A stretch of DNA of 64,000 bases from assembly GCF_000385565.1 (NCBI RefSeq), contig NC_021169.1, positions 930,001-994,000 on the forward strand. Direction: 5' to 3'. This document shows, piece by piece, positions 1-64,000 of this stretch (within the stretch, counting starts at the first letter, position 1; every line of letters begins with the position of its first letter). This DNA comes from Archaeoglobus sulfaticallidus PM70-1. GTDB taxonomy: Archaea; Halobacteriota; Archaeoglobi; Archaeoglobales; Archaeoglobaceae. A model generated the notes under the pieces. That model did no database searches and was not told where the DNA came from. It saw nothing but the letters and a program-made list of their open reading frames with translations. The position numbers and the translations under genes are program-made.

Positions 1-48
1 CAACCTCTTCGGAGTGAAAATCCGGATTGAACTTTCAGACCTTATCTG

Positions 49-434
49 TCAGATAATAGCTTGCAGAAACCACGGCATCTCCTGCAACAGACCTTTACTT
101 CCCCAATACCCGTAATCCTCCCACCGAAGCCTGAACTTTCCGAATACCTCCATCTCTTCAGTCTCAACAATCAGCGATGCGTGATCCGGTGCATGGCCTG
201 GACCGAAATTTGATAGGGCATGAACAAGAATCTTCCTGTTTCTATTCACATTATCCCTGCTTAAATTACCTTCAAAATCAAAACCTGTGTCAATGATATT
301 TTCGCATCGGATTCGATGTAAGTTACCGTTGAACCGCCACCGATACCGCAGAAATTTTTCAGAGCCACGGTTCTCAGTTGAGGTTTCTCAAAAGCTTCGA
401 TTGTAATGCTTCCCTGTTTAATGATTTTTATGGA
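49..434 (-). pseudogene. Decayed MBL-fold metallohydrolase
   Basis: Read on the minus strand, about 434 to 298 encodes an open stretch with GGGSTVTYIESDAKI. From about 300 downward a different frame gives IIDTGFDFEGN and runs on through a GTG codon at 249 into FGPGHAPDHASLIVETEE, stopping at 49. These resemble the first and the later strands of a metallo-beta-lactamase-fold hydrolase. The two halves are joined by a frameshift near 299. The HxHxDH metal-binding core expected between them is absent, and no ATG, GTG or TTG opens the first half. I read it as a pseudogene with a frameshift and an internal deletion. The GTG frame alone (66 codons) could be translated, but nothing suggests it is functional. 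Confidence 0.6.
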
Positions 435-620
435 TTACAGGCATATGATAACTCCAATGTTGATACAGATAAATTTCCTGCTGTTTTAAAGAGCATGAAA
501 ATACCAAATATTATTATATGCTATCAATAAAAGAAATCGTAGAACAGCTAAATCTTCGAAAGGAACAAAAATACCTTTAGAAGAAATAAAAAAGACATAT
601 TCTTGATGCCCTCTCACAGG
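435..620. other. Non-coding or decayed stretch
   Basis: No complete gene is visible. On the plus strand about 424-534 is open in one frame and ends in NIIICYQ before a stop. A 20-codon frame starting at 521 (MLSIKEIVEQLNLRKEQKYL) overlaps its end. Both may be scraps of an older gene next to the decayed hydrolase. Neither has a supported start or a recognisable domain. Confidence 0.3.
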
Positions 621-623
621 CGT

Positions 624-2432
624 CTAATACTTGATGTAGATTTTCTTCCCCCTCATCAGAGCTATCTTGATCGCCTTCCCGATGTCCTTGTCTTTCCTGA
701 TTCTTATAACACCCTTCCTGCCTACTGATGCGGTTGTGAGATAGTCGTTTTCAGCGAAGATATCGACTTCTTTTCCTTCCAGTCCAGGAGCATAAATCAG
801 CCACTGCTTTCTGCTCTCTCCAACCTCTGCCTCTATAACTTCTCCCCTTCTCTTGCTTCTTAGAGGCTGAACATCGATGCTGATCTTCACTTCATCCTCT
901 ATCCGCTTTATGTTTCTTCCTCTCCTGCCAAGGATAAACGAGATCTGGTCCTCTGGGACCCTGATTATAGCCTTTCTGTCGTTCAGAACATCAACCTCGA
1001 AGTCTGTAACAAGTTCGAAGAGAATCTCCTCAAGCCTCTGCTTTATCTCCTCCGGATCTCGCTCGCCAACCAGCGGCATCACAACAACCTGTTCACCATA
1101 GGTGTAGATCTCGTATTCAACCCTCTTTGACTTGAAGTCGATTACATCTATTACCGGCCTTGCCAGATCTGCTTCGGTCATGCCTGTGGGTACCTTAACA
1201 TTGAACTTCAGCTCGTAAACCTTCGCTATCCTGCCAGCATCGATGAAGATTACTGTATCAACCACCTGCGGTATCACTCCAAGTTCAACTCTCCCGACCA
1301 TCCTCTGAACGGCATCTATTGCCCTTGTGGCATGAGTAACACCAATCATTCCCACACCAGCAAGCCTCATATCTGCGAAGATCTGGAAGTCGGATGTTTT
1401 TCTCAGCTCATCGTATATAGTGTAATCCGGTCTTACGAGAAGCAGTATGTCTGCTGTAAGGGACATGTCCCCCTCAAGTGGAGAGTATTGCGTTACCTCA
1501 TCTCTAACCATCAGATCTCTCGGACTCTCCATCGTCTTAACAAGGAAACCGTGTTCCATCAGAAAGTCTGCCACACTTGCGGCAAATGTTGACTTCCCTG
1601 CTCCCGGTGGCCCAGCGATGAGGATTCCCCTTTGCTTCTCGATGAATCTCCTTTTTAACTCCTCATCAACCCCATACTCGTGGATCGACACTTTTGCCAC
1701 AGGCCTTACTGCCGTTATCTCCATTTTATCCGAGAACGGTTTTTCAGCGATCGCTATCCTGAGATCTCTTAGCTGAACAACCACAGCACCATGCCTTTCG
1801 ATCTCTATGCTACTGTCATCATCCTGCCTCGCAGATTCCAGTATCTCGTTTGCTATGCCTCTGAGCTCCTCTGCGGTCATGGGAGTTTCGGAAAGCTTTA
1901 CCAGCTTTAGACTCCCTACTCTCCCTCGCTTGGCATATGGTGGAACACCTTCTTTGAGATGCACGCTGGCGGTATCTTCTGTAAAGAAGGACATTATTTT
2001 TGTCTTTTCTGGCTCTATCCTCTCCTGAGCGAGATATATCGAATCTATGCCCTTAGCTACCGATACGATATGCTGAACCCTGTCACATGTGATTAGAGTT
2101 GCATTTTCGACTTCAGCAACTCTTCTTATCATTTCATCTATCGCTCCACCCTTTGAGAGCTTGATGTCATCCAATCCTGGCCTCTCTCCAGAAAAAACCA
2201 CATCCAATCCTTTCTTTTCTGCTATTTTTCTGATCCTTGTAATCTCCTCAAGCCCTCTAAACCCGCTCATCTTTCCAAAGTTAGCCTGAGCTTCGAGTTC
2301 AGCAACTGCTGGCTCAGGAATTATTACCTTTCCATCAAAGCTTTTCTCAATTATCTTCGAAATCCTACCATCTATCAAAGCACTTGTGTCCAATACAATT
2401 TTTGATTTATTACTCAAATCAACTCCACTCAT
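624..2432 (-). CDS. PIN domain - ATPase - KH domain protein
   Basis: A 602-residue protein with three parts. An N-terminal PIN nuclease domain (about residues 10-130) carries [13 protein letters not shown] and later acidic residues including ATLITCDR. A central secretion-ATPase-like domain has the Walker A motif [13 protein letters not shown] (about 275-287). A C-terminal KH domain has [16 protein letters not shown] (about 495-510). This architecture is a conserved archaeal PINc/VapC-type ATPase family of unknown cellular role; RNA binding and cleavage are inferred from the PIN and KH folds. The ATG at 2432 is chosen because it overlaps the TGA of hisI (ATGA). An upstream in-frame GTG at 2471 would sit deep inside hisI. 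Likely translationally coupled to hisI. Confidence 0.85.
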
Positions 2433-2779
2433 AGATCTTCTCCCCATAATTTGTTGTGAAAGCAGGTCCACTCTCCGGTATGACAGGCCTTTCCGTTCTG
2501 TTCAACAACATATATTATCGCATCCCTATCGCAATCAGCGTAAACAGAAATAACTTTCTGAACATTTCCTGAAGTTTCTCCTTTCTTCCACAGCTTTTTT
2601 CTGCTTCTGCTCCAGTAATGAGCGTAACCAGTTTCAAAAGTTTTTCTGATCGCTTCTTCATTAGCATATGCGAGCATTAGCACATCCCTCGTTTTTACAT
2701 CTTGCACAACCACAGGTATGAGACCCGATTCACTAAACTTAAGATTATTAATATCTCCATCTATGTTAAGTTTGCCCAT
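2429..2779 (-). CDS. hisI: Phosphoribosyl-AMP cyclohydrolase
   Basis: Third step of histidine synthesis: opens the purine ring of phosphoribosyl-AMP. The 116-residue product carries the metal-binding stretch ADCDRDAI and the Cys-containing end CHTGEWTCF, both diagnostic of HisI; the three cysteines match the zinc ligands of the archaeal enzyme. Length is normal for a stand-alone HisI without a HisE domain. The ATG at 2779 is preferred over the TTG nine bases upstream. It is first in a two-gene unit with the PIN-ATPase. No other his gene is in the window. Confidence 0.93.
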
Positions 2780-2837
2780 ACTAATCAAATCATGCGAAGT
2801 TTTATAAAGCTTATATGATGTCTGGGTTGTGATGTAA

Positions 2838-3545
2838 ATGAGGTTATTTAGAACTGGAATACCATCCCTCGATACACAGCTTAAGGGAGGTCTCCCTTCT
2901 GAGAACCTGACATTAATCCTGGCTGAGCCTGGGGTGGGTGAGGAGATATTCTCATATCATATTGTGGTTGAAGGACTGAAGAGGGGAGAGAGAGTACTGT
3001 ATATCACAACAGACTACTCAAAAGAAGCTGTTTTAAAAAGTTTGAAGATGTATTTCAAGGAAGTAGATTTTTCGAATCTGGAAATAATCGACTTTTTCTC
3101 TCAAAGAACAACCCTCGTGCTTGAAAACACAGATATGGAGGCATATATTAGAGGCCTCAGGCAGGATTATATAGGATCTGTATTGAAGTTACTGAAAAAA
3201 GAGAACTACGATAGAGTTATCCTAAACAATCTGACTTTCTACATAATCACATATGAGTTTGAAGAGGTGCAGTATTTCTTAGAGAACCTTAAACTTTTAA
3301 CAAAGATCAAGGATTCGCTGACAGTCCTGTTGATGACTGAAAATATGTTTGATGTCAGAATTGAAACTGCCGTAAAACACCTGAGCGATGCTGTAATCGA
3401 CCTTGATCTGAGAGAAGTTGAGAACGAGATACAGAGGAGACTAAAAATAATCAAACTACTGAATTATGTCCCCCCTAAAAACATAATGAGGTATGAGCTT
3501 ACACAGAGAGGGATAATGATGGAATCTTTAATGAGGGTTGTGTAA
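2838..3545 (+). CDS. KaiC-like RecA-superfamily protein, degenerate P-loop
   Basis: A 235-residue protein with the fold signature of KaiC/RadA-like ATPases: [18 protein letters not shown] at the start, as in KaiC-type proteins. The loop that should be GxxGxGKT/S reads [10 protein letters not shown] (about residues 29-38), so the phosphate-binding lysine and the Mg-binding Ser/Thr are both lost. It is probably not an active ATPase; such proteins may act as regulators or binding partners. It is divergent from hisI; the intergenic region holds TTTATAAAGCTTATATGA, a likely TATA element. cgi121 follows 43 bases downstream on the same strand. The function is not known. Confidence 0.75.
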
Positions 3546-3588
3546 GGTCTTCGCTGTCATGAAAGGTTTGTTAATATGGAGGCTGTAT

Positions 3589-4086
3589 ATGGTGGCCTAC
3601 AAAATCTTCTGCGGGGTTGTTGGCTGTGAAGTTGAGGATTTCTTCAACTTTTTCAAAGAGAGAGGCCTTGATGTTTCTGCAATAAACGCAAAGTATGTCT
3701 TGAACAGGGAAATTTTGGATTTTGCCGTTGGTAAAGCTCTGAAAAGATGGTACAGCGGAGAAAGGATTTCGAGGAATCTCGGTGTGGAGATAATGCTCTA
3801 TCTATTCGCAACGAGGCAGATAAGAGATGTCATTCAATTTGGATTGAAGGAGAGAGGCATGAAGGTCTATGTTGTGGTAATTAGCGATCGCGATATAAAC
3901 GAGGCTGAATTTGATTGTGTTGATATTGTTGATTGTGAGGAGATGGAGACGGAGCTTAACGAAGAGAAGTTAAAAAAGTTCATGGAAATCTATGACATAA
4001 ATGAGGAAGAACTTGAGATCGCTGGTAAGGAAAATTTTGATTTGCTCGTTAAGGAGAAGATCGTTCTTTTCGATTTGAATAAATAA
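3589..4086 (+). CDS. cgi121: KEOPS complex subunit Cgi121
   Basis: A 165-residue protein with RNLGVEIMLYLFATRQI (about 60-76), the conserved core of archaeal Cgi121, which helps the KEOPS complex bring tRNA to Kae1 for threonylcarbamoylation of A37. I choose the ATG at 3589 because GGAGG sits at 3578-3582, six bases upstream. An in-frame TTG at 3538 overlapping the previous gene has no such site. The C-terminal third is rich in acidic residues. No other KEOPS gene is visible, which is usual for archaea. The assignment rests on family pattern memory and is good but not certain. Confidence 0.75.
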   Translation: MVAYKIFCGVVGCEVEDFFNFFKERGLDVSAINAKYVLNREILDFAVGKALKRWYSGERISRNLGVEIMLYLFATRQIRDVIQFGLKERGMKVYVVVISDRDINEAEFDCVDIVDCEEMETELNEEKLKKFMEIYDINEEELEIAGKENFDLLVKEKIVLFDLNK

Positions 4087-4124
4087 AAAGAGATTAAGTG
4101 TCCATCCATAAATATGCCTAAATC

Positions 4125-4730
4125 TTACTGTTCCAGCTTATCGTGAACCCACTGCTCCCCATCTACATAGATTTCTTTCTTCCACACAGGAAGCTCACGC
4201 TTTATGATCTCCATGCTCTCAGACAGCGGCTTCCACACATCCTTCCTGTGCCTGCCCATGATAACAACATATACAATATCCTCTCCGACATTGATCTTGC
4301 CCTTTTTATGGAATATCTTTACTCCCTCAACACCCGGATAGCTTTTCAGGATGTTCTCTATCTCCCTGACCTTTTCACTGAAAACAGGTTCGTAAGCCTC
4401 ATACTCGAGTCTCACAACTTCCTTCCCGTCTGAGAATTTCCTCACAAATCCAACAAAAATACCTATTGCCCCGCAATACTCAGCATTCTCTCTCTTTACC
4501 TTTTTTATGAGGGAAGCGAGAGATTCAACCTCCGGATCTAAATCCACCTCATTAAACCCATCCAGAAAGGCAAACTCATAACCGAGAGATGCAAGAACTT
4601 CCAGAACATCACCCAAGTCATGTGTAGTTTCCATCTGAAGCTTTTCTGACTTGCAAAAAATCTTTTCATCTTTTTTTGTGATCAGAACGGCATTCTCCTT
4701 GGATTCATCAAATCCTCTCAGGATTTTCAT
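4125..4730 (-). CDS. moaE: Molybdopterin synthase catalytic subunit with N-terminal extension
   Basis: Residues about 75-201 are a MoaE domain: VGFVR, then GRHRKDVWKPLSESMEIIK and LPVWKKE, which includes the catalytic lysine region. With MoaD thiocarboxylate it inserts the dithiolene sulfurs into precursor Z. The first 70 or so residues are extra compared with bacterial MoaE (about 150 residues). They include DLGDVLEVLASLGYEFAFLDGF, which resembles the distal part of MobB (the DVLLVEGF region) but has no P-loop. The ATG at 4730 lies 23 bases inside the preceding phosphoesterase gene, so the two are probably co-translated. No moaD lies beside it; a MoeB-like E1 enzyme is at 19020. Confidence 0.88.
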   Translation of the reverse strand: MKILRGFDESKENAVLITKKDEKIFCKSEKLQMETTHDLGDVLEVLASLGYEFAFLDGFNEVDLDPEVESLASLIKKVKRENAEYCGAIGIFVGFVRKFSDGKEVVRLEYEAYEPVFSEKVREIENILKSYPGVEGVKIFHKKGKINVGEDIVYVVIMGRHRKDVWKPLSESMEIIKRELPVWKKEIYVDGEQWVHDKLEQ

Positions 4731-5241
4731 TCAGCCTTACCCCCATACCGCAGACAACATCCTGAACGATCTTCATCTCAACATTCACCCTCTTCCCCTC
4801 AACGGTTATCTCCGCACAACTCGCTATCGACAGTCTCGGTTTTGTCGGGCTTCCAGGACATATAAGGAGCTTCCCACCCACAGACTCGACCACGAATCTG
4901 TGAATGTGCCCGAAAACGAGAACATCTACACTCATCTCCTTGGCCTTGTAGCCGAGATCATCGAATCTGTTCAGGTAGTTTCCCTGATGTATCAATCCAA
5001 TTTTCAAGCCCTCTACAGAGAACCTCGTGAGTTCGGGCAGTTCCTTTTTGATTCTGTTGTCATCCGCATTGCCACGGACTGCAAAAAGATCGTACTCTTT
5101 TTTCAGGGTCTCATAAACCTCGTATTTTGTGAAATCACCACAATGGACTATCAGATCTGCGTTGTCCATCAGCTCAGAAAGTTTCTTTGGTGGATGCCAT
5201 AAATCCATGTGTGTATCGCTTATGGCGATTATTTTTGTCAT
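4708..5241 (-). CDS. YfcE/MJ0936-type calcineurin-like phosphodiesterase
   Basis: A 177-residue single-domain metallophosphoesterase. Metal-binding motifs are in order: SDTHMD (about 8-13), HCGDF (about 34), RGNADD (about 57) and GHIHRF (about 110), followed by NPGS-like CPGSPTKPR. The archaeal MJ0936/YfcE family hydrolyses phosphodiester substrates in vitro; the physiological substrate is unknown. The ATG at 5241 is chosen over a TTG at 5250. It sits between the RsbRD-like gene and moaE, each pair nearly touching, so the three are probably one transcript. Confidence 0.88.
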   Translation of the reverse strand: MTKIIAISDTHMDLWHPPKKLSELMDNADLIVHCGDFTKYEVYETLKKEYDLFAVRGNADDNRIKKELPELTRFSVEGLKIGLIHQGNYLNRFDDLGYKAKEMSVDVLVFGHIHRFVVESVGGKLLICPGSPTKPRLSIASCAEITVEGKRVNVEMKIVQDVVCGMGVRLNENPERI

Positions 5242-5242
5242 G

Positions 5243-5794
5243 CTACTCAACCCTCATGTTATCGTAAAATTCCTGATCCTCGAGGGCGAGCTCTATCGAT
5301 CTTTCAAGCATCCTCTTCTCTTTCTCCTTCTCCATCAGCCTGAGCTCGAATATTTCTTCCCTTATCCCTGCATACCTGTCAAAGGATAGCCTTGCAAGGT
5401 TGTAGAAGATTCTATCCAGCTTTCTATAATCATCTATACTCATGTTCGGGAACATACTGTATATCAATTCCTTGAGATTTAACAGCATCATAATCGCATC
5501 TCCAGGACTCAGAAACCTGTCAGTGGCGAGATATCGCATGAGGTTATCCACTGCCTCATCTAAATCTTCTGGATCATTTCCAGAGAAAAGATCTATAACC
5601 CCGGAAACAATTCTGGATGTGCAGTCATCGAGGTACTCTTCAACCTCTATTGCCGCTTTAAACCTCTCTCCAAACATCATCTTCTTCCATTCTTCATGGA
5701 TTGCTTTCTGAACCCTTCTGAGGTCCTTTTCCCTGAGTCTTATGACTTTTCTGACCTTTGTTTCTTTTATCTCTTTCTTTTCCACCGATATCAC
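5243..5794 (-). CDS. RsbRD-N-like helical domain protein
   Basis: A 183-residue soluble helical protein. The middle part, RIVSGVIDLFSGNDPEDLDE followed by LMRYLATDRFLSPGDAIMML, matches the pattern of RsbRD N-terminal sensor domains, which are globin-like helical domains found at the front of bacterial stress sensors. Here the domain stands alone, with a charged N-terminal part and a coiled-coil-like C-terminus rich in Glu and Arg. Start is uncertain: GTG at 5794, or GTG at 5785, which has GGTGAT just upstream. The role is unknown; it could be a sensory or scaffold protein. Confidence 0.6.
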   Translation of the reverse strand: MISVEKKEIKETKVRKVIRLREKDLRRVQKAIHEEWKKMMFGERFKAAIEVEEYLDDCTSRIVSGVIDLFSGNDPEDLDEAVDNLMRYLATDRFLSPGDAIMMLLNLKELIYSMFPNMSIDDYRKLDRIFYNLARLSFDRYAGIREEIFELRLMEKEKEKRMLERSIELALEDQEFYDNMRVE

Positions 5795-5809
5795 CCTGGA
5801 TGTATGTTA

Positions 5810-6667
5810 CTAGAAACTATGTAGAGATCCGATAACCATCGCGAGATAGATTACACCAAGAGTTTTGCTTGCGAGCTTATACATACTTTTTGCTCCGATT
5901 CTGGAAGGCGCTTTTGCGAACACTATTGCCCTGTACAGGAAATAGGTCGTGATTATAACAGAGGTTATGAAGTAAGCTGGACCGAATGGCAGAACCAGAA
6001 ACAGCAGGGTAACCATGAAGAGCATTAAAGCCACACTAAAAACTATTATCCACGAAGCCCTCTCCATTCCGGCTATTAGTGGCAGCATCGGTATATTTGC
6101 CCTTCTGTAGTCCTCTTCATAGTGCATCGAGAGGTACCAGATGTGAGCAGGGATCCACAGCAGAATTATCATTGATATGAGCATTCCTGCGACATCGAAA
6201 TACCCCTTTGCTGCAGTCCACCCAGCAAAAGAGGGCATTGCCCCGGCAAGCCCACCCAAAACAATAGAATATGGACTTTTTCTCTTCAGCATTATTGTGT
6301 ATATGACGATGTCAAAAAAGAGCCCCAGGAAGATTACAATTGAAACATAGATGTTTATCGTGTAGCTTATGGCTATACCTATCAGGAAAAGCAGGGTTCC
6401 ATAAATTGCGCACACAGTTTCGGGGAGTCTTCCAGATGGAACTGGTCGTTTCATAGTTCTTGGCATTAGAATGTCTATATCTCTGTCCAGAACCATGTTC
6501 AGAGCTGTTGTGCCAGCAACTGCAAGAGACACAGCCAAGAACACCTTGATCAGTTCAACCGGGTGGAACGAAAAGCCTGATGCAACTAAAAATGACATTA
6601 TGCAGGTAATCATGAGTAGCAGTGTCTGTTTGGGTTTTGTTACTTCAACGAAGGCTTTCAAATCCAT
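5810..6667 (-). CDS. ctaB: Heme O synthase (protoheme IX farnesyltransferase)
   Basis: A 285-residue UbiA-superfamily prenyltransferase with about nine membrane segments. The first aspartate-rich motif NMVLDRDIDILMPRT (about 57-71) followed by KRPVPSGRLPE is the CtaB signature that separates it from other UbiA enzymes. It adds a farnesyl-type chain to heme b to make heme O, usually for heme-copper oxidases. No terminal oxidase gene is in the window, which is notable for an expected anaerobe. It is divergent from a His-rich secreted protein, and both promoters carry a GTAACAAAT box. Confidence 0.87.
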   Translation of the reverse strand: MDLKAFVEVTKPKQTLLLMITCIMSFLVASGFSFHPVELIKVFLAVSLAVAGTTALNMVLDRDIDILMPRTMKRPVPSGRLPETVCAIYGTLLFLIGIAISYTINIYVSIVIFLGLFFDIVIYTIMLKRKSPYSIVLGGLAGAMPSFAGWTAAKGYFDVAGMLISMIILLWIPAHIWYLSMHYEEDYRRANIPMLPLIAGMERASWIIVFSVALMLFMVTLLFLVLPFGPAYFITSVIITTYFLYRAIVFAKAPSRIGAKSMYKLASKTLGVIYLAMVIGSLHSF

Positions 6668-6684
6668 GTTTGCCAGTTTTGTTC

Positions 6685-6758
6685 ATTTGTTACTTGAATA
6701 TTTCGGTGGCTGAAAATTCAACCGTAAAGTTTATTTACATGCGTAACAAATATGTTAC
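6685..6758. promoter_or_regulatory. Shared operator of ctaB and secreted His-rich gene
   Basis: ATTTGTTAC at 6685-6693 is the exact reverse complement of GTAACAAAT at 6743-6751. The latter is half of an inverted repeat, GTAACAAATATGTTAC (6743-6758). Each box lies just downstream of an AT-rich TATA-like element for its own gene: about 6694-6704 on the minus strand, and GTTTATTTA at 6729-6737 on the plus strand. That position suits a repressor blocking transcription start. The repeats are seen directly; the regulatory reading is inference. Confidence 0.55.
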
Positions 6759-6778
6759 ACATGTAGGAGGTGATTGAG

Positions 6779-7186
6779 ATGAGATTGATGTGGAAGCTCG
6801 CAGCAGTATTTGTAATCATTGGAGCAGTATCGCTGGTAGCAGCAGAAAATCTGGACGATGTACTGCACAACTCCGAAGTCCAAGCAACCTGCCAGAACCA
6901 CTACAGATTGATACACGATGGAAAGTTTGTTGGAGTGCTGTGGGAGAATGCGGACCCAAGCAAACTGAGAGTTGGTGAAGAGTATAGATCATGGTGGGGT
7001 ATCAGAGCACCGATATTGGACGGTGACAGAGAAGTAGGCCAGCTTCGAATGATGAACGAGAGCCTGCAGCAGGGACATCACGGGGCCCATCATGGGAATC
7101 ATGGGCAGTACTGGCAGGATCACAGCTGCGGCAACTGTGACGGAAGCGAAATGAGACATGGATGGGGAGCAAAGTATAGAAGTTGA
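6779..7186 (+). CDS. Secreted His/Met-rich protein, possible metal binder
   Basis: A 135-residue protein beginning with a clear signal peptide: MRLMWK, then a hydrophobic core ending SLVAAEN. The mature part has a tryptophan-rich middle and a C-terminal tail (about 103-130) dense in His, Met, Gly and Cys: GHHGAHHGNHGQYWQDH then SCGNCDG. The tail looks suited to bind a transition metal such as copper or nickel, or heme, outside the membrane. The ATG at 6779 follows a perfect GGAGGTGA at 6766-6773. Divergence from ctaB suggests a link to heme or copper metabolism. I do not recognise the family. Confidence 0.72.
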   Translation: MRLMWKLAAVFVIIGAVSLVAAENLDDVLHNSEVQATCQNHYRLIHDGKFVGVLWENADPSKLRVGEEYRSWWGIRAPILDGDREVGQLRMMNESLQQGHHGAHHGNHGQYWQDHSCGNCDGSEMRHGWGAKYRS

Positions 7187-7438
7187 GAAGATAAATATAA
7201 AGAAAGATAAATTCTCCTTACTTTTTTCAATCCGATTGAGATTTAAATAGCGTTAAAAGGGCAGTTCTGAAATATAACCTTTGGATATAAAAAGCAAGAT
7301 AGCAATTGCAGCTTTCAGGAAACTAACAGAGTCGATATCTTTTGCAAAGAGCTGGATTGAGTTCTTGGGAGATGAGTTTAAGATGTTTTGCACTTAACCA
7401 TAAAAAAATTTTGGGGATTTAAAATTTACCATCTCAGC

Positions 7439-8356
7439 TCACAGATTATCTAGAAACTCCTGCAACTCTTTCTTACTGGGTATTCCCGCTCTAGCTCCAA
7501 CCTTCTGGATATTTTTCATCGCTGAAAAGTTTCCAATTTTACCACATTTATCTAGGGGGTAGCCCTTGATGTATCCGTAGATAAAGCCCGCATTGAACGC
7601 ATCTCCCGCTCCAGTAGTATCAACCGGCTTCGTTCTGTAAGCCTTCACACAGAACTCCTTCTCACCATCGCTGATATAACAGCCATCTTTGCCCAGTTTA
7701 ACAACAACGATCTTGCAGCCCATCGAAACTATCTCCTTGGCTGCATCAACATAGTCCATGTTCATCAGAAGCTCTATTTCATTTCTGCTCGGCATGAATA
7801 TGGTTGTCTTCTTTATTATCCCTTCAAGCTCATTCAAACCTCTCTCAACATATATAAGCCCGGGATCAAAAGATATTTCAGCTATACCTTCCTCAACAAT
7901 TCTCTTCTGACTTTCAAAAGAATCAATACCGTTCTTACAGATAAAAGATGTCAGATGTATAAGCTTGGCCCTGAAATTTTTTGATATGCTGTCATACCTT
8001 ATCGTATCATTAACCCCCGGATCAACAAGAATGGCTCTATTTCCGGAGTCATCAACAAAGATTAGAGCATTACCACTCCGTCCATCCTGTTTCAGGATCA
8101 GAGATGTGTCCACTCCCTCCCGCTCAAAATCGTTGAGGAGAAACTTGCCATCCTCATCACTGCCAACTGTTCCTATAAATGCCGTTTTCAAACCGAACCT
8201 TGCCAGCCCGGCTATCGTGTTTGCAGAGCTACCACCAGCATGAAGCTCAACATCTTTTACAAACCCCTCTTCATCCTTTCCCGGTATCTTATCCACCCGG
8301 TATATCTTGTCGAGGTTTATCGCCCCGAATCCAACAACATCGAACATATCAACCAT
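7439..8356 (-). CDS. PfkB-family carbohydrate or nucleoside kinase
   Basis: A 305-residue ribokinase-fold protein. The first PfkB signature region is ELHAGGSSANTIAGLARFG (about 36-54) and the second is DTTGAGDAFNAGFIYG (about 245-260), with the catalytic aspartate in GAGD. The substrate cannot be read from sequence; sugars, nucleosides and sugar phosphates are all used in this family. The ATG at 8356 is preceded by GGGGTGG. The HAD-family gene lies immediately upstream with its stop 21 bases before this start, so the two form an operon. Confidence 0.88.
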   Translation of the reverse strand: MVDMFDVVGFGAINLDKIYRVDKIPGKDEEGFVKDVELHAGGSSANTIAGLARFGLKTAFIGTVGSDEDGKFLLNDFEREGVDTSLILKQDGRSGNALIFVDDSGNRAILVDPGVNDTIRYDSISKNFRAKLIHLTSFICKNGIDSFESQKRIVEEGIAEISFDPGLIYVERGLNELEGIIKKTTIFMPSRNEIELLMNMDYVDAAKEIVSMGCKIVVVKLGKDGCYISDGEKEFCVKAYRTKPVDTTGAGDAFNAGFIYGYIKGYPLDKCGKIGNFSAMKNIQKVGARAGIPSKKELQEFLDNL

Positions 8357-8376
8357 ACTTCCACCCCTTCTTTCTA

Positions 8377-9441
8377 TCAACCAAGTTTTCCGGCATCCCC
8401 TCTAACGAGTTTTCTCATCCTTTTGGATTTCTCAACTATTTTGGGATCAACTTTATCGTCAGAGCCAACACTACCCTCGAGTAAGTAATACTCCGTCTCA
8501 GAACACTTCAAACCCTCAACTATTTCTTCATCTACAACATCCTTAAGCTCATCCCATTTTTTATCCTCGAATAGTTTAAGAAATTCTTTCAAGCCATCAA
8601 ATCCATTGGCAAGATATGCATCCACAACAGCTGCTTCTGAAAAGGCTGAATTGCTTATGACGGCCAGACTGGAGTTCATCAGTGCATATTCATTTCCGTT
8701 GAAGGAAACTGCCAAGCCCCTTTTCCTAACCCACTCAAGCATCTCAAAATCCGAGATGCTGTCACCGATTGCGATTATCCTCTCTTTCGGCTCATACGCG
8801 AGCAAAGTCTCCAGCTTTTTTCTACCACCAATCACCACAACCTCACCCATCACTCTCCTGATCTTCTTGGAGAAATCGCTATTCCCCCAGAAGAGATCGT
8901 TCAGGAAATCTATTGTCCTCGTTGCAGATTCATTAACCGTCCTGTTCTCTACATCAACTTTTATCTCTGGTAGCTTAGAAATCTTCTCGATCAGGCTGCT
9001 GGCAACTTCTCTATCCCTATCGTCAAAATACTCAGACAGCCTGTCAACATCCATTCTCGTTCCATGAAGCCTATCCTGTATGCCAATTTTCCCAGCACTT
9101 GTCTTTAAAAATTGATCGTAGCTTGTGGAGATTACCACTGGCTTGTATTTTCTAAGCAAAATTTTCATTGCTGCATCTGCATCTCTAACGAACCTGACAT
9201 TCTCGGCTAAAGCTTTAAGCTTTTTTGAATCGAGACCCATCACACATATAAAAGGGGCTAACAGCTTCAGCGTATCACCGGCGTTGTAGCCTTTCCTTCT
9301 TTCAACAAAATAGAGGTAATCGTCATATTGGCTGAGCCTTTCAAAGAAGGCTTTACTGCCAAGCACTTCCGAGATTTCGAGGGCGAAGTCTGTAGTAACC
9401 CATGGCCCTTCCCAGTCTGTGAAGAAGTCCATAGATACCAT
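8377..9441 (-). CDS. EhaR-like archaeal HAD-superfamily protein
   Basis: A 354-residue protein of the haloacid dehalogenase superfamily. FFTDWEGPW stands at the N-terminus in place of the usual DxDxT. IAIGDSISDFEMLEWVRKRG (about 225-244) is the motif IV acidic loop, followed by AVSFNGNEYAL. The pattern matches the archaeal family annotated as energy-converting hydrogenase A subunit R (EhaR). That name comes from methanogen operons, and no Eha hydrogenase is present here, so phosphatase activity on an unknown substrate is the safer reading. It is the first gene of the unit with the PfkB kinase. Confidence 0.75.
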   Translation of the reverse strand: MVSMDFFTDWEGPWVTTDFALEISEVLGSKAFFERLSQYDDYLYFVERRKGYNAGDTLKLLAPFICVMGLDSKKLKALAENVRFVRDADAAMKILLRKYKPVVISTSYDQFLKTSAGKIGIQDRLHGTRMDVDRLSEYFDDRDREVASSLIEKISKLPEIKVDVENRTVNESATRTIDFLNDLFWGNSDFSKKIRRVMGEVVVIGGRKKLETLLAYEPKERIIAIGDSISDFEMLEWVRKRGLAVSFNGNEYALMNSSLAVISNSAFSEAAVVDAYLANGFDGLKEFLKLFEDKKWDELKDVVDEEIVEGLKCSETEYYLLEGSVGSDDKVDPKIVEKSKRMRKLVRGDAGKLG

Positions 9442-9508
9442 GTGCTACGAACAATAAATATTTATTAAGCTTTTACCTTTGTTGTGTTGATATAAGAGGA
9501 GGGATAGA

Positions 9509-10090
9509 ATGGCATTCTATACAGAGGAAAGACTCAGCAACTGGGTTAACAGAATAAACGAGGAAAAAATCGACTTCGAAAACGCAGAAAGCTTTGAGGT
9601 ATTCGACAAAATGATAGAGGATTTTGTCGTTGCATGTCTTCATCTTGTTAGATCTGTAAAGAACAGGGAGTTGAATAAAAAGGAGGCTTTGAAGGAGATT
9701 GAAGAGGTTTATGGTGTTTTCAATATTGAATACACTTTTAACGATGAATTTAAAGGAGAATTCTTTGACTTTGCCAAAGAGAGTATGAGAATAATTCTTG
9801 AATCGACAAAACTCTATCTTCAGGGAAAGAGCAGCAAAAAAGATTTTAATTCGCTTTTAAGCCAGGCAATTAAGAAGGAGAAGGAAGGAGACCTAAACAA
9901 AGCTTTTGAGATCTTAGCAAGAATGGGAGCAAAGGTTATTGGTGGTGAAAAGCTTCCAGAATTTGATATATCCGATGAAGAGCTTGTACTCCTAAACTGG
10001 CTGGACGGCATAGATGCTATAAACACCGTGATGCTTCTTTCAGAGATAGACATCTCAGAAATTGGCGAAGAGGGTCTTGACGAAGAGTAA
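9509..10090 (+). CDS. DUF2150 family protein
   Basis: A 193-residue soluble, acidic, mostly helical protein. The start MAFYTEERLSNWVNRI and the hydrophobic helix near the end (LLNWLDGIDAINTVMLL) fit the archaeal DUF2150 family, whose function is unknown. GGAGGG lies at 9502-9507 in front of the ATG. The next gene starts immediately after its stop codon, and the four genes from here to 12172 are spaced by 0 to 14 bases, so this is the head of an operon. Confidence 0.75.
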   Translation: MAFYTEERLSNWVNRINEEKIDFENAESFEVFDKMIEDFVVACLHLVRSVKNRELNKKEALKEIEEVYGVFNIEYTFNDEFKGEFFDFAKESMRIILESTKLYLQGKSSKKDFNSLLSQAIKKEKEGDLNKAFEILARMGAKVIGGEKLPEFDISDEELVLLNWLDGIDAINTVMLLSEIDISEIGEEGLDEE

Positions 10091-10441
10091 ATGGCAGAGA
10101 TGGTAAAGGAGTTCGAAATACGCAAAGACGTGATTGAGACCGCAAAAAAGGGAATAGATTTTGAATTATACAAAAAACTGCTTTTCGAGTATGGGAAAAG
10201 AGGCGAAAAGGCGTTCATATATCTCAAAGAGGACAGGGTCAAAAAATACAGGGACTTTTTCATTGTGGTCGGGGAGAACGAATACATTGTTGAAGAGAAT
10301 TTTTGCACCTGCGAGGATTTTCAGATTAACCTGAAGGGGAAAAAACCCTGCTCACACATCATTGCAATGCTGATTGCCAGAAAGATCGGACATTACAGGA
10401 AATTCGACAAGTACTACACAGATTATCTCGAGAAGAGGTAA
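10091..10441 (+). CDS. SWIM zinc-finger protein
   Basis: A 116-residue protein with the SWIM zinc-binding pattern CxCx(n)CxH: FCTCEDF then KPCSHIIAML (about 74-98). SWIM domains bind DNA or protein. Archaeal stand-alone SWIM proteins have been linked with recombination and repair partners, but no such partner is adjacent here. The start codon directly follows the stop of the DUF2150 gene, with no separate ribosome binding site, which implies translational coupling. Confidence 0.8.
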   Translation: MAEMVKEFEIRKDVIETAKKGIDFELYKKLLFEYGKRGEKAFIYLKEDRVKKYRDFFIVVGENEYIVEENFCTCEDFQINLKGKKPCSHIIAMLIARKIGHYRKFDKYYTDYLEKR

Positions 10442-10454
10442 CTAGGGTGATCTC

Positions 10455-11318
10455 GTGAGTTCTTTTGAGTTGAAACCGATAGGATATGTCAGGAAGAAAG
10501 ATGAAATCGAGATACTCGAGGAATTCATCCCGGCGATGGACGGGTTGAGCGAGGGAATGTTGATATGGGTGCTTTACATCTTCCATCTATCCACTGAGAA
10601 AATCAGAGTTCATCCAAAAGGCGATACAAGAAAACCTTTGAGGGGTGTTTTCTCGACGAGAAGTCCTTACAGAATTAATAAAATCGGTTTAAGCGCTGTA
10701 AAGATAAGAAAGATAGAAAAGAATATCATAAAGGTTGATGGGCTTGACGCCCTTGAGAACTCTCCGGTTGTTGATATAAAACCGTTTGCTGAGGTGTATG
10801 ATGTGCCGTATGGATCTGTTCTTTCAGCTGAGGACATTCTGAAGAGGATTAGAAATGAGAATCTCATAACCGACTACATCGATCTGGAAACCCAGATTCA
10901 GCCGAATGGTTTTGATTGCACGCTAAAGAAGGTGTCAAGGATTAAGGGAATGGGCAGGATAGACTTCGACAACAGCGAGAGGGTTATTCCAGAAACCCTG
11001 GAAATCGAGTTCGATGAAAATGGATGGGTGTTTCTTGAAAAAGGAGTTTACAGGGCAACTCTGAATGAGATCGTGAGCCTTTCAGAGGACATAATGGCAT
11101 TTGCCAGACCCCGCTCCACGCTGATAAGAAGTGGAGCTAATGTGCTGACTGCAGTATGGGACGCCGGATACAGGGGTAGAAGTGAAGTGGGAATAGTCGT
11201 TTACAATTCCGAAGGCATAATGCTCAAAAAGGATGCCAGAATCGTACAGTTAGTTTTCATAAAGCTCACAGAGCGGACAAAACCATACAATGGGGTTTAC
11301 CTGAACGAGAACATCTGA
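10455..11318 (+). CDS. TrmO-like tRNA methyltransferase fused to dUTPase
   Basis: A 287-residue two-domain protein. Residues 1-115 carry the TrmO (YaeB/TsaA) signature HPKGDTRKPLRGVFSTRSPY, then LDALENSPVVDIKPF; TrmO methylates N6-threonylcarbamoyl-A37 of tRNA. Residues about 117-287 are a dUTPase/dCTP-deaminase fold with QPNGFDCTL, ARPRSTLIRSG and WDAGYRGRSEVGIVVYN, which would remove dUTP. In other archaea these are separate proteins as far as I know. A GTG at 10803 (residue 117) is preceded by GAGGTG six bases upstream, so a free dUTPase of 171 residues may also be made. In operon with the SWIM gene. Confidence 0.82.
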   Translation: MSSFELKPIGYVRKKDEIEILEEFIPAMDGLSEGMLIWVLYIFHLSTEKIRVHPKGDTRKPLRGVFSTRSPYRINKIGLSAVKIRKIEKNIIKVDGLDALENSPVVDIKPFAEVYDVPYGSVLSAEDILKRIRNENLITDYIDLETQIQPNGFDCTLKKVSRIKGMGRIDFDNSERVIPETLEIEFDENGWVFLEKGVYRATLNEIVSLSEDIMAFARPRSTLIRSGANVLTAVWDAGYRGRSEVGIVVYNSEGIMLKKDARIVQLVFIKLTERTKPYNGVYLNENI

Positions 11319-11332
11319 TCCTGTAACAGATC

Positions 11333-12172
11333 ATGAAAAGAATCTACGCAGACCTGATTCTCTTATCGGTTGCGTTTATATGGGGGATTACCTTTCCAGT
11401 GATTAAGGTAGCTCTGAACAGTATTTCCCCAATCACCTTCAACACAATAAGGTTCGCTATTGCATCACTTCTTTTCATACCATTTCTCCTGAGAAAGAGT
11501 GACTTCAATCAGATAAAAATCGGATTGATGATCGGCATCGTTGTTTTTCTTGGTTATACTACCCAAACCATAGGGATCGAATTCACAACTGCAACCAATG
11601 CCGGTTTTATAACATCAACATATGTCGTTCTAACCCCTGCAATAGCATATATCCTGTACAGAGTAAAGATCACAGAGAAAGAGGTCTTATGGATCATACT
11701 TGCCTTCCTCGGCCTTTACCTGATATCAGGATTCAGCGGGGAGGTCAACATAGGAGATCTCTTCGTATTCCTGTGTGCAATTTTCTTTGCAATGGAGATC
11801 GTTCTGATCTCGAATTATGCCAGAAATAACGACCCGGTTATGCTTGCCTTCGGTCAGACCTTGGCTGTTGTACTCTTCTCTGCTCCACTGACAATGTTTG
11901 AGGAAAGATTTGCAATAAGTCAGATAAACCAAGATGTGATTGTAGCTCTAATTATAACCGCAGTATTTGCAACAACTCTGGCAAAAATAGCCCAGAACTA
12001 CGCACAGGGCTTTACAAGATCCAGTGATGCAGCAATAATATTCTCTATGGAGGGAGTTTTTTCCCATATTTTTGCGATAATCATTTTGAATGAAAGCCTA
12101 TCTGTTGTGCAGTATCTGGGAGCATTTTTAATTATTGTATCAGTAATAGGAATCTCCCTAACGGAATCCTGA
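11333..12172 (+). CDS. EamA/DMT-family permease
   Basis: A 279-residue integral membrane protein of the drug/metabolite transporter superfamily. About ten hydrophobic helices form two EamA repeats. The first repeat begins LILLSVAFIWGITFPVIK and holds TTATNAGFITS; the second repeat ends with LGAFLIIVSVIGISL. Substrates range over amino acids, nucleosides and drugs and cannot be assigned. It starts 14 bases after the TrmO-dUTPase gene, so it is likely the last gene of that operon, though its proximity to the YeiH locus may also matter. Confidence 0.85.
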   Translation: MKRIYADLILLSVAFIWGITFPVIKVALNSISPITFNTIRFAIASLLFIPFLLRKSDFNQIKIGLMIGIVVFLGYTTQTIGIEFTTATNAGFITSTYVVLTPAIAYILYRVKITEKEVLWIILAFLGLYLISGFSGEVNIGDLFVFLCAIFFAMEIVLISNYARNNDPVMLAFGQTLAVVLFSAPLTMFEERFAISQINQDVIVALIITAVFATTLAKIAQNYAQGFTRSSDAAIIFSMEGVFSHIFAIIILNESLSVVQYLGAFLIIVSVIGISLTES

Positions 12173-12215
12173 TTGAGCTCACCATATATACCTAGTTCAA
12201 ACTCATCAACCACAT

Positions 12216-12255
12216 TGTCATCAAAACTGTCAAAAACTGTCAAAAGTAAAATATA
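12216..12255 (+). promoter_or_regulatory. Triple TGTCA operator and TATA box before yeiH-like gene 1
   Basis: TGTCA occurs at 12216, 12228 and 12238, that is with 12 then 10 bp spacing, each followed by an A-rich run (CAAAAACTGTCAAAAG). Immediately after comes AAAATATA (12248-12255), a TATA-like element about 24-31 bases before the ATG at 12279. The gene lacks a Shine-Dalgarno sequence and is probably leaderless. The same three boxes with the same spacing occur at 15512-15538 in opposite orientation. Confidence 0.6.
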
Positions 12256-12278
12256 GTCAACCCTTACTTAACAACATC

Positions 12279-13280
12279 ATGGAGAGAAAAATCATCACTG
12301 CAGAGAGTCTTAAGAGAACGACCATTACTGGATTGAGAGACATCAAACAGAATTTTTTTGCGGTATCGCTTATAATAACCTCTGGATTGTTAGCATACGC
12401 TATCAGTCTGATCGATCCAGCATTTGATACCCTCTTCATGGCACTGTTCATGGGAATCGTTTTTGGATCACTGTACGGGGGTAAGAAAAAAGAGATAATA
12501 TCTCAAAAAGCTTTGAGCATAACTCTACCGGTTGGCATTATCCTGTATGGATCAAACATAATTTTTCCAAAGGAGATTGAGATACCTCCTGCATACATCG
12601 CCGTTACATTGATAAGCACGATATCCTTGGGATTTAGTGTATACCTGCTTGCGAGAGCCAACAACTTAAGCAACAAGTTTACAACCCTTCTTGTATGCGG
12701 AAACGCGATTTGCGGAGCCTCAGCAATAGCAATTGTCTCATCAATAATAAATCCCAAGAATAGAGAGTTCTCCACTTCGATAATTATAATAACGGTTGTT
12801 GGACTGACCGGAGCGGTGATATATCCATCCCTTTATTACTCCCTTAACCTTCCTGAGATCAAATACGCCTTGCTGAGTGGTTCAACGCTCCAGCAAACAG
12901 GTCTCGTGAAAATAGCCACAAATCAGTTCGGTGAGCATGTTGAGACTCTTGCTCTTGCAATAAAGGCGATACGAATTGCGATGATTGCAGTAGTTGTGCT
13001 GCTCGTCTCTTTCCTGTACTCTGATCAGAAATTCTATGTGCCGTGGTATATTGTGGCATTCATACTCGTAGCTTTTCTCTCCCAGAACCTAATTCCGTAC
13101 GAGGTTATTGTTGTGTTCCAGCCCCTTTCAACACTGGCTTTTGCAATAACCCTTGCGTCCATTGGTTTTTCAGTTAATCTCAGCGATATTCAAAATGTTG
13201 GGTTATCTCCTCTAATCATTGTCTATGCCGGGTGGTGCTTCTCGGTGATATTCTCTCTCCTTTTGCTGAGTTTTGTGTGA
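12279..13280 (+). CDS. YeiH/UPF0324 family transporter (putative sulfate exporter type)
   Basis: A 333-residue polytopic membrane protein with about ten helices. It contains the family signature CGNAICGASAIAIVSSI (about 144-160). The C-terminal half has LASIGFSVNLSDI, matching the conserved end of the family. YeiH homologues such as TauZ/SuyZ are proposed to export sulfate in sulfonate degraders; the true substrate is unproven. Length is normal for the family. It has no ribosome binding site, and its start lies 24 bases past a TATA-like element, so it is likely leaderless. The PAS-winged-helix regulator follows after nine bases, probably on the same transcript. Confidence 0.88.
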   Translation: MERKIITAESLKRTTITGLRDIKQNFFAVSLIITSGLLAYAISLIDPAFDTLFMALFMGIVFGSLYGGKKKEIISQKALSITLPVGIILYGSNIIFPKEIEIPPAYIAVTLISTISLGFSVYLLARANNLSNKFTTLLVCGNAICGASAIAIVSSIINPKNREFSTSIIIITVVGLTGAVIYPSLYYSLNLPEIKYALLSGSTLQQTGLVKIATNQFGEHVETLALAIKAIRIAMIAVVVLLVSFLYSDQKFYVPWYIVAFILVAFLSQNLIPYEVIVVFQPLSTLAFAITLASIGFSVNLSDIQNVGLSPLIIVYAGWCFSVIFSLLLLSFV

Positions 13281-13289
13281 GGTGGTTTT

Positions 13290-15524
13290 ATGGAGAAGTG
13301 GATGATAAAGAGCTTCAACCCGATGGAAATAAAGAAAGCGTATAGATTTCCGATATTCCTGAAAATAGTTCTTGTTTCGCTGTTCTTCTCCACATTATCT
13401 CTCTCGCTATATGTTGCGACTTTTTATTTCCCAAGGAGGTTCGCTTTTGAGTATCTTGTGTATATAGGCATAATTCTTTTCGGTACCTCTCTTTTTGCTG
13501 CTGGAAGTATTGTTGAGCCAATAAAAAGGGTAAAAGAGGGATTTACTAAGTTAGCAAATGGTGAAAAGGCCTATGTAAAAGTAAACACAGGAGATGAGCT
13601 TGAAGAACTTGCAGATTCGTTCAACATTATGGCATATGAGATAATGAGGCAGAGAGAAGTGATAAAGGAGAATGAAGAAAAATACAGATCTCTTGTTGAA
13701 AATATAAACGACTGGGTTTTTGAGATAAACGAGGACTTAATCATCACATACTCCAGCTCGAGATGCCTCGATTTTCTTGATAGAAGTCCCTATGAGATAA
13801 TAAACAGACCTCTTCTTGAGTTTATCGATAGCCAGGATAGACACAGTGTGATGGAAGTTTTGGCTGAAAAAAAAGAGTTTAGCGGTCTGGATGTTCGTTT
13901 AGCCAATCAGGACGTAGTTCTCGAGATTTCCGGTAAGCCTTTCCACGACGACAGCGGGAACTTTAAAGGCTACAGGTGTGTAGCAAGAGATATCAGCCTC
14001 AGAAAAAAGGCTGAACAGGAGACAGCGTACCTTGTAAGCATTCTTGAACATACGATAGATGCCATAGTCTCTCTCGATTTAGACACGAGAATAGTCTCAT
14101 GGAATAAGGGAGCCGAGAAGATGTTTGGTTACACGGCTGAGGAGATGGTTGGAAAACCACTTTCGACACTCATCCCCCCTGAGAAGCATAAAGACTGTGC
14201 TGAAAACTTTAAAAAAGTCGTCAATGAGGGTTTTGCCAGAGATATAGAGGCGATCAGAATATCAAAAAATGGAAAGATTGTTGTTGTTGATCAGACAGTA
14301 ACAGCGATCCATGATTCTCAGGGAGAGCTAACAGGATTCGTTGCGATAATGAGGGATATTACGGAGAGAAAGAAGGCTGAGATGGCGTTGAGGACAGCAT
14401 ATAAAGAGCTTGAAGAAAGAACTAAAGAGCTCGAGGAATCAAAAAGAGAACTTGAATATCTTGCGAAGATTGTAGAGAACTCCAACGATGCGATATATTC
14501 CATTGACCTGGATAATAAAATAACAAGCTGGAACAGAACTGCAGAGAGGCTTTTCGGGTGGAGGAGAGAGGAGATTCTTGGGCAGGATGTGAACATCATA
14601 GTCCCCGAAGAGCTGAAAAAGGAAATATCAAATGTTAAGGAGAAAATTGGGAAAGAAAATCTTACATACGAAACCAGAAGGATAACAAAAGATGGTAAGA
14701 TCATTTTTGTTGAGGTTACAGCCATCCCTGTTTATGACTCTGATGGTAAGCTGACAAGGATATCATTCATAGCAAGAGACATTTCATCGAAACTCAAAGC
14801 TGAAAAGGAGCTTTTAAGGAGGATATCCAGATACAGTATAGAGAAAGGAAAAGTTTACCTCATAGAACATTCCACCGACCTTTGTGATGAGATACTGTCA
14901 GACTTGATCAAATGCGGGTTTGATGGGTACATATTCACACGCAGAAACTCCGAGGATATTAAATGCGAAGGAGCGAGAGTGTTCTATTTATCAGAAAAGG
15001 AGAATTTCAACACAGTTAAGCCAGATCCCAAGGTTTTGAGAGAGAGCATAATACACATGCAGGGCTGGAACAATGCCGTTGTTATCGATCTTGATTACAT
15101 ACTGATGAAAACACAGTTTTCTGAAGTTTTAGAGTTCATTCAGGAGATAAAGGATGCCTTCTATCTATTCTCCAAAGGAGTTGTGATATTTCACATCGAT
15201 CCCTCCTTAATCTCGGAGAGTGAGCTTAAAATTCTGAAGAAAGAATGTGAATCGATCAAACAGAAAGAGCACGACCTTCCTGGAGAGGTTTACCAGCTCA
15301 TGAGACACATATACATGGAGAACAGAGTTGGAAACAGACCATCAATAAAAGAACTCATGGAGAAATTCGGTCTTGCGAGAAATACAATCAAAAAAAGGCT
15401 GAGCTACCTTGCCAGCAGAGGGCTCATAAAAATCGAGAAAGAGGGAAGAATAAAAATTGTCGAATTGACTGACAAGGGCAAGGATTACTTCGTTATTTCT
15501 CACCGAACTGCTGACACTATTTGA
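13290..15524 (+). CDS. Membrane-anchored HAMP-PAS-PAS-PAS-DUF835-winged helix regulator
   Basis: A 744-residue one-component sensor. Two membrane helices lie at about 23-47 and 53-72. A HAMP-like segment follows (VEPIKRVKEGFTKLANGE), then three PAS domains (about 128-245, 248-365, 395-515) with their C-caps ending ARDIS, MRDITERKKAE and ARDIS. A DUF835-like region (about 520-650; GKVYLIEHSTDLCDE) and a C-terminal winged helix follow: SIKELMEKFGLARNTIKKRL then SRGLIKIEKEGRIK (about 685-735). No histidine-kinase domain is present, so the signal would pass straight to the DNA-binding domain while it is tethered to the membrane. The start ATG follows GAGGTGG. It lies between two YeiH transporters. 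Confidence 0.85.
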   Translation: MEKWMIKSFNPMEIKKAYRFPIFLKIVLVSLFFSTLSLSLYVATFYFPRRFAFEYLVYIGIILFGTSLFAAGSIVEPIKRVKEGFTKLANGEKAYVKVNTGDELEELADSFNIMAYEIMRQREVIKENEEKYRSLVENINDWVFEINEDLIITYSSSRCLDFLDRSPYEIINRPLLEFIDSQDRHSVMEVLAEKKEFSGLDVRLANQDVVLEISGKPFHDDSGNFKGYRCVARDISLRKKAEQETAYLVSILEHTIDAIVSLDLDTRIVSWNKGAEKMFGYTAEEMVGKPLSTLIPPEKHKDCAENFKKVVNEGFARDIEAIRISKNGKIVVVDQTVTAIHDSQGELTGFVAIMRDITERKKAEMALRTAYKELEERTKELEESKRELEYLAKIVENSNDAIYSIDLDNKITSWNRTAERLFGWRREEILGQDVNIIVPEELKKEISNVKEKIGKENLTYETRRITKDGKIIFVEVTAIPVYDSDGKLTRISFIARDISSKLKAEKELLRRISRYSIEKGKVYLIEHSTDLCDEILSDLIKCGFDGYIFTRRNSEDIKCEGARVFYLSEKENFNTVKPDPKVLRESIIHMQGWNNAVVIDLDYILMKTQFSEVLEFIQEIKDAFYLFSKGVVIFHIDPSLISESELKILKKECESIKQKEHDLPGEVYQLMRHIYMENRVGNRPSIKELMEKFGLARNTIKKRLSYLASRGLIKIEKEGRIKIVELTDKGKDYFVISHRTADTI

Positions 15525-15554
15525 CACTTTTTTTGACGATATTGCTAAATATAT
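15512..15554 (+). promoter_or_regulatory. Triple TGTCA operator (inverted) and TATA box before yeiH-like unit 2
   Basis: On the plus strand TGACA starts at 15512 and 15522 and TGACG at 15534 (spacing 10 then 12 bp). Read on the minus strand this is CGTCA-12-TGTCA-10-TGTCA, the same geometry as the site at 12216. It overlaps the stop codon of the regulator gene (15522-15524). A TATA-like AAATATAT follows at 15547-15554. A leader of about 80-100 bases then precedes the small membrane protein gene. Confidence 0.58.
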
Positions 15555-15654
15555 TTGCTTCGAAAATATTAAACTGGAATTGGAGATTTAGATGTTTTTG
15601 AACGGACTGGATAAAACCGAAATTAGATGAAAAAATAAGATGGGGTGTTGAAAA

Positions 15655-15798
15655 ATGGCGGAGGAAGAGATCTATAAGGAGGAGCCATGGGATCCAATGG
15701 AAGGGAAACTGATTAAGTGGAGTGTAATACTAGGGATTGTCCTGACGATTTTGCTGGCAGCAATCATACACATGACAATCCTAGCAGAGTATAGTTGA
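15655..15798 (+). CDS. 47-residue single-span membrane protein
   Basis: A small open frame encoding 47 residues: an acidic, charged N-terminus (MAEEEIYKEEPWDPMEGK) and one hydrophobic helix (WSVILGIVLTILLAAI) ending HMTILAEYS. The predicted form is a single-pass protein with a cytoplasmic acidic tail. Its stop is 23 bases before the large YeiH-like gene, and both lie downstream of the 15512 operator, so co-expression is likely. By analogy with small subunits of other transporters it could be an accessory subunit. I do not know a named family. The next gene starts with the similar residues MADE, which may be coincidence. Confidence 0.7.
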   Translation: MAEEEIYKEEPWDPMEGKLIKWSVILGIVLTILLAAIIHMTILAEYS

Positions 15799-15821
15799 GG
15801 TGGTAGTTGAGGTGATATAAA

Positions 15822-17276
15822 ATGGCGGATGAAAGGAAATGGTATACTGGAATGTTTAGCACAGAGGACTGGTGGGCATTCTGGATAGGGCTGTTCTTTG
15901 TTATCCTTGGACTGATCGCTGCAGTAACAAAAATAGACCTGACTGGATGGATCGTCGCATTTGGCAACTGGGTAGACATAACGAAATCATTCCACGCTGC
16001 ACATAAAGACCTAATGAGTCCAGTAGCTTCATTAATAGTATCATATGTAATATTCTCAATCGTTACAGCCATTGGAGCATGGGCAATGAAATGGAATGTC
16101 AAGGACTACCTCAAGGCATGGACATTGATATTCATCATCACAACGATTGCATACATAATCGGTCAGTATGGTTATCTCAGTGCCACATCGAACAAGTGGT
16201 CCAAACTTGGAATTTCGTGGAGCTTGCAGATAGGAGGAGCTTACTATATCATAGCACTAATAATAGGTCTTCTCATTGGTAACTTCGCACCAAAGGGATT
16301 CAAAGAGTTCATGAAGAGGGCTGCAAGACCAGAGTGGTTCATCAAGATCGCTATCGTTGCATTAGGTGCCAAGCTTGGTCTGAAGGCTATCGAGGCTACA
16401 GGATTTGCCATGCACCTGCTGTTCGCAGGAGTCTGTGCAACAATTGCAGCATACTTGCTCTTCTGGCCACTTGCATACACAATGAGTAGGAAAGTTTTCA
16501 AGCTCTCAAAAGAGTGGTCAGCGTGCCTTGCATCAGGTATCTCAATATGTGGTGTTTCTGCAGCTATAGCGACTGCCGGAGCTATCAGAGCAAGACCAAT
16601 CGTGCCTGTAATGATCTCATCGCTGATAGTCGTTTTCGCAGTTATAGAGCTTGTAATTCTTCCGGGTGTTCTGGTTACGACATGGTTCCACGAGCCAATC
16701 GCTGCTGGAGCAAGCCTCGGTCTTACTGTTAAGACAGACGGTGCAGACGCTGCGGCTGGAGCAATACTCGATCAGCTGATGATCTCAAAGGCAGCGAGCA
16801 TGGGCATCTATTGGGATGAGGGCTGGATTCTCGCATCAGCCATCATGACTAAGATCTGGATCGACATGTTCATAGGTGTCTGGGCATTCGTTCTCGCTAC
16901 TGTGTGGGTCTACTACTTCGAGAGAAAACCAGGCGAGAAAGTCCAGAAGATGGAGATCTGGTGGAGATTTCCAAAGTTCGTCATCGGTTACTTCGTAGCA
17001 ATGTTCTCAGTCATGGGTCTCGGACTTGCTGGAATCCTGTCTCACGAGAGCCTTGAGTTCGGTCTTAAGCCTGTCGAGGGTGCACTGAGGCACTTCTTCT
17101 TCATGCTGACATTCACCAGCATCGGTATCGTAACTGACTTCAGGGCATTGAAGGAGGAGGGGCTTGGAAGGCTTGCCATTGCATACGCGGTGATCCTTGC
17201 AGTGATCATTATACCCATTGGATGGTTTATCGCATGGCTCTTCCACCACGGTATGGTACCACCATCACCACAGTAA
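15822..17276 (+). CDS. Large YeiH/UPF0324-like transporter with N-terminal extension
   Basis: A 484-residue polytopic membrane protein, about 150 residues longer than typical YeiH. The family signature is SGISICGVSAAIATAGAI (about 234-251), and a conserved late helix region reads FTSIGIVTDFRALKEEG. The extra N-terminal part (about 1-120) has three or four more helices and tryptophan-rich loops (MFSTEDWWAFWIG). Other loops include GLTVKTDGADAAAG. It presumably carries an anion such as sulfate or a sulfur compound, by analogy with TauZ/SuyZ. GAGGTGAT lies at 15808-15815 before the ATG. Preceded by the 47-residue membrane protein. Confidence 0.85.
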   Translation: MADERKWYTGMFSTEDWWAFWIGLFFVILGLIAAVTKIDLTGWIVAFGNWVDITKSFHAAHKDLMSPVASLIVSYVIFSIVTAIGAWAMKWNVKDYLKAWTLIFIITTIAYIIGQYGYLSATSNKWSKLGISWSLQIGGAYYIIALIIGLLIGNFAPKGFKEFMKRAARPEWFIKIAIVALGAKLGLKAIEATGFAMHLLFAGVCATIAAYLLFWPLAYTMSRKVFKLSKEWSACLASGISICGVSAAIATAGAIRARPIVPVMISSLIVVFAVIELVILPGVLVTTWFHEPIAAGASLGLTVKTDGADAAAGAILDQLMISKAASMGIYWDEGWILASAIMTKIWIDMFIGVWAFVLATVWVYYFERKPGEKVQKMEIWWRFPKFVIGYFVAMFSVMGLGLAGILSHESLEFGLKPVEGALRHFFFMLTFTSIGIVTDFRALKEEGLGRLAIAYAVILAVIIIPIGWFIAWLFHHGMVPPSPQ

Positions 17277-17278
17277 TT

Positions 17279-17297
17279 TAATTTTTTATTTTTTTGT
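17279..17297 (+). terminator. Oligo-T terminator after the YeiH-like gene
   Basis: Directly after the TAA come two T runs (ATTTTTTATTTTTTTG), typical of archaeal intrinsic termination. No hairpin is needed or seen. Confidence 0.45.
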
Positions 17298-17339
17298 TGG
17301 AGGAAAAATTGAAAAGTTCTGACAAGATGGGTGAATTCG

Positions 17340-17576
17340 ATGGAGAAGATCGTTTTAAGTTTGCTGCATGACGGCAAGCAGTGGATAGCCAAAAATGGTG
17401 AGATCGTTGCTAAAGGAGAAACCCTTGACGAACTGGACAAAGAGATAGAAAGTGTTGTGAGAAAGAAATATCCTGGAAAGAAAGTCAAAGTAAGCATGGA
17501 ATTTGATTACAGCAGTATTCCATTCTGGATAATCCAGTATCACCCGTATTATTTGTATAGGGTTATTTACATCTAA
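17340..17576 (+). CDS. Small DUF5395-like protein
   Basis: A 78-residue soluble protein: LSLLHDGKQWIAKNGEIVAK, then LDELDKEIESVVRKKYPGK, and an aromatic end with MEFDYSSIPFWII and YHPYY. I place it in the archaeal DUF5395-like group from this pattern. The fold looks like a small alpha-beta domain and the function is unknown. The ATG at 17340 is chosen because GGGTGA lies five bases upstream; an in-frame GTG at 17331 overlaps that site. It lies just downstream of the YeiH-like transporter, separated by a T-rich terminator. Confidence 0.65.
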   Translation: MEKIVLSLLHDGKQWIAKNGEIVAKGETLDELDKEIESVVRKKYPGKKVKVSMEFDYSSIPFWIIQYHPYYLYRVIYI

Positions 17577-17726
17577 GATTTTACGCCCATTTTACATCTT
17601 GAAGTCTGTATTTGCATTAAAACATCACCGCTGCTTTTTTCTGAGGATCGTCTTTAAAATGCTTGAGTTCTTTAAAAAGATAATAGACAGGAAGTTAAGA
17701 TTTTAAATTTTTCATTCAGTGTGATA

Positions 17727-17809
17727 CGCCGGGGGTGGGACTTGAACCCACGCGTCCCAAAGGGACACAGGCTCTCAAGGCCTGCGCAGTGCCTCTCTGC
17801 CACCCCGGC
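17727..17809 (-). tRNA. tRNA-Ser (UGA anticodon)
   Basis: On the minus strand the acceptor GCCGGGG pairs with CCCCGGC, followed by discriminator G. The T arm is GTGGG TTCAAGT CCCAC. The anticodon arm is CAGGC CTTGAGA GCCTG, giving anticodon TGA. A long variable arm (GTCCCTTTGGGAC) makes this a class II tRNA, consistent with serine. CCA is not encoded. No intron is seen. Confidence 0.95.
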
Positions 17810-17905
17810 TGTGACCGGCTATGAATAGCTTTTGAACTGGAGAATATAAAGAGTTAACGGTCAGCCATCACGAAACTATTTAAATACAGGAAATAACTTG
17901 AATAT

Positions 17906-19006
17906 ATGTCAGATGTGTTTTTTGCTGATTCAAGAGCAATGGTTACCGATCCATCAAAATGGTTTCAGCCTAGTCTCAGCCTTGTCAGTAAGTTGAAAAG
18001 GCTGATAGATGAAAGCAAGATCCTCGACTTCATCGACAAAGGTGATATCGTCGCAGTAAAAACCCATTTTGGCGACAGAGGAACTACAAAAACCCTTCGA
18101 TCGGTGTATATCAGAACCATAGTAAAGGAGATCAAAAAGCGGGGTGGCAAACCATTTGTTACAGAAACCACTGGCCTGGGTCTTACGAGGCTCAGATCAT
18201 CAGCTATAGGGCGGATTGAGATTGCTGAGGAGAATGGATACACCTCGCAGACGCTTCTCGCTCCAATAATAATCGCAGATGGCGTAATGGGATTCGATTT
18301 TGTGAAAGTGAATATCAATGGAAGGCATCTGAAAGATGTGTTCGTTGCGAAAGCTTTTGAAAGTGTTGATAAGGTTGTGTGTGCGACACACTTCAAGCTC
18401 CACATGATGGCTGGCATGGGCGGGAGCATAAAGAATGTTGGAGTTGGCTGTGTGGCGAAGCCATCAAAGTACGACCTCCACTGCCCGAATCCTCCGTACA
18501 TAAACGAGAACTGTACAGAGTGTGGAGATTGTGTTGAAATATGCCCTGCTGGAGCGATAAAGAACTTTAGAATAGATCACAGTATTTGCCTGAAATGCAC
18601 GGGATGCAGTGAGGTCTGCAAGTACGATGCGGTAACAATTGAGCCCTGGCTTGGCGGAAGAGAGATTGGAGAGAGGATAGTCGAGTGTGCCAAAGGAGTT
18701 TACGAGGTGGTTGGGGAAGAGAACTTCGCATTCTTTAACTTCATGATTGATGTAACTCCCCACTGCGACTGCCATCCGTACAGCGATAATAACATCATAC
18801 CAGATGTTGGAATATTCGTTTCCAGAGACATAGTCTCCGTTGATGCTGTATGCTTGGAAACCTTGCAAAAGCTCGAAGCGAGCAGGGATGCTCTAACAGG
18901 AGACAAAAAGCTCTGGGACTGGACCTCTCCACAATCCCAGCTTGATTATGCCGAGGAGATCGGACTCGGAGAAAGAAAATACGAATTGTTTAGAGTTGGT
19001 GATTGA
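17906..19006 (+). CDS. DUF362 domain protein with two 4Fe-4S clusters
   Basis: A 366-residue protein. The N-terminal part (about 1-190) is a DUF362 domain with VAVKTHFGDRGTTKTLR and a glycine-rich stretch MAGMGGSIKNVGVGC. An inserted ferredoxin-like domain follows, with CTECGDCVEICPAGAI and CLKCTGCSEVCKYDAV (about 205-245), which can hold two 4Fe-4S clusters. The C-terminal part continues DUF362 (HCDCHPYSDNN, SRDIVSVDAV). The role is probably electron transfer or metal-cofactor chemistry; it is not defined for the family. A TATA-like CTATTTAAATA lies about 25 bases before the ATG and there is no Shine-Dalgarno, so it is likely leaderless. Confidence 0.85.
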   Translation: MSDVFFADSRAMVTDPSKWFQPSLSLVSKLKRLIDESKILDFIDKGDIVAVKTHFGDRGTTKTLRSVYIRTIVKEIKKRGGKPFVTETTGLGLTRLRSSAIGRIEIAEENGYTSQTLLAPIIIADGVMGFDFVKVNINGRHLKDVFVAKAFESVDKVVCATHFKLHMMAGMGGSIKNVGVGCVAKPSKYDLHCPNPPYINENCTECGDCVEICPAGAIKNFRIDHSICLKCTGCSEVCKYDAVTIEPWLGGREIGERIVECAKGVYEVVGEENFAFFNFMIDVTPHCDCHPYSDNNIIPDVGIFVSRDIVSVDAVCLETLQKLEASRDALTGDKKLWDWTSPQSQLDYAEEIGLGERKYELFRVGD

Positions 19007-19019
19007 AGTGAGGGTTGGC

Positions 19020-19790
19020 ATGAACATCGATATGGAGAGATACATCAGACAGCTGATGATTCCGTATTTTGGTGAAGAAGCTCAGGAAAAACTGCTCAGC
19101 TCAAAGGTTCTGATAGTTGGTGCTGGAGGTCTTGGCAGTCCCGTGATAATGTACCTCTCCTCTGCGGGAGTTGGAGAACTGACGATAGTTGACTTCGATG
19201 CTGTGGAGAAGACCAATCTGCAAAGGCAGGTCATACATGCTGGAAAAATTGGATGGAACAAAGCTGAATCAGCTATGGAATTCGTCAGCAAGCTTAATCC
19301 AGATGTCTATGTCAGAACCCTTAAGGAAAAAATAGAGCCAGGAAATGTTATGGATATCATAAATGGACACGATCTGGTTGTATCATGCCCGGACAACTTT
19401 AGAACGAGGTTTTTGTTGAACGATGCTTGCCGAATCAAAGGGATTCCACTGATACATGGAGCGATCTTCGAGTTTGAGGGGGAGGCTATGACCATAACCG
19501 ATAGCTCACCATGCTACAGATGCCTGTACCCTGAGGCGTATCCGGAGAAAACTCCCGGAATAATAGGTGCCACAGCAGGAGTTATAGGGAGCATTCAGGC
19601 TGTTGAGGCTATAAAGGTTCTTACAGGCTTGGGAGACCTGCTCGATTGTTTGCTCAGGGTTGATCTGCTATCCATGGAGCTTTTCAAGATAGAGATAAAA
19701 AGAAGAGACGACTGCCCAATATGTAACGGAAGGCTAAGGCAGATCTATCCTGAGAACTACGAGGACTCGTGCAGGATCGTTACATACTAA
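19020..19790 (+). CDS. E1-like adenylyltransferase (MoeB/ThiF/HesA family)
   Basis: A 256-residue enzyme that adenylates the C-terminal glycine of a MoaD- or ThiS-like sulfur carrier. VGAGGLGSPVIMYLSSAGVG (about 34-53) is the nucleotide-binding loop. DAVEKTNLQRQVIHAG follows, and zinc-binding pairs CYRCLYP and CPICNG are present. No rhodanese domain is attached. The ATG at 19020 is preceded by GAGGG; an earlier in-frame start inside the DUF362 gene is unlikely. Partners could be a MoaD elsewhere in the genome and the MoaE at 4125. Confidence 0.88.
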   Translation: MNIDMERYIRQLMIPYFGEEAQEKLLSSKVLIVGAGGLGSPVIMYLSSAGVGELTIVDFDAVEKTNLQRQVIHAGKIGWNKAESAMEFVSKLNPDVYVRTLKEKIEPGNVMDIINGHDLVVSCPDNFRTRFLLNDACRIKGIPLIHGAIFEFEGEAMTITDSSPCYRCLYPEAYPEKTPGIIGATAGVIGSIQAVEAIKVLTGLGDLLDCLLRVDLLSMELFKIEIKRRDDCPICNGRLRQIYPENYEDSCRIVTY

Positions 19791-19805
19791 CCTAACCTCT
19801 TAAGC

Positions 19806-20555
19806 TTAACCCCTCAGCTTTTTGAACTCCTCTAGAACCTTTTTCATCACCTCTCCAGCCTTTCCATAAACAACCACATCGAAGATGAAGTCTTTCTCCA
19901 CAGGTTCGAGATTTATCAAAGCGAGCTTTGCCCCACTCTTCTTCGCAATCTCTGGCAAACTCGCTGCTGGATAGACTACAAGCGAGGACCCAATAACCAA
20001 AAATAGATCTGCCTTTCTGGCTTCTTCCATTGCTGATGTCAGCACATCATATGACAAAGGCTCCCCAAAGAAAACAACTCTCGGCTTCAAAAACTCACCA
20101 CCACACTTCTCGCATACAGGCTGCCTCTCTTTCAAAATTTTCGCAATATACTCCCATTCATAGACAGCTTCGCAGTCCAGGCAATCCACATAGTTCATCG
20201 AGCCATGAAGTTCAAGAACCCTCCTGCTCCCAGCCCTCTGGTGGAGCATGTCTATGTTCTGGGTTATGACTGCTTTAACAACACCTTCCCTCTCCAGCTC
20301 CGCAATAGCATAGTGTGCCGGATTTGGCTCTGCGTTGGACTTCAGTATAAGCTCCTTGGCAAACTCCCAGAATGCTGAAGGGTTCCGCTTAAACCCATAG
20401 ATCGAGGCAACCTCTTCCGGATTATACTTCTTCCACAGACCGTCAACACCTCTAAAGGTTGGAATACCGCTTTCTGCGGATATTCCAGAGCCTGTGAAAA
20501 CCACAGCATATTTGGACTCATTAAGCATCTGGGAAATCTTTTTAATACCTTCCAT
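19806..20555 (-). CDS. NAD-dependent protein deacylase, Sir2-Af2 type
   Basis: A 249-residue sirtuin. Motifs: FTGSGISAESGIPTFRG (about 22-38), TQNIDMLHQRAG with the NAD-binding Asn-Asp, HGSMNYVDC with the catalytic His, two Cys pairs for zinc (CLDC and CEKC), and VIGSSLVVYPAA. The sequence closely follows what I recall of Archaeoglobus fulgidus Sir2-Af2, including GFKRNPSAFWEFA. The ATG at 20555 aligns with the start of that protein; an upstream TTG at 20582 would add nine residues. Its likely target is a chromatin protein such as Alba, by analogy. Confidence 0.92.
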   Translation of the reverse strand: MEGIKKISQMLNESKYAVVFTGSGISAESGIPTFRGVDGLWKKYNPEEVASIYGFKRNPSAFWEFAKELILKSNAEPNPAHYAIAELEREGVVKAVITQNIDMLHQRAGSRRVLELHGSMNYVDCLDCEAVYEWEYIAKILKERQPVCEKCGGEFLKPRVVFFGEPLSYDVLTSAMEEARKADLFLVIGSSLVVYPAASLPEIAKKSGAKLALINLEPVEKDFIFDVVVYGKAGEVMKKVLEEFKKLRG

Positions 20556-20587
20556 GTAAAAAGTTGCACACTCCTCAGACAAAAAAT

Positions 20588-20630
20588 TTATTAATTCTAC
20601 TCGTTCATTGGATTGTCAGGAGGGATTAAA
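20588..20630 (+). promoter_or_regulatory. eS1 promoter and ribosome binding site
   Basis: TTTATTAAT (20588-20596) is a TATA-like element. Transcription would start about 25 bases later, near 20613-20616. GGAGGGAT (20619-20626) is a strong Shine-Dalgarno, but it lies inside the frame opened by the TTG at 20613. It is correctly spaced only for the ACG at 20631. Confidence 0.5.
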
Positions 20631-21293
20631 ACGGCGAGGAAAAGACAGGCAAGGGTTAAGGATAAGTGGACTTTAAAGAAGTGGTTCACGCTTATAGCTC
20701 CTGAGTATTTCGGGATGTCCGAACTGGGAGTAACTCCAGCGGATGCTTCAGAGAAGGTTCTTGACAGGGTTGTGGAGGTTACACTTGCTGAGCTTACCAA
20801 CGATTACTCAAACCAGAATCCATACAAGAAGCTGTGCTTCAAGGTTTACAGAGTTGCTGGAAACAACGCATACACCGAGTTCTTCAGATACGAGCTTGGC
20901 AGAGACTACATAAACAGCCTTACAAGGAGGAGGACTTCAAAGATCGAGGATGTGATCGATGTCACAACTACAGACGGCTATGTGCTTAGGGTTAAGCCGG
21001 TAGCGTTCACAATAAGGAGATGCAAGACTTCCCAGAGAAGGGCAATAAGAGCTATCATGCATGAGATAATCGCCAAAACCGGCAGCGAGTCAAAATTCAT
21101 TCAGTTCATTCAGGAGTGCATTCTTGGAAAGATTCCGTCAGAGATCTACAAGAACGCAAAGAAGATCTATCCACTGAGAAGAGTTGAGATAAGAAAGATA
21201 GAGCTTCTGAAGGAACCTAAGGGAATTGAAAAGGGTGTTTTCGAAGAGGCTAAAGCCAAAGAAGAAGAGGTTAAGGCTGAAGAGGCAGCCTGA
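20613..21293 (+). CDS. rps3ae: 30S ribosomal protein eS1 (S3Ae)
   Basis: A small-subunit ribosomal protein of the archaeal/eukaryotic S1e family. KDKWTLKKWFTLIAPEYFG (about 16-34) and FTIRRCKTSQRRAIRAIMHE are typical, and the C-terminus ends in a Glu/Lys/Ala tail. Length (220-226) is normal. The start is unusual. The only standard in-frame codon is TTG at 20613, which may sit at the very 5' end of the transcript. The perfectly spaced site after GGAGGGAT is ACG at 20631, where the order ACG GCG AGG AAA looks like a mutated ATG start. I report the longer frame; the true start is open. Confidence 0.93.
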   Translation: MSGGIKTARKRQARVKDKWTLKKWFTLIAPEYFGMSELGVTPADASEKVLDRVVEVTLAELTNDYSNQNPYKKLCFKVYRVAGNNAYTEFFRYELGRDYINSLTRRRTSKIEDVIDVTTTDGYVLRVKPVAFTIRRCKTSQRRAIRAIMHEIIAKTGSESKFIQFIQECILGKIPSEIYKNAKKIYPLRRVEIRKIELLKEPKGIEKGVFEEAKAKEEEVKAEEAA

Positions 21294-21437
21294 TTTCAAT
21301 AATTATTTTATTCTTGCTTCATTTTTGATGTGCTTTTCCCTGTTTTTCTGTTCTTAATCTGAAATTAATTTTAATTTCTCCTTTTTACTTTCAAAAATGC
21401 CAAAGATTTATGAACCATGATGTGAGAGTCCAGTAAA

Positions 21438-23663
21438 ATGATGTCTCAGAAAATTGAGGTCAAGCTAAACAAAGACCTTGGCTTTTTTGACATAACAATG
21501 ATAGGCATCGCGGGAATGATTGGTGCCGGTGTTTTCGCGTTGACAGGGATTGCTGCAGGCATCTCTGGCCCAGCACTGATCATTGCGTTCTTCTTCAATG
21601 GCCTCATTGCAACCATTACAGCTTTGGCTTATGCAGAACTCGGCTCCTCGATGCCACAGGCAGGAGGAGGGTACGTCTGGATCAAGGAGAGCTTCCCACA
21701 GTCAGCCGGATTTATAGCCGGGTGGATCGACTGGTTCGCACACAGCGTTGCCTGTGCATTATATGCCGTAACCTTTGGAGCTTTTGTTGCAGTCATTCTT
21801 GAGGGCTATATGCCCTTCATTCTGGTTTCAAAAGTCTCATCATTTTTAGCCGTTACATTATTCGCGTATGTGAACTATATTGGCGTTAAGGAGAGTGGAA
21901 AGGTTGGAGGGATAATAACTCTAACCAAGGTAGTCATACTGCTCGTTTTCACGATCTTTGGAGTTTACAGAACATTCTCAAACCCGGAATGGGTGTTGAG
22001 GTTCACACCCTTTATGCCGAACGGTATGCAGGGTGTGCTTGCTGCGATGGGTTTAACATACATAGCCTTTGAAGGCTACGAGATCATCGTACAGAGCGGT
22101 GAGGAAGTTAAGAACCCGGAAAAGAACATTCCCAGGGCGGTTCTCGTATCGCTGTGGGTTGCTACACTGATATATATTCTTGTAGCAGTCTCCGTTCTTG
22201 GAGGAATAGACAGCGACAGGCCAAGCTGGATGTACCTGGGTGAGCTTGGAGAGCTCGGCCTGATAAAGACTGCTGGAAGCATAATGCCCTTTGGCTTCGC
22301 AATTCTGCTTTTTGCCGGACTGGTTTCAACCACGAGTGCGATGAACGCCACGATATACTCATCATCAAGGGTCGCCTTTGCGATGGCAAGGGACTCGTTT
22401 TTACCGAGAGCACTCTCGGAGATAGATGTCAGGAGAAGAACTCCGCGAAACTCGATCTTTTTCTCGTACATAATAATCTCTGCAATGACTCTGAGCTTGC
22501 CAATAGAGGCTGTTGCAGCATCTGCAAACATAATGTTCATCCTGCTCTTCGTGATGGTGAATCTCACACTCATACTGATGCGTTACAAGGCTCCGAACCT
22601 AAACAGGCCGTTTAAGGTTCCTTTCGTTCCGTATCTGCCGATAGTAGCGGTGATCCTTCAGTTTGTTATAGGGTACTTCATGATATCGATGCTCGAGCAC
22701 GGTTTCCTCGCCCTGGCAGTTTCGGTGCTCTGGATTGTGCTCGGGATAGTGATATACTCTTCCTATTCTAAGGAGAAGGTCAAGGAGGCGATAAAAGAGG
22801 AGATAAAAACAGTGTTCGAGGAAGGACACCTTGAGGAGAGGCCGTACAGAATACTCGTTGCATACGCGAATCCGGCGATAGGGAAGATGCTTCTCGAGTT
22901 TTCAGATTTCATAGCCAAAGCCAAGAATGGCGAGATAAAGGTCATGAATGTTGTAAAGCTCCCGGAACAGACACCGCTGAAGGCTGGGATGAAGCTTGTA
23001 AGAGAGCAAATAGAAGAGATCGATGAGTTACTGAGAATCCCATCATCTCCAGCCAAGGGAGTTATAAAAGTAGCTCACAGCGTTAGTGATGCGATAATAA
23101 GTGAGGCTGCAGAATACAAGGCAAATCTTGTCGTTCTTGGATGGAGGGGCAGAACATTCAGAAGGGATTTCGTGTTTGGTAGCACAATTGATCCTGTGCT
23201 GCTCAAAGCCCCATGTGATGTTATTGTCACAAGACCCGAACCTGGTTTCAACATAAAGAAAGTTGAGAGAGTCCTGATTCCCACCGCAGGAGGGCCGCAT
23301 GTCAGGTTTGCTCTCCAGCTTGTCAAGGATCTGATGCAGATTTCAAAATTCGATGTCTCGCTGTGCTTTGTCGGAAAGAATGAAAGTGAGCTCAGGAAAG
23401 GTAAAGCCGTGATAGAGGCTTGCAGGAAGGAGAGCGGAATAGATGCAGATGAGATCCTGAAGCTATCCGATGACCCGATAAAAGGCATAGCAGAGATTGC
23501 CAGAAACTACGACATGATGTTCGTTGGGGCAAGTGACGAGCCATTTTTCAAGAATTTCATAAAGGGCATGTTTGTTGAAAAGCTCGTGAAGGAGACCAAT
23601 AAAACGGTTGTGATGGTCAGAAAGAAGATTAAGGTGTACGATATTATCAGAAGATTGTTTTAG
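21438..23663 (+). CDS. APC-family amino acid permease with C-terminal UspA domains
   Basis: A 741-residue protein. Residues about 10-435 form a twelve-helix APC permease (IGIAGMIGAGVFALTGI near the start, AMGLTYIAFEGYEII in the middle), close to cationic amino acid transporters. Residues about 455-735 form two tandem universal-stress domains: YRILVAYANPAIGKM to VTRPEP, then VERVLIPTAGG to VVMVRKK. Such permease-Usp fusions are common in archaea, and the Usp part probably senses nucleotide. The substrate is not known. It is convergent with the MscS gene, whose stop overlaps its end. Confidence 0.88.
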   Translation: MMSQKIEVKLNKDLGFFDITMIGIAGMIGAGVFALTGIAAGISGPALIIAFFFNGLIATITALAYAELGSSMPQAGGGYVWIKESFPQSAGFIAGWIDWFAHSVACALYAVTFGAFVAVILEGYMPFILVSKVSSFLAVTLFAYVNYIGVKESGKVGGIITLTKVVILLVFTIFGVYRTFSNPEWVLRFTPFMPNGMQGVLAAMGLTYIAFEGYEIIVQSGEEVKNPEKNIPRAVLVSLWVATLIYILVAVSVLGGIDSDRPSWMYLGELGELGLIKTAGSIMPFGFAILLFAGLVSTTSAMNATIYSSSRVAFAMARDSFLPRALSEIDVRRRTPRNSIFFSYIIISAMTLSLPIEAVAASANIMFILLFVMVNLTLILMRYKAPNLNRPFKVPFVPYLPIVAVILQFVIGYFMISMLEHGFLALAVSVLWIVLGIVIYSSYSKEKVKEAIKEEIKTVFEEGHLEERPYRILVAYANPAIGKMLLEFSDFIAKAKNGEIKVMNVVKLPEQTPLKAGMKLVREQIEEIDELLRIPSSPAKGVIKVAHSVSDAIISEAAEYKANLVVLGWRGRTFRRDFVFGSTIDPVLLKAPCDVIVTRPEPGFNIKKVERVLIPTAGGPHVRFALQLVKDLMQISKFDVSLCFVGKNESELRKGKAVIEACRKESGIDADEILKLSDDPIKGIAEIARNYDMMFVGASDEPFFKNFIKGMFVEKLVKETNKTVVMVRKKIKVYDIIRRLF

Positions 23664-24487
23664 TCCTTTTCATTATTTTTAAGTTTCAGGTCATTTGCAA
23701 ACCAGACGGTTCTCTGCGGGAAGGGTATCTCTATGCCGTTCTCCTCTAGCTCCTTCTTTATTTTCCACAGCAGTTCTGTCTTTATGGAGTACCATTCAGT
23801 GGAGGGACCCCATATCCTGACCACGATGTTCACAGCATTATCTCCCAGTTCATTCACAAAAATCTGCGGCTCGGGATTCTTTAAGGCGAATGGATGCTCA
23901 TCGATCAGTCTATTTATTATTTGAATGGCCTTCTCAGCATCATCGCTGTAGCGGATGCCAACCACATACTCAAACCTCCTTGCAACATTCGCAACATAGT
24001 TGGTTATGCTGGATGTGAATACCTTCTCGTTCGGTATTCTCACATACAGACCATCGTAGGTTCGAACCACTGTGGACAGAATGTGTATGTCCTCAACATA
24101 TCCAGCAACCCCGTCCACACTGATCTGATCTCCGATCTTTATCGGCTTCTCGGATATCAGGAAGATCCCAGAAACTAAATTGGAGACTACACTCTGGCTT
24201 GCGAAACCTATAATGATACCGGCTATACCTCCGGCAACCAGCAGTCCGGAGAGATTCAGACCGAGAGTGGGCATGACTGTTATGAAAGCGATCGTGATGA
24301 TGCCATAATAGACGATTTTGAGGATCAACTCGAGCTGATCTCTCTTCATCTTGTCCGTTAATGCCCTCCTTATGTTTGTGGTGACTATTCTTGCCACAAT
24401 GGTCGCTATTGTCATCATCAGGACTACGAACAGGATATCATGAACGGTCACATCCCCGTAAACCTTCTGCCCCAGTATGTCGATCAT
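23660..24487 (-). CDS. MscS-type mechanosensitive channel
   Basis: A 275-residue membrane protein with three N-terminal helices and the MscS pore helix and beta domain: GLLVAGGIAGIIIGFASQSVVSNLVSG is split by glycines as in MscS TM3, followed by PIKIGDQISVDG and YDGLYVRIPNEKVF. It releases solutes under membrane tension. The ATG at 24487 overlaps the TGA of the upstream DUF432 gene (ATGA), so the two are translationally coupled. The C-terminal domain is normal in length. Confidence 0.9.
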   Translation of the reverse strand: MIDILGQKVYGDVTVHDILFVVLMMTIATIVARIVTTNIRRALTDKMKRDQLELILKIVYYGIITIAFITVMPTLGLNLSGLLVAGGIAGIIIGFASQSVVSNLVSGIFLISEKPIKIGDQISVDGVAGYVEDIHILSTVVRTYDGLYVRIPNEKVFTSSITNYVANVARRFEYVVGIRYSDDAEKAIQIINRLIDEHPFALKNPEPQIFVNELGDNAVNIVVRIWGPSTEWYSIKTELLWKIKKELEENGIEIPFPQRTVWFANDLKLKNNEKD

Positions 24488-25188
24488 ATTCCCCACTCCA
24501 TGACGAATTTCTTTTTCATTACCGGTATCTTTCTCGATGTGTATAGCTCCAGAGCCTTTTTCATTCCCTCCCTTAAAGGCTGATTTAAAAAGAAGGTTTC
24601 AGCAACCTTATGTGAGAGTATGTTCATTGAGGCTGATGAACAGACCATGGTGTCGTAGTAGATCTTCATTCCGAAGATATCGAAAACAGCATTGGTCACC
24701 TCTATCCATTCATCCGAGCTGTTTGTGATCCTCAACCGCATAACTCCTTCCCTAAAGCCATCCACATCTGGAACATCACTGTAAACGTCGCTCTCCCAGT
24801 ACCTGCAGATTATTCCCATTCTGGGGTTTCCATACAGCGTGTACTTGGGTTTTTGAAGACTGAAGATGTCTATAACATCAACCCTTTTCTTCGCAGCAAG
24901 AAAAACTCCGATTTCTACAGGGAAAGTTAAGTTTACTTCCATTGATGTTTTGGGTTCAATAAAAACCGGTTTCTTAAACCGGATCAGCAAAAAATTTGTT
25001 ATCTCCTTTGGCAGGTTCACGGGCTCAACAGGGTTGATTATGATTCTACCATCTTTGGTAAGGATGATTTTTTCTTTCTTTCCATCAGGGCTTTCCCGAA
25101 TGTATCTGTAAAAACCATCACTTTCGATTCTGATTCTGACACTATCAAACTCTGCTGAGAACTCGGAGAGATCGAAGTAACCGTACAC
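24484..25188 (-). CDS. DUF432 family protein
   Basis: A 234-residue soluble beta-rich protein. The stretch PVFIEPKTSMEVNLTFPVEI and the later PKYTLYGNPRMGIICRYWES are as in archaeal DUF432. Genes of this family are often paired with mscS, as here, so a role in osmotic response or channel control is a reasonable inference but unproven. It starts with GTG at 25188; no strong ribosome binding site is visible. Confidence 0.75.
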   Translation of the reverse strand: MYGYFDLSEFSAEFDSVRIRIESDGFYRYIRESPDGKKEKIILTKDGRIIINPVEPVNLPKEITNFLLIRFKKPVFIEPKTSMEVNLTFPVEIGVFLAAKKRVDVIDIFSLQKPKYTLYGNPRMGIICRYWESDVYSDVPDVDGFREGVMRLRITNSSDEWIEVTNAVFDIFGMKIYYDTMVCSSASMNILSHKVAETFFLNQPLREGMKKALELYTSRKIPVMKKKFVMEWGI

Positions 25189-25617
25189 AATTGGTTTTCT
25201 TTTTAAACTGATAAAAGCTTTTCGAGGCGGTGGTTTGTTGTGAGTTTGTTGTGGTTATGACTTAAGCTTTCGAGATCAGAATGCTATCTGTGTTTGAACG
25301 GTTAATGCAAATTTGTTCGGTAGTTTGATAGGGATTTGATTTCGATCTGGCATTTACAGAGTTTTTGTATATCTCTCTGTAATTTTGAAGTTTCATGGGG
25401 TGTATATAGGGTGCTGAGTAGTATTTCAGGAGTACAGAAAAGCGGAATAATATGGAGTTGTAAAGACATTCAGGCGTCCACATACTTCAGCAAAAAGTCA
25501 AAAAAGAGCTTGGGAGCGGACTTCATGTTCGGGATGGATAGTTATATGGGATACAATACCAAAATCCAAATTCAGCACAAAATTTTTATTAAACTTACCT
25601 TCAAGCATATCATTGAA
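25189..25617. other. Gene-free stretch with promoter repeats
   Basis: No convincing gene. GTTTGTTGTG is repeated directly at 25233 and 25244 (11 bp spacing), upstream of a TATA-like CTTTTATCA (about 25210 on the minus strand) for the DUF432-mscS unit. The region 25400-25560 has a weakly coding look but no supported start. It continues into the tRNA, so I do not call it. An AT-rich TTTTTATTAAACTTA near 25582-25596 is the likely tRNA promoter. Confidence 0.45.
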
Positions 25618-25691
25618 GCCGTCGTAGCTCAGCTGGCCAGAGCGGGTGACTCGTAATCACCAGGTCGCGGGTTCAAATCCCGCCGACGGCT
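25618..25691 (+). tRNA. tRNA-Thr (CGU anticodon)
   Basis: The acceptor GCCGTCG pairs with CGACGGC, discriminator T. The anticodon arm is GGTGA CTCGTAA TCACC with anticodon CGT, and the T arm is GCGGG TTCAAAT CCCGC. Seventy-four bases, no encoded CCA, no intron. Confidence 0.95.
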
Positions 25692-25896
25692 CTTTTATCT
25701 TCCAATTTTTATAGTGCTTGACATAAATAATCTGACTAACTTGCTTTCGAGATCATATTCGTTTCAGGGGACTCGTCTGTTGTGGGCATAGCCGTGCATA
25801 GACTACACATGGGGCCAAACAGATTGGTTAAAAATTTTTGGTTAAAATTAGCCAAAGGTTTCGTAAAAAGTGACGGGCATTAAACTAAAAATACAG

Positions 25897-25968
25897 TGCT
25901 CTGGCCGGGAGTTGAACCCGGGTCGGGGAGTCCGCAGCCCCCCAGGATATCCGCTACCCCACCAGAGC
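25897..25968 (-). tRNA. tRNA-Arg (GCG anticodon)
   Basis: On the minus strand the acceptor GCTCTGG pairs with CCAGAGC, discriminator A. The anticodon arm is GGGGG CTGCGGA CTCCC (one G-T pair) with anticodon GCG, and the T arm is CCGGG TTCAACT CCCGG. Seventy-two bases, no encoded CCA. Confidence 0.92.
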
Positions 25969-26124
25969 ATGTCCATCTCACTGAGGCCAATAAGCAATTA
26001 ACCTGTTCTCTATAAAATACTACTGAGGATTAAAAAAGAGTTCGGTGAAACTCTATTATTTGCTTAGCTGACAAAAAAGATCTGAGAAAGATTGCTATTG
26101 ATACAGCCATTTATAACCATCTAC

Positions 26125-26688
26125 TTAAAACAGATCCACTTTGTTTATATCCCTCCAAAACGGAACTAGTGTCAGAATGGTAATGGCAGATATGAACACA
26201 ACCTGTGTTGGTGCGCCCCCTCCGATACTGAGTAAATTTTTAAGAAAAATTAAGCCCACAACCAGAGCTAACACGCTAACAACAACAGAAATCGATTTTC
26301 TTGGATTTGTATCTGAAAAATTATAGAACAATGCTAAAATGCTTCCCAGCAAAAACATTTCTTTAAAAATCAACCCGGCCAGAGCTATACCAACAATAAC
26401 ATAATTCTTTTTTTCCCGGATTTCAGCCCTCAGATCGTTATCAAACCTCAAACCATAATCGAGAAACAGAATTGTAGATATTGCTACAGGTATAACGGTC
26501 ATATTTACTGAGTATGCATAGATGTTGCTTATTTCAAGCTCATAGCTCAGTGCTATGCAGTACACAAAAAACAGAAGAACAAATAGATCCTTTCTCACGA
26601 ATTTCGAGAGGTAAACTAACGGAGAGATCAGGGGCACCTTCAACCCATATATTACCCCAGTCAAAAATGCCAAAACCAGTGCGATCAT
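26125..26688 (-). CDS. Membrane protein of the MoxR-DUF58 operon
   Basis: A 187-residue protein with about six hydrophobic helices (MIALVLAFLTGVIYGL at the start, VVVSVLALVVGLIFL near the end) and no recognisable domain. Its start touches the stop of the DUF58 gene, so it is the last gene of the five-gene operon read from 31767. Poorly conserved membrane partners in this position are common in such operons. Function unknown. Confidence 0.7.
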   Translation of the reverse strand: MIALVLAFLTGVIYGLKVPLISPLVYLSKFVRKDLFVLLFFVYCIALSYELEISNIYAYSVNMTVIPVAISTILFLDYGLRFDNDLRAEIREKKNYVIVGIALAGLIFKEMFLLGSILALFYNFSDTNPRKSISVVVSVLALVVGLIFLKNLLSIGGGAPTQVVFISAITILTLVPFWRDINKVDLF

Positions 26689-27986
26689 TACAGAGCACCC
26701 CGTATAACCTCTATAAGATCTGAAGGCCCCAGATCCAGTGTTGGAACTATCCGGCTAAATCTCTTCACGATTTCATCCCTCTCTACATACCTTCTGTAAA
26801 GCCATAAAATTTTCTCTTTATCGAGTTTAGATTCATCGTAAAACAAAATCGGATTCGGTGTTATGAGCAGTATCTTATGTTTATCTCTCAATGCAACCAG
26901 AACCTTGGCAAGCTCCACTGTATGGGCTGTTATGTCTGAGATGAAAATAAGAAAACCTGTTGAGGTTATCGACCCAACAGCTTCAAACAATCCTGTTGAT
27001 ATGCTCTTTCTTCTCTTTATCACAGGAAGAACTTTCCTCAAAAACCTGCTACTTTCTTCTTTCAACCTAAAACTTATTTCAGGAACCTTTACCCCAATAA
27101 TGTTGGAGTATACGGGAGTCAGGTTCAGGGACCTGATAGCCTTCTTTATTCGATCTGGAGATTTTGATGGCTCTATCTTGTGCTTCACCCCAAAATCATC
27201 ATACACTATTAGACCAACCCTGTACCTCTTCAGCGCGCTTATAAGCTGGAGCGTCAGTGTTGTGGCGTAATCTATCTTCGCATTTCTCACACCCTTCCGC
27301 ATCTCAAAACCGGCATCCAGTATGATGTAAATGTCTCCCTCAACCTCTTTAAGAAACTCCCTCACTATCAGTTCACCAAGCCTTGCTGTGGCTTTCCAGT
27401 CTATGTATTTCACATAATCTCCCGGCTGGTACTCCCTCAAAGAATCTATCTCCACGCTTTGCAGACCGATCAGAATACTTTTAAGAGATAATATCCCAGT
27501 ATCAATTTCGACTTCTTCTTTTATTCTATCCAGAGATGGATAAACTTCCACCTCAAACTCTGATTCAGCAAAAAATTCCTGATAGTATAGCTCTCTAACA
27601 TCTGATGCTATGATCTTTGGGCCTTTGATCGTATATGCTCCTTTCGCAGGTATGATCGAATATTCAACCTCTTTCTCCTCATTTTCTTTCAAGATGAGTG
27701 GAGATGGTAATTCAGCCTTGAATCCGAAAGGAAGTTCCTCGGAGATATGAACCTTTACCTTACCATCATGGTTCTTCAGCTTCAATCTTACCTTTACCCT
27801 GTGACCTTCCTGCAACCATTTTTTCATATCTCGCCATGCAACAACCTTTGGCGTGAACTGAGAGCGAATGTGCGAAAGATAGACCGCAATGGAGAAGGCA
27901 AGTATGGCAGAAAAAACATTTCTGAACAGGTATCCGTGGACGAACAGCAAGAAGATCAGTGTTATCAGAACATCCTCTCTTTTCAT
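26688..27986 (-). CDS. DUF58 domain protein
   Basis: A 432-residue protein. One or two helices anchor the N-terminus (VLITLIFLLFVHGYL). A beta-rich central part follows, then the DUF58 core with SLREYQPGDYVKYIDWKATA (about 182-201), a conserved motif of this family. The C-terminal half resembles a von Willebrand A fold: DIYIILDAGFEM in place of the usual DxSxS, and FLIFISDITAH. It normally works with a MoxR ATPase; the MoxR gene overlaps its start by four bases. Proposed roles include assembly or maturation of secreted or membrane complexes. Confidence 0.87.
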   Translation of the reverse strand: MKREDVLITLIFLLFVHGYLFRNVFSAILAFSIAVYLSHIRSQFTPKVVAWRDMKKWLQEGHRVKVRLKLKNHDGKVKVHISEELPFGFKAELPSPLILKENEEKEVEYSIIPAKGAYTIKGPKIIASDVRELYYQEFFAESEFEVEVYPSLDRIKEEVEIDTGILSLKSILIGLQSVEIDSLREYQPGDYVKYIDWKATARLGELIVREFLKEVEGDIYIILDAGFEMRKGVRNAKIDYATTLTLQLISALKRYRVGLIVYDDFGVKHKIEPSKSPDRIKKAIRSLNLTPVYSNIIGVKVPEISFRLKEESSRFLRKVLPVIKRRKSISTGLFEAVGSITSTGFLIFISDITAHTVELAKVLVALRDKHKILLITPNPILFYDESKLDKEKILWLYRRYVERDEIVKRFSRIVPTLDLGPSDLIEVIRGAL

Positions 27987-28918
27987 TTTGAGACCTCTAC
28001 TTCCTCAAGGATCTCCTTAATCAGATCCTCAGCCTTTAATCCATCTATCTCGTATTCTGCCTTAATTAAGATTCGATGAGCCAGTATAGAGGTGGCCAAT
28101 TCCTTAACATCATCTGGAACTACATAGTCTCTTCCTCGCAGGAAAGCGAGAGATTTCGAGGCAAAGAGCAGATGCTCGAGGGCTCTTGGACTCGCACCCA
28201 GCAAAACTCTGTCATCGGTTCTGGTTCTGAAAGAGATTTCATAGATGTAGCTTATCACTTCATCGCTAACTTTAATCCTGCCAGCTTCATCTATGAGCTT
28301 GAGAACGTCTTCCCTATCCACGATTCTTTGAATCTCACCAAAATCTCCAGATTCTTTCCTTTTTAGCAGAAGTATCTCCTCATCTTTATATGGATAACCC
28401 ATCTGGATTTTCATCATGAACCTGTCAAGCTGAGCTTCTGGCAGCTTGTAAACACCTTCAGCCTCGATTGGGTTCATCGTTGCTATCAGCAAAAAGGGAT
28501 CTGGCAGTTCGAAGGTTGTACCCTCTATTGTTACCTGTCTTTCTTGCATGGCCTCCAGCAAAGCAGACTGAGTTTTAGGTGTTGCACGGTTTATTTCATC
28601 TGCAAGAACAACATTGGCAAAGATCGGGCCCTTCTTGATTTTGAATTCAGAGGTTCTCTGATCGTAGTAAGCTCCTCCTACTATATCTGCGGGCATTAAA
28701 TCGAGAGTTATCTGAACTCTCGAAAATTTTAGCCCAATGGCTTTCGCAAACGCTTTGGCAATTGTTGTTTTTGCCACACCAGGTATGCCTTCAAGCAGAA
28801 CATGACCTCTGGATAAAAGGGCTACTGCTAAAAGCTCCAGCACATCTTCTTTACCAACGACAGCCTTTGTTATTTCATCCTTCAACTTTTTCATGAACTC
28901 TATACCTTTCATTTGCAT
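27983..28918 (-). CDS. MoxR-family AAA+ ATPase
   Basis: A 311-residue AAA+ chaperone-like ATPase. Walker A is EGIPGVAKTTIAKAFAKAIG (about 41-60) and Walker B VVLADEINRATPK. The sensor 1 region is IATMNPIE, and arginine finger and lid motifs lie near GASPRALEHLL. MoxR ATPases act with DUF58/VWA proteins to mature or insert partner proteins. The ATG at 28918 is chosen; it overlaps the end of the DUF4350 gene by 44 bases, so translation is coupled. A TTG and a GTG just upstream are alternatives. Confidence 0.92.
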   Translation of the reverse strand: MQMKGIEFMKKLKDEITKAVVGKEDVLELLAVALLSRGHVLLEGIPGVAKTTIAKAFAKAIGLKFSRVQITLDLMPADIVGGAYYDQRTSEFKIKKGPIFANVVLADEINRATPKTQSALLEAMQERQVTIEGTTFELPDPFLLIATMNPIEAEGVYKLPEAQLDRFMMKIQMGYPYKDEEILLLKRKESGDFGEIQRIVDREDVLKLIDEAGRIKVSDEVISYIYEISFRTRTDDRVLLGASPRALEHLLFASKSLAFLRGRDYVVPDDVKELATSILAHRILIKAEYEIDGLKAEDLIKEILEEVEVSK

Positions 28919-29897
28919 CACCAAACCTTGAACCAGTTTTTATTTCATTCAGCATTTTTTCGAGAACCTTTCTATCAACCCAGTCAGGCAGGTCTTCAAA
29001 TATGTTTTCTTCCATTTTCAGAATTCTGCTCAACAATCTGTTCAAAATTCCAACAACAGAGTTCAAAATTTTGCCAGCAATTCCACTCTCTATAAGTACT
29101 GCCAAAGCAAAAACTAAAAGAAATACATTAAAGGCTTTTCCTCTGTCGAGTTCCTTTTGCACATAAACAGTAGTGATTGAATATGGATTGAAGTCTGAAT
29201 GATGTGCCTCATCAAAGTAAAACCTCTTCACACCAAGATAATCCACCAAGTTCTCTATGAACTTCCTGTTTTCATCAAACATATCGTTCATCAACACGCT
29301 CGGATCAGAGAGCAGGATTATTTTTCCGTTACCACGTTTAACTTCCGCCAAAATCGTATGGCTCTTACCCACAGAAACTTTGCTTGAGAAGGCTTTACCT
29401 TCTCCCCCAGTAACAGATGCCGGAATGTTGAGCACAACTCTATCTACACCAACAGCCAGTTCCCTATCGATTCTGATTATAACTGGAAACTCCGATCTTT
29501 TGCTGTAGAATATGTCCTCTAATGGCTGTGAAGAGAATCTGGCTTTAACGGCAAGTTTCTCAAGCAGACTGTTTGCCGTTCCAAAATCATCCGCAAGCAG
29601 TAGGACTCCACCATTTTCAAGGAACTTATCTATCTCCTCAGCTTCAAGCTGTGAAAAACCAACATCAGGTCCCACAATTATCAGGGCACCATCTGATTTG
29701 AGGTCTATCGTGTTGTATGAATACATGACCGGGATTACTTCACCTTTAGTCATGAGAAACCTGGCAAATTCCGAGCAACCATTCCATTTGGTATTGAACA
29801 AGCTGAATTCGGATGATGTTTTTATTACAGGGATGGCTGTTGGAAGAATGAGCAGAAGAATTCCCGCGAAAATTAGAAAAGCATAGATTACCCTCAT
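28875..29897 (-). CDS. DUF4350 domain membrane protein
   Basis: A 340-residue protein with an N-terminal helix (FLIFAGILLLILPTAIPVI), an extracytoplasmic domain of the DUF4350 type (ALIIVGPDVGF, FLENGGVLLLADDFG, IILLSDPSVLMND, FDEAHHSDF), and a C-terminal helix (FNVFLLVFALAVLIESGIAG) followed by a cytoplasmic tail. DUF4350 proteins regularly accompany MoxR and DUF58. The domain resembles a glutamine-amidotransferase-like fold without a clear catalytic cysteine. Second gene of the operon. Confidence 0.8.
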   Translation of the reverse strand: MRVIYAFLIFAGILLLILPTAIPVIKTSSEFSLFNTKWNGCSEFARFLMTKGEVIPVMYSYNTIDLKSDGALIIVGPDVGFSQLEAEEIDKFLENGGVLLLADDFGTANSLLEKLAVKARFSSQPLEDIFYSKRSEFPVIIRIDRELAVGVDRVVLNIPASVTGGEGKAFSSKVSVGKSHTILAEVKRGNGKIILLSDPSVLMNDMFDENRKFIENLVDYLGVKRFYFDEAHHSDFNPYSITTVYVQKELDRGKAFNVFLLVFALAVLIESGIAGKILNSVVGILNRLLSRILKMEENIFEDLPDWVDRKVLEKMLNEIKTGSRFGDANERYRVHEKVEG

Positions 29898-29898
29898 C

Positions 29899-31767
29899 CT
29901 ATCCCCTTATATCCTTCATCAATTCCTCTATATAGACAAAGTATTTCTCTCTTTCTTTTTCATCTGCACTCATCTTTCCGTAAATAACCTTCTCGTGGAT
30001 ACTGGTAACGAACCTCAGTTTGTCTATGAAGCTCTCGTTTCTAAGCTCTCTAACAACTTCTCTTGGAGTCAAGCTTTTTTTAAGCTTATATCTGTCGATT
30101 ATGGTCTGAAAGAGCAGGTTGTATGCTTTGGCAATATCCTTCGGTATGACGATCTCAGTTTTCTCTTCATGTTTGATCTCGGCTGGCTCTGATTTACTCG
30201 TTTTAACAGTTTCAGTTTCTTGTTTATACTGTATTCTAAATATTTTACGGGCAATAATGCCAAAAATAACGAAAGCAACAACAATTAAAATTACTATCCC
30301 CATGCTTCCTATAAAATCTGCTTTAATAAAACTCGTTCGCTTTATTCCTGTTTTCTCCCAAACGAAATTGGCTAAGCCTGTCTCCTCTTTAACCAGTATC
30401 TCCGCAGAGTTAGACCATTCCTCCCTGTACATCGAGTCTCCCGGGAAATATACCGCAACTCTGTATTTTCCAGATTTCGGGAATCTGAGGGTGAAGTTGA
30501 AATCCTTAACTGCATTCAACGCTCCAGCTTCTGTAGAATTGACAAAGATCTGTAGCTGGATAGTCTCGTTAGCAGACACTTTCCCATAAAACAGCACACT
30601 CTCATTAACGCTGACCTCAGTCCTGTTTGCCTGAAGGGTTATTGAGACAGGAAATCTGGAGAAAAAGATGGATGTTCTAACCATGGTGCTCTGGTAAGTT
30701 TCATTTCCTGGATAAATTGCTGTAATGTCTACAAGTCCCTCTGAACTCCTTGTTACATTGAGACTGAATGCCTGAGTAAAGTTCAGAATCCTGCCATCGA
30801 CATTTACAGTAATGTTATCAAAAACTGGCCTGTTGTAGTAATCTAACAGGTATCCATTAACAGCAACATTTTCCATCAAAAAGGCTGAAGTTCTGGATTG
30901 CAGAATTATGTATGTCGGTATTTTAGTTACATTAACTGCAACGATGTTCGATTTCACTATTTCTCCATTTTTAATCCCTTCAGCATAGATTATGTGCTTT
31001 CCGGTTTTATTGAATTCATAGACCATCTCAACATTACCACTTATCGAATAACGCTCATCACCAATATTCAAAAACAGGGGGGTTACATTTACAGCATACA
31101 CATGTATTATTATGTTCTGGTAAATGAATGGATTCACATCAGATACTGATACAAATATTCCTTCTAACCCATGCTTAGATATTTCCTCCAATTCATACTT
31201 AGCGAGCAGGCTTTCATAGAACAGGATTAGATCATAAACATCAGCAAGAGTTGATTTTATCTCTGAGACATCGAATTTTAGCAAGCTTGAGCCATTATAC
31301 AGCTCTATCTTCTCAATATCTCTCACTGAGCTGTTTATTTCACCAAAAGCAATTTTCATTCTCAGCAGAGAATCCCTGCATTTGAGATATGATGAATAGT
31401 TTCCCACCAACTCGATGTTATCCAAAAAAATTCTCTGGTTTTCTACAAGGGATTCTGTACCCTCAGATAACCTTACAAATGGCTTCAAAACGACAGAAAC
31501 ATTACTTCTTACACCCTTTGCCAGATATAGCCTGTTTTCTTCAACTATTAGATTGATTTTATCTGCAAGAGATTTTGACTCGTTGAGAGCCTTACGGTTC
31601 TCATCTAAAAACATGTTCAAACAGGAATTATAATCTTTGAGAATTTTCGTGAAGTAATTGTATATTCCTTCATCGCTATATTTTGACTCAGAATATATTT
31701 CATGCCTGATACCGTTTGCGGGGAATATTATAAATGTAATGAGTATTATTATCAAAATTTTCCGCAT
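29899..31767 (-). CDS. Secreted Ig-like protein with DUF4129 tail
   Basis: A 622-residue protein with a signal peptide (KILIIILITFIIFPANG). A helical N-terminal region (about 30-200) precedes three or more beta-sandwich repeats (about 210-470) with many Asn-X-Ser/Thr sequons, such as NVTKIPTYI and NETYQST. A membrane helix (MGIVILIVVAFVIFGIIA, about 485-502) comes before a cytoplasmic DUF4129-like domain: SLTPREVVRELRN and HEKVIYGKMSADEKEREKYF. DUF4129 is usually joined to transglutaminase-like proteins; no transglutaminase domain is seen here. First gene of the operon; its promoter lies in the short divergent region before 31821. Confidence 0.78.
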   Translation of the reverse strand: MRKILIIILITFIIFPANGIRHEIYSESKYSDEGIYNYFTKILKDYNSCLNMFLDENRKALNESKSLADKINLIVEENRLYLAKGVRSNVSVVLKPFVRLSEGTESLVENQRIFLDNIELVGNYSSYLKCRDSLLRMKIAFGEINSSVRDIEKIELYNGSSLLKFDVSEIKSTLADVYDLILFYESLLAKYELEEISKHGLEGIFVSVSDVNPFIYQNIIIHVYAVNVTPLFLNIGDERYSISGNVEMVYEFNKTGKHIIYAEGIKNGEIVKSNIVAVNVTKIPTYIILQSRTSAFLMENVAVNGYLLDYYNRPVFDNITVNVDGRILNFTQAFSLNVTRSSEGLVDITAIYPGNETYQSTMVRTSIFFSRFPVSITLQANRTEVSVNESVLFYGKVSANETIQLQIFVNSTEAGALNAVKDFNFTLRFPKSGKYRVAVYFPGDSMYREEWSNSAEILVKEETGLANFVWEKTGIKRTSFIKADFIGSMGIVILIVVAFVIFGIIARKIFRIQYKQETETVKTSKSEPAEIKHEEKTEIVIPKDIAKAYNLLFQTIIDRYKLKKSLTPREVVRELRNESFIDKLRFVTSIHEKVIYGKMSADEKEREKYFVYIEELMKDIRG

Positions 31768-31820
31768 TGATTAACCTAAAGCAAATAGTATTTAAAGTTT
31801 TAACATTTTTATTAAATTCG

Positions 31821-32564
31821 ATGAGGATCAAGTACATCGCAAGCATAGCTCTGATCGCACTTGGTTCAATTCTTGCACTGAAAGGTGCGATAGATGGTGA
31901 CCAGAGTCTGATCAACGCGGGAATTGGTGGGATTTTTCTTGGCATAGTTGTGCTATCCTTCGCAACCTCAGAATACATAAAGTATGATGCCCTCGAAGCA
32001 GTTCTCACTCCTTACACTGAGCTTTGCAAAAAGCTCTTAAAAACCCTTGATTTAAAAAATAAAGCCGTGTACATTCCCCCTTATGATAATATGCCTGATG
32101 GGGGAGTTTTCATCCCGTTGCACGAGGATTTCGATATCGATCTGGCTAAGCTCGACGAGAATGTGATGTTCCTGACAGATGTTGGCAGAGAGAAAGAGAT
32201 GGGCTTGCTGATTACTCCTCTTGGAAAAGAGCTGATGAAGATGTATGAGAGCTATTCTGAAATGGACTTCTCCGGAGCTGGAGTTGGTGTAGTTGAGGGT
32301 GCTCCAGTTCTGAAAGCGTTGGGCCTAGCCAGATCTATCACCATCGAGGAAGACAATGAGCGAATAAAGGTTTATTTGGAGGGGGTTGTTCTGGATACCT
32401 GCTCTAAAGACTGCGAGCAGATTGCCTGCCCTATATGCAGTTCGATTTTACTTGCTATTGCGAAGAGCCTGCAAGAACTCATTCAGGTTGAAAAGCTGGA
32501 AGTTAAGGAGAGATACATAGAGATATCAGCCAGAAAGATTGGAGGTATAGACAGATGGATGTAG
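31821..32564 (+). CDS. Archaeal membrane protein, possible DUF7982-like
   Basis: A 247-residue protein with two N-terminal helices (YIASIALIALGSILALKG and GGIFLGIVVLSFATSEYI) and a soluble domain of about 180 residues: AVYIPPYDNMPDGGVFIPLH and LITPLGKELMKMYE. A cysteine-rich stretch CSKDCEQIACPIC (about 202-214) could bind metal. Related proteins occur in many archaea; the family function is unknown. The ATG at 31821 lies about 27 bases after TATTTAAA with no Shine-Dalgarno, so it is likely leaderless. The next gene overlaps it by ten bases. Confidence 0.68.
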   Translation: MRIKYIASIALIALGSILALKGAIDGDQSLINAGIGGIFLGIVVLSFATSEYIKYDALEAVLTPYTELCKKLLKTLDLKNKAVYIPPYDNMPDGGVFIPLHEDFDIDLAKLDENVMFLTDVGREKEMGLLITPLGKELMKMYESYSEMDFSGAGVGVVEGAPVLKALGLARSITIEEDNERIKVYLEGVVLDTCSKDCEQIACPICSSILLAIAKSLQELIQVEKLEVKERYIEISARKIGGIDRWM

Positions 32565-32794
32565 ACGACATCATAACTCTATTCCTTGCGATATGGGTGG
32601 TTATCCTTATTCTTGCAGTCAAAACAGTAGATGTTTTTATTACATTGCTTTTAATCGGGCTGCTTGTGGTTGCGGAAGTTGGTGGTAGCTTCATAAAGCC
32701 CGAGACCAAGGAGATGCTAAAGCCCTCGATATACTTCCTGCTTTTCCTCTTTATGATAATTGTTGCGAAAAAAGTGATTGAGGTTTTGAGTTGA
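32555..32794 (+). CDS. Small two-helix membrane protein
   Basis: A 79-residue protein. Hydrophobic stretches at about 5-40 and 57-75 (IITLFLAIWVVILILAVK, SIYFLLFLFMIIVAKKV) flank a short loop with a FIKPETKEMLKP turn. It overlaps the preceding gene by ten bases and is clearly co-translated with it; the pair probably works together in the membrane. No family recognised. Confidence 0.65.
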   Translation: MDVDDIITLFLAIWVVILILAVKTVDVFITLLLIGLLVVAEVGGSFIKPETKEMLKPSIYFLLFLFMIIVAKKVIEVLS

Positions 32795-32881
32795 CCAGTT
32801 CGAGATTAAGGCTATATCTGGCTTTTATTTCCACACATTTGACTCATTAACAGATAGCCTTATCGGGCAATAGCTTGCTGA

Positions 32882-33283
32882 TCAAAGGTATTTCCGTATC
32901 TCCTCTTCAACCTTCTTTAAATTGTCAATATTATCAAAATATATCTTTTTCAGACTCATCGACGATGGATTTATCAGCTTCAGTTTTATCACGAGGTTCT
33001 TCGAGTCCACATCGATGTCCTCAATATCTGTCAGCTTAGTTCGCTTTGTTGCCGAGTATATCGTTTGATCCTCGATGTAGTAATACCTCGGCTTTCTGAG
33101 CATCAGTATGGCAAAGAAAGCAACAGCCATTGTGAATGTTATTGAGGAAAACATCAGCCTTGAGAAGTCGTTCTGGAACCTTACAAAAGATAGCAGATTC
33201 CCGGCTATCAGCAGCACAACACAGACAGATAGCCAGAACCTCTTCATTTGAGGGTTTTTGAAAGGCTGATATGTCCATATCAT
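32882..33283 (-). CDS. PH-like domain membrane protein
   Basis: A 133-residue protein with two hydrophobic helices (FWLSVCVVLLIAGNLLSFV and MFSSITFTMAVAFFAILML), then a short beta domain: PRYYYIEDQTIYSATKRTKL and DIEDIDVDSKNLVIKL. This resembles the bacterial/archaeal PH-like membrane family. It ends with a charged helix. It follows the SahH gene on the same strand after 13 bases, but any shared role is unclear. Confidence 0.6.
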   Translation of the reverse strand: MIWTYQPFKNPQMKRFWLSVCVVLLIAGNLLSFVRFQNDFSRLMFSSITFTMAVAFFAILMLRKPRYYYIEDQTIYSATKRTKLTDIEDIDVDSKNLVIKLKLINPSSMSLKKIYFDNIDNLKKVEEEIRKYL

Positions 33284-33296
33284 CGTCTCACCATGC

Positions 33297-34529
33297 TTAT
33301 GTGCCCTGCCTCCAGTCAGACAGGTACTTCTTCTGCGATTCGCTCAGTTCATCGATATCAACACCCATGGACTTCAGCTTAAGCCTTGCAACCATCCTGT
33401 CAAGTTCCTCTGGAAGCCTGTACACCTTATTTTCCAGCTTTTCATGATTCTCGACAATGTATCTCACGGCCAGAGCCTGATCGGAGAAGCTCATGTCCAT
33501 CACTTCTATCGGATGCCCATCTCCAGAAACCAGATTAACCAGTCTGCCTTCGGCAAGCAGGTAGAGTCTCTTATCACCGAGATCATATTCAGTTACCCAA
33601 TTTCTGACCTCTCTTTTGCTCTTACTCAACCTTTCAAGGCTCGGAATGTTGATCTCGACATTGAAATGTCCTGAGTTTGCAAGAATAGCCCCATCCTTCA
33701 TCAGCTTGAAATGATCCTCAACTATTACATCCCTGTTACCAGTAGCGGTTATGAATATATCACCCACTTTGGCCGCATCCTCCATCTTCATGACCTCAAA
33801 ACCATCCATCACAGCCTCCAGGGCCCTGATCTCATCAACTTCCGTGATTATTACTTTCGCTCCCAGTCCTTTCGCTCTCATCGCTATGCCTCTACCGCAC
33901 CAGCCATAGCCAGCCACAACAACTTTTTTGCCAGCTATAAGCATGTTGGTTGCTCTGAGAACGCCATCCCATGTTGACTGTCCAGTCCCATATCTATTGT
34001 CAAACAGGTATTTCGTTAAAGCGTCATTCACATCTATAACCGGAAAACTCAGAATCCCTTCCCTCTCCATAGCCCTTATTCTTATAACTCCAGTAGTGGT
34101 TTCCTCGCTCGCTCCCAGAACTCTTTCAGCAAGATCATACCTCTCTCCATGCAGCAGAAAGATCAGGTCAGCTCCATCATCTATAATAACATCGGGCTTC
34201 GAGTCCAGAACCTTGTTAAGGGCTGAATAGTACTCCTCATCGCTCATTCCTCTCTTTGCGTAACACTCAATACCCATGTCCCTCAAAGCCGCTGACACAT
34301 CATCCTGAGAACTCAGAGGATTGCACCCCGTTATTGCCACTTCTGCACCACCAGCGACCAAGGTTTTCACGAGCACGGCAGTCTTGGCCTCGACATGCAG
34401 GGCCATGCCAATTTTATAACCCTCGAGCGGTTTTTCCTTCGAGAAGATCTCTCTTATTTTTTCCATGACCTTCATGTGCCTTTCTGCCCACTCTATCTTT
34501 CCATAACCTGATTCAAGAAAATCCATCAT
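33297..34529 (-). CDS. ahcY: Adenosylhomocysteinase
   Basis: A 410-residue NAD-dependent enzyme that hydrolyses S-adenosylhomocysteine (or, in archaea, sometimes S-inosylhomocysteine), relieving product inhibition of methyltransferases. Motifs: [20 protein letters not shown] at the N-terminal substrate domain, [20 protein letters not shown] (about 186-205), the NAD-binding [19 protein letters not shown], and SGHFNVEI. Length and order fit SahH, including the shortened archaeal C-terminus. Two adjacent ATG codons are possible starts. Confidence 0.95.
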
Positions 34530-34551
34530 TTCACTCCCAAATCATCCCAAT

Positions 34552-36036
34552 TCATTCAGATGTCCCCTCAATACCAATTGCCTGCAGGAATCTCCTTTTT
34601 ATAGCTTCCTTTATCAGCTTGCTCAGAATTTCCTTATCTCCAATCTCCCCGAATATTCCAAGAGGAATCTGACCTCCACCAGCGTGGGCATGTCCACCAG
34701 CACTACCCACATCACCAAAAGCCTTCCTCAGCACTTCTCCGATATTCATCCTGACATCAACATTTCTGGCCGAGAGATGAATAACATCTCTGACAACTCC
34801 GAACACGAGAACTGTGGAGATCCCCTCAAGCTTCAGCAGCAAATCTGCTGCCTGAGTTATTGCGTCTTTCTCACTTATGAACCCCGCAAAGCTTATCAAC
34901 ACTGGTGGATATATCTCTCTGTTCTTTATCGCAGTTCCCAGCACATCGAGCGTCTCATAGGATAATGCCGGGCCCTCCATTCTCTCAATCAAATCATGAT
35001 CAACATATGGATACAGCATGGCTGCAGCGGAGAAGTCCTGGGTTCTCGCGTTCCTCTTGAACTCATGGGTTTCGCTTTTGATTCCAAAGAACAGTGCAGT
35101 TGCGAGCATTCTGCTGGGTACCATGTTCATCTCAACCATGTAGTTTGTCATTATGGTTGCTGTCGAGCCGACATCGTCCCTTATGTCAACAAAGTCAGCT
35201 TCAACATTCTCTGCGGGATGGTGGTCTATCACGATGTTCAGCTTCACATCCTTGGGTATGGAGTTATTAACTCCAACGGCTGATGAATCAACGAGTGCAA
35301 AGTTCTCGTAGGTATAAATATCAACATCCTTGGCATGTACAAGCTCTATTTCGAGCAGATTAACCATGGCCTTGTTTTCCTGATGAGATATCTCTCCGTA
35401 GTACAGTATATCTGCCTCAACACCCAGCTTTTTGGCTATCTCTTTGAGAGCCATGGCAGAAGATAAAGCATCCGGATCGGGGTTATCATGGGTGAATATT
35501 GCAAGCTTCGATCCCTTCATACTGTTCAAAACTTCCTTGAACTTCTTCAGCCTCCTGAGGGTCTCAATTCTATCAAGCGTTTCGATTGCGATTCTTGTCA
35601 TTGCGTAGGATGGTGTTATAACTGCATCCGCCCCGAGCATTTCGAGTTCTTCCTTCTCCTTTCCAGTGCTGGCCCTCGCTATAATAAAAACAGATCTTGA
35701 TACATTCCTGATCAGCTTTATGGCTCTCTTTACTACCTCAAAATCGGGTATGAGTATGAAAACAACGGATATCCTATCATAATCGAAAGAGAGCAGGAAA
35801 TCTTCGTTAGAGGCGTCCCCAATCAGAGCATTGAAGTCCTGATCTTTCAGTACCTCAATCTTTTCCTGCGAGGAATCCACTGCGAGGGCTTTCTTACCCC
35901 TCCGCGCAAGCTCCTTCAGAACATTGAATCCAAGGCTGCCACATCCGATTACAAGATAATCAAAGTCACCATTCTCGGCTTTATTACCCTCTTTATCTAC
36001 CAGAGTTTTGGATTCAGATTCAGATATTTCGGTCAT
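34552..36036 (-). CDS. RCK (TrkA-N) - DHH phosphoesterase fusion
   Basis: A 494-residue protein. Residues about 25-150 form a Rossmann RCK domain: YLVIGCGSLGFNVLKELARR, VDSSQEKIE, GDASNEDFL. Residues about 175-330 form a DHH domain: IFTHDNPDPDALSSAMALKE, then VDSSAVG and IVIDHHPAEN, with DVGSTATI. A DHHA1 domain ends with GGHAHAGGGQIPLG. DHH-DHHA1 enzymes of the NrnA type hydrolyse nanoRNA, pAp or cyclic dinucleotides. The RCK part probably senses NAD(H) or a nucleotide. Such fusions are known in archaea but their substrate is not settled. Confidence 0.85.
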   Translation of the reverse strand: MTEISESESKTLVDKEGNKAENGDFDYLVIGCGSLGFNVLKELARRGKKALAVDSSQEKIEVLKDQDFNALIGDASNEDFLLSFDYDRISVVFILIPDFEVVKRAIKLIRNVSRSVFIIARASTGKEKEELEMLGADAVITPSYAMTRIAIETLDRIETLRRLKKFKEVLNSMKGSKLAIFTHDNPDPDALSSAMALKEIAKKLGVEADILYYGEISHQENKAMVNLLEIELVHAKDVDIYTYENFALVDSSAVGVNNSIPKDVKLNIVIDHHPAENVEADFVDIRDDVGSTATIMTNYMVEMNMVPSRMLATALFFGIKSETHEFKRNARTQDFSAAAMLYPYVDHDLIERMEGPALSYETLDVLGTAIKNREIYPPVLISFAGFISEKDAITQAADLLLKLEGISTVLVFGVVRDVIHLSARNVDVRMNIGEVLRKAFGDVGSAGGHAHAGGGQIPLGIFGEIGDKEILSKLIKEAIKRRFLQAIGIEGTSE

Positions 36037-36090
36037 TGTGGCAGGAAATTAAAAAGCAAGATATTTAAAATTATCTTGCTAAAGAGAAAT

Positions 36091-36369
36091 ATGGATGTCA
36101 GCGATTTGCAGAGAAAAATTGCAGAAAAATATTTAGAGGTTGATAAGAAGTCAGGTGAGCTCTTCTTACTGGCGGTTTTATTTGAAGAAGTAGGAGAACT
36201 GGCAGAAGCTGTGAGGAAAAATGATGTCGAGGCTATTGAAGAGGAATTATGTGATGTCATGTTCATGGTGCTATCGATAGCCAATTACTATGGACTAATG
36301 TTCGAAAGAAGGCTGTATGAGAAGTACATAGAAGATGATCCGAGTTCGAGATGGGATCTCAGGCAGTAG
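36091..36369 (+). CDS. MazG-type nucleotide pyrophosphohydrolase
   Basis: A 92-residue single MazG domain. FEEVGELAEAVRKND (about 31-45) gives the first EExxE-like metal motif, and EEELCDVMFMVLSIANYYG gives the second ExxD motif. It hydrolyses NTPs or dNTPs to monophosphates, as a house-cleaning enzyme. The ATG at 36091 is preferred over a TTG at 36076. Divergent from the RCK-DHH gene. Confidence 0.86.
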   Translation: MDVSDLQRKIAEKYLEVDKKSGELFLLAVLFEEVGELAEAVRKNDVEAIEEELCDVMFMVLSIANYYGLMFERRLYEKYIEDDPSSRWDLRQ

Positions 36370-36438
36370 TTTCAGGCAGTAATTGGTTCGGGATTTAATT
36401 CATAATTGATTCAGGATCCAAAAACAACTTAATTTAGC

Positions 36439-37389
36439 TTAGGCTAGAAGGGACGAGATGCTGTAGCCAAGAATCATTGCGGTAAGCGGTGTGATAACCC
36501 AGCTGAGAAATATCTTTTTTAAGAATGGAGACCTGATCGTCTTCGTGCTTTTCAGAATTCCCACACCTGTCACACCACCGATTATGCAATATGTTGTGGA
36601 TATCGGCATTCCAAGTGATGTAAACAGAAGAACGCTGATTCCAGCTCCCATCTGGGCTGAGAATCCGGAAAATGGATCTAAAGAAGTTATACCCTTTCCA
36701 ACTGTCTCGACAACCCTGCTGCCGAGCAGATAGGCTCCGAGCCATAGCAGTGCAGTTCCAGCAATTCCCGCCTGAAGCGGTGTCAGCAATCCGTAGCAAA
36801 CGATCGGGCCGAGTGCAGTAGCAAGCTCGTTGGCTCCGGTATTGTATGCTATCAGGCTCCCGCTGAGAAGAAGCAGATATCTAACCGCCCTTTCAACCTT
36901 TAACGGCGGCATTTTAGAAACCACCGACTCCATGATTCTGTATACGATCACAGAAGCGAAGAAAGCTGAGACGGGAGATATTACCCATGATTCAACAATC
37001 CTGATCAGCGTGTTGAAATCGACAGACACACCAAAAGCTAGGCCAGATCCAACAAGGCTGCTGACTATGGCCTGATGGCTGGAAACCGGAAGCTTCTTCC
37101 AGTTGGACAGAATTATTGCAATGCTGGAGATTATCAGCGAGATGCTGATGATGTGTATGTTCAGATCAACCAGTTCGCTACCGACAGTCCTCATAACTTT
37201 CTGTCCCTGAAGGACAATGCCAAGAAAGACGAGGAAGAATAGCAGATAGATAGCCCTTCTGAAGCTCAGGATACCGCAGCCTATGGATATACCATAGGAG
37301 TTGGAGGTATCGTTGGATCCAATACTGAACGCTATAAACGCCCCGGCGATAAACGGTATCAGCTCAAGGATATTACTGCCCCCTGCAAT
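36439..37389 (-). CDS. pit: PiT-family phosphate transporter, start codon unresolved
   Basis: From the ATG at 37194 one gets only 251 residues, yet the same frame is open upstream to 37389. That part encodes the missing first PiT repeat: FIAGAFIAFSIGSNDTSNSY, then LLFFLVFLGIVLQGQKVM. The full 316 residues match archaeal PiT, including the second signature LIAYNTGANELATALGP. No ATG, GTG or TTG lies at the proper place. The frame begins after a TGA with ATT (37389), six bases past GAGGT. One extra G in the G5 run at 37379-37383 would join a TTG at 37388 to this frame. Partner of the PhoU-like gene just upstream. Confidence 0.82.
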   Translation of the reverse strand: MAGGSNILELIPFIAGAFIAFSIGSNDTSNSYGISIGCGILSFRRAIYLLFFLVFLGIVLQGQKVMRTVGSELVDLNIHIISISLIISSIAIILSNWKKLPVSSHQAIVSSLVGSGLAFGVSVDFNTLIRIVESWVISPVSAFFASVIVYRIMESVVSKMPPLKVERAVRYLLLLSGSLIAYNTGANELATALGPIVCYGLLTPLQAGIAGTALLWLGAYLLGSRVVETVGKGITSLDPFSGFSAQMGAGISVLLFTSLGMPISTTYCIIGGVTGVGILKSTKTIRSPFLKKIFLSWVITPLTAMILGYSISSLLA

Positions 37390-37393
37390 TCAG

Positions 37394-38032
37394 CTACCTC
37401 ATACTCACATTCAGCACCTGAATGAGATCGGCGGAGTCCTCTATCTTGTCGCTTATAGATATCAGGCTATCGAGGAACTTCAGCAGAATGCTTCCCTCCC
37501 AGAACGACTTTATCTCGATATCAAACATCTTCTCGTGAATCTGACGCTTTAGACCATCTATTTCCTGCTCTTTTGCTCTAATCTTTATAGTCTTGTCAGA
37601 GAGGTCGGAATCCTGATAGAGCGAGTTAAAAGCTTCATACAGATAATCAACCATCTTGCAGTTTATCTCGGCAATTCTCAAGCAGAGATCCCTGATGGCT
37701 GGATGCAAACCATTCAAAAGGCTAAAATAAACAGAGGTGTCCTCGATGAGGTCAAGGCATTCATCCAGTAGCTCGGCAAGCCTGTACAGATTCCCCCTGA
37801 CACCCGGAAGGAAGGCTCCCTCATATAATCCAAGGGCGATATCCCTTCGGATAATGTCACCGGTCCTTTCAAGCTCACATATCTCGTAATTGAGCGAGGC
37901 ATCATCACTCTCAATTGCAAGCTTTAGAGTCTCAGAAGCCTCACTGAGCTTTTCTATATGTTCTTTAAAGAGGTTTATTATCTCTTCTTCCTTCTCCCCA
38001 CCAACAAGGAACTTTTTTATATCTCTGAACAT
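37394..38032 (-). CDS. PhoU-like DUF47 protein (PiT partner)
   Basis: A 212-residue all-helical protein of the DUF47/TIGR00153 family that usually sits next to PiT transporters and is thought to regulate them. It has paired ExxxD-type metal motifs, such as ELERTGDIIRRDI and the later DKIEDSADLI, and several long amphipathic helices. The ATG at 38032 has AGGTGGT nearby upstream; a start at 38065 is less likely. Its stop codon is five bases before the reading frame of the transporter. Confidence 0.85.
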   Translation of the reverse strand: MFRDIKKFLVGGEKEEEIINLFKEHIEKLSEASETLKLAIESDDASLNYEICELERTGDIIRRDIALGLYEGAFLPGVRGNLYRLAELLDECLDLIEDTSVYFSLLNGLHPAIRDLCLRIAEINCKMVDYLYEAFNSLYQDSDLSDKTIKIRAKEQEIDGLKRQIHEKMFDIEIKSFWEGSILLKFLDSLISISDKIEDSADLIQVLNVSMR

Positions 38033-38082
38033 CGTACCACCTGGGTGTTTTCCGTTTATGACCACACTTTTTAGGCTTTTAG

Positions 38083-38100
38083 TGTATATTATGTATATTA
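38083..38100 (-). promoter_or_regulatory. Tandem 9-bp repeat before the phosphate operon
   Basis: TGTATATTA is repeated without a gap at 38083-38091 and 38092-38100. It lies about 50-70 bases upstream of the PhoU-like start. The unit is AT-rich, so it may include the TATA box. It could be a phosphate-responsive operator; that is inference. Confidence 0.4.
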
Positions 38101-38218
38101 AACTCTTCCTTTATCCTTAATTCTACCTGCATACAATTCCACTGCTCGATTTCAGTTAATGAAAAAACAAACTAATGAAAAATCCAGATGATATGGAAAA
38201 TTCAGCAAGAAAGAAGGG

Positions 38219-38950
38219 TTAGAGTATAAAACTCAAAAACCTCTTCGTCCTCGGGTTCTTTGGATTTGTGAAGACCTCTTCAGGAGATCCTTCCTCCACG
38301 ATCACCCCTCCATCCATGAATATAACCCTGTCACCGACCTCCCTCGCGAATCCCATCTCATGCGTTACCACTATCATCGTCATACCATCTGTTGCTAGCT
38401 GCTTCATGACATCCAGAACTTCCTTGACAAGCTCGGGATCCAGAGCTGATGTTACTTCATCGAACAGCATGATTTCAGGATTCATGGCCAAAGCCCTTGC
38501 TATCGCAACCCTCTGCTGCTGTCCACCGCTGAGCTGTGCAGGATACTTGTGCATGAAATCCTTCAAACCCACCTTCTCAAGCAGTCTTTTAGCCCTTTTC
38601 TCAACCTCTTTCTTATCTTCCTTTTTTATTTTAACAGGGGCAAGCATGACATTTTCTATTGCATTTAAGTGCGGGAACAGATTGAACTGCTGGAAGACCA
38701 TACCAATTCTCTGCCTAACCTTGTTGATATCAACATTATCTCCTGTTATCTCAACACCGTCAAGCAGAATTCTTCCGGAAGTTGGTTCTTCAAGCCTGTT
38801 TATGCACCTCAAAAAAGTGGACTTGCCACTTCCGGAAGGGCCTATGATCACAACCACTTCTCCTTTCTTTACCTGAAGATCTATCCCTTTAAGAACTTCG
38901 TGGTCACCGAATTTCTTCGTGAGCTTCTCGATTTCGAGGATGTACTTCAT
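38219..38950 (-). CDS. glnQ: Polar amino-acid type ABC transporter ATPase
   Basis: A 243-residue ABC ATPase with all motifs: [18 protein letters not shown] (Walker A, about 37-54), [12 protein letters not shown] (Q-loop), [19 protein letters not shown] (signature), [13 protein letters not shown] (Walker B) and VVTHEMGFA (His switch). It is most like GlnQ/HisP ATPases of polar amino-acid importers. The usual permease and binding-protein genes are not next to it on either side, so it may serve a transporter encoded elsewhere. The ATG at 38950 is preceded by GAGGGG. Confidence 0.88.
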
Positions 38951-39151
38951 CAACCCCTCTATTCCAAAGTGCTTTATGAATTTTTCTGAGGTTGTGCTCT
39001 AGAACCCTATCGTGAAATGCCATATGCACAGCTGCCCCGATTCCCATGAGTGGATTGAACATTAACCCGAATTGGGCCGGATTGGACATTAAAAGCTGTA
39101 AAATCAGAAGAAAACAGAAGTGCTAAATATCAGGAACGATATTTAGAGTTT

Positions 39152-39484
39152 ATGGGAAAGATACTCGTCATAATCTCAAGCGGTAAAGAGGCGAAGGAGA
39201 AGGCCATGACCGGTGTGATGTTCGCAACAAATTCCATGAAGTTCGGGTGGGCAGATAGTGTTGAGATAATATTCATCGGGCCCTCTCAGGACCTCTTGGT
39301 TGAGGATGAAGAGTTCAGAAATTTTGTGATCTCGAATATTGGCGAGTACAAGCCACTCGTCTGCAAGTTTCTTGCTGATTCAAGGCAGCACCCAAAGGAT
39401 AAGCTCGAATTCGCGAGGGTTGAGTATGTTGGAAGCATTATAAATCAGTTGATTGATGAAGGCTACACACCCCTTGTGTTCTGA
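39152..39484 (+). CDS. DsrE-like protein
   Basis: A 110-residue alpha-beta protein starting KILVIISSGKEAKEKAMTG and continuing with SVEIIFIGPSQDLL, a pattern of the DsrE/DsrF-like fold used in sulfur relay. One cysteine (KPLVCKFLAD) lies where a relay cysteine could be. It starts nine bases upstream of the activase, so both are probably co-transcribed. Sulfur transfer is a family-level guess only. Confidence 0.6.
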   Translation: MGKILVIISSGKEAKEKAMTGVMFATNSMKFGWADSVEIIFIGPSQDLLVEDEEFRNFVISNIGEYKPLVCKFLADSRQHPKDKLEFARVEYVGSIINQLIDEGYTPLVF

Positions 39485-39493
39485 GGTGAAAGT

Positions 39494-40285
39494 TTGTACT
39501 CTGCAGGGATCGATATCGGCTCCCTCGCAACCAAGGTCTGCATAGTCGATGAGAGAAAGAGAATACTTGCATATAGGATAAAAAAGACTTCTTCCAAGAT
39601 AATGGAAAGCGGATTATCTGCTTTGGAGGAGTGCTTAAGCGAGACAGGGCTGAGAAAAGGCGATCTGGATGTTGTGGTGGCAACCGGGTATGGAAGAAAC
39701 CTTGCAGTTTCATCTTTTGCAGACTTCAAGATCACCGAGATAACATGCCACGCCAGAGGAGCCAAAGAGCTGTTTCTAGATTGTAGAACGGTGATAGACA
39801 TAGGTGGCCAGGATTCAAAGGCGATAAGCATTGACGAAAATGGAATGGTTGTGAACTTCACGATGAATGATAAGTGTGCAGCCGGAACCGGCAGGTTTCT
39901 GGAAGTCATGGCGAATGTTCTTGGACTGGACATAAACGAGATGGGAGAGCTATCGCTCAGATCTGAAAGAGAGGTGAATATAACAAGCACATGCACAGTT
40001 TTTGCTGAATCTGAGGTAATATCCCTGCTCTCACAGGGAGAAAACGAGATAGATATCCTTGCTGGAATAAACAGAGCAATAGCGAAGAGGGTTGCGAGTC
40101 TTGCAAGACATGTTGGCGTGGTGGATGATGTTGTCATGACTGGTGGTGTTGCCAAGAATGCTGGCGTTGTTAAAGCTTTGGAAGAAGAGCTATCTCATAA
40201 AATCCACATACCGGATGAGCCTCAGATAATCGGAGCTTATGGGGCTGGAGTGCTGGGATTGCAGAAGGCTGGCAAGAGGCGATAG
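39494..40285 (+). CDS. Acyl-CoA dehydratase activase (BcrA/HgdC family)
   Basis: A 263-residue ASKHA-fold ATPase with a bridging 4Fe-4S cluster. Motifs: AGIDIGSLATKVCIV (phosphate 1), DIGGQDSKAI (phosphate 2), NDKCAAGTGRFLE with the cluster cysteine, TSTCTVFAESEVISL with the second cysteine, and MTGGVAKNAGV. It uses ATP to drive an electron into a 2-hydroxyacyl-CoA dehydratase or benzoyl-CoA reductase partner. No such partner (HgdAB or BcrBC) is in the window. It starts with TTG at 39494, supported by GAGGTGA four bases upstream. Confidence 0.87.
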   Translation: MYSAGIDIGSLATKVCIVDERKRILAYRIKKTSSKIMESGLSALEECLSETGLRKGDLDVVVATGYGRNLAVSSFADFKITEITCHARGAKELFLDCRTVIDIGGQDSKAISIDENGMVVNFTMNDKCAAGTGRFLEVMANVLGLDINEMGELSLRSEREVNITSTCTVFAESEVISLLSQGENEIDILAGINRAIAKRVASLARHVGVVDDVVMTGGVAKNAGVVKALEEELSHKIHIPDEPQIIGAYGAGVLGLQKAGKRR

Positions 40286-40287
40286 AA

Positions 40288-40497
40288 GTGAGTGATGGTA
40301 GGAAGGATGAAAGAGAGGAGATAATAAAATCACTCGAGAAAACATCCATTTCAACTTACACACTAATGTCGTTCTTTGCAACCTTCATCGTTGCCTACTA
40401 TATTTCCCACAGCTATGTTGCATCTTTCATCATATCCTCGCTTGTAGCCCTTGCAGTTCTGCAGTACTTCAGGAAGAGGGGTGTTTTAAAGGCTTAG
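40288..40497 (+). CDS. Small two-helix membrane protein
   Basis: A 69-residue protein with a charged N-terminus (DGRKDEREEIIKSLE) and two hydrophobic helices (YTLMSFFATFIVAYYIS and YVASFIISSLVALAVLQYF). It starts with GTG two bases after the activase stop, so it is likely co-transcribed. Its end overlaps the convergent nicotinamidase gene by twelve bases. No family recognised. Confidence 0.6.
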   Translation: MSDGRKDEREEIIKSLEKTSISTYTLMSFFATFIVAYYISHSYVASFIISSLVALAVLQYFRKRGVLKA

Positions 40498-41019
40498 CGT
40501 TGTTGAATCAATTATTTTGACATTCAGCACATCCCTCATATGCTTAATCGCATACTCGTAGTCGTAGTCTGTTAACGCCACAGTACAGTCCTTTAACAGC
40601 TTAACATCGTACCCTCTGGATACTGCATCACCCGCAGTATGCAGCACACAGATGTTCGTGAGCACCCCAGCCAGAATGATCTCATTACACCCAAGTTCTC
40701 TCAGGATCAGATCCAGATCTGTACCGAAAAATGCAGAATATCTCCTCTTCTTAACAAAATAGTCTTCATCGGAAGGATTAAGCTCGTCTATGATCTCAGC
40801 CCCAGCTGTATTCATGATACAGTGAGCAGGCCAGATTCTGAATTCCTTGTCATCCTTTCTGTGCCAGTCCTGCGTGAAGATTATTGACATGCTACCTCTC
40901 GCTTTTTCAAGAAAGCTCGCTAAGGGTTCGAAAATCTCCTTAATATGGTCTCCAGCATATAAAGCTCCATCAGGATAGCAGAAGTCCTTCTGCATATCAA
41001 CGACAATGACAGCTTTCAT
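40486..41019 (-). CDS. pncA: Nicotinamidase / cysteine hydrolase
   Basis: A 177-residue isochorismatase-like hydrolase. The catalytic triad is visible: Asp in VVDMQKDFC (about 8), Lys in YFVKKRRYSAF (about 90) and Cys in GVLTNICVLHTA (about 124). Metal ligands are found in FTQDWHRKDDKEFRIWPAHC. It converts nicotinamide to nicotinate for NAD salvage, which fits with the sirtuin and the many NAD-dependent enzymes of this window. Length is as expected. Confidence 0.87.
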   Translation of the reverse strand: MKAVIVVDMQKDFCYPDGALYAGDHIKEIFEPLASFLEKARGSMSIIFTQDWHRKDDKEFRIWPAHCIMNTAGAEIIDELNPSDEDYFVKKRRYSAFFGTDLDLILRELGCNEIILAGVLTNICVLHTAGDAVSRGYDVKLLKDCTVALTDYDYEYAIKHMRDVLNVKIIDSTTLSL

Positions 41020-41099
41020 GGTTGCAACTAAAACCTCATTCGATTTTATTCTTGCGATGTTTTAGCAAGGTATTTCTACATTTAGGCTTAATCTCTGCC

Positions 41100-41849
41100 A
41101 TGTACTATCTGTATGAAATAACGGATTTTCTCGATGAGTACTTACAAATCAACAAATTTAGAGATCTAAGTTCCAACGGCCTCCAGATAGAGGGAAAAGG
41201 CAGTGTGGAGACCGTTGGTTTTACTGTGGATGCCTGCATGGAGAGCTTTTTAAAGGCCAAGGAGCTTGGAGTGGACTTGCTCATAGTCCATCATGGTCTT
41301 ATATGGGGAGGACTTAAGTTTCTGAAAGGAATCGCAAGAAAGAGGATAAAGTTCCTCCTGGAGAACGAGATCTCACTCTATACTGCCCATCTACCGCTGG
41401 ATGCTCATGATGAGGTCGGAAACAACATACAGATCATGAAGCTCCTGAGTGGCTCATCTGAAGGATTTTTTGCGGAACACGAAGGAATAAAAATTGGAGT
41501 TTTTGGAGAAATTGAGAAAATGGAAGTGAGTGAGCTTAAAAAGAGAGTCGATTCCGTGCTGAATACAACATCTAGGGTGCTAAACTTCGGCAGAAATGAG
41601 ATAGAAAAAATTTCGATCATCTCTGGAAGCGGGAGCTTCGCAATTGAGGAGGCATCTCAGATTTCCGACTGTCTGATTACCGGAGAATACAGGCACGAAG
41701 CATATCATGTTGCCAAGGAGCTTGAGTTCAATGTGATTTTTGCCGGACATTACGAAACAGAAACTGTTGGGCTTAAAGCCCTCATGGAAAAGCTGAATGA
41801 GAGGTTTGATGTTCGCACCATCTTCATAGATGTTCCCACAAACTTTTAA
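41100..41849 (+). CDS. Nif3-like dinuclear metal protein (DUF34)
   Basis: A 249-residue protein of the Nif3/YbgI family. Motifs: SSNGLQIEGKG, LLIVHHGLIWGG (metal-binding His pair), YTAHLPLDAHDEVGNN, ISDCLITGEYRHE and FAGHYETETVG. The family binds two metal ions; GTP cyclohydrolase I-like and metal-insertion roles have been suggested but none is established. The ATG at 41100 is preferred; the longer frame to 41022 has a non-conserved extension. Confidence 0.87.
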   Translation: MYYLYEITDFLDEYLQINKFRDLSSNGLQIEGKGSVETVGFTVDACMESFLKAKELGVDLLIVHHGLIWGGLKFLKGIARKRIKFLLENEISLYTAHLPLDAHDEVGNNIQIMKLLSGSSEGFFAEHEGIKIGVFGEIEKMEVSELKKRVDSVLNTTSRVLNFGRNEIEKISIISGSGSFAIEEASQISDCLITGEYRHEAYHVAKELEFNVIFAGHYETETVGLKALMEKLNERFDVRTIFIDVPTNF

Positions 41850-41871
41850 ACCATTACACAAATTTTGAAAT

Positions 41872-42270
41872 ATGAAAGTGAAGGAAGCTCCAAAAACATC
41901 AACGAGCATAATAGTTAGATCCTCAACATCAGCAAGAATAACGCAGTCCAAAAATCCGTTCCTCGAGCTTATGAGGAGAATATTCAGGAAGGAAGAGGTT
42001 GCTATGAAGGCTATAAAGTTCATAAACCTTATAGATGAGAGGCAGAAGGCCGGAAGGCCGTTGAGGGTTGATGAGTGGGAAAAGATCATGAATGAACTGG
42101 AGATGGTCAGATCTTCATTCTACTCGATGAGGAACAAGCTGCTTGGAGCGGGCATGATAGCGATTAAAGATGGAGAATACAGATTGAGCGGTTTGTTCAG
42201 CAGAGATCTCGTGGATATGGCGAGGTGGTGGTGGACGGTGGTGCTTGGATACGATGCAGAATCGCTTTAG
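41872..42270 (+). CDS. Small basic protein with winged-helix-like C-terminus
   Basis: A 132-residue protein. The N-terminus is Ser/Thr/Lys-rich and probably disordered. The C-terminal part reads [20 protein letters not shown] then [17 protein letters not shown], which looks like a winged-helix DNA-binding domain. No family is recalled; it may be an Archaeoglobales-specific regulator. It converges on the ModE-like gene with a four-base overlap of the ends. Confidence 0.6.
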
Positions 42271-42605
42271 TCTTCTTTGCTCAGTTCATCCACCACCTCT
42301 GATATGGCCGAATCGATCTTATTGAAGAGCTCCAAAAGCTCCTCTCCACGCTCAGTGAGGACAGTCCCTCCTCCTCTGGAGCCTCCTCTATCCCTTATAA
42401 CGACCTTCTCACCCAGATTTCTTTCCATCTTTTCTATATAGTCCCACACATACCGATACGACATCCCAAGCTTTTTAGAAGCAGACATTATCGATCCTTC
42501 CGACTTTATCGCGGACAGAATTTCTGCTCCACCTCTACCAAGGACATGCTTTCCATCCTTTTCGATCCATACCTTGAACTTTATCTCGTACAACAAAACC
42601 ACCAT
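42267..42605 (-). CDS. ModE-like winged-helix regulator without molybdate domain
   Basis: A 112-residue protein matching the N-terminal DNA-binding half of Mod[39 protein letters not shown], then [20 protein letters not shown]. The C-terminal TOBE domains that bind molybdate or tungstate are absent. In archaea such short forms may act with separate sensors, or regulate molybdate or tungstate uptake alone. The moaE gene at 4125 is the nearest molybdenum gene, 38 kb away. Start is ATG at 42605. Confidence 0.82.
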
Positions 42606-42990
42606 TAGTAAATTAGATGGATGATAAAAAATATTTTTGAGTCGGGTGCTGAATTGTTCTAGGTGATAAAGGAGTTGAGTGAGACCAAAATAAGCACAAC
42701 TATTATCAGTTATTCAGCCAATTGAAATAAAAAATAATTTGTGGGGATGGTAAAACTCGTTTTGATCGTTTTTGGAGTAATTGCAATTCTATTAACACTA
42801 TCTGCCATCATCGGTGAATTTCAGTCCTCGCTCTTTTGCTGAATGAAGTTAAGTAGATTTCCAGAAAGACCTATGCAAAACCCGTTCAGAAATTACCTAA
42901 AACTACACCAAAATATAGAGGTAGATAATAAAGGCAAGCTGAAGCACTCTGAAAAGAAACTTTAATTTACCCCCTATCAGAACAAGTAGT
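42606..42990. other. Mostly non-coding stretch with one possible tiny gene
   Basis: Apart from the 31-residue hydrophobic frame at 42747, nothing coding is convincing. AT-rich promoter-like sequence occurs near 42722-42740 and upstream of the GTG at 42991 (CTTTAATTTACC). Confidence 0.4.
42747..42842 (+). CDS. Possible 31-residue hydrophobic peptide
   Basis: ATG to TGA encodes MVKLVLIVFGVIAILLTLSA followed by eleven residues ending FQSSLFC, a single membrane helix. GTGGGG sits directly before the ATG, a little too close for an ideal ribosome binding site. It lies alone in a long intergenic region and may be a genuine small membrane protein or chance. Confidence 0.35.
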   Translation: MVKLVLIVFGVIAILLTLSAIIGEFQSSLFC

Positions 42991-43581
42991 GTGATAGATA
43001 ACAATGAAAAACTCGAAAAATTCGATGGAAAGAAATATGTTGGGATAATAAGCCTGGTGTTCATAATAGCAATCTTCTTCGGTTATGTATCATCATCTCT
43101 TCAGCCCGACCAGTCTGAGAAATTCATTGAGAGTGTTTTCGAGAGCTTAAGCTTCATAGACTTCAACAACCCGCTCGAGGTTTTTATGATAATCTTCCTG
43201 AACAACTCGAGCAAAGCATTCATCGCTATGGTTGCTGGCTTTTTCTTCGGAATCTTTCCGGTATCGTTCGTTTTCCTGAATGGGTACATAATTGGGGTCA
43301 TAATCTATGTGAAAGGCTCCGAACTCGGAATATTAAGGGTTGCGGTCTCCCTTCTCCCTCATGGGATACTCGAGATACCAGCAGTGATCATAGCCTCTGC
43401 ATACGGGCTGTACCTCGGAAAGCTGTTTTATCTGAGAGTTTTCAGATCACGGAGCATAGACATGAAGCTCGCAATGAAAGAATTCATTAAGAAGTTCATA
43501 ACAGTCATAATCCCAATTCTGCTCATTGCAGCCCTGATCGAGACCTTTGTGACTCCCTACCTTATCTACAGGTTCTCATAA
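42991..43581 (+). CDS. SpoIIM/DUF95-like membrane protein
   Basis: A 196-residue membrane protein with about five helices. The segment LPHGILEIPAVIIASAYG (about 127-144) is the signature of the stage II sporulation protein M family, widespread outside spore formers and in archaea. The function in archaea is unknown; membrane remodelling or association with RDD and DUF58-type clusters has been seen. It starts with GTG at 42991 without a clear ribosome binding site. Confidence 0.82.
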   Translation: MIDNNEKLEKFDGKKYVGIISLVFIIAIFFGYVSSSLQPDQSEKFIESVFESLSFIDFNNPLEVFMIIFLNNSSKAFIAMVAGFFFGIFPVSFVFLNGYIIGVIIYVKGSELGILRVAVSLLPHGILEIPAVIIASAYGLYLGKLFYLRVFRSRSIDMKLAMKEFIKKFITVIIPILLIAALIETFVTPYLIYRFS

Positions 43582-43586
43582 CCTTG

Positions 43587-43772
43587 TCACATATCCAGCG
43601 ATCCTTTCTGCTGAAGCTCCTTGTAGTATCTGTTCACAAGATACCTGACTACTTCGGCATTTGAGTTGAGTCCAAGCTCTTCCTTTATCTTCATGAACTT
43701 CTCCTCAAACTTTCTGTCCACTTTAATTCTTATGTTGAGAACATTATCATTACTACTTCTGCCATTCGTCAT
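43587..43772 (-). CDS. Ribbon-helix-helix regulator
   Basis: A 61-residue protein with an N-terminal beta strand (NVLNIRIKVDRKFEEKF) and two helices (MKIKEELGLNSNAEVVRYLV), typical of MetJ/Arc RHH proteins. Such small archaeal RHH proteins usually repress their own or a neighbouring gene. No toxin partner is adjacent, so it is not obviously an antitoxin. It is convergent with the SpoIIM-like gene. Confidence 0.75.
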   Translation of the reverse strand: MTNGRSSNDNVLNIRIKVDRKFEEKFMKIKEELGLNSNAEVVRYLVNRYYKELQQKGSLDM

Positions 43773-43944
43773 GCTACTATGTGGTCAAGCTTAATAATAT
43801 TTTAAGTAACTTTCGTTTTTTGTTATCTGTTAGCGTAATTTAATATTTTTTAGTGATTATCTCATAGCATGTAATGGTAGACACTACCGCATCTACAAGC
43901 ATGAATCCACGCAAACTTGAAATACCTTAATCTAAACTCCTATT

Positions 43945-45192
43945 ATGGATCTCAGAAGTGCGATCAGCATTCTTGGCAACGAGATAACAGATTTCGATGA
44001 AAACATTGGCCATGAAGATCTTTTCAAATTCATAAAGGAAAACAGGCTGTGGCAGAAACCTTTTACGGTCAACTTGGATGGAAAGAAACTTGCACAGAAC
44101 TTTATCGCCTCAAGGGAACACCTATGCAAATATCTTGGGATAAGAAGAGAGAACCTTGCTGAGTTTTTGTCTAAAATTGACTACAATGGTGATATCGAAA
44201 TTGTAGAGGACAACCCACTTAAAAAAACGAACTGGACACTAAAAGATCTGCCAATCCCCAAGTACTTCGAACGAGACGGTGGACGGTATATAACCGCTGG
44301 AGTGGTCATAGCAACAAGGGACGAGGATGATGTAAACGCATACAATGCATGCATCCACAGGCTGATGGTTAAATCAGAAGGAGAACTTGTGGCGAGGCTT
44401 GTTCCGCCTAGACACACATATTTGATGTGGAAGGATGCTGTAGAGAGGAGTGAGGATCTTAAAATCCTTATCGCCGTTGGATGTCACCCACTGTTCCTTT
44501 TCGCAGCAAGCACCAGAGTACCAGCAGGAAAGGAGTTCGGTTATGCCTCTAAGCTGATGAACGGGCTGAAACTATACCGAATTGACGGACTGCTGACACC
44601 CATGGCGGAGATCGTTATCTCAGCGAGAATTACCGGAAGAAAAGCTGAAGAGGGACCATTTGTGGATATTACAGGAACATACGATAAGATAAGGATGGAG
44701 CCAGTAATAGAGATCGATAGGATTTTTGCGAGAGAGAATCCCATATTCTACTCCATATTGCCCGGAGGTTACGAACATCAGGTTCTGATGGGTATCCCAT
44801 ATGAACCTGTGATTTTCAAGGCAGTATCGAATGTTTGCAGAGTGAAAAATGTCATTCTGACTGCTGGGAGCAGGCACTACTTCCACGCGATAGTTCAGAT
44901 CGAGAAGGTGACTGAGGGAGATGGTAAGAACGCCATCATTTCAGCCCTTTCAGCCCATCCGAGCATAAAAGGTGTCACTGTTGTGGATGAAGACATAGAC
45001 ATCTACAGCCACGAAGATATTGAATATGCCATAGCTACGAGGTTTCAGGCTGATAGAGACTTTGTCCTGATAAGAGGGGTCAGGGGTAGCTCTCTCGATC
45101 CGTCCTCAAAAGAAGATGGTACCACAGCTAAATGGGGCATTGATGCTACAAAATACCTGAGCAGAAAGGACGAGTTTGAAAGGGTTTTCTGA
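43945..45192 (+). CDS. UbiD-family decarboxylase
   Basis: A 415-residue prenyl-FMN-dependent decarboxylase: LPIPKYFERDGGRYITAGVV, NACIHRLMVKSE, YEHQVLMGIPYEP and the active-site Glu/Asp region near GPFVDITGTYDK. Most archaea carry one UbiD homologue of this size. In Aeropyrum the homologue decarboxylates trans-anhydromevalonate 5-phosphate in the archaeal mevalonate pathway, and that is the best guess here. The alternative is an aromatic acid decarboxylase. No ubiX gene is nearby. Confidence 0.88.
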   Translation: MDLRSAISILGNEITDFDENIGHEDLFKFIKENRLWQKPFTVNLDGKKLAQNFIASREHLCKYLGIRRENLAEFLSKIDYNGDIEIVEDNPLKKTNWTLKDLPIPKYFERDGGRYITAGVVIATRDEDDVNAYNACIHRLMVKSEGELVARLVPPRHTYLMWKDAVERSEDLKILIAVGCHPLFLFAASTRVPAGKEFGYASKLMNGLKLYRIDGLLTPMAEIVISARITGRKAEEGPFVDITGTYDKIRMEPVIEIDRIFARENPIFYSILPGGYEHQVLMGIPYEPVIFKAVSNVCRVKNVILTAGSRHYFHAIVQIEKVTEGDGKNAIISALSAHPSIKGVTVVDEDIDIYSHEDIEYAIATRFQADRDFVLIRGVRGSSLDPSSKEDGTTAKWGIDATKYLSRKDEFERVF

Positions 45193-45291
45193 TCTCAAAT
45201 TTACAGCACTGATTTTTCCTTTTCATCAATTAGCCAGTTAATCTTGATCTTTATGCCGATCTTCCGGAATGGTTAAGAAATCGCAGAATAG

Positions 45292-45945
45292 TTACTTCTT
45301 GAGTTTTTTTAGTTTTTCTTCCATAAGCTTCTTTGAATTCTCCAAAATCTCGCCGTAATCCACAATTCCAGCCCCTCTGACGACCCGGATAGCTCTCTCG
45401 GTGTCTATGAAATCAGATGGTGAGTGTGAGTCTGTGTTGACAACAAGCCTACAGCCAAACTCCTCGGCCTTTTTCGCAACATAGCCGTTGGTCAGGCAGT
45501 GTCCCTTTCTGGAGGTTATTTCCAAGTATATTCCATTCTCCCTCGCGAGCTCAAGGCATTTTTCGTCGATGAAACCCGGATGGGCGAGTATGTCGATCTC
45601 CTCGCACAAGGCGTGATAGTTTGTTCCCTCCTTAACAGGCTCGGCCACAGTCTCACCATGAACGACAACTATCTCTGCCCCCTCCCTCCACGCCATTTCA
45701 ACAGCCTTTCCAATCAGCCTTGGAGGAACATGCGTTACCTCAACACCAAAAAGGATGTCGAGTTCGTAATCATCCCTGTAGTCCTTCATCTGATCAAGCT
45801 TTTTCATCAAGTCTTTAATGTTTGAGAAGTCAGCGTGATCTGTAACGGCCATACCCTCATTACCGATTTCAGCCATTCTCCTTGCGATCTCTGATGGTAC
45901 AAGTTCTCCGTCGCTGAAAATTGAATGCACATGTAAATCGATCAT
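45292..45945 (-). CDS. PHP-domain phosphatase
   Basis: A 217-residue PHP protein. Metal-binding motifs: DLHVHSIFSDGE at the start, VTDHADFSN, FGVEVTH, VVVHGE, ILAHPGF and NTDSHSPSD. The short length and motif order fit archaeal histidinol-phosphatase-like PHP enzymes. Substrate is uncertain (histidinol phosphate or another phosphoester). Divergent from the DUF211 gene, sharing a 39-base intergenic region. Confidence 0.87.
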   Translation of the reverse strand: MIDLHVHSIFSDGELVPSEIARRMAEIGNEGMAVTDHADFSNIKDLMKKLDQMKDYRDDYELDILFGVEVTHVPPRLIGKAVEMAWREGAEIVVVHGETVAEPVKEGTNYHALCEEIDILAHPGFIDEKCLELARENGIYLEITSRKGHCLTNGYVAKKAEEFGCRLVVNTDSHSPSDFIDTERAIRVVRGAGIVDYGEILENSKKLMEEKLKKLKK

Positions 45946-45984
45946 ACAAAAATGTTTAAATAGAGAGGTGAAAAAATTTTCCCT

Positions 45985-46275
45985 GTGGCTGGATTCAAAA
46001 GACTCGTACTGGATGTTTTAAAGCCCCATGAGCCGAGTACACTGATACTTGCGAAAAAACTCAGCGAGCTTGAAAACATAGATGGTGTTAACATAAGTCT
46101 TTACGAAATCGATCAGAATACGGAGAATGTCAAGATAACCATCGTTGGAGACGATATGAGCTTTGAAGACATCAAGATGGTGATTGAGGAGCTGGGTGCT
46201 GTCATCCACAGCATAGATGAAATTGTTGCCGGGAAAAAGCTGATAGAGACCGTGAAAACCGAACAGGATAGATGA
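45985..46275 (+). CDS. DUF211 family protein
   Basis: A 96-residue ferredoxin-fold protein: [20 protein letters not shown] and [20 protein letters not shown] are typical of archaeal DUF211, which forms oligomers and has no assigned function. It starts with GTG at 45985. Confidence 0.85.
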
Positions 46276-46283
46276 CGTTCCAA

Positions 46284-46766
46284 TCAGCCTAGGATCTTGA
46301 TGAAGTAGATGTAGCCACCTTCAGCACTTTCTTTTTTAAAGCCGAGCTTCTGGTAGAGCTTTATTGCGTTCCTGTTCGTTCTCTCAGTAACAGCTTTCAG
46401 CTTTCTTATTCCCAAGCTCTTAAGAAACTTCTCAACAGTTTTTACCATCTTCCCACCTATCAACTTTCCCTCATAGTCCTGATGCATGAATATCACGAAC
46501 TCAGCCGAATCGTCTTTAGGCACAACCGCGATGTGCCCAATAACTCTATCACCATGCTTGGCTATGAACATGTGGCCGTTGTTATGCAGAAAGTCAATCC
46601 AGGATTCTATCATTTCACGCTTGATTGGTGGCAGTCCACAGCATCTTTTTTCCCTGCTGAAGGTTTCGTACATCTGAATGAGCTTTTCTCGCTCAATCTC
46701 ATGATAGGATGTTATGAAAATTATATCTCCATCTTCATCAGTGAAGAACTCCGAATATTCGATCAC
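46284..46766 (-). CDS. GNAT-family N-acetyltransferase
   Basis: A 160-residue GNAT protein. Core strands IGHIAVVPKDDSAEFVIFMH are followed by the acetyl-CoA loop YEGKLIGGKMVKTVEKFL and the last helix TNRNAIKLYQKLGFKKES. The substrate is unknown. The N-terminal part carries a CCGLPP cysteine pair of unclear meaning. Convergent with the DUF211 gene. Confidence 0.86.
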   Translation of the reverse strand: MIEYSEFFTDEDGDIIFITSYHEIEREKLIQMYETFSREKRCCGLPPIKREMIESWIDFLHNNGHMFIAKHGDRVIGHIAVVPKDDSAEFVIFMHQDYEGKLIGGKMVKTVEKFLKSLGIRKLKAVTERTNRNAIKLYQKLGFKKESAEGGYIYFIKILG

Positions 46767-46837
46767 GGTATTTTTTAAGCTAAAATAATTAAAAAAATTT
46801 CTGAAAAGCTTTTAAAAATCGAATTCGGAAATTGGGC

Positions 46838-47017
46838 ATGTACTATGAAGTGTGGGTCGATCTGATCAAAAAGGACAGTGTTCTCAAAAAGTTACAAGAG
46901 ATCTGTGATGAGGTGCATGGGGTCTTTTATGATTACCACTTTATCGTTAGGGTTTCTGATGAAGATGTGCTAAAAATCGATGGAGTTAAGAGATACAGAA
47001 GACACTACGACTGCTAA
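46838..47017 (+). CDS. Small 59-residue protein of unknown function
   Basis: A 59-residue frame starting MYYEVWVDLIKKDSVLKKLQ, probably a small alpha-beta ferredoxin-like fold (VFYDYHFIVRVSDED), ending RRHYDC. TTTTAAAAAT about 25 bases upstream could be a TATA box for a leaderless message. The residue pattern looks genuine (alternating hydrophobic strands), but I do not recognise a family. Confidence 0.55.
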   Translation: MYYEVWVDLIKKDSVLKKLQEICDEVHGVFYDYHFIVRVSDEDVLKIDGVKRYRRHYDC

Positions 47018-47054
47018 TCTAGGATGATTTAGGGATATAACCTAACTTCAATAC

Positions 47055-47741
47055 CTAAATCTCAACCACAGTCCCGATACCGGCAACATCATCGTTAACT
47101 GCCCTGATGAGATTCTCAGGTGTGCCTTTTATTATGTATGTCTTTATCTTGCTTCTTTCTATGATCTTAACCGATAACAAATCCATAACGGTGTTTGTTC
47201 CGGCAACCGCTTCATTTCTGGCAACTATTTCCAGGAGTCCTTTCGCTTTAATTCTCTCAAATCTTTTTGCATTTCTGTTTTTCTTCGGGTCTTCAGAGTA
47301 CACACCATCAACTGAGGTTGCATTTATCAGCAACTCCGCATTCACGAACTCTGCAAGAAGGGCTGATGTTGCATCGGTTGTATGCCCGGGAAATGTACCG
47401 CCCATGATAACTACCGGGTAATGCTTCGACAGCTCATAAGCCTCTCTGAAATCCTTGGGGACCACCTTTGGAGAGTTCCTTACAGCGAGAGACAGCAACA
47501 TAGCGTTAAGCCTCGTAACCTCAATCCCCATGTAATCGCAGAAGGTTTCGTTGCTGCCAAGCTCCCTCGCAGTTTTGATGTACTCCCTCGCTATCCATCC
47601 TCCACCTACAACCACGAAAACCCTGTTGTCCTTCGATATTCTCTCTATTGCCTCTGCAAAGCCCCTTATTCTGCTGGAATCGAGGTTCTCTCCAAATAGA
47701 ATCGATCCTCCAAGTGAGATGACTACAGTCCTGCCCATCAT
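47055..47741 (-). CDS. pyrH: Uridylate kinase
   Basis: A 228-residue amino-acid-kinase-fold enzyme that phosphorylates UMP: VVISLGGSILFGE, VVGGGWIAREYI, MGIEVTRLNAMLLSLA, VVIMGGTFPGHTTDATSA and NATSVDGVYSEDPKKN. Sequence and length match archaeal PyrH. Two adjacent ATG codons are possible starts. Divergent from leuS. Confidence 0.94.
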   Translation of the reverse strand: MMGRTVVISLGGSILFGENLDSSRIRGFAEAIERISKDNRVFVVVGGGWIAREYIKTARELGSNETFCDYMGIEVTRLNAMLLSLAVRNSPKVVPKDFREAYELSKHYPVVIMGGTFPGHTTDATSALLAEFVNAELLINATSVDGVYSEDPKKNRNAKRFERIKAKGLLEIVARNEAVAGTNTVMDLLSVKIIERSKIKTYIIKGTPENLIRAVNDDVAGIGTVVEI

Positions 47742-47836
47742 GTATGGTTGATTGCCAAGAGATTTAAAATTTTGGACACTTGGTGCAATAGTGGGAATCC
47801 AAAAATATTTTTAAATCATTTACACTGCCTGTTTTC

Positions 47837-50638
47837 ATGGCTCAAGTTGACTTCAGAGAAATAGAGAGAAAATGGCAAGAGATGTGGGAGAAGGAGGGTA
47901 TATTCCACGCAGAGCCGTCAGATAAACCGAAATTTTTCATAACCATTCCATATCCATACCTGAATGGTAATTTACATGCTGGTCATACGAGAACTTTCAC
48001 GATAGGAGATGCTTTTGCCAGATTCATGAGGATGAAGGGATATAATGTCCTCTTTCCGATGGGATTCCATGTTACTGGCACTCCGATAATCGGGCTTGCA
48101 GAACTCATACAGAAGAGAGATCCGAAGACCTTTGAGGTTTATACAAAATTCCACGATGTTCCGGAAGATGTTCTGAAGAAGCTTGATACTCCAGAGAAGA
48201 TCGTGGAATACTTCTCGAAAGAAGCTTTAAAGGCGATGAAGGACATAGGATACTCGATTGACTGGAGGAGAGTTTTCACGACAACAGATGAAACCTATCA
48301 GAAGTTCATCGAATGGCAATTTTACAGGCTCAAAGAGCTCGGATTGGTTGTTAAAGGCTCACATCCTGTAAGGTACTGCCCCAACGACCAGAACCCGGTT
48401 GAGGATCACGATCTGCTTCACGGTGAAAACGCAACCGTTGTTGATTTCACAGTTATAAAGTTCCGTTTAGATGATGGAACTATCCTGCCGTGTGCCACCC
48501 TAAGGCCTGAGACTGTCTTTGGAGTTACCAACATATGGCTCAAGCCAACCGAGTATGTTATAGCAAGGGTTGATGATGAGCAGTGGCTCGTAAGCGAGGA
48601 GGCTTTCGAGAAGCTAAAATATACGGAAAAAAAGGTTGAGTTTGTCAGAAAGATCAATGCTGAAGAGCTTTTCGGCAAATATGCAACCAATCCCGTGACC
48701 AAAGACAAAATACCAATACTGCCAGCAGAGTTTGTCGATACCGATAATGCAACTGGAGTTGTCATGAGCGTTCCTGCTCATGCCCCTTATGACTACATCG
48801 CCATAGAAGATCTCAAAAAAAGCGATCTGGCAGAGAAATATGGTCTTAAAGATGTTCTCGAAAATATAAAGCCAATTGTTCTCATAAGAATCGAGGATCA
48901 GGAATTCTCCGAAGGAGTTCCTGCCGAGAAGGTTATCAGAGAGCTTGGTATTAAGGATCAATCCGATCCCGAGCTTGAGAGGGCGACCAAGATCCTCTAC
49001 AAGAAGGAGTTCCACAAAGGTGTGCTGATGGATATAACCGGAGAATATAGCGGTACAAAGATATCACAGATAAAGGATAGGCTGCAGAGAGATCTGATAG
49101 AGAAAGGTATTGGGGATGTTTTCTACGAGTTCAGCGAGAAGCCTGTTGTGTGCAGATGTGGTACGAAGTGTGTTGTCAAAGTCGTCAAGGACCAGTGGTT
49201 CCTTAGTTACTCGAATCCAGAGTGGAAGGCTAAGGTCCTCAGACACCTTGAGAATATGAGGATAGTCCCTGAATACTATAAGGAGGAGTTCAGAAACAAG
49301 ATTGAGTGGCTTAAAGACAAGGCCTGTGCAAGGAGGAAAGGACTCGGAACGAGGATTCCGTGGGACAAAGAGTGGCTGATAGAGAGCCTGTCTGACTCAA
49401 CAATATACATGGCTTACTACATTCTCGCCAAGTTCATCAACAGTGGACTACTAAAGGCCGAGAACATGACCAAAGAGCTGCTGGACTATGTTCTGCTCGG
49501 AGAGGGTAGCCTAGAGCTGGCATCCGAGTCCTCTGGGCTGGACAAAGAGATAGTGGAGGTTATACGAAGGGACTTCGTTTACTGGTATCCCGTCGATCTC
49601 AGGAGTTCTGGGAAAGATCTGGTTGCAAACCACCTTCTCTTTTTCCTATTCCACCACATCGCGATATTTCCAGAAGAGCTGTGGCCAAGGGCGATAGCCG
49701 TAAACGGGTATGTGAGTCTGGAAGGAAAGAAAATGTCGAAGAGCAAGGGCCCACTGCTCACGATGAAGAGGGCTGTTGCAGACTACTCTGCAGATGTGAC
49801 GAGGATGTACATACTCTACACATCGGAATACGACAGTGACGCGGACTGGAGGAGGAAGGAAGTTGAGAGTCTGCGTTCTCATCTCAGGAGGTTCTACGAG
49901 CTTGTTAAAGAGAACATCAAAGATGGAGTAGAGTCAGTTGAATCTATGCTTGACAGATGGCTCATGAGCAGATTTCAGAGAATCGTTAGAGAGACCAACC
50001 TTGCAATGGAAGCTCTACAGACGAGGAGGGCTGTGAACTCGGCATTCTTCGAGATGATGGCCGATGTCAGATGGTATCTGAGAAGAGGTGGAAAGAACCT
50101 CTCGGTAATCATTGATGACTGGCTCAAACTCCTCGCTCCATTTATCCCGCACCTATGCGAAGAACTCTGGCATCTGAGACATGATACTTTCATAAGCACA
50201 GAGAGCTACCCGGAGTTTGACGAGAGCAAAATCGATAGAGAAGCTGAACTCAGCGAGGAGTACATAAAAACGCTGATAAACGATATCAAGGAGATCCTGA
50301 AGTTCGTTAAGGCTGAAAGAGTTTATCTTGCCACTGCTGATGAGTGGAAGTATGAAGCTCTCAAGGTCATCTCAGGAGAGAAGGAGGTCAGAAGTGCTAT
50401 CAAAAAGCTGATGAGCGATGAGAAGTACAGAAAGCTTGGCAAGGAAGTACAGAACTTTGTCAAAAATGTAATCAAAGAGAAAATAACGGATTTCATCGAT
50501 GAAGAGAAGCTGATAAAGGAGAATCTGGAGTTCATAAGCAGGGAAGTTGGTGTTGAGGTTGAGTTCAACCCGGAGATGGTTCCAGAAAGCAAGAGAAAGT
50601 CCGCCATACCAATGAAACCGGCGATATTTGCCCAATAG
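47837..50638 (+). CDS. leuS: Leucyl-tRNA synthetase
   Basis: A 933-residue class I synthetase of the archaeal/eukaryotic type. The HIGH-type motif is PYLNGNLHAGHTRT (about 41-54). The CP1 editing domain spans about 150-480, with the threonine-rich LRPETVFGVTN. The KMSKS motif is LEGKKMSKSKGP (about 629). An anticodon-binding domain and a C-terminal extension (ITDFIDEEKLIKENLEF) complete it. Start ATG at 47837. Confidence 0.97.
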   Translation: MAQVDFREIERKWQEMWEKEGIFHAEPSDKPKFFITIPYPYLNGNLHAGHTRTFTIGDAFARFMRMKGYNVLFPMGFHVTGTPIIGLAELIQKRDPKTFEVYTKFHDVPEDVLKKLDTPEKIVEYFSKEALKAMKDIGYSIDWRRVFTTTDETYQKFIEWQFYRLKELGLVVKGSHPVRYCPNDQNPVEDHDLLHGENATVVDFTVIKFRLDDGTILPCATLRPETVFGVTNIWLKPTEYVIARVDDEQWLVSEEAFEKLKYTEKKVEFVRKINAEELFGKYATNPVTKDKIPILPAEFVDTDNATGVVMSVPAHAPYDYIAIEDLKKSDLAEKYGLKDVLENIKPIVLIRIEDQEFSEGVPAEKVIRELGIKDQSDPELERATKILYKKEFHKGVLMDITGEYSGTKISQIKDRLQRDLIEKGIGDVFYEFSEKPVVCRCGTKCVVKVVKDQWFLSYSNPEWKAKVLRHLENMRIVPEYYKEEFRNKIEWLKDKACARRKGLGTRIPWDKEWLIESLSDSTIYMAYYILAKFINSGLLKAENMTKELLDYVLLGEGSLELASESSGLDKEIVEVIRRDFVYWYPVDLRSSGKDLVANHLLFFLFHHIAIFPEELWPRAIAVNGYVSLEGKKMSKSKGPLLTMKRAVADYSADVTRMYILYTSEYDSDADWRRKEVESLRSHLRRFYELVKENIKDGVESVESMLDRWLMSRFQRIVRETNLAMEALQTRRAVNSAFFEMMADVRWYLRRGGKNLSVIIDDWLKLLAPFIPHLCEELWHLRHDTFISTESYPEFDESKIDREAELSEEYIKTLINDIKEILKFVKAERVYLATADEWKYEALKVISGEKEVRSAIKKLMSDEKYRKLGKEVQNFVKNVIKEKITDFIDEEKLIKENLEFISREVGVEVEFNPEMVPESKRKSAIPMKPAIFAQ

Positions 50639-50660
50639 CTGAAAGGCAAAAACTGAAAGG

Positions 50661-51293
50661 CTAAAAATCGTCAAGGGATCTCTGAGATATTTTACTCAAT
50701 GTCTTCCATTTTTTCCTAACAATTGGTGGGAAGTGACCCTTTTTCCTTAAATAATCCCTCAAAAAATCTATCGTTCTTGGATCGCTCGCATACCCGCTTC
50801 CGAAATCTCCGTAAATTTCTTTCAGTTTCTCTATCTTTTTATCTCTTTCAACCTTCGCAATTATGCTTGCAGAGGCGACCACCGGGTACTTATCATCGGC
50901 TTTATGTTCACATCTAACCTTACAGCTTTTGAATGTGTTCCCCAGTCTATTTTCAAGCCTACTTGACATAACATCAAAACTGTCAACAAAAACCATATCT
51001 GGCTTAACCTTCCTGATCAGCTTCTCGCATGCATCATACAGAATCTCGTTTATTGTTTTTTCTTCCATCAACTCGTCAAGCTGTTGTGGTTCAAACTTCA
51101 GAACTCTGTAACTGCCAATGCTTTTAAGCTCCTCAGCTATTTTTTCCCGTCTTTTCTTTGTGAGTTTTTTCGAATCTTTTACACCCAATCGCTCTAACTC
51201 GTTCAGTCTGTCTTTGTCGATGGCATAACAGCAAACAACCATTGGCCCTATAACAGGACCCTTTCCAGCCTCATCGATTCCGGCGATTTTCAT
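50661..51293 (-). CDS. rnhB: Ribonuclease HII
   Basis: A 210-residue enzyme that cuts RNA in RNA-DNA hybrids. The catalytic acidic residues lie in AGIDEAGKGPVIGPMVV (Asp6-Glu7), VFVDSFDVM and a later Asp. KDSKKLTKKRREK is a family motif, and the end has the archaeal helix VRKKWKTLSKI. It starts 16 bases after srp54 on the same strand, so the two may share a transcript. Confidence 0.95.
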   Translation of the reverse strand: MKIAGIDEAGKGPVIGPMVVCCYAIDKDRLNELERLGVKDSKKLTKKRREKIAEELKSIGSYRVLKFEPQQLDELMEEKTINEILYDACEKLIRKVKPDMVFVDSFDVMSSRLENRLGNTFKSCKVRCEHKADDKYPVVASASIIAKVERDKKIEKLKEIYGDFGSGYASDPRTIDFLRDYLRKKGHFPPIVRKKWKTLSKISQRSLDDF

Positions 51294-51309
51294 GGTTGGA
51301 CTGTAAACA

Positions 51310-52620
51310 TTAGAAGATCTTTGGGAAGCCTTTGATAGGTAGCTTCCCGAACTTGCCCTTCTTCATTTTTTTCATAACGCTCTTCATCGTCTTGTAGTAC
51401 TTCAAAAGCTCCTTCACATCCTGTGGGGAGGTTCCGGAACCTATCGCTATCCTCCTTATCCTCGACGAGTCGATTATTGCGGGATTGGTTATCTCCTCTT
51501 CAGTCATCGAGTCCATGATATACTTGAACTTCTGCATTTTCTCCTGCGTTGCTTCCATCATGTCATCGTCAATCTTAAGTCCCAGACCACCCAGAGGCAG
51601 CATCTCTATGATCTTGCTTACTGGCCCCATTTTCCGCATGGCTTCAATCTGTTTGTAAACATCCTTGAGTGTAAAGTTACCTTTCAAGAAAGCCTCCGGA
51701 TCGAGATCTTCCTGCTGAACAACCCTCTCAACCTTTTCGAGTAGAGCCTTGATGTCTCCCATACCGAGGAGTCTTGAAACAAAGCCAGCGGGATCGAATT
51801 TCTCGAAATCCTCAACTTTCTCTCCTGTACCAAGAAAAGCAATCGGTATCCCTATCTCTCTTGCTGCAGATAGTGCACCACCACCCTTTGCAGTTCCATC
51901 GAACTTTGTTATTACTATGCCGTCTATCCCTATGGCATCATGAAATCTCTTGGCCTGTGTGCTCGCAAGCTGCCCTATTGCTGCATCCAGTACTAAAAGC
52001 TTGTAATCTGGGTTTGCAACCCTGCTTATTTCGATCATCTCATTGATTAGCCCCTCCTCCAACGCATGCCTTCCAGCGGTGTCTATTATTATGATGTCGT
52101 AATCTTTCATCTTCTCCAGACCATCACGAACTATCTTCACAGCATCTTTTTCGTTCTTATCTCCATAGAATCCGATGTCGTAAGCTTCTGCAAGTTGCTT
52201 AAGCTGGTCATAGGCTGCCGGACGCCATGTATCTGCAGTAATCACACCAGCCTTCAATCCCTTGTCCTTGAAGTACTTGGCCATTTTCGCTGTAGTGGTT
52301 GTTTTACCGCTCCCCTGCAACCCAACGAGCATTATCTTTGCCTTCTTCAGCGGGATGTCAAGTCCTTCGCCTATCCCGCGCATTAACTCTTCATATACTA
52401 TCTTGATGATGTGCTCTCTTACATTGAAGGTTGGAAGAACATCCTCGCTCAAAGCCCTCTTCTTGATTGCATCGCTTATCTGCTTCACATGCCTGACATT
52501 GACATCGGCCCTGAGCAAAGCTCGCTGAATGTCCCTTACGATCTCTTCTACGAGATACTTGTCAATAGAGGATGAGCTTTTTATCTTTCTTACAACATCC
52601 TTTAATGCTTCTAATGCCAT
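51310..52620 (-). CDS. srp54: Signal recognition particle 54 kDa protein
   Basis: A 436-residue SRP GTPase that binds signal sequences and 7S RNA and targets nascent chains to the membrane. N domain (about 1-85). G domain with LVGLQGSGKTTTTAKMAKYF (G1), DTWRPAAYDQLKQLAE, DTAGRHALEEGL (G3), ITKFDGTAKGGGAL (G4) and FLGTGEKVEDFEKFD. Methionine-rich M domain from about 300 with SSRIRRIAIGSGTSPQDVKE. Full length, starts MALEALKDVV. Confidence 0.97.
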   Translation of the reverse strand: MALEALKDVVRKIKSSSSIDKYLVEEIVRDIQRALLRADVNVRHVKQISDAIKKRALSEDVLPTFNVREHIIKIVYEELMRGIGEGLDIPLKKAKIMLVGLQGSGKTTTTAKMAKYFKDKGLKAGVITADTWRPAAYDQLKQLAEAYDIGFYGDKNEKDAVKIVRDGLEKMKDYDIIIIDTAGRHALEEGLINEMIEISRVANPDYKLLVLDAAIGQLASTQAKRFHDAIGIDGIVITKFDGTAKGGGALSAAREIGIPIAFLGTGEKVEDFEKFDPAGFVSRLLGMGDIKALLEKVERVVQQEDLDPEAFLKGNFTLKDVYKQIEAMRKMGPVSKIIEMLPLGGLGLKIDDDMMEATQEKMQKFKYIMDSMTEEEITNPAIIDSSRIRRIAIGSGTSPQDVKELLKYYKTMKSVMKKMKKGKFGKLPIKGFPKIF

Positions 52621-52656
52621 TGATCCGAGTTGGTTTAGGAGATTATAACCTTTTCC

Positions 52657-52875
52657 TTAAACAGTTTTGAATTGGATATACTGCACTGAGCTTTCCAGAT
52701 CTCTCCTTAGCTTTCTAAATGTGGTTATATCATCCCTCAAGAACATATTTGCATTTGGACAGAGAATTTGCTCCCCGATTCTTCTGATTTGAACAATAGA
52801 ATTTGTATGTGATGTTGTGCATTTCCGGGATGTTTTCTTATGCCAGATGGGGTTGAAAGAATCGATTACGAACTT
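52657..52875 (-). pseudogene. Open frame without a start, gene remnant
   Basis: On the minus strand from 52875 to the stop at 52657 a frame of about 72 codons is open and protein-like: IWHKKTSRKCTTSHTNSIVQ, then LRDDITTFRKLRRDLESS. There is no ATG, GTG or TTG before its middle (the only ATG is in PNANMFLRD). It may be the tail of a lost gene, or a small gene with a rare start. No family is recognised. The rest of 52621-52970 holds only the upstream region of the oxidoreductase operon. Confidence 0.35.
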
Positions 52876-52970
52876 TCAAGAAGCTGCTTTAACATCATCA
52901 TTTAAAATAAGCAAGGATTGAATAATGGTTAAATAACACTTAAATTCAGTTTTGGACCAATGGTGATGGC

Positions 52971-54527
52971 ATGAGATTGACTAAGCATCCGATTTTAGAG
53001 TTTAAACGAGGCAGGGAAGTTACGATATACTTCAATCAGAAACCGATAAAAGCTTATGAGGGAGAAACCGTAGCCTCAGCATTATATGCGAATGGCATAA
53101 CAACCTTCAGCAGGTCTTTCAGGTTTCACAGGCCGAGGGGTTTCTTCTGTGCGATAGGAAAGTGTTCATCGTGCATGATGGAAGTCGATGGTGTTCCCAA
53201 CATCAGGGTCTGCAAGGTCTATGTAAGGGATGGAATGATGATAAGAACCCAGAACTCCTTCCCTAACGCAGATAAAGATATTTTCGGGATGATCGACAGT
53301 ATAATTGACAGATTCTACCCTCATGGCTCCCACTACAAGAAATTCAATCGGCCGAAAGCATTGCGGGATTTCGTTACAAAGCAGATCAGAAATTTTGCTG
53401 GAATAGGGAATCCACCAAAAGCCGTCTTCGATGAAAAAGGCAGGTATGAGGAGATCCACACGGATATTGCCATAATCGGCGGAGGTCCTGCTGGAATGAG
53501 TGCAGCCATATTCTCTGCAAGATTCGGAGCAAAGGTTACCCTGATGGATGAGAACCCATTTCTGGGGGGTCAGCTTGTAAAGCAAACCCACAGATTTTTT
53601 GGAAGCGGTAAGCACAGGGCTGGAACGAGAGGGATAAAGATTGCCGAGCTTCTCAGAAAGGAGGTGGAGGAGCTGGATATCGATGTCAGGTATGAGACCA
53701 AAGTATTCGGGATATACAATGGCATCATCGGGGCTGTTGAGAGGGACAAAAAGCTGTTAAAGATCGTGCCGAAAAAGATCGTAGTTGCGACAGGAGCTTA
53801 CGAAAGAACCCTGATTTTTGAAAATAACGATTTGCCAGGAGTTTACGGTGCTGGAGGGGTCCAAACTCTCATGAACGTTTTTGGGGTCAAACCGGGGAAC
53901 AGAGGACTTATCGTCGGCTCTGGGAATGTTGGACTGATCCTGAGTTACCAGCTTATGCAGGCGGGAGTAGAGGTTTCTGCTGTTGTGGAAGCTATGCCGA
54001 GGATTGGCGGTTACTTCGTTCATGCAGCGAAGATCAGGAGGCTGGGTGTGCCAATATACGTCAGCCACACAATAAAGCGGGCTATTGGAAAGAAAAAGGT
54101 TGAAGGGGCTGAGATAGTCAGGCTTGAGAACTGGCGTGAGGTTGAGGGTAGCGAGAAGAGGATAGATTGCGATTTCATATGCGTCGCAACAGGCCTGTCT
54201 CCAACCCATGAGCTGCTGTATCAGGCAGGATGCCAGATGAAATTCGTTCCGGAGCTTGGAGGTCTTGTGCCAGTGAGAAACAGATTTGGTGAGACTACTG
54301 TAAGCGGGCTGTATGTTGCCGGAGACGTAGCGGGGATCGAGGAGGCAACATCCGCGATGATGGAGGGCAGAATTGCTGGCCTGGATTGTGCCATAAAGCT
54401 GGGATATGGTGGAGATGAGGCAGTAAAGCTCAGGAATGAGATAGTGAGAGACCTCAAGGAGTTCAGAGAGGGGCCATTTGGTGAGAGAATTCTTGCGGGA
54501 TTGAAGAAGGTGGAGGTTGAGGCATGA
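52971..54527 (+). CDS. Amine/proline dehydrogenase alpha-like subunit (2Fe-2S, FAD, NAD fold)
   Basis: A 518-residue protein. The N-terminal 2Fe-2S domain (about 1-95) has the motif FFCAIGKCSSCMMEVDG and a further cysteine (NIRVCKVYVR). A two-dinucleotide-binding flavoprotein follows: IAIIGGGPAGMSAAIFSARF (about 165-184) and a second GSGNVGLIL, ending with VSGLYVAGDVAGIEEATSAM. It is related to sarcosine oxidase alpha, HcnA/B and the large subunit of archaeal dye-linked L-proline dehydrogenase. First of four touching genes. GGTGATGGC precedes the ATG. Confidence 0.85.
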   Translation: MRLTKHPILEFKRGREVTIYFNQKPIKAYEGETVASALYANGITTFSRSFRFHRPRGFFCAIGKCSSCMMEVDGVPNIRVCKVYVRDGMMIRTQNSFPNADKDIFGMIDSIIDRFYPHGSHYKKFNRPKALRDFVTKQIRNFAGIGNPPKAVFDEKGRYEEIHTDIAIIGGGPAGMSAAIFSARFGAKVTLMDENPFLGGQLVKQTHRFFGSGKHRAGTRGIKIAELLRKEVEELDIDVRYETKVFGIYNGIIGAVERDKKLLKIVPKKIVVATGAYERTLIFENNDLPGVYGAGGVQTLMNVFGVKPGNRGLIVGSGNVGLILSYQLMQAGVEVSAVVEAMPRIGGYFVHAAKIRRLGVPIYVSHTIKRAIGKKKVEGAEIVRLENWREVEGSEKRIDCDFICVATGLSPTHELLYQAGCQMKFVPELGGLVPVRNRFGETTVSGLYVAGDVAGIEEATSAMMEGRIAGLDCAIKLGYGGDEAVKLRNEIVRDLKEFREGPFGERILAGLKKVEVEA

Positions 54528-55003
54528 GCTTCATTCAGAGGGGTTACCTCGAGGAGGATGAGCTCCCACCCAAGCCTTCAGAGGAGAGATTGAAGAAGAG
54601 GAATGTGGCATACATAGAATGTCCTCAGGAGATACCGTGCTCCCCCTGCGTTGAATCGTGCAAGTACGATGCAATTGAGATGAAGAACATAAACGACACG
54701 CCGAAGGTTGATTACGAGAAGTGCACGGGGTGCATGAGGTGCATCAAAGTATGTCCGGGGCTTGCAATCTTCATGCTGAGGCTCAGGAATGGCAGGGGAT
54801 ATGTAACGATAGCCTATGAGTTCCTTCCGACTCCTAAGAAGGGAGATACAGTAACGCTGCTTAACCGGAGAGGTGAAGTTGTGGGTGAAGGAGTCGTTAC
54901 ATGGGTGCTGCCTCCTGAGAGAAATGAAAAAACCGCTTTAGTTACTGTAGAGGTTGATCCCGCTCTGATATATGAAGTCAGAGCGATAAAGGTTAATGTA
55001 TAA
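54524..55003 (+). CDS. 4Fe-4S ferredoxin-like subunit
   Basis: A 159-residue protein. Cysteines in CPQEIPCSPCVESCKYDAI and CTGCMRCIKVCPGLAIF can bind two 4Fe-4S clusters. A beta-rich C-terminal domain (TPKKGDTVTLLNRRGEVVG) follows. It matches the gamma-like subunit of the proline dehydrogenase type complex by size (about 18 kDa). It overlaps the previous gene by four bases. Confidence 0.82.
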   Translation: MSFIQRGYLEEDELPPKPSEERLKKRNVAYIECPQEIPCSPCVESCKYDAIEMKNINDTPKVDYEKCTGCMRCIKVCPGLAIFMLRLRNGRGYVTIAYEFLPTPKKGDTVTLLNRRGEVVGEGVVTWVLPPERNEKTALVTVEVDPALIYEVRAIKVNV

Positions 55004-55013
55004 AGGTGATCTT

Positions 55014-55283
55014 ATGGTTAATCGCAGAATAGTTTGCAGATGTGAGGATATAACTGAAGAGGAGATCATACATGCTATTGAAGAAGGATTTGACAACATT
55101 GAATCTCTTAAGAGATATACTGGTGTTACCACAGGATCCTGCCAGGGAAAGGGCTGTTTAATGCATGTTTTGAGGATACTATCTCAGAAAACAGGAAAAA
55201 GTTTGGATGAGATTGGGATAACCACTCAGAGGCCTCCAGTAAATCCGGTTCCGCTTTACATTCTGATGGAGGGCGAGGAATGA
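55014..55283 (+). CDS. BFD-type 2Fe-2S protein
   Basis: An 89-residue protein with IVCRCEDITEEEIIHAIEEG and TGSCQGKGCLMHVLR, four cysteines of a bacterioferritin-associated-ferredoxin-like 2Fe-2S domain. The ATG at 55014 follows AAGGTGATCTT; an in-frame start at 54996 would overlap the previous gene. It corresponds to the delta-like small subunit in the archaeal proline dehydrogenase complex. Confidence 0.8.
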   Translation: MVNRRIVCRCEDITEEEIIHAIEEGFDNIESLKRYTGVTTGSCQGKGCLMHVLRILSQKTGKSLDEIGITTQRPPVNPVPLYILMEGEE

Positions 55284-56350
55284 AAGTAGGTGTTATTGGT
55301 GCAGGAGTAGCTGGACTGTTTTCAGCCTACTTCCTCGCAAAGAATGGGGCTGAGGTTACGGTATTCGAGAAGAGATACCCTCTGTATGGGGCATCAGGAA
55401 GGAACTCTGGAGGTATAACTCCGATGCTTGGTAGGAAGGAGCTTGTGAAGCTCGCCAAGAGGAGCATTGAGATATATGACAGGACTCAGTCAGAAGTCAG
55501 GTTCAACTTTCTCTTCAGAAAGGATGGCTATCTGAAGGTTGCGAAGACGGATGAGGATATGGATAAGCTTGAGAAAGAGGCGAGGATGCAGAAAGAGCTT
55601 GGCGTTAAGCTGAGGGAGATCGATGAATACGAGCTAAAAAGCCTCGTCGATGGATTTAACACGAAGTCTGTTGTGGGAGCGTTCTATGGAGAGGGAGGAG
55701 TAATATTTCCATGGCCTGTCATCTGGGGTCTTGAGAGGGGCTGTAAATCGCTGGGTGTGGAGATAATACCACAGAAAGAGGTATCAGTGGAGGTTAGCAA
55801 CTCCAGGATATCTGTAAAGGCTGGAAATGGGGAAGAATATAAATTCGATTTTGTACTGAACTGCTCTGGAGCTTGGAGTGCCTCAGTCAACAGATCTCTT
55901 GGATTGAGATGTAACAGAATCGTTAAAGAAGAGATATGCGTGCTTGAAAGCCTTAAGCCATTCATCGATCCTTACATAATGAATGTCTCGGATGGTGTGT
56001 ATCTCAGTCAGTCAGCGAGAGGAGAGGTTGTTGGGGGGATTATTGGCAGCGAGGTTGACAGCCCGAAAACATCATCTTCTCTAAGCTTTCTGACAAAGTA
56101 TGCGAAGCTTGCGGTGGAAATGATTCCAAAGCTGAAAGGACTGTCTGTTTTGCGACAGTGGGCTGGAGTGTATGATTCCAGTGGTGATGGCCTGCCTGTG
56201 GTTGGAGAGGATAAAGTTGAAGGCATAATCCAGTTAAACGGTTTGGGTAGGCAGGGTATGTGCATAGCTCCAGCCCTTGGTGAGATTGTGGCTGATATAA
56301 TTTTGAAAGGAAAGGAATATGAGAAATTCTCGCCAAAAAGGTTTGCTTAA
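55280..56350 (+). CDS. DAO-family FAD oxidoreductase (beta subunit)
   Basis: A 356-residue flavoprotein of the D-amino-acid oxidase/sarcosine oxidase beta family. VGVIGAGVAGLFSAYFLAKN is the FAD-binding loop, with ASGRNSGGITPML near it and a C-terminal end with DGLPVVGEDKVEG and NGLGRQGMCIAPALGEI. It would hold the site that oxidises a secondary amine such as sarcosine, proline or hydroxyproline. It overlaps the BFD gene by four bases. Substrate is not defined. Confidence 0.86.
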   Translation: MKVGVIGAGVAGLFSAYFLAKNGAEVTVFEKRYPLYGASGRNSGGITPMLGRKELVKLAKRSIEIYDRTQSEVRFNFLFRKDGYLKVAKTDEDMDKLEKEARMQKELGVKLREIDEYELKSLVDGFNTKSVVGAFYGEGGVIFPWPVIWGLERGCKSLGVEIIPQKEVSVEVSNSRISVKAGNGEEYKFDFVLNCSGAWSASVNRSLGLRCNRIVKEEICVLESLKPFIDPYIMNVSDGVYLSQSARGEVVGGIIGSEVDSPKTSSSLSFLTKYAKLAVEMIPKLKGLSVLRQWAGVYDSSGDGLPVVGEDKVEGIIQLNGLGRQGMCIAPALGEIVADIILKGKEYEKFSPKRFA

Positions 56351-56367
56351 TTTTTTTAGATTTGTTT

Positions 56368-56859
56368 CTATTTCTGTCTCGATTCAGCAGCAATCTGATC
56401 CAGGCAACAATTTGATCCAGCAACGATCTCCGTAATCCGTTCCACGACTTTCGGGATAGCCGCTTTCACCTTTGGTGTGCAATCTCTGCCAAAGCTCTCC
56501 ACATCCTCTACCTCAACTGCTATGATTCTGATGTCTCCGGGCATTTCCTCTCCAAACACTTCCATTCCAACTCTGAGTGTTGTTATCAGGTTCATTCCAT
56601 GAGTGCCGGAGAATGGAATGAATGAGAACTCATCATGACTGAACTCATAGATCGTTCCCGGTTCGTTTCCGAGCCTTATCGCATCCACAATTATCGCGAG
56701 ATCATAGCCGAGTATCTTGTCGAGAACATCAAAATCTCCCATGAAAAGGGCGAAAGTATCCGCATTGAGGTTTAACTTCTCAATTTCTTCGATAACTCTA
56801 ATTCCAAGGGCGTCATCACAGAGGTTGGGATTTCCAATCCCGACTATAACGCATTTCAT
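56368..56859 (-). CDS. Hydrogenase maturation protease
   Basis: A 163-residue HycI/HyaD-type endopeptidase: CVIVGIGNPNLCDDALGIRV, then AIIVDAIRLGNEPGTIY with the metal-binding Asp, and GTHGMNLITTLRVG with the His. It would remove the C-terminal tail of the NiFe large subunit encoded directly upstream (16 bases away). Last gene of the Hdr-Mvh operon. Confidence 0.9.
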   Translation of the reverse strand: MKCVIVGIGNPNLCDDALGIRVIEEIEKLNLNADTFALFMGDFDVLDKILGYDLAIIVDAIRLGNEPGTIYEFSHDEFSFIPFSGTHGMNLITTLRVGMEVFGEEMPGDIRIIAVEVEDVESFGRDCTPKVKAAIPKVVERITEIVAGSNCCLDQIAAESRQK

Positions 56860-56875
56860 AAAAAATAAACAGAGA

Positions 56876-58333
56876 TCAGAAGTTTCTGAGTCTTCTGTAC
56901 AGCATCCCTTCGCTGTCGTAAACCTCGATTTCTATCGGCATCCTTCCGGGCAGTGTGTGGGTTGCACATGCAAGGCAGAGATCGTAGGGTCTGAATGCCA
57001 TCTCGACGTAGTTGAGTATCTTCTCGTCAATCTCGCCATTCTTTACAAATTTCTTCGCAGCGTTTCTTATTGCAAGGTTGATTGCCGCGTTGTTGTGTGT
57101 TGTTGCAACTATGAGGTTCGCCTCTTCCACTATCCCCCTATCATCTGTTTTGTAGTGGTGTATCAGTGTTCCACGAGGAGCCTCCAGTATTCCAACACCC
57201 TCTCCTGTAACCTCACCAAGTTCAGCCCTCACATCCGAATTCGTTATGCTCTCATCCTGTGCGAGCTCGAGCACCCTTTCTGCAGCGTTCAGCAATTCAA
57301 TCGCCCTTGCCCAGTGGAATGACAGTATGTAGTGGGCAGGTTTTTCGCCCAGAACCTCAAACATTTTCTCATAGTGTTCCTGTGCGAGAGGTGTGTTCAT
57401 ACCCTCTGAAACATTGAGCCTTGGGAGCGGGCCAACACTGTAAATGCTCGTTCCCTCTCCATCTCTGATATCGTTCCAGCCTAATTGCTTCAGGTATGGA
57501 AACTTCATGTAGCTCCATGGAATAACTCTTTCAGCAATGTACTCCAGATATTCCTTGCCCCTGAACCTCCCGATCTCGTTGCCCCTGGTATCGACTATCT
57601 TCTGCACACCATCATAGTAGTTGATCCTCTCGCTGTCATCAACGGTGCCCATGTAGTTCAGCACTGTGCGGTACAGGTCTCCTGTGACGAGTTCCATATA
57701 CTTCTCGTTCTTGAGTATGACATCCTCAAAGATCTGAAGCGTGATCTGGCCGAGTTCAACGAGTTCTTTTGCAAGTTTTTCGATCTCCTGTCTCTCATTC
57801 TCCTCGATCTTCTTTGACCATCCTCCCGGCAGACCGGCTACCGGATGTATCGGCTTACCACCAAGGAGTTCGAATATCTTTACAGCACATTTTCTCTTTT
57901 TCAGTATCTCTTTTGCAATATCTACTCCAACTCTCCTTACGAGTCCGATGAGGTTCCTCTCTGCTGGATCAGCCTCTGGCCCAACAACAAAGTCTGGAAG
58001 ACCGAGCGCATAGAGTATTACTGCGTGATCCTCAACATAGTGTGCATTCAGAAACAGCTCTCTTATCTTCTTTGCAGTCTCTGTTGGCTCCACACCATAA
58101 ACTCCATCGCTTGCCTTGGTTGCTGCGGTATGGTGAACACCTCTGCAGACACCACATATTGTTGATACAGTCCTCGGAACCTCCTCAATTGGCAGTCCAG
58201 CAAGAAACTTTTCATAACCTCTGAACTCCACGGTCTGGAAATAAGCATCGGCGAAGTTTCCGTTCTCATCCATAATTATCGTAATCTTCCCGTGACCCTC
58301 AAGCCTCGTCATGGGATTTATCTCAACCTTCAA
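56876..58333 (-). CDS. mvhA: F420-non-reducing NiFe hydrogenase large subunit
   Basis: A 485-residue hydrogenase large subunit, group 3c. Nickel ligands are in the N-terminal STICGVCRGVHHTAATKA (about 57-74) and the C-terminal motif DLCLACATH. The C-terminal motif has Leu where DPC is common. A 26-residue tail after the His (TLPGRMPIEIEVYDSEG and onward) would be cut off by the protease. It splits H2 and passes electrons through MvhG and MvhD to HdrA. It starts with TTG at 58333, preceded by GGAGGTGG. Confidence 0.94.
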   Translation of the reverse strand: MKVEINPMTRLEGHGKITIIMDENGNFADAYFQTVEFRGYEKFLAGLPIEEVPRTVSTICGVCRGVHHTAATKASDGVYGVEPTETAKKIRELFLNAHYVEDHAVILYALGLPDFVVGPEADPAERNLIGLVRRVGVDIAKEILKKRKCAVKIFELLGGKPIHPVAGLPGGWSKKIEENERQEIEKLAKELVELGQITLQIFEDVILKNEKYMELVTGDLYRTVLNYMGTVDDSERINYYDGVQKIVDTRGNEIGRFRGKEYLEYIAERVIPWSYMKFPYLKQLGWNDIRDGEGTSIYSVGPLPRLNVSEGMNTPLAQEHYEKMFEVLGEKPAHYILSFHWARAIELLNAAERVLELAQDESITNSDVRAELGEVTGEGVGILEAPRGTLIHHYKTDDRGIVEEANLIVATTHNNAAINLAIRNAAKKFVKNGEIDEKILNYVEMAFRPYDLCLACATHTLPGRMPIEIEVYDSEGMLYRRLRNF

Positions 58334-58346
58334 TCTTCCACCTCCA

Positions 58347-59300
58347 TCATTTCTTCCTATTTATCAGTGAGACTGGCAGTGAGTATCTGTAAAGGAACTT
58401 CCCGAGGCTCGGTATCTTTTCAAGCATCTCATCAACGGCCTCATCGGTCATAAGGGATGCCAGTGCCCCCACAGCTCTCGCACCGAAATCCTTTCCTGCG
58501 ACCGGTCCACCACAACCTCTGCACGGAATGTTCACCTGTGGACATGAGCCACCACAGTCTCCCTGTGTTACTGGCCCCAGACACAGATAGCCCTGTTGTA
58601 GCAGGCATTCTTCATCTGGAGTTCCCTCTATCGTTCTTCTTACTTTCTCAATCGGCTTTCTGATTTCTCCTTTCTGAGCAGGATTTCTCCTGCATGAGTC
58701 ACACACGGATTTGCCGCTGGTAATCCAGGAGCCTTTTGGTGGGAGTTCTCCCTTTATTATCGCCTCAACAGCTACCGCAACATGGTCATGGTGGGGTGGA
58801 CAGCCACCTATGAAGTAGTCAACGTCCACAACCTGATGCAGGGCTTTAACTTCTCCATAGAACTCGGGCAGCGTTAATTTTGATCCGTTAACATCGTATT
58901 CAGTCTGTGGTAGAACTCCATCTGGATTGTCAGTGCTCCATGTGTTGATATAAGCGGTTTCAAGCAGCTCCTCCCTTTTATGGAAGTTCGCCAGACCGGG
59001 AACTCCACCCATCGCTGCACATGCTCCAAATGCCACAAGAACCTTAGTCTTCTGCCTGAGAATCTTTATCACATGCTCCTGTTCGCTCAACCTAACCGCT
59101 CCATCAACCAGAGCGACATCGATGGACTTATCCTCCAAGTTCTCAAGGTCTTTGTACTTCAGGTCAACCACGGTTGGAGTCCACCAGACTATCTCGATGT
59201 TCTCGAGAGCATCAATAAGCTTCTCAGATAAATCTACAAGGGCCATCTCACATCCAGCACAGCCAGCTGAAAGATATATGGCAAGCTTAATCTTGGACAT
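58347..59300 (-). CDS. mvhG: F420-non-reducing hydrogenase small subunit
   Basis: A 317-residue small subunit carrying three iron-sulfur clusters: AIYLSAGCAGCEMALVDLSE (proximal cluster), FGACAAMGGVPG, DYFIGGCPPHHDHV, then SVCDSCRR, YLCLGPVTQGDCGGSCP and IPCRGCGGPV. It starts one base after the stop of mvhD, with GAGGTGG upstream. No twin-arginine signal is present, so the enzyme is cytoplasmic, as expected for Mvh. Confidence 0.94.
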   Translation of the reverse strand: MSKIKLAIYLSAGCAGCEMALVDLSEKLIDALENIEIVWWTPTVVDLKYKDLENLEDKSIDVALVDGAVRLSEQEHVIKILRQKTKVLVAFGACAAMGGVPGLANFHKREELLETAYINTWSTDNPDGVLPQTEYDVNGSKLTLPEFYGEVKALHQVVDVDYFIGGCPPHHDHVAVAVEAIIKGELPPKGSWITSGKSVCDSCRRNPAQKGEIRKPIEKVRRTIEGTPDEECLLQQGYLCLGPVTQGDCGGSCPQVNIPCRGCGGPVAGKDFGARAVGALASLMTDEAVDEMLEKIPSLGKFLYRYSLPVSLINRKK

Positions 59301-59301
59301 T

Positions 59302-59703
59302 TTACCACCTCAACGGCCCGAGTTCCCTAATCTTTGCGTCAAATTCTCTCATAACCTCTGCAAACCTGAGCCCCTCAGAACCGCTTATCCACTCGAGCCG
59401 CACCCTTTCTGGCTCGATACCCATCTCCACAAGCATCTTCTGAATGAGCTTGAACCTTCTTGCAGCCTTGTAGTTTCCCTCTTTGTAGTGGCAGTCACCG
59501 GGATGACAGCCACCTATAAGCACACCATCTGCATTTCGCAGAGTCTCAATGATAAATTCGGGTTCCACTCTCCCGGAGCACGGCACTCTGATGATTTTGA
59601 CAGTTGTTGGGTAGGGATACCTCAGGCTTCCTGCAAGGTCTGCAGCCTGATATGTACACCAGTTGCAGGCGATAACGATTATGTTTGGCTCCCACTCACC
59701 CAT
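59302..59703 (-). CDS. mvhD: Mvh hydrogenase delta subunit
   Basis: A 133-residue 2Fe-2S protein linking hydrogenase to HdrA. Cysteines in IIVIACNWCTYQAADLAG, VPCSGRVEP, and GVLIGGCHPGDCHYKEGNY match MvhD. The ATG at 59703 overlaps the hdrB stop and follows GGGGTGA; a GTG one codon earlier is possible. Not fused to another domain. Confidence 0.94.
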   Translation of the reverse strand: MGEWEPNIIVIACNWCTYQAADLAGSLRYPYPTTVKIIRVPCSGRVEPEFIIETLRNADGVLIGGCHPGDCHYKEGNYKAARRFKLIQKMLVEMGIEPERVRLEWISGSEGLRFAEVMREFDAKIRELGPLRW

Positions 59704-60596
59704 CACTCTTCACCCCTGATCTTCTTAATAACCTCTTCAGGACTCGTCACAGCCAGACCCGCAACCTGATCCGGGTTTGCCCCTAAACAAATTGCAAGAA
59801 GCTGTACTATATGGAGCGTTGGGATCTCAAAATTGATCCTGCCCTTATCTTTCAGGGTTTTCACGGATCCATCATACTGCAGCAGGCATGAGCTGCAGGA
59901 TGTTACAACCAGATCAGGATCGACCTCCTCCTTAATGGACTTTATCTTCCTTTCAAAGAGCTTGAGCGACTTTTCAAGGTTCGTGCTCCTGAGTCCACCG
60001 GTTCCACAGCAATCGGTAATTGTTGAGTAGTCTGGTGCTTTGGCACCCATCGCCTCACACAGCTCTATCAAAACCCTCGGTCTGAAAGGATTCCTCTCCT
60101 TATCGACATACACCTCTGACGGCCAGAGGAAGTGACAGCCCGGTTGAACGGCTATTGTCAACCCATCAAGCGTGTACTTGAGCGACTTCCTGATCTTTTC
60201 CAGACCGATATCTTTGTAGAGGATCCACACACCGTGCCTGATCTGGGATGTGCCCCTCCACTCCTTCCCTATCTCACCTAGCATCCTGTTGACTTCATCC
60301 CTGAGCCTGGCATCGTGCAGCAGTTTATGTCTCGTCTCGCTGAGGCTACCATAGCAGCTTCCGCAAACTGTTAGAATATCAACACCCTTCTCTTCTGCAA
60401 TACACATGTTTCTTGCTGAGACAGAACACCATCCTGCCAGATCGACGGATGGCATCGTCCCCCATGTAGGGCAGCATGAAGCACCCTCGAGGTCTACAAG
60501 CTCAACGCCGAGCTTCGGGTAAACATACCTTAGAGCAACCTCCAGATCAGGGCGTCTCAGCGGGATGTTACATCCGAGAAATAATCCGAACTTCAT
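59703..60596 (-). CDS. hdrB: Heterodisulfide reductase subunit B
   Basis: A 297-residue protein with two CCG domains that hold the non-cubane 4Fe-4S clusters: LFLGCNIPLRRPDLE, GASCCPTWGTM, CGSCYGSLSE, then PGCHFLWPSE, TDCCGTGGLRS and TSCSSCLLQYDGS. It is the site of disulfide reduction. The ATG at 60596 is preferred over a GTG nine bases upstream that overlaps hdrC. Confidence 0.94.
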   Translation of the reverse strand: MKFGLFLGCNIPLRRPDLEVALRYVYPKLGVELVDLEGASCCPTWGTMPSVDLAGWCSVSARNMCIAEEKGVDILTVCGSCYGSLSETRHKLLHDARLRDEVNRMLGEIGKEWRGTSQIRHGVWILYKDIGLEKIRKSLKYTLDGLTIAVQPGCHFLWPSEVYVDKERNPFRPRVLIELCEAMGAKAPDYSTITDCCGTGGLRSTNLEKSLKLFERKIKSIKEEVDPDLVVTSCSSCLLQYDGSVKTLKDKGRINFEIPTLHIVQLLAICLGANPDQVAGLAVTSPEEVIKKIRGEE

Positions 60597-60601
60597 AATC
60601 C

Positions 60602-61138
60602 TCACTCCATCGGGATCAATCCTATTTCACCAAGTTTTGTTTCCCTCAACAATGCCCTCAATTCCTCTAAAGCTTCAGGATACGCCAGTGTTGTCGGTGG
60701 TTTTTCTGGCAGACCAACTTTCTTTCTCGTCTCGGGATATGTTGTCTGGTAAACTGCATGCCCGTACTCGTACAGTGTCCTCAGACCTTCCATCGTGAGG
60801 GTTGGCATTGCCAACTCTTCTACAAGCACTCTCCTCAAAGCAAAAACAACCTCAAATGGCTTCACATCCCGTGGACAGATCTCAGTGCACTTGTTGCAGG
60901 AAACACATGCCCATGGGGAGGGAATATCGAGTATTTCTTCTTTAATGCCAAGAGTTAAAGCATGTATGAACCTCTTGTTGAACCACAGGAATCCTGCGAG
61001 TGCAACGGGGCAGCTTCCAGCACACTTACCGCACTGAATACATCTATCAATGTTTTCTCCACCGTGCTCCTTTATTTCCTCGATAACTCCCTTCTCAAGT
61101 TCGGTCAGGATAACAGGTGTGGGAAGATCACTATCCAA
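60602..61138 (-). CDS. hdrC: Heterodisulfide reductase subunit C
   Basis: A 178-residue protein with two 4Fe-4S motifs, CIQCGKCAGSCPVALAG and CVSCNKCTEICPRDVKP, linking HdrA to HdrB. The TTG at 61138 is chosen because GGGAGGTGA lies five bases upstream, formed within the last codons of hdrA. A longer frame from a TTG at 61168 would add ten residues in the wrong context. Soluble, without a HdrE-like membrane part. Confidence 0.92.
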   Translation of the reverse strand: MDSDLPTPVILTELEKGVIEEIKEHGGENIDRCIQCGKCAGSCPVALAGFLWFNKRFIHALTLGIKEEILDIPSPWACVSCNKCTEICPRDVKPFEVVFALRRVLVEELAMPTLTMEGLRTLYEYGHAVYQTTYPETRKKVGLPEKPPTTLAYPEALEELRALLRETKLGEIGLIPME

Positions 61139-61139
61139 G

Positions 61140-63200
61140 TTATTCACCTCCCGATCCCAGTGCTTCAATCTGGGCTTCTATCTGCTCTGTTGTGAAACCA
61201 TGCAGTGTGATCGCTTTAACAGGACATGCTGCCGTGCAGACCCCACATCCCTTGCAGAGAGCCATGTTGATCCTCGCAATATACTTTCCATCTTTTTCTT
61301 CCATGCTTATGGCAGAATACGGGCAGAGAGGCACACAGATTCCACAACCAGAACATCTATCAGCATCCACTTCGGAGATGAGAGGTTCAACCTTAACTCT
61401 TCCCTGTGCCAACGGGACTGCAGCAGCTGCGGCAGCGGCTTTAGCCTGTGCAACAGACTCCGGGATGTCTCGAGGACCCTGTGCACAACCGCAGATGTAT
61501 ATACCAGCCACCGATGTTTCCACAGGATAGAGTTTGGTGTGGAGTTCTTTGAGGAACCCTTCCGCTCCGACATTGATCCCCAGCTTTCTCGTCAGATCCT
61601 TCAGCCCCTCTGATGGCTCAACTGCGGTGGCAAGAACCACCATATCGGCAATCACTTCAACTGGTGACTGGAGGCCAGTATCGTATGCCCTTACTCTGAG
61701 CCGCTCTCCATCAGGAATTCTTTCTATACCGCTCACTCTGCCGTAGATGACCTTAATTCCAAGCTCCTTGCAGTAGGTGTAGTATTCCTCGAAGTCCTTG
61801 CCGGGAGTTCTGACATCTATGAAGAAGATGTATATGTCAAGATCAGGATACTTTTCCTTCAGAATCCTCGCTTCCTTTAACATGTACATGCAGCAAATCT
61901 TTGAGCAGTAAGTGTGATATCTCACATCTCTGCTTCCCACACATGAAATGAAGGCAATAGTCTTTGGTTTTTCGAGTTTCACATCTTCTTTCTTCTTTTT
62001 CTTCAACTTCGGCAGTTCAGACAATTTTATGAGCTCACCTTCGGTTGGACCGGTTGCTGAGATTAATCTCTCAAACTGCAAAGCGGTGACAACATTTGGC
62101 GACTCGGGACAGTACTCCTTGAAGTGATCTTTTTCCATCACTTTGAAACCTGTTGCAACGATAATCGTTCCAACTTCAACCTCGACAATCTCTCCTTCCG
62201 GATCCCAGTTAATAGATCTATCACACGCTCCGGTCTTGCATACCTTCTCACACGGGGCGAGCTTCGGCTTTCCAGTCTTTTCGTTTATCTCAGGAGGAGT
62301 GCCAAGCTTTCTGCCTCCACACTCTCTGCATGCTTCCACATCGAGAACAGCCTTCTTGGGAACAGCCTGAGGGAACTGGATGTATATCGCTTTTCTCTCA
62401 CTCAGCCCCTCGTTGAACTCATCAGGAACCTTGCTTGGGCAGACCTTCACGCAATCTCCACAGCCTGTGCACTTATCCCAGTCAACATAGGTCTGCTTCC
62501 TTCTGACCTTTACTTTGAAGTTTCCAATAGATCCATCCACGGATTCAACCTCGGAATAGGTCATGAGTTCTATGTTCGGATTGGTTGCAACCTGAACCAT
62601 CACAGGTGTGAGAATGCATGCGGAACAGTCGTTTGTTGGGAATGTTTTATCGAGTTTTGCCATATTTCCTCCAATTGATGGGTTCTTTTCAACAAGGTAA
62701 ACCTTGTAACCCATATCTGCAAGATCTAACGCAGCAAACATTCCCGCAACGCCACCGCCTATAACCATCGCAGCCTGTTTTACCTCAACATAGCTTTCCT
62801 CTAGAGGCTCAAGAAGTGCAGCCTTGGCAACCCCGCTTTTGATGAGCTTCTTTGCCTTTTCAGTTGCACCCTTTTTGTCGTGCCAGTGTGCCCAGCTATC
62901 CTGATCCCTGATGTTGACCATCTCGAAGAGGTACTTATTCAGGCCTGCTTCTTCACAGGCGGCCCTGAAAATCGGCTCATGGGTTCTCGGGGTGCAGGCG
63001 GCCACAACCACTCTATCGATCAGCCCATCCCGTATATCCTGTTTGATCATTTCCTGTCCGGGATCTGAACACATGAAGAGGTTGTCTCTGACAACAGCGA
63101 CATTTGGCAGGGTTTCTGCGTATTTCTTCACTTCTTCGATGTTAACGGCTCCAGCAATGTTTTCTCCACAGTGGCAGATGTAAACTCCTATCCTTGTCAC
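61140..63200 (-). CDS. hdrA: Heterodisulfide reductase subunit A
   Basis: A 686-residue flavin-bifurcating subunit. An N-terminal cluster domain (VYICHCGENIAGAVN, CTPRTHEPIF) precedes the FAD domain (VIGGGVAGMFAALDLADMGY, about 144-163, and NDCSACILTPVM). An inserted 4Fe-4S motif is CTGCGDCVKVCPSKVP, followed by CRECGG. The HdrA core ends IYICGCAQGPRD, and two C-terminal ferredoxin clusters are CSGCGICVPLCPYSAI and CKGCGVCTAACPVKAI. It has cysteine, not selenocysteine, in the conserved site. It starts with GTG at 63200, with GGGGGTGA seven bases upstream. Head of the seven-gene operon. Confidence 0.95.
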   Translation of the reverse strand: MTRIGVYICHCGENIAGAVNIEEVKKYAETLPNVAVVRDNLFMCSDPGQEMIKQDIRDGLIDRVVVAACTPRTHEPIFRAACEEAGLNKYLFEMVNIRDQDSWAHWHDKKGATEKAKKLIKSGVAKAALLEPLEESYVEVKQAAMVIGGGVAGMFAALDLADMGYKVYLVEKNPSIGGNMAKLDKTFPTNDCSACILTPVMVQVATNPNIELMTYSEVESVDGSIGNFKVKVRRKQTYVDWDKCTGCGDCVKVCPSKVPDEFNEGLSERKAIYIQFPQAVPKKAVLDVEACRECGGRKLGTPPEINEKTGKPKLAPCEKVCKTGACDRSINWDPEGEIVEVEVGTIIVATGFKVMEKDHFKEYCPESPNVVTALQFERLISATGPTEGELIKLSELPKLKKKKKEDVKLEKPKTIAFISCVGSRDVRYHTYCSKICCMYMLKEARILKEKYPDLDIYIFFIDVRTPGKDFEEYYTYCKELGIKVIYGRVSGIERIPDGERLRVRAYDTGLQSPVEVIADMVVLATAVEPSEGLKDLTRKLGINVGAEGFLKELHTKLYPVETSVAGIYICGCAQGPRDIPESVAQAKAAAAAAAVPLAQGRVKVEPLISEVDADRCSGCGICVPLCPYSAISMEEKDGKYIARINMALCKGCGVCTAACPVKAITLHGFTTEQIEAQIEALGSGGE

Positions 63201-63207
63201 AGTATGC

Positions 63208-63262
63208 TCACCCCCGTGAATACAGAAATCATAAGTCCGCGTTTAATAAAATACTTATAAGC
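63208..63262 (-). promoter_or_regulatory. Promoter and ribosome binding site of the hdr-mvh operon
   Basis: On the minus strand CTTATAAGTATTTTATTAA (about 63262-63243) supplies a TATA-like element. The leader is about 25-35 bases and ends with GGGGGTGA at 63216-63208 and GTG at 63200. The rest of 63263-63580 is AT-rich with no visible gene; it should also hold the upstream sequences of the convergent UspA side. Confidence 0.55.
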
Positions 63263-63581
63263 TTTACGGTCAATTTAATTTCAGATAAATCTCTTAATTC
63301 TAAGAAAATAAAAATAAAAGTCAAAAACATTGTAGTTCAAATTGTTATGTTTTAACTATACTCAACAAATTAAAATATGTGTGTATTAGCATTTGAGAAA
63401 ATAGCATAAATCATCACTAATTTTAATGCACATTTAATTCCATGAAATCTCTTTAAATATCTGTGATGGAAAAGCTTTCAACAACGCCCATCAAAAATCC
63501 TATTAGCGAAAATAGCAGAAAAAACATGAAAATTTGTATTAATTTTGTATTTTGCGGGTAAGATTGGTATTAGCAAGCCAG
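63263..63581. other. AT-rich non-coding stretch
   Basis: I see no coding frame of note. It is strongly AT-rich and lies between the hdr promoter and the 3' end of the UspA gene, so it may carry operator sites for the hdr operon and a terminator for uspA. No clear repeat is visible. Confidence 0.4.
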
Positions 63582-63974
63582 CTATCTGATGGAAACCACC
63601 GGCACATCACTGTTCAGAATAATCTTCTGCGGAACGCTACCGAAAATGACCTTGCCGGTGGGACTCCTCCTCCTAACTCCTACAATGACCATCTTCGGTT
63701 TAACTTCCCTTATAAAATCTATAATGTCATCTCCAGCCTCCTTCCCCCTGACGAGCAGATGGGTTTCGACATCAATACCTTCAGCCTTTGCCTTCTCTTC
63801 AGCCCATTTCAGCAGACTCTCTCCTTCCGTGATTTCCTCTTCTGATGTTCTGCTTCCACCAAATAGCGAGTGGACGATTATTAGTTTTTCATTCCTGAAT
63901 TTCGCCTCCTCTACTGCAAAGTCCATTATCCTCGTTCTCCTTTCAGATTTGCTGAGGGCTACAACAATTGACAT
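63582..63974 (-). CDS. Universal stress protein UspA family
   Basis: A 130-residue Usp domain starting SIVVALSKSERRTRIMDFAV and containing the nucleotide-binding loop VGVRRRSPTGKVIFGSVPQK (about 98-117), so ATP binding is likely. It ends VPVVSIR. Single-domain and soluble. The gene ends just inside the window, with ATG at 63974. Confidence 0.9.
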   Translation of the reverse strand: MSIVVALSKSERRTRIMDFAVEEAKFRNEKLIIVHSLFGGSRTSEEEITEGESLLKWAEEKAKAEGIDVETHLLVRGKEAGDDIIDFIREVKPKMVIVGVRRRSPTGKVIFGSVPQKIILNSDVPVVSIR

Positions 63975-64000
63975 GTTTATAAATTTTCAATAATATTATT

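Follow-up and report, generated by a model that had tools for sequence, protein, structure and literature searches.

The locus examined here lies in a window of 64,000 nucleotides from the thermophilic archaeon Archaeoglobus sulfaticallidus PM70-1 (contig NC_021169.1, positions 930,001 to 994,000). It raises the question of whether two YeiH-type transporters of different length, the membrane regulator encoded between them and a protein of only 47 residues belong together, and what such a unit would carry. The sequence-only reading proposed a system that senses a sulfur anion or redox state and switches between the two transporters, with the 47-residue protein as a possible subunit of the larger one. 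All four open reading frames were confirmed at their positions, and the unit extends beyond the parts originally listed, to a gene encoding a DUF5395 protein. The features, in window coordinates, are:

12279 to 13280, forward strand: YeiHs, a small transporter of the PF03601 (PSE) family, 333 aa, 185.5 bits
13290 to 15524, forward strand: REG, a predicted one-component membrane regulator, 744 aa, described from Pfam searches, hydropathy and an alignment of 20 orthologues
15655 to 15798, forward strand: SMP, a predicted single-helix membrane protein of 47 aa, a short member of a new family
15822 to 17276, forward strand: YeiHL, a long (PSE_2-like) PF03601 transporter of type I, 484 aa, 82.9 bits
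17340 to 17576, forward strand: DUF5395 protein, 78 aa, conserved partner of type I YeiHL, 96.4 bits
15509 to 15542, forward strand: operator of 34 bp, a triple TTGAC direct repeat that overlaps the end of REG
12212 to 12245, reverse strand: operator, a reversed copy of the triple TTGAC repeat, upstream of YeiHs
15546 to 15555, forward strand: candidate TATA-like box of the SMP-YeiHL-DUF5395 unit, read from the sequence

The genes form one unit and a conserved module. In A. sulfaticallidus their order is YeiHs, REG, SMP, YeiHL and DUF5395, and relatives keep the order YeiHs-REG-YeiHL. The survey of relatives found the module conserved, and therefore the scattering of its genes, which had been named as the observation that would speak against it, was not seen. 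The unexpected result was the recurrence of a three-gene core, as YeiHL, SMP and DUF5395 are repeatedly encoded side by side in Archaea and in several bacterial phyla. Spurious small reading frames and short repeats are common, and the 47-aa frame and the operators could in principle be chance features among ordinary neighbouring genes. This explanation is, however, extremely improbable, as SMP is conserved as a protein at more than 60 loci, shows a recurrent E-P-W...E-x-K-L motif and always lies beside YeiHL, and both the operator and the gene order are conserved across the family.

Both transporters belong to PF03601, exceeding its gathering score of 24.5 bits. The NCBI cut-off of the YeiH subfamily TIGR00698 (232.6 bits) was reached by neither, YeiHs coming close with 220.1 bits and YeiHL scoring 32.5 bits, and neither was filed as a YeiH equivalent. 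The PSE family (TC 2.A.98), which includes YeiH and SuyZ, occurs in two forms, PSE_1 with 9 helices and PSE_2 with 11 (PMC8396727). YeiHL has extra N-terminal helices and may correspond to the latter; its predicted structure (pLDDT 87.5) places three helices (residues 15-36, 67-88 and 93-114) before the core match, whereas two additional ones define PSE_2. A search by sequence found no solved PF03601 structure. The nearest solved folds to the YeiHL model are secondary transporters of the CPA/AT superfamily, to which the PSE family also belongs. YeiHL differs from the family in its distance from YeiH proper and in its SMP and DUF5395 partners, which go unmentioned in the portions of the PSE descriptions consulted. 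The label of suspected sulfate exporter, which the sequence-only reading had attached to these proteins, is weak, since the substrate of PSE proteins is unproven in the literature consulted and, in an organism that reduces sulfate, import would be no less plausible than export.

The 47-residue protein matched no family model in Pfam, NCBIfam or PHROGs. Across 37 members of its family, the recurrent Pfam matches were to zinc-ribbon models, and no Pfam model was found for the membrane part. An N-terminal zinc ribbon is present in SMP of most close relatives and is absent from the 47-aa form, which is a shortened member of the family. Hydropathy indicates one membrane helix. Among 73 anchored loci from several phyla, 62 have SMP next to YeiHL; in 36 genomes it was found only beside type I YeiHL and nowhere else, and in one locus (L057) YeiHL is itself fused to a zinc ribbon resembling that of SMP. 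Such synteny across domains of life strongly favours the proposal that the small protein is a subunit of the large transporter. Tiny accessory membrane subunits are known from KdpF and from the DUF485/DUF4212 partners of sodium-solute symporters. SMP is likewise a tiny membrane protein encoded beside a large transporter, but it has no Pfam match and its large partner comes from another superfamily.

The DUF5395 protein lies well above the gathering score of its family (PF17373, 25 bits), and DUF5395 adjoins YeiHL in 55 of the 73 anchored loci, again from several phyla. Its structure model is of high confidence (pLDDT 90) and gave no significant fold match; one short hit, to a putative antitoxin, had E=1.9 and was discarded. 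An SMP-like partner was also sought for type II YeiHL, where only overlapping frames and no conserved small neighbour were found; in several of these loci a beta-propeller gene lies downstream. The two types also differ at Lys304, which is Lys in type I and Phe in type II.

In REG, HAMP, three PAS domains and DUF835 scored above the Pfam cut-offs, hydropathy predicts two membrane helices, and the Pfam search found no kinase domain. The C-terminal winged helix (residues 670-735) was recovered with sub-threshold matches only (DUF6293_C, HTH_41 and GntR, about 1e-4); with this proviso, REG combines sensor and DNA-binding domains in one kinase-less membrane protein, as had been read from the sequence. 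The A. sulfaticallidus genome encodes only two full DUF835 regulators, each between a YeiHs and a YeiHL gene, which supports the view of REG as a dedicated one-component membrane regulator. A comparable arrangement is found in enteric bacteria, where YeiE, a dedicated regulator responding to a sulfur anion, is encoded beside the PF03601 transporter YeiH (PMC12880088). YeiE, however, is a soluble LysR-type protein, in contrast to the membrane-bound PAS-DUF835-winged-helix architecture of REG, and the A. sulfaticallidus unit has two transporters and small partners.

The shared operators proposed from the sequence are real. A profile was built from orthologous sites, and a 4 Mb simulated sequence served as the null, with a maximum score of 11.4. 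The site at 15509-15542 scored 50.3, a value which is partly a matter of construction because this site is itself in the profile, and the reversed site at 12212-12245 scored 26.3; the whole-genome scan gave E-values of 2.3e-12 and 1.6e-5, respectively. The triple repeat is conserved in 18 modules. It precedes YeiHL where REG adjoins and was not found at YeiHL loci without REG. A wider sulfur regulon was also considered and rejected: no convincing site was detected in the dsr regions of eight genomes or before sat in a probable A. fulgidus genome, and the A. sulfaticallidus genome has exactly three sites, all before YeiH-type genes. The site at 12212-12245 is a candidate for autoregulation of the YeiHs-REG unit. 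Other members of the genus carry weaker copies before YeiHs, and an operator in this position was found only in Archaeoglobus. Of the earlier interpretation, the conserved module, the dedicated regulator, the proposed subunit role of SMP and the link to sulfur are supported; switching between two transporters finds no support beyond the genus.

The link to sulfur comes from the distribution of the genes. The carriers of the YeiHL-SMP-DUF5395 set are archaea and bacteria, mostly sulfate- or sulfite-respiring, which makes the set a candidate for the still unidentified anion transporter of these organisms. A dsrA gene above the cut-off was present in 60 of 80 genomes with YeiHL; within the Archaeoglobaceae, YeiHL occurs in 20 of 24 genomes with dsrA and in none of the 12 without it, and at one locus (L172) YeiHL-SMP lies directly upstream of dsrAB. 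The co-occurrence is inflated by relatedness and shared habitat. One apparent dsrA-bearing genome without YeiHL (G013) was rejected as a counter-example, because one of its contigs ends shortly after the operator, within the opening residues of a type II YeiHL. The presence of aprA, examined as a means of telling sulfate from sulfite, gave no clear separation, since most YeiHL genomes have both dsrA and aprA, and several in which aprA is missing are short or broken into fragments.

It is rather improbable that the carried anion is a different one, such as bicarbonate or sulfide, common to dsr-bearing anaerobes and ammonia oxidisers, with dsrA reflecting lifestyle. This would accommodate seven nitrosomonad genomes that have the complete SMP-DUF5395-YeiHL set and lack dsrA (aprA was not found in the four of them searched). 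It fits poorly, however, with the absence of YeiHL from dsrA-lacking Archaeoglobaceae, including probable Geoglobus and Ferroglobus genomes, given that the cultured type strains of these genera have complete gene sets for CO2 fixation (PMC8322695), and with the dsrAB adjacency.

Considering all this, YeiHL, SMP and DUF5395 would constitute, with a probability of about 60%, a secondary transporter of several subunits, under the control of REG, that moves a sulfur oxyanion involved in dissimilatory sulfate or sulfite reduction. This reading draws directly on the domains, the gene order, the link between operator and REG, the co-occurrence of the three core genes and the association with dsrA. 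The three proteins may assemble into an elevator-type transporter, probably coupled to Na+ or H+, in which SMP would be a membrane subunit with a single helix; DUF5395 would be soluble and cytoplasmic, either a further subunit or a regulator. The PAS/DUF835 part of REG may sense a signal related to redox state or sulfur, and the winged helix of REG would bind the triple repeat that immediately precedes the TATA-like box and probably activate the unit; within Archaeoglobus, REG may also act on its own YeiHs-REG unit. The nitrosomonad sets speak against this reading, as do the CysP- and CysZ-like candidates, which exist in archaeal sulfate reducers in distant form only (PMC5840216).

The most likely role would be sulfate or sulfite uptake, and the main alternative is sulfite efflux. 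YeiHL would then be an exporter or homeostasis valve that clears toxic sulfite formed by APS reductase, induced through REG under sulfite or redox stress; the small YeiHs would share this function, which would match that of the enteric YeiH. Indeed, yeiH is needed for sulfite resistance in Salmonella (PMC12880088), the thiosulfate-induced YeiH of Hyphomicrobium was proposed to extrude sulfite (PMC11582611), and YeiHL is also present in some dsrA-bearing genomes in which no aprA was detected, among them a Methanodesulfokora MAG. Export is nevertheless unlikely, though less so than the carriage of an unrelated anion: YeiHL is only distantly related to YeiH proper and carries additional parts with no counterpart there, and the A. 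fulgidus genes, which appear to be AF1617-AF1619 as placed by gene counting, are reported as highly expressed with no induction noted (PMC3949148), more like a bulk carrier. The YeiHL locus of A. fulgidus shows an apparent frame break. A probable A. veneficus genome carries two modules, yet this species is reported not to grow by sulfate reduction (PMC8322695), which weakens a purely sulfate-importing version of the uptake reading.

Summarizing, the results define a new family of single-helix microproteins that has no Pfam model, give DUF5395 a genomic context, and offer, in REG and its clear operator, a tractable archaeal model for membrane-anchored gene control. They also provide a specific, testable transporter candidate associated with dissimilatory sulfite reductase. 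SulP and ABC-type SulT are lacking in archaeal sulfate reducers (PMC5840216). In A. fulgidus, where the counterparts of the unit appear to rank with the highly expressed genes, sulfate import is described as uncharacterised (PMC3949148). The SulP, DASS, CysP and CysZ proteins, known or proposed as sulfate transporters of sulfate reducers, share the proposed role in dissimilatory sulfate reduction, but these families are unrelated to PF03601, which is unmentioned in that survey (PMC5840216). Tentatively, and at less than even odds, the three-subunit class, spread from Archaea to many bacterial phyla, may serve archaeal and many thermophilic sulfate reducers as their principal high-flux carrier of sulfate/sulfite; if so, it would have escaped notice because the survey covered the SulP, DASS, CysP, CysZ and ABC families and SMP had no Pfam model.

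All open reading frames that the sequence-only reading had assigned to the module were found as claimed when the window, bases 930001-994000 of a single-contig genome of 2,076,931 bases and with a GC content of 43.6%, was checked. The genes, with DUF5395 as an addition to that reading, are:
12279-13280: YeiHs, small PF03601 transporter (333 residues)
13290-15524: REG, membrane regulator (744 residues)
15655-15798: SMP, membrane protein of 47 residues
15822-17276: YeiHL, long PF03601 transporter (484 residues)
17340-17576: DUF5395 gene, downstream of YeiHL

Both transporters scored over the PF03601 gathering cut-off, and at the NCBI YeiH cut-off YeiHs fell just short and YeiHL far below. Pfam searches of REG revealed HAMP, three PAS and DUF835 domains and no kinase domain, and its winged helix was visible solely as several sub-threshold matches. 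Hydropathy predicted two closely spaced membrane helices in REG and one in SMP, which matched no family. Elsewhere in the window, an unusual 287-residue fusion joins the N-terminal domain of TrmO (tRNA methyltransferase O) to a dCTP deaminase/dUTPase-like domain (10455-11318, +), and a universal-stress-protein domain is fused to an amino-acid permease (21438-23663, +).

The search of 60 relatives, with inspection of larger regions, showed that the order YeiHs, REG, YeiHL is kept in 18 Archaeoglobaceae modules. Some genomes have two modules, among them A. sulfaticallidus, whose second one near 317 kb (L032:7876-13500, about 315-320 kb) comprises YeiHs, a REG that shares 50% identity with the first, a YeiHL of type II and a beta-propeller gene. 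Two kinds of YeiHL can be distinguished: type I, 49-73% identical to the window protein and accompanied by SMP and DUF5395, and type II, about 28% identical, without these two partners and in several loci followed by a beta-propeller gene. SMP bears an N-terminal zinc ribbon in most close relatives, and in one type II locus (L057) such a ribbon is fused to the N-terminus of YeiHL. Names of relatives are probable assignments (G035, A. fulgidus; G009, A. veneficus; G026, A. profundus; G006, Geoglobus; G015, Ferroglobus). In the probable A. fulgidus subgroup the SMP gene lies 3' of YeiHL, not 5', and in G035 a difference of one base relative to its congener divides YeiHL (L044:8546-10068) between two frames; this may reflect a genuine break, a sequencing error or programmed frameshifting. 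A further small PF03601 gene of A. sulfaticallidus, near 603 kb (L055:8357-9358), is followed by a universal-stress-protein gene, and the probable Geoglobus genomes may have similar neighbours.

The association of YeiHL with its small partners extends across phyla. When 84,980 species genomes were scanned with the YeiHL alignment, at least 579 relatives emerged; the best 80, which were retained, came from Archaeoglobi, Desulfobacterota, sulfate-reducing Firmicutes, Nitrospirota, nitrosomonads, Rhodospirillales and others, including a Methanodesulfokora MAG. Seven of these loci were not anchored by the gene caller; among the remaining 73, a homologue of SMP adjoins YeiHL in 62 and DUF5395 in 55, the order SMP-DUF5395-YeiHL being the commonest (32 loci). 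The SMP model picked out 102 ORFs among 16,869; many represent a gene seen more than once in overlapping loci, and three long matches are the YeiHL with the fused zinc ribbon. SMP homologues have in common an acidic tail, E-P-W-[DE], E-x-K-L-V and a single helix; the membrane part falls outside all Pfam families. Across 36 whole genomes, a family-trained model found SMP at eight places, all beside type I YeiHL and none elsewhere. The earlier proposal that the 47-residue protein may be a subunit of the large transporter is therefore strongly supported, short of proof, by adjacency across phyla and by this exclusive occurrence. In two Firmicutes loci (L134 and L171), a PF03601 paralogue and genes resembling two-component systems, assigned by eye, lie near YeiHL, suggesting that a sensor paired with two transporters has also evolved, in another form, in bacteria.

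The YeiHL structural model (pLDDT 87.5) places three helices ahead of the core, and its nearest solved folds are the CPA/AT secondary transporters NHA2, CitS and NhaP, at E-values no better than 0.002 and with TM-scores that are low overall. Helices are broken near residues 242-244 and 303-305. Across 52 type I sequences Cys243, Lys304 and Asp306 never vary. All type II proteins have Phe at position 304, a site that may underlie differing substrates or coupling in the two types. The confident DUF5395 model (three strands, helix, strand, helix, strand) had no significant match to known structures, and no mention of this family was found in the openly accessible literature searched.

The candidate operator is a triple direct repeat upstream of YeiHL (consensus CTGACACTnTTTGACACTTTTTTTGACGATAT), with half-sites spaced about one helical turn. 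A profile built from 17 sites and scanned over whole genomes found exactly three in A. sulfaticallidus:
15509-15542 (+): triple TTGAC repeat, before SMP-YeiHL
12212-12245 (-): reversed copy, before YeiHs
second module: site before type II YeiHL

A copy before YeiHs was observed solely in the genus of the window. Modules with REG carry the operator, which in some type II loci has diverged; it is absent at all four examined YeiHL loci without an adjacent REG (L043, L045, L048, L051). The genome encodes only two full DUF835 regulators, each between a YeiHs and a YeiHL. Since the operator tracks REG and all three sites lie at YeiH genes, we strongly infer that REG binds it. In the window the operator lies immediately upstream of a TATA-like stretch, a position that suggests possible activation. 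All 20 REG sequences compared have Cys653 where DUF835 ends, a residue that could, as a guess, be a redox or persulfide switch. An additional strong site in probable A. veneficus (L093:4817-4856, E=2e-9) is not located at a YeiH gene and precedes a gene for a TAT-signal redox protein with a C_GCAxxG_C_C motif.

YeiHL is linked to sulfur respiration by its co-occurrence with dsrA. Among 36 Archaeoglobaceae genomes, it occurs in 20 of the 24 with dsrA over the cut-off (one counted with YeiHL split by a frame break) and in none of the 12 without (Fisher p=1.5e-6, uncorrected for relatedness). Of the four dsrA-positive genomes lacking YeiHL, two are 72-76% complete, G023 is in 190 contigs and G013 has the start of a YeiHL at a contig end. 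An order-level relative outside the family (G036) has type II YeiHL without dsrA. Among the genomes of the best 80 relatives, 60 had dsrA over the cut-off (39/50 and 21/30), as did none of 14 unmatched control genomes, and aprA was found in most of the genomes tested for it. An Ignavibacteriaceae MAG has the order YeiHL, SMP, dsrA, dsrB, its DsrA and DsrB being 61% and 57% identical to the probable A. fulgidus proteins. Clear exceptions are the nitrosomonads, ammonia oxidisers with the full SMP-DUF5395-YeiHL set (L127, L128, L132, L138, L140), in which dsrA was not found, nor aprA in the four searched.

In the A. fulgidus transcriptome, AF1617-AF1619, hypothetical genes with multiple membrane helices beside the PAS gene AF1620, are reported to be highly expressed, and sulfate import is termed uncharacterised (PMC3949148). 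A gene count in G035, backwards from sat (AF1667), places DUF5395, the two pieces of YeiHL and REG to within about one number; with the register set by adjacency to the PAS gene, these loci probably correspond to AF1617-AF1619 and AF1620. This apparently high expression, together with the gap in the known archaeal sulfate importers, from whose survey PF03601 is absent (PMC5840216), argues for uptake. Sulfite efflux can be argued for as well, from the Salmonella YeiH phenotype (PMC12880088) and from organisms that carry YeiHL, some with no aprA found and others reported not to use sulfate for growth.

Both PF03601 and its long form have been described before (PMC8396727), and one-component regulators with PAS domains belong to a familiar class. 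What appears to be new is SMP as a family, its recurrent pairing with DUF5395 and the long transporter across domains, and the link to dsrA; no description was found in the openly accessible literature searched. In the most economical reading, YeiHL and its partners would form a multi-subunit secondary transporter that moves a sulfur oxyanion for dissimilatory reduction.
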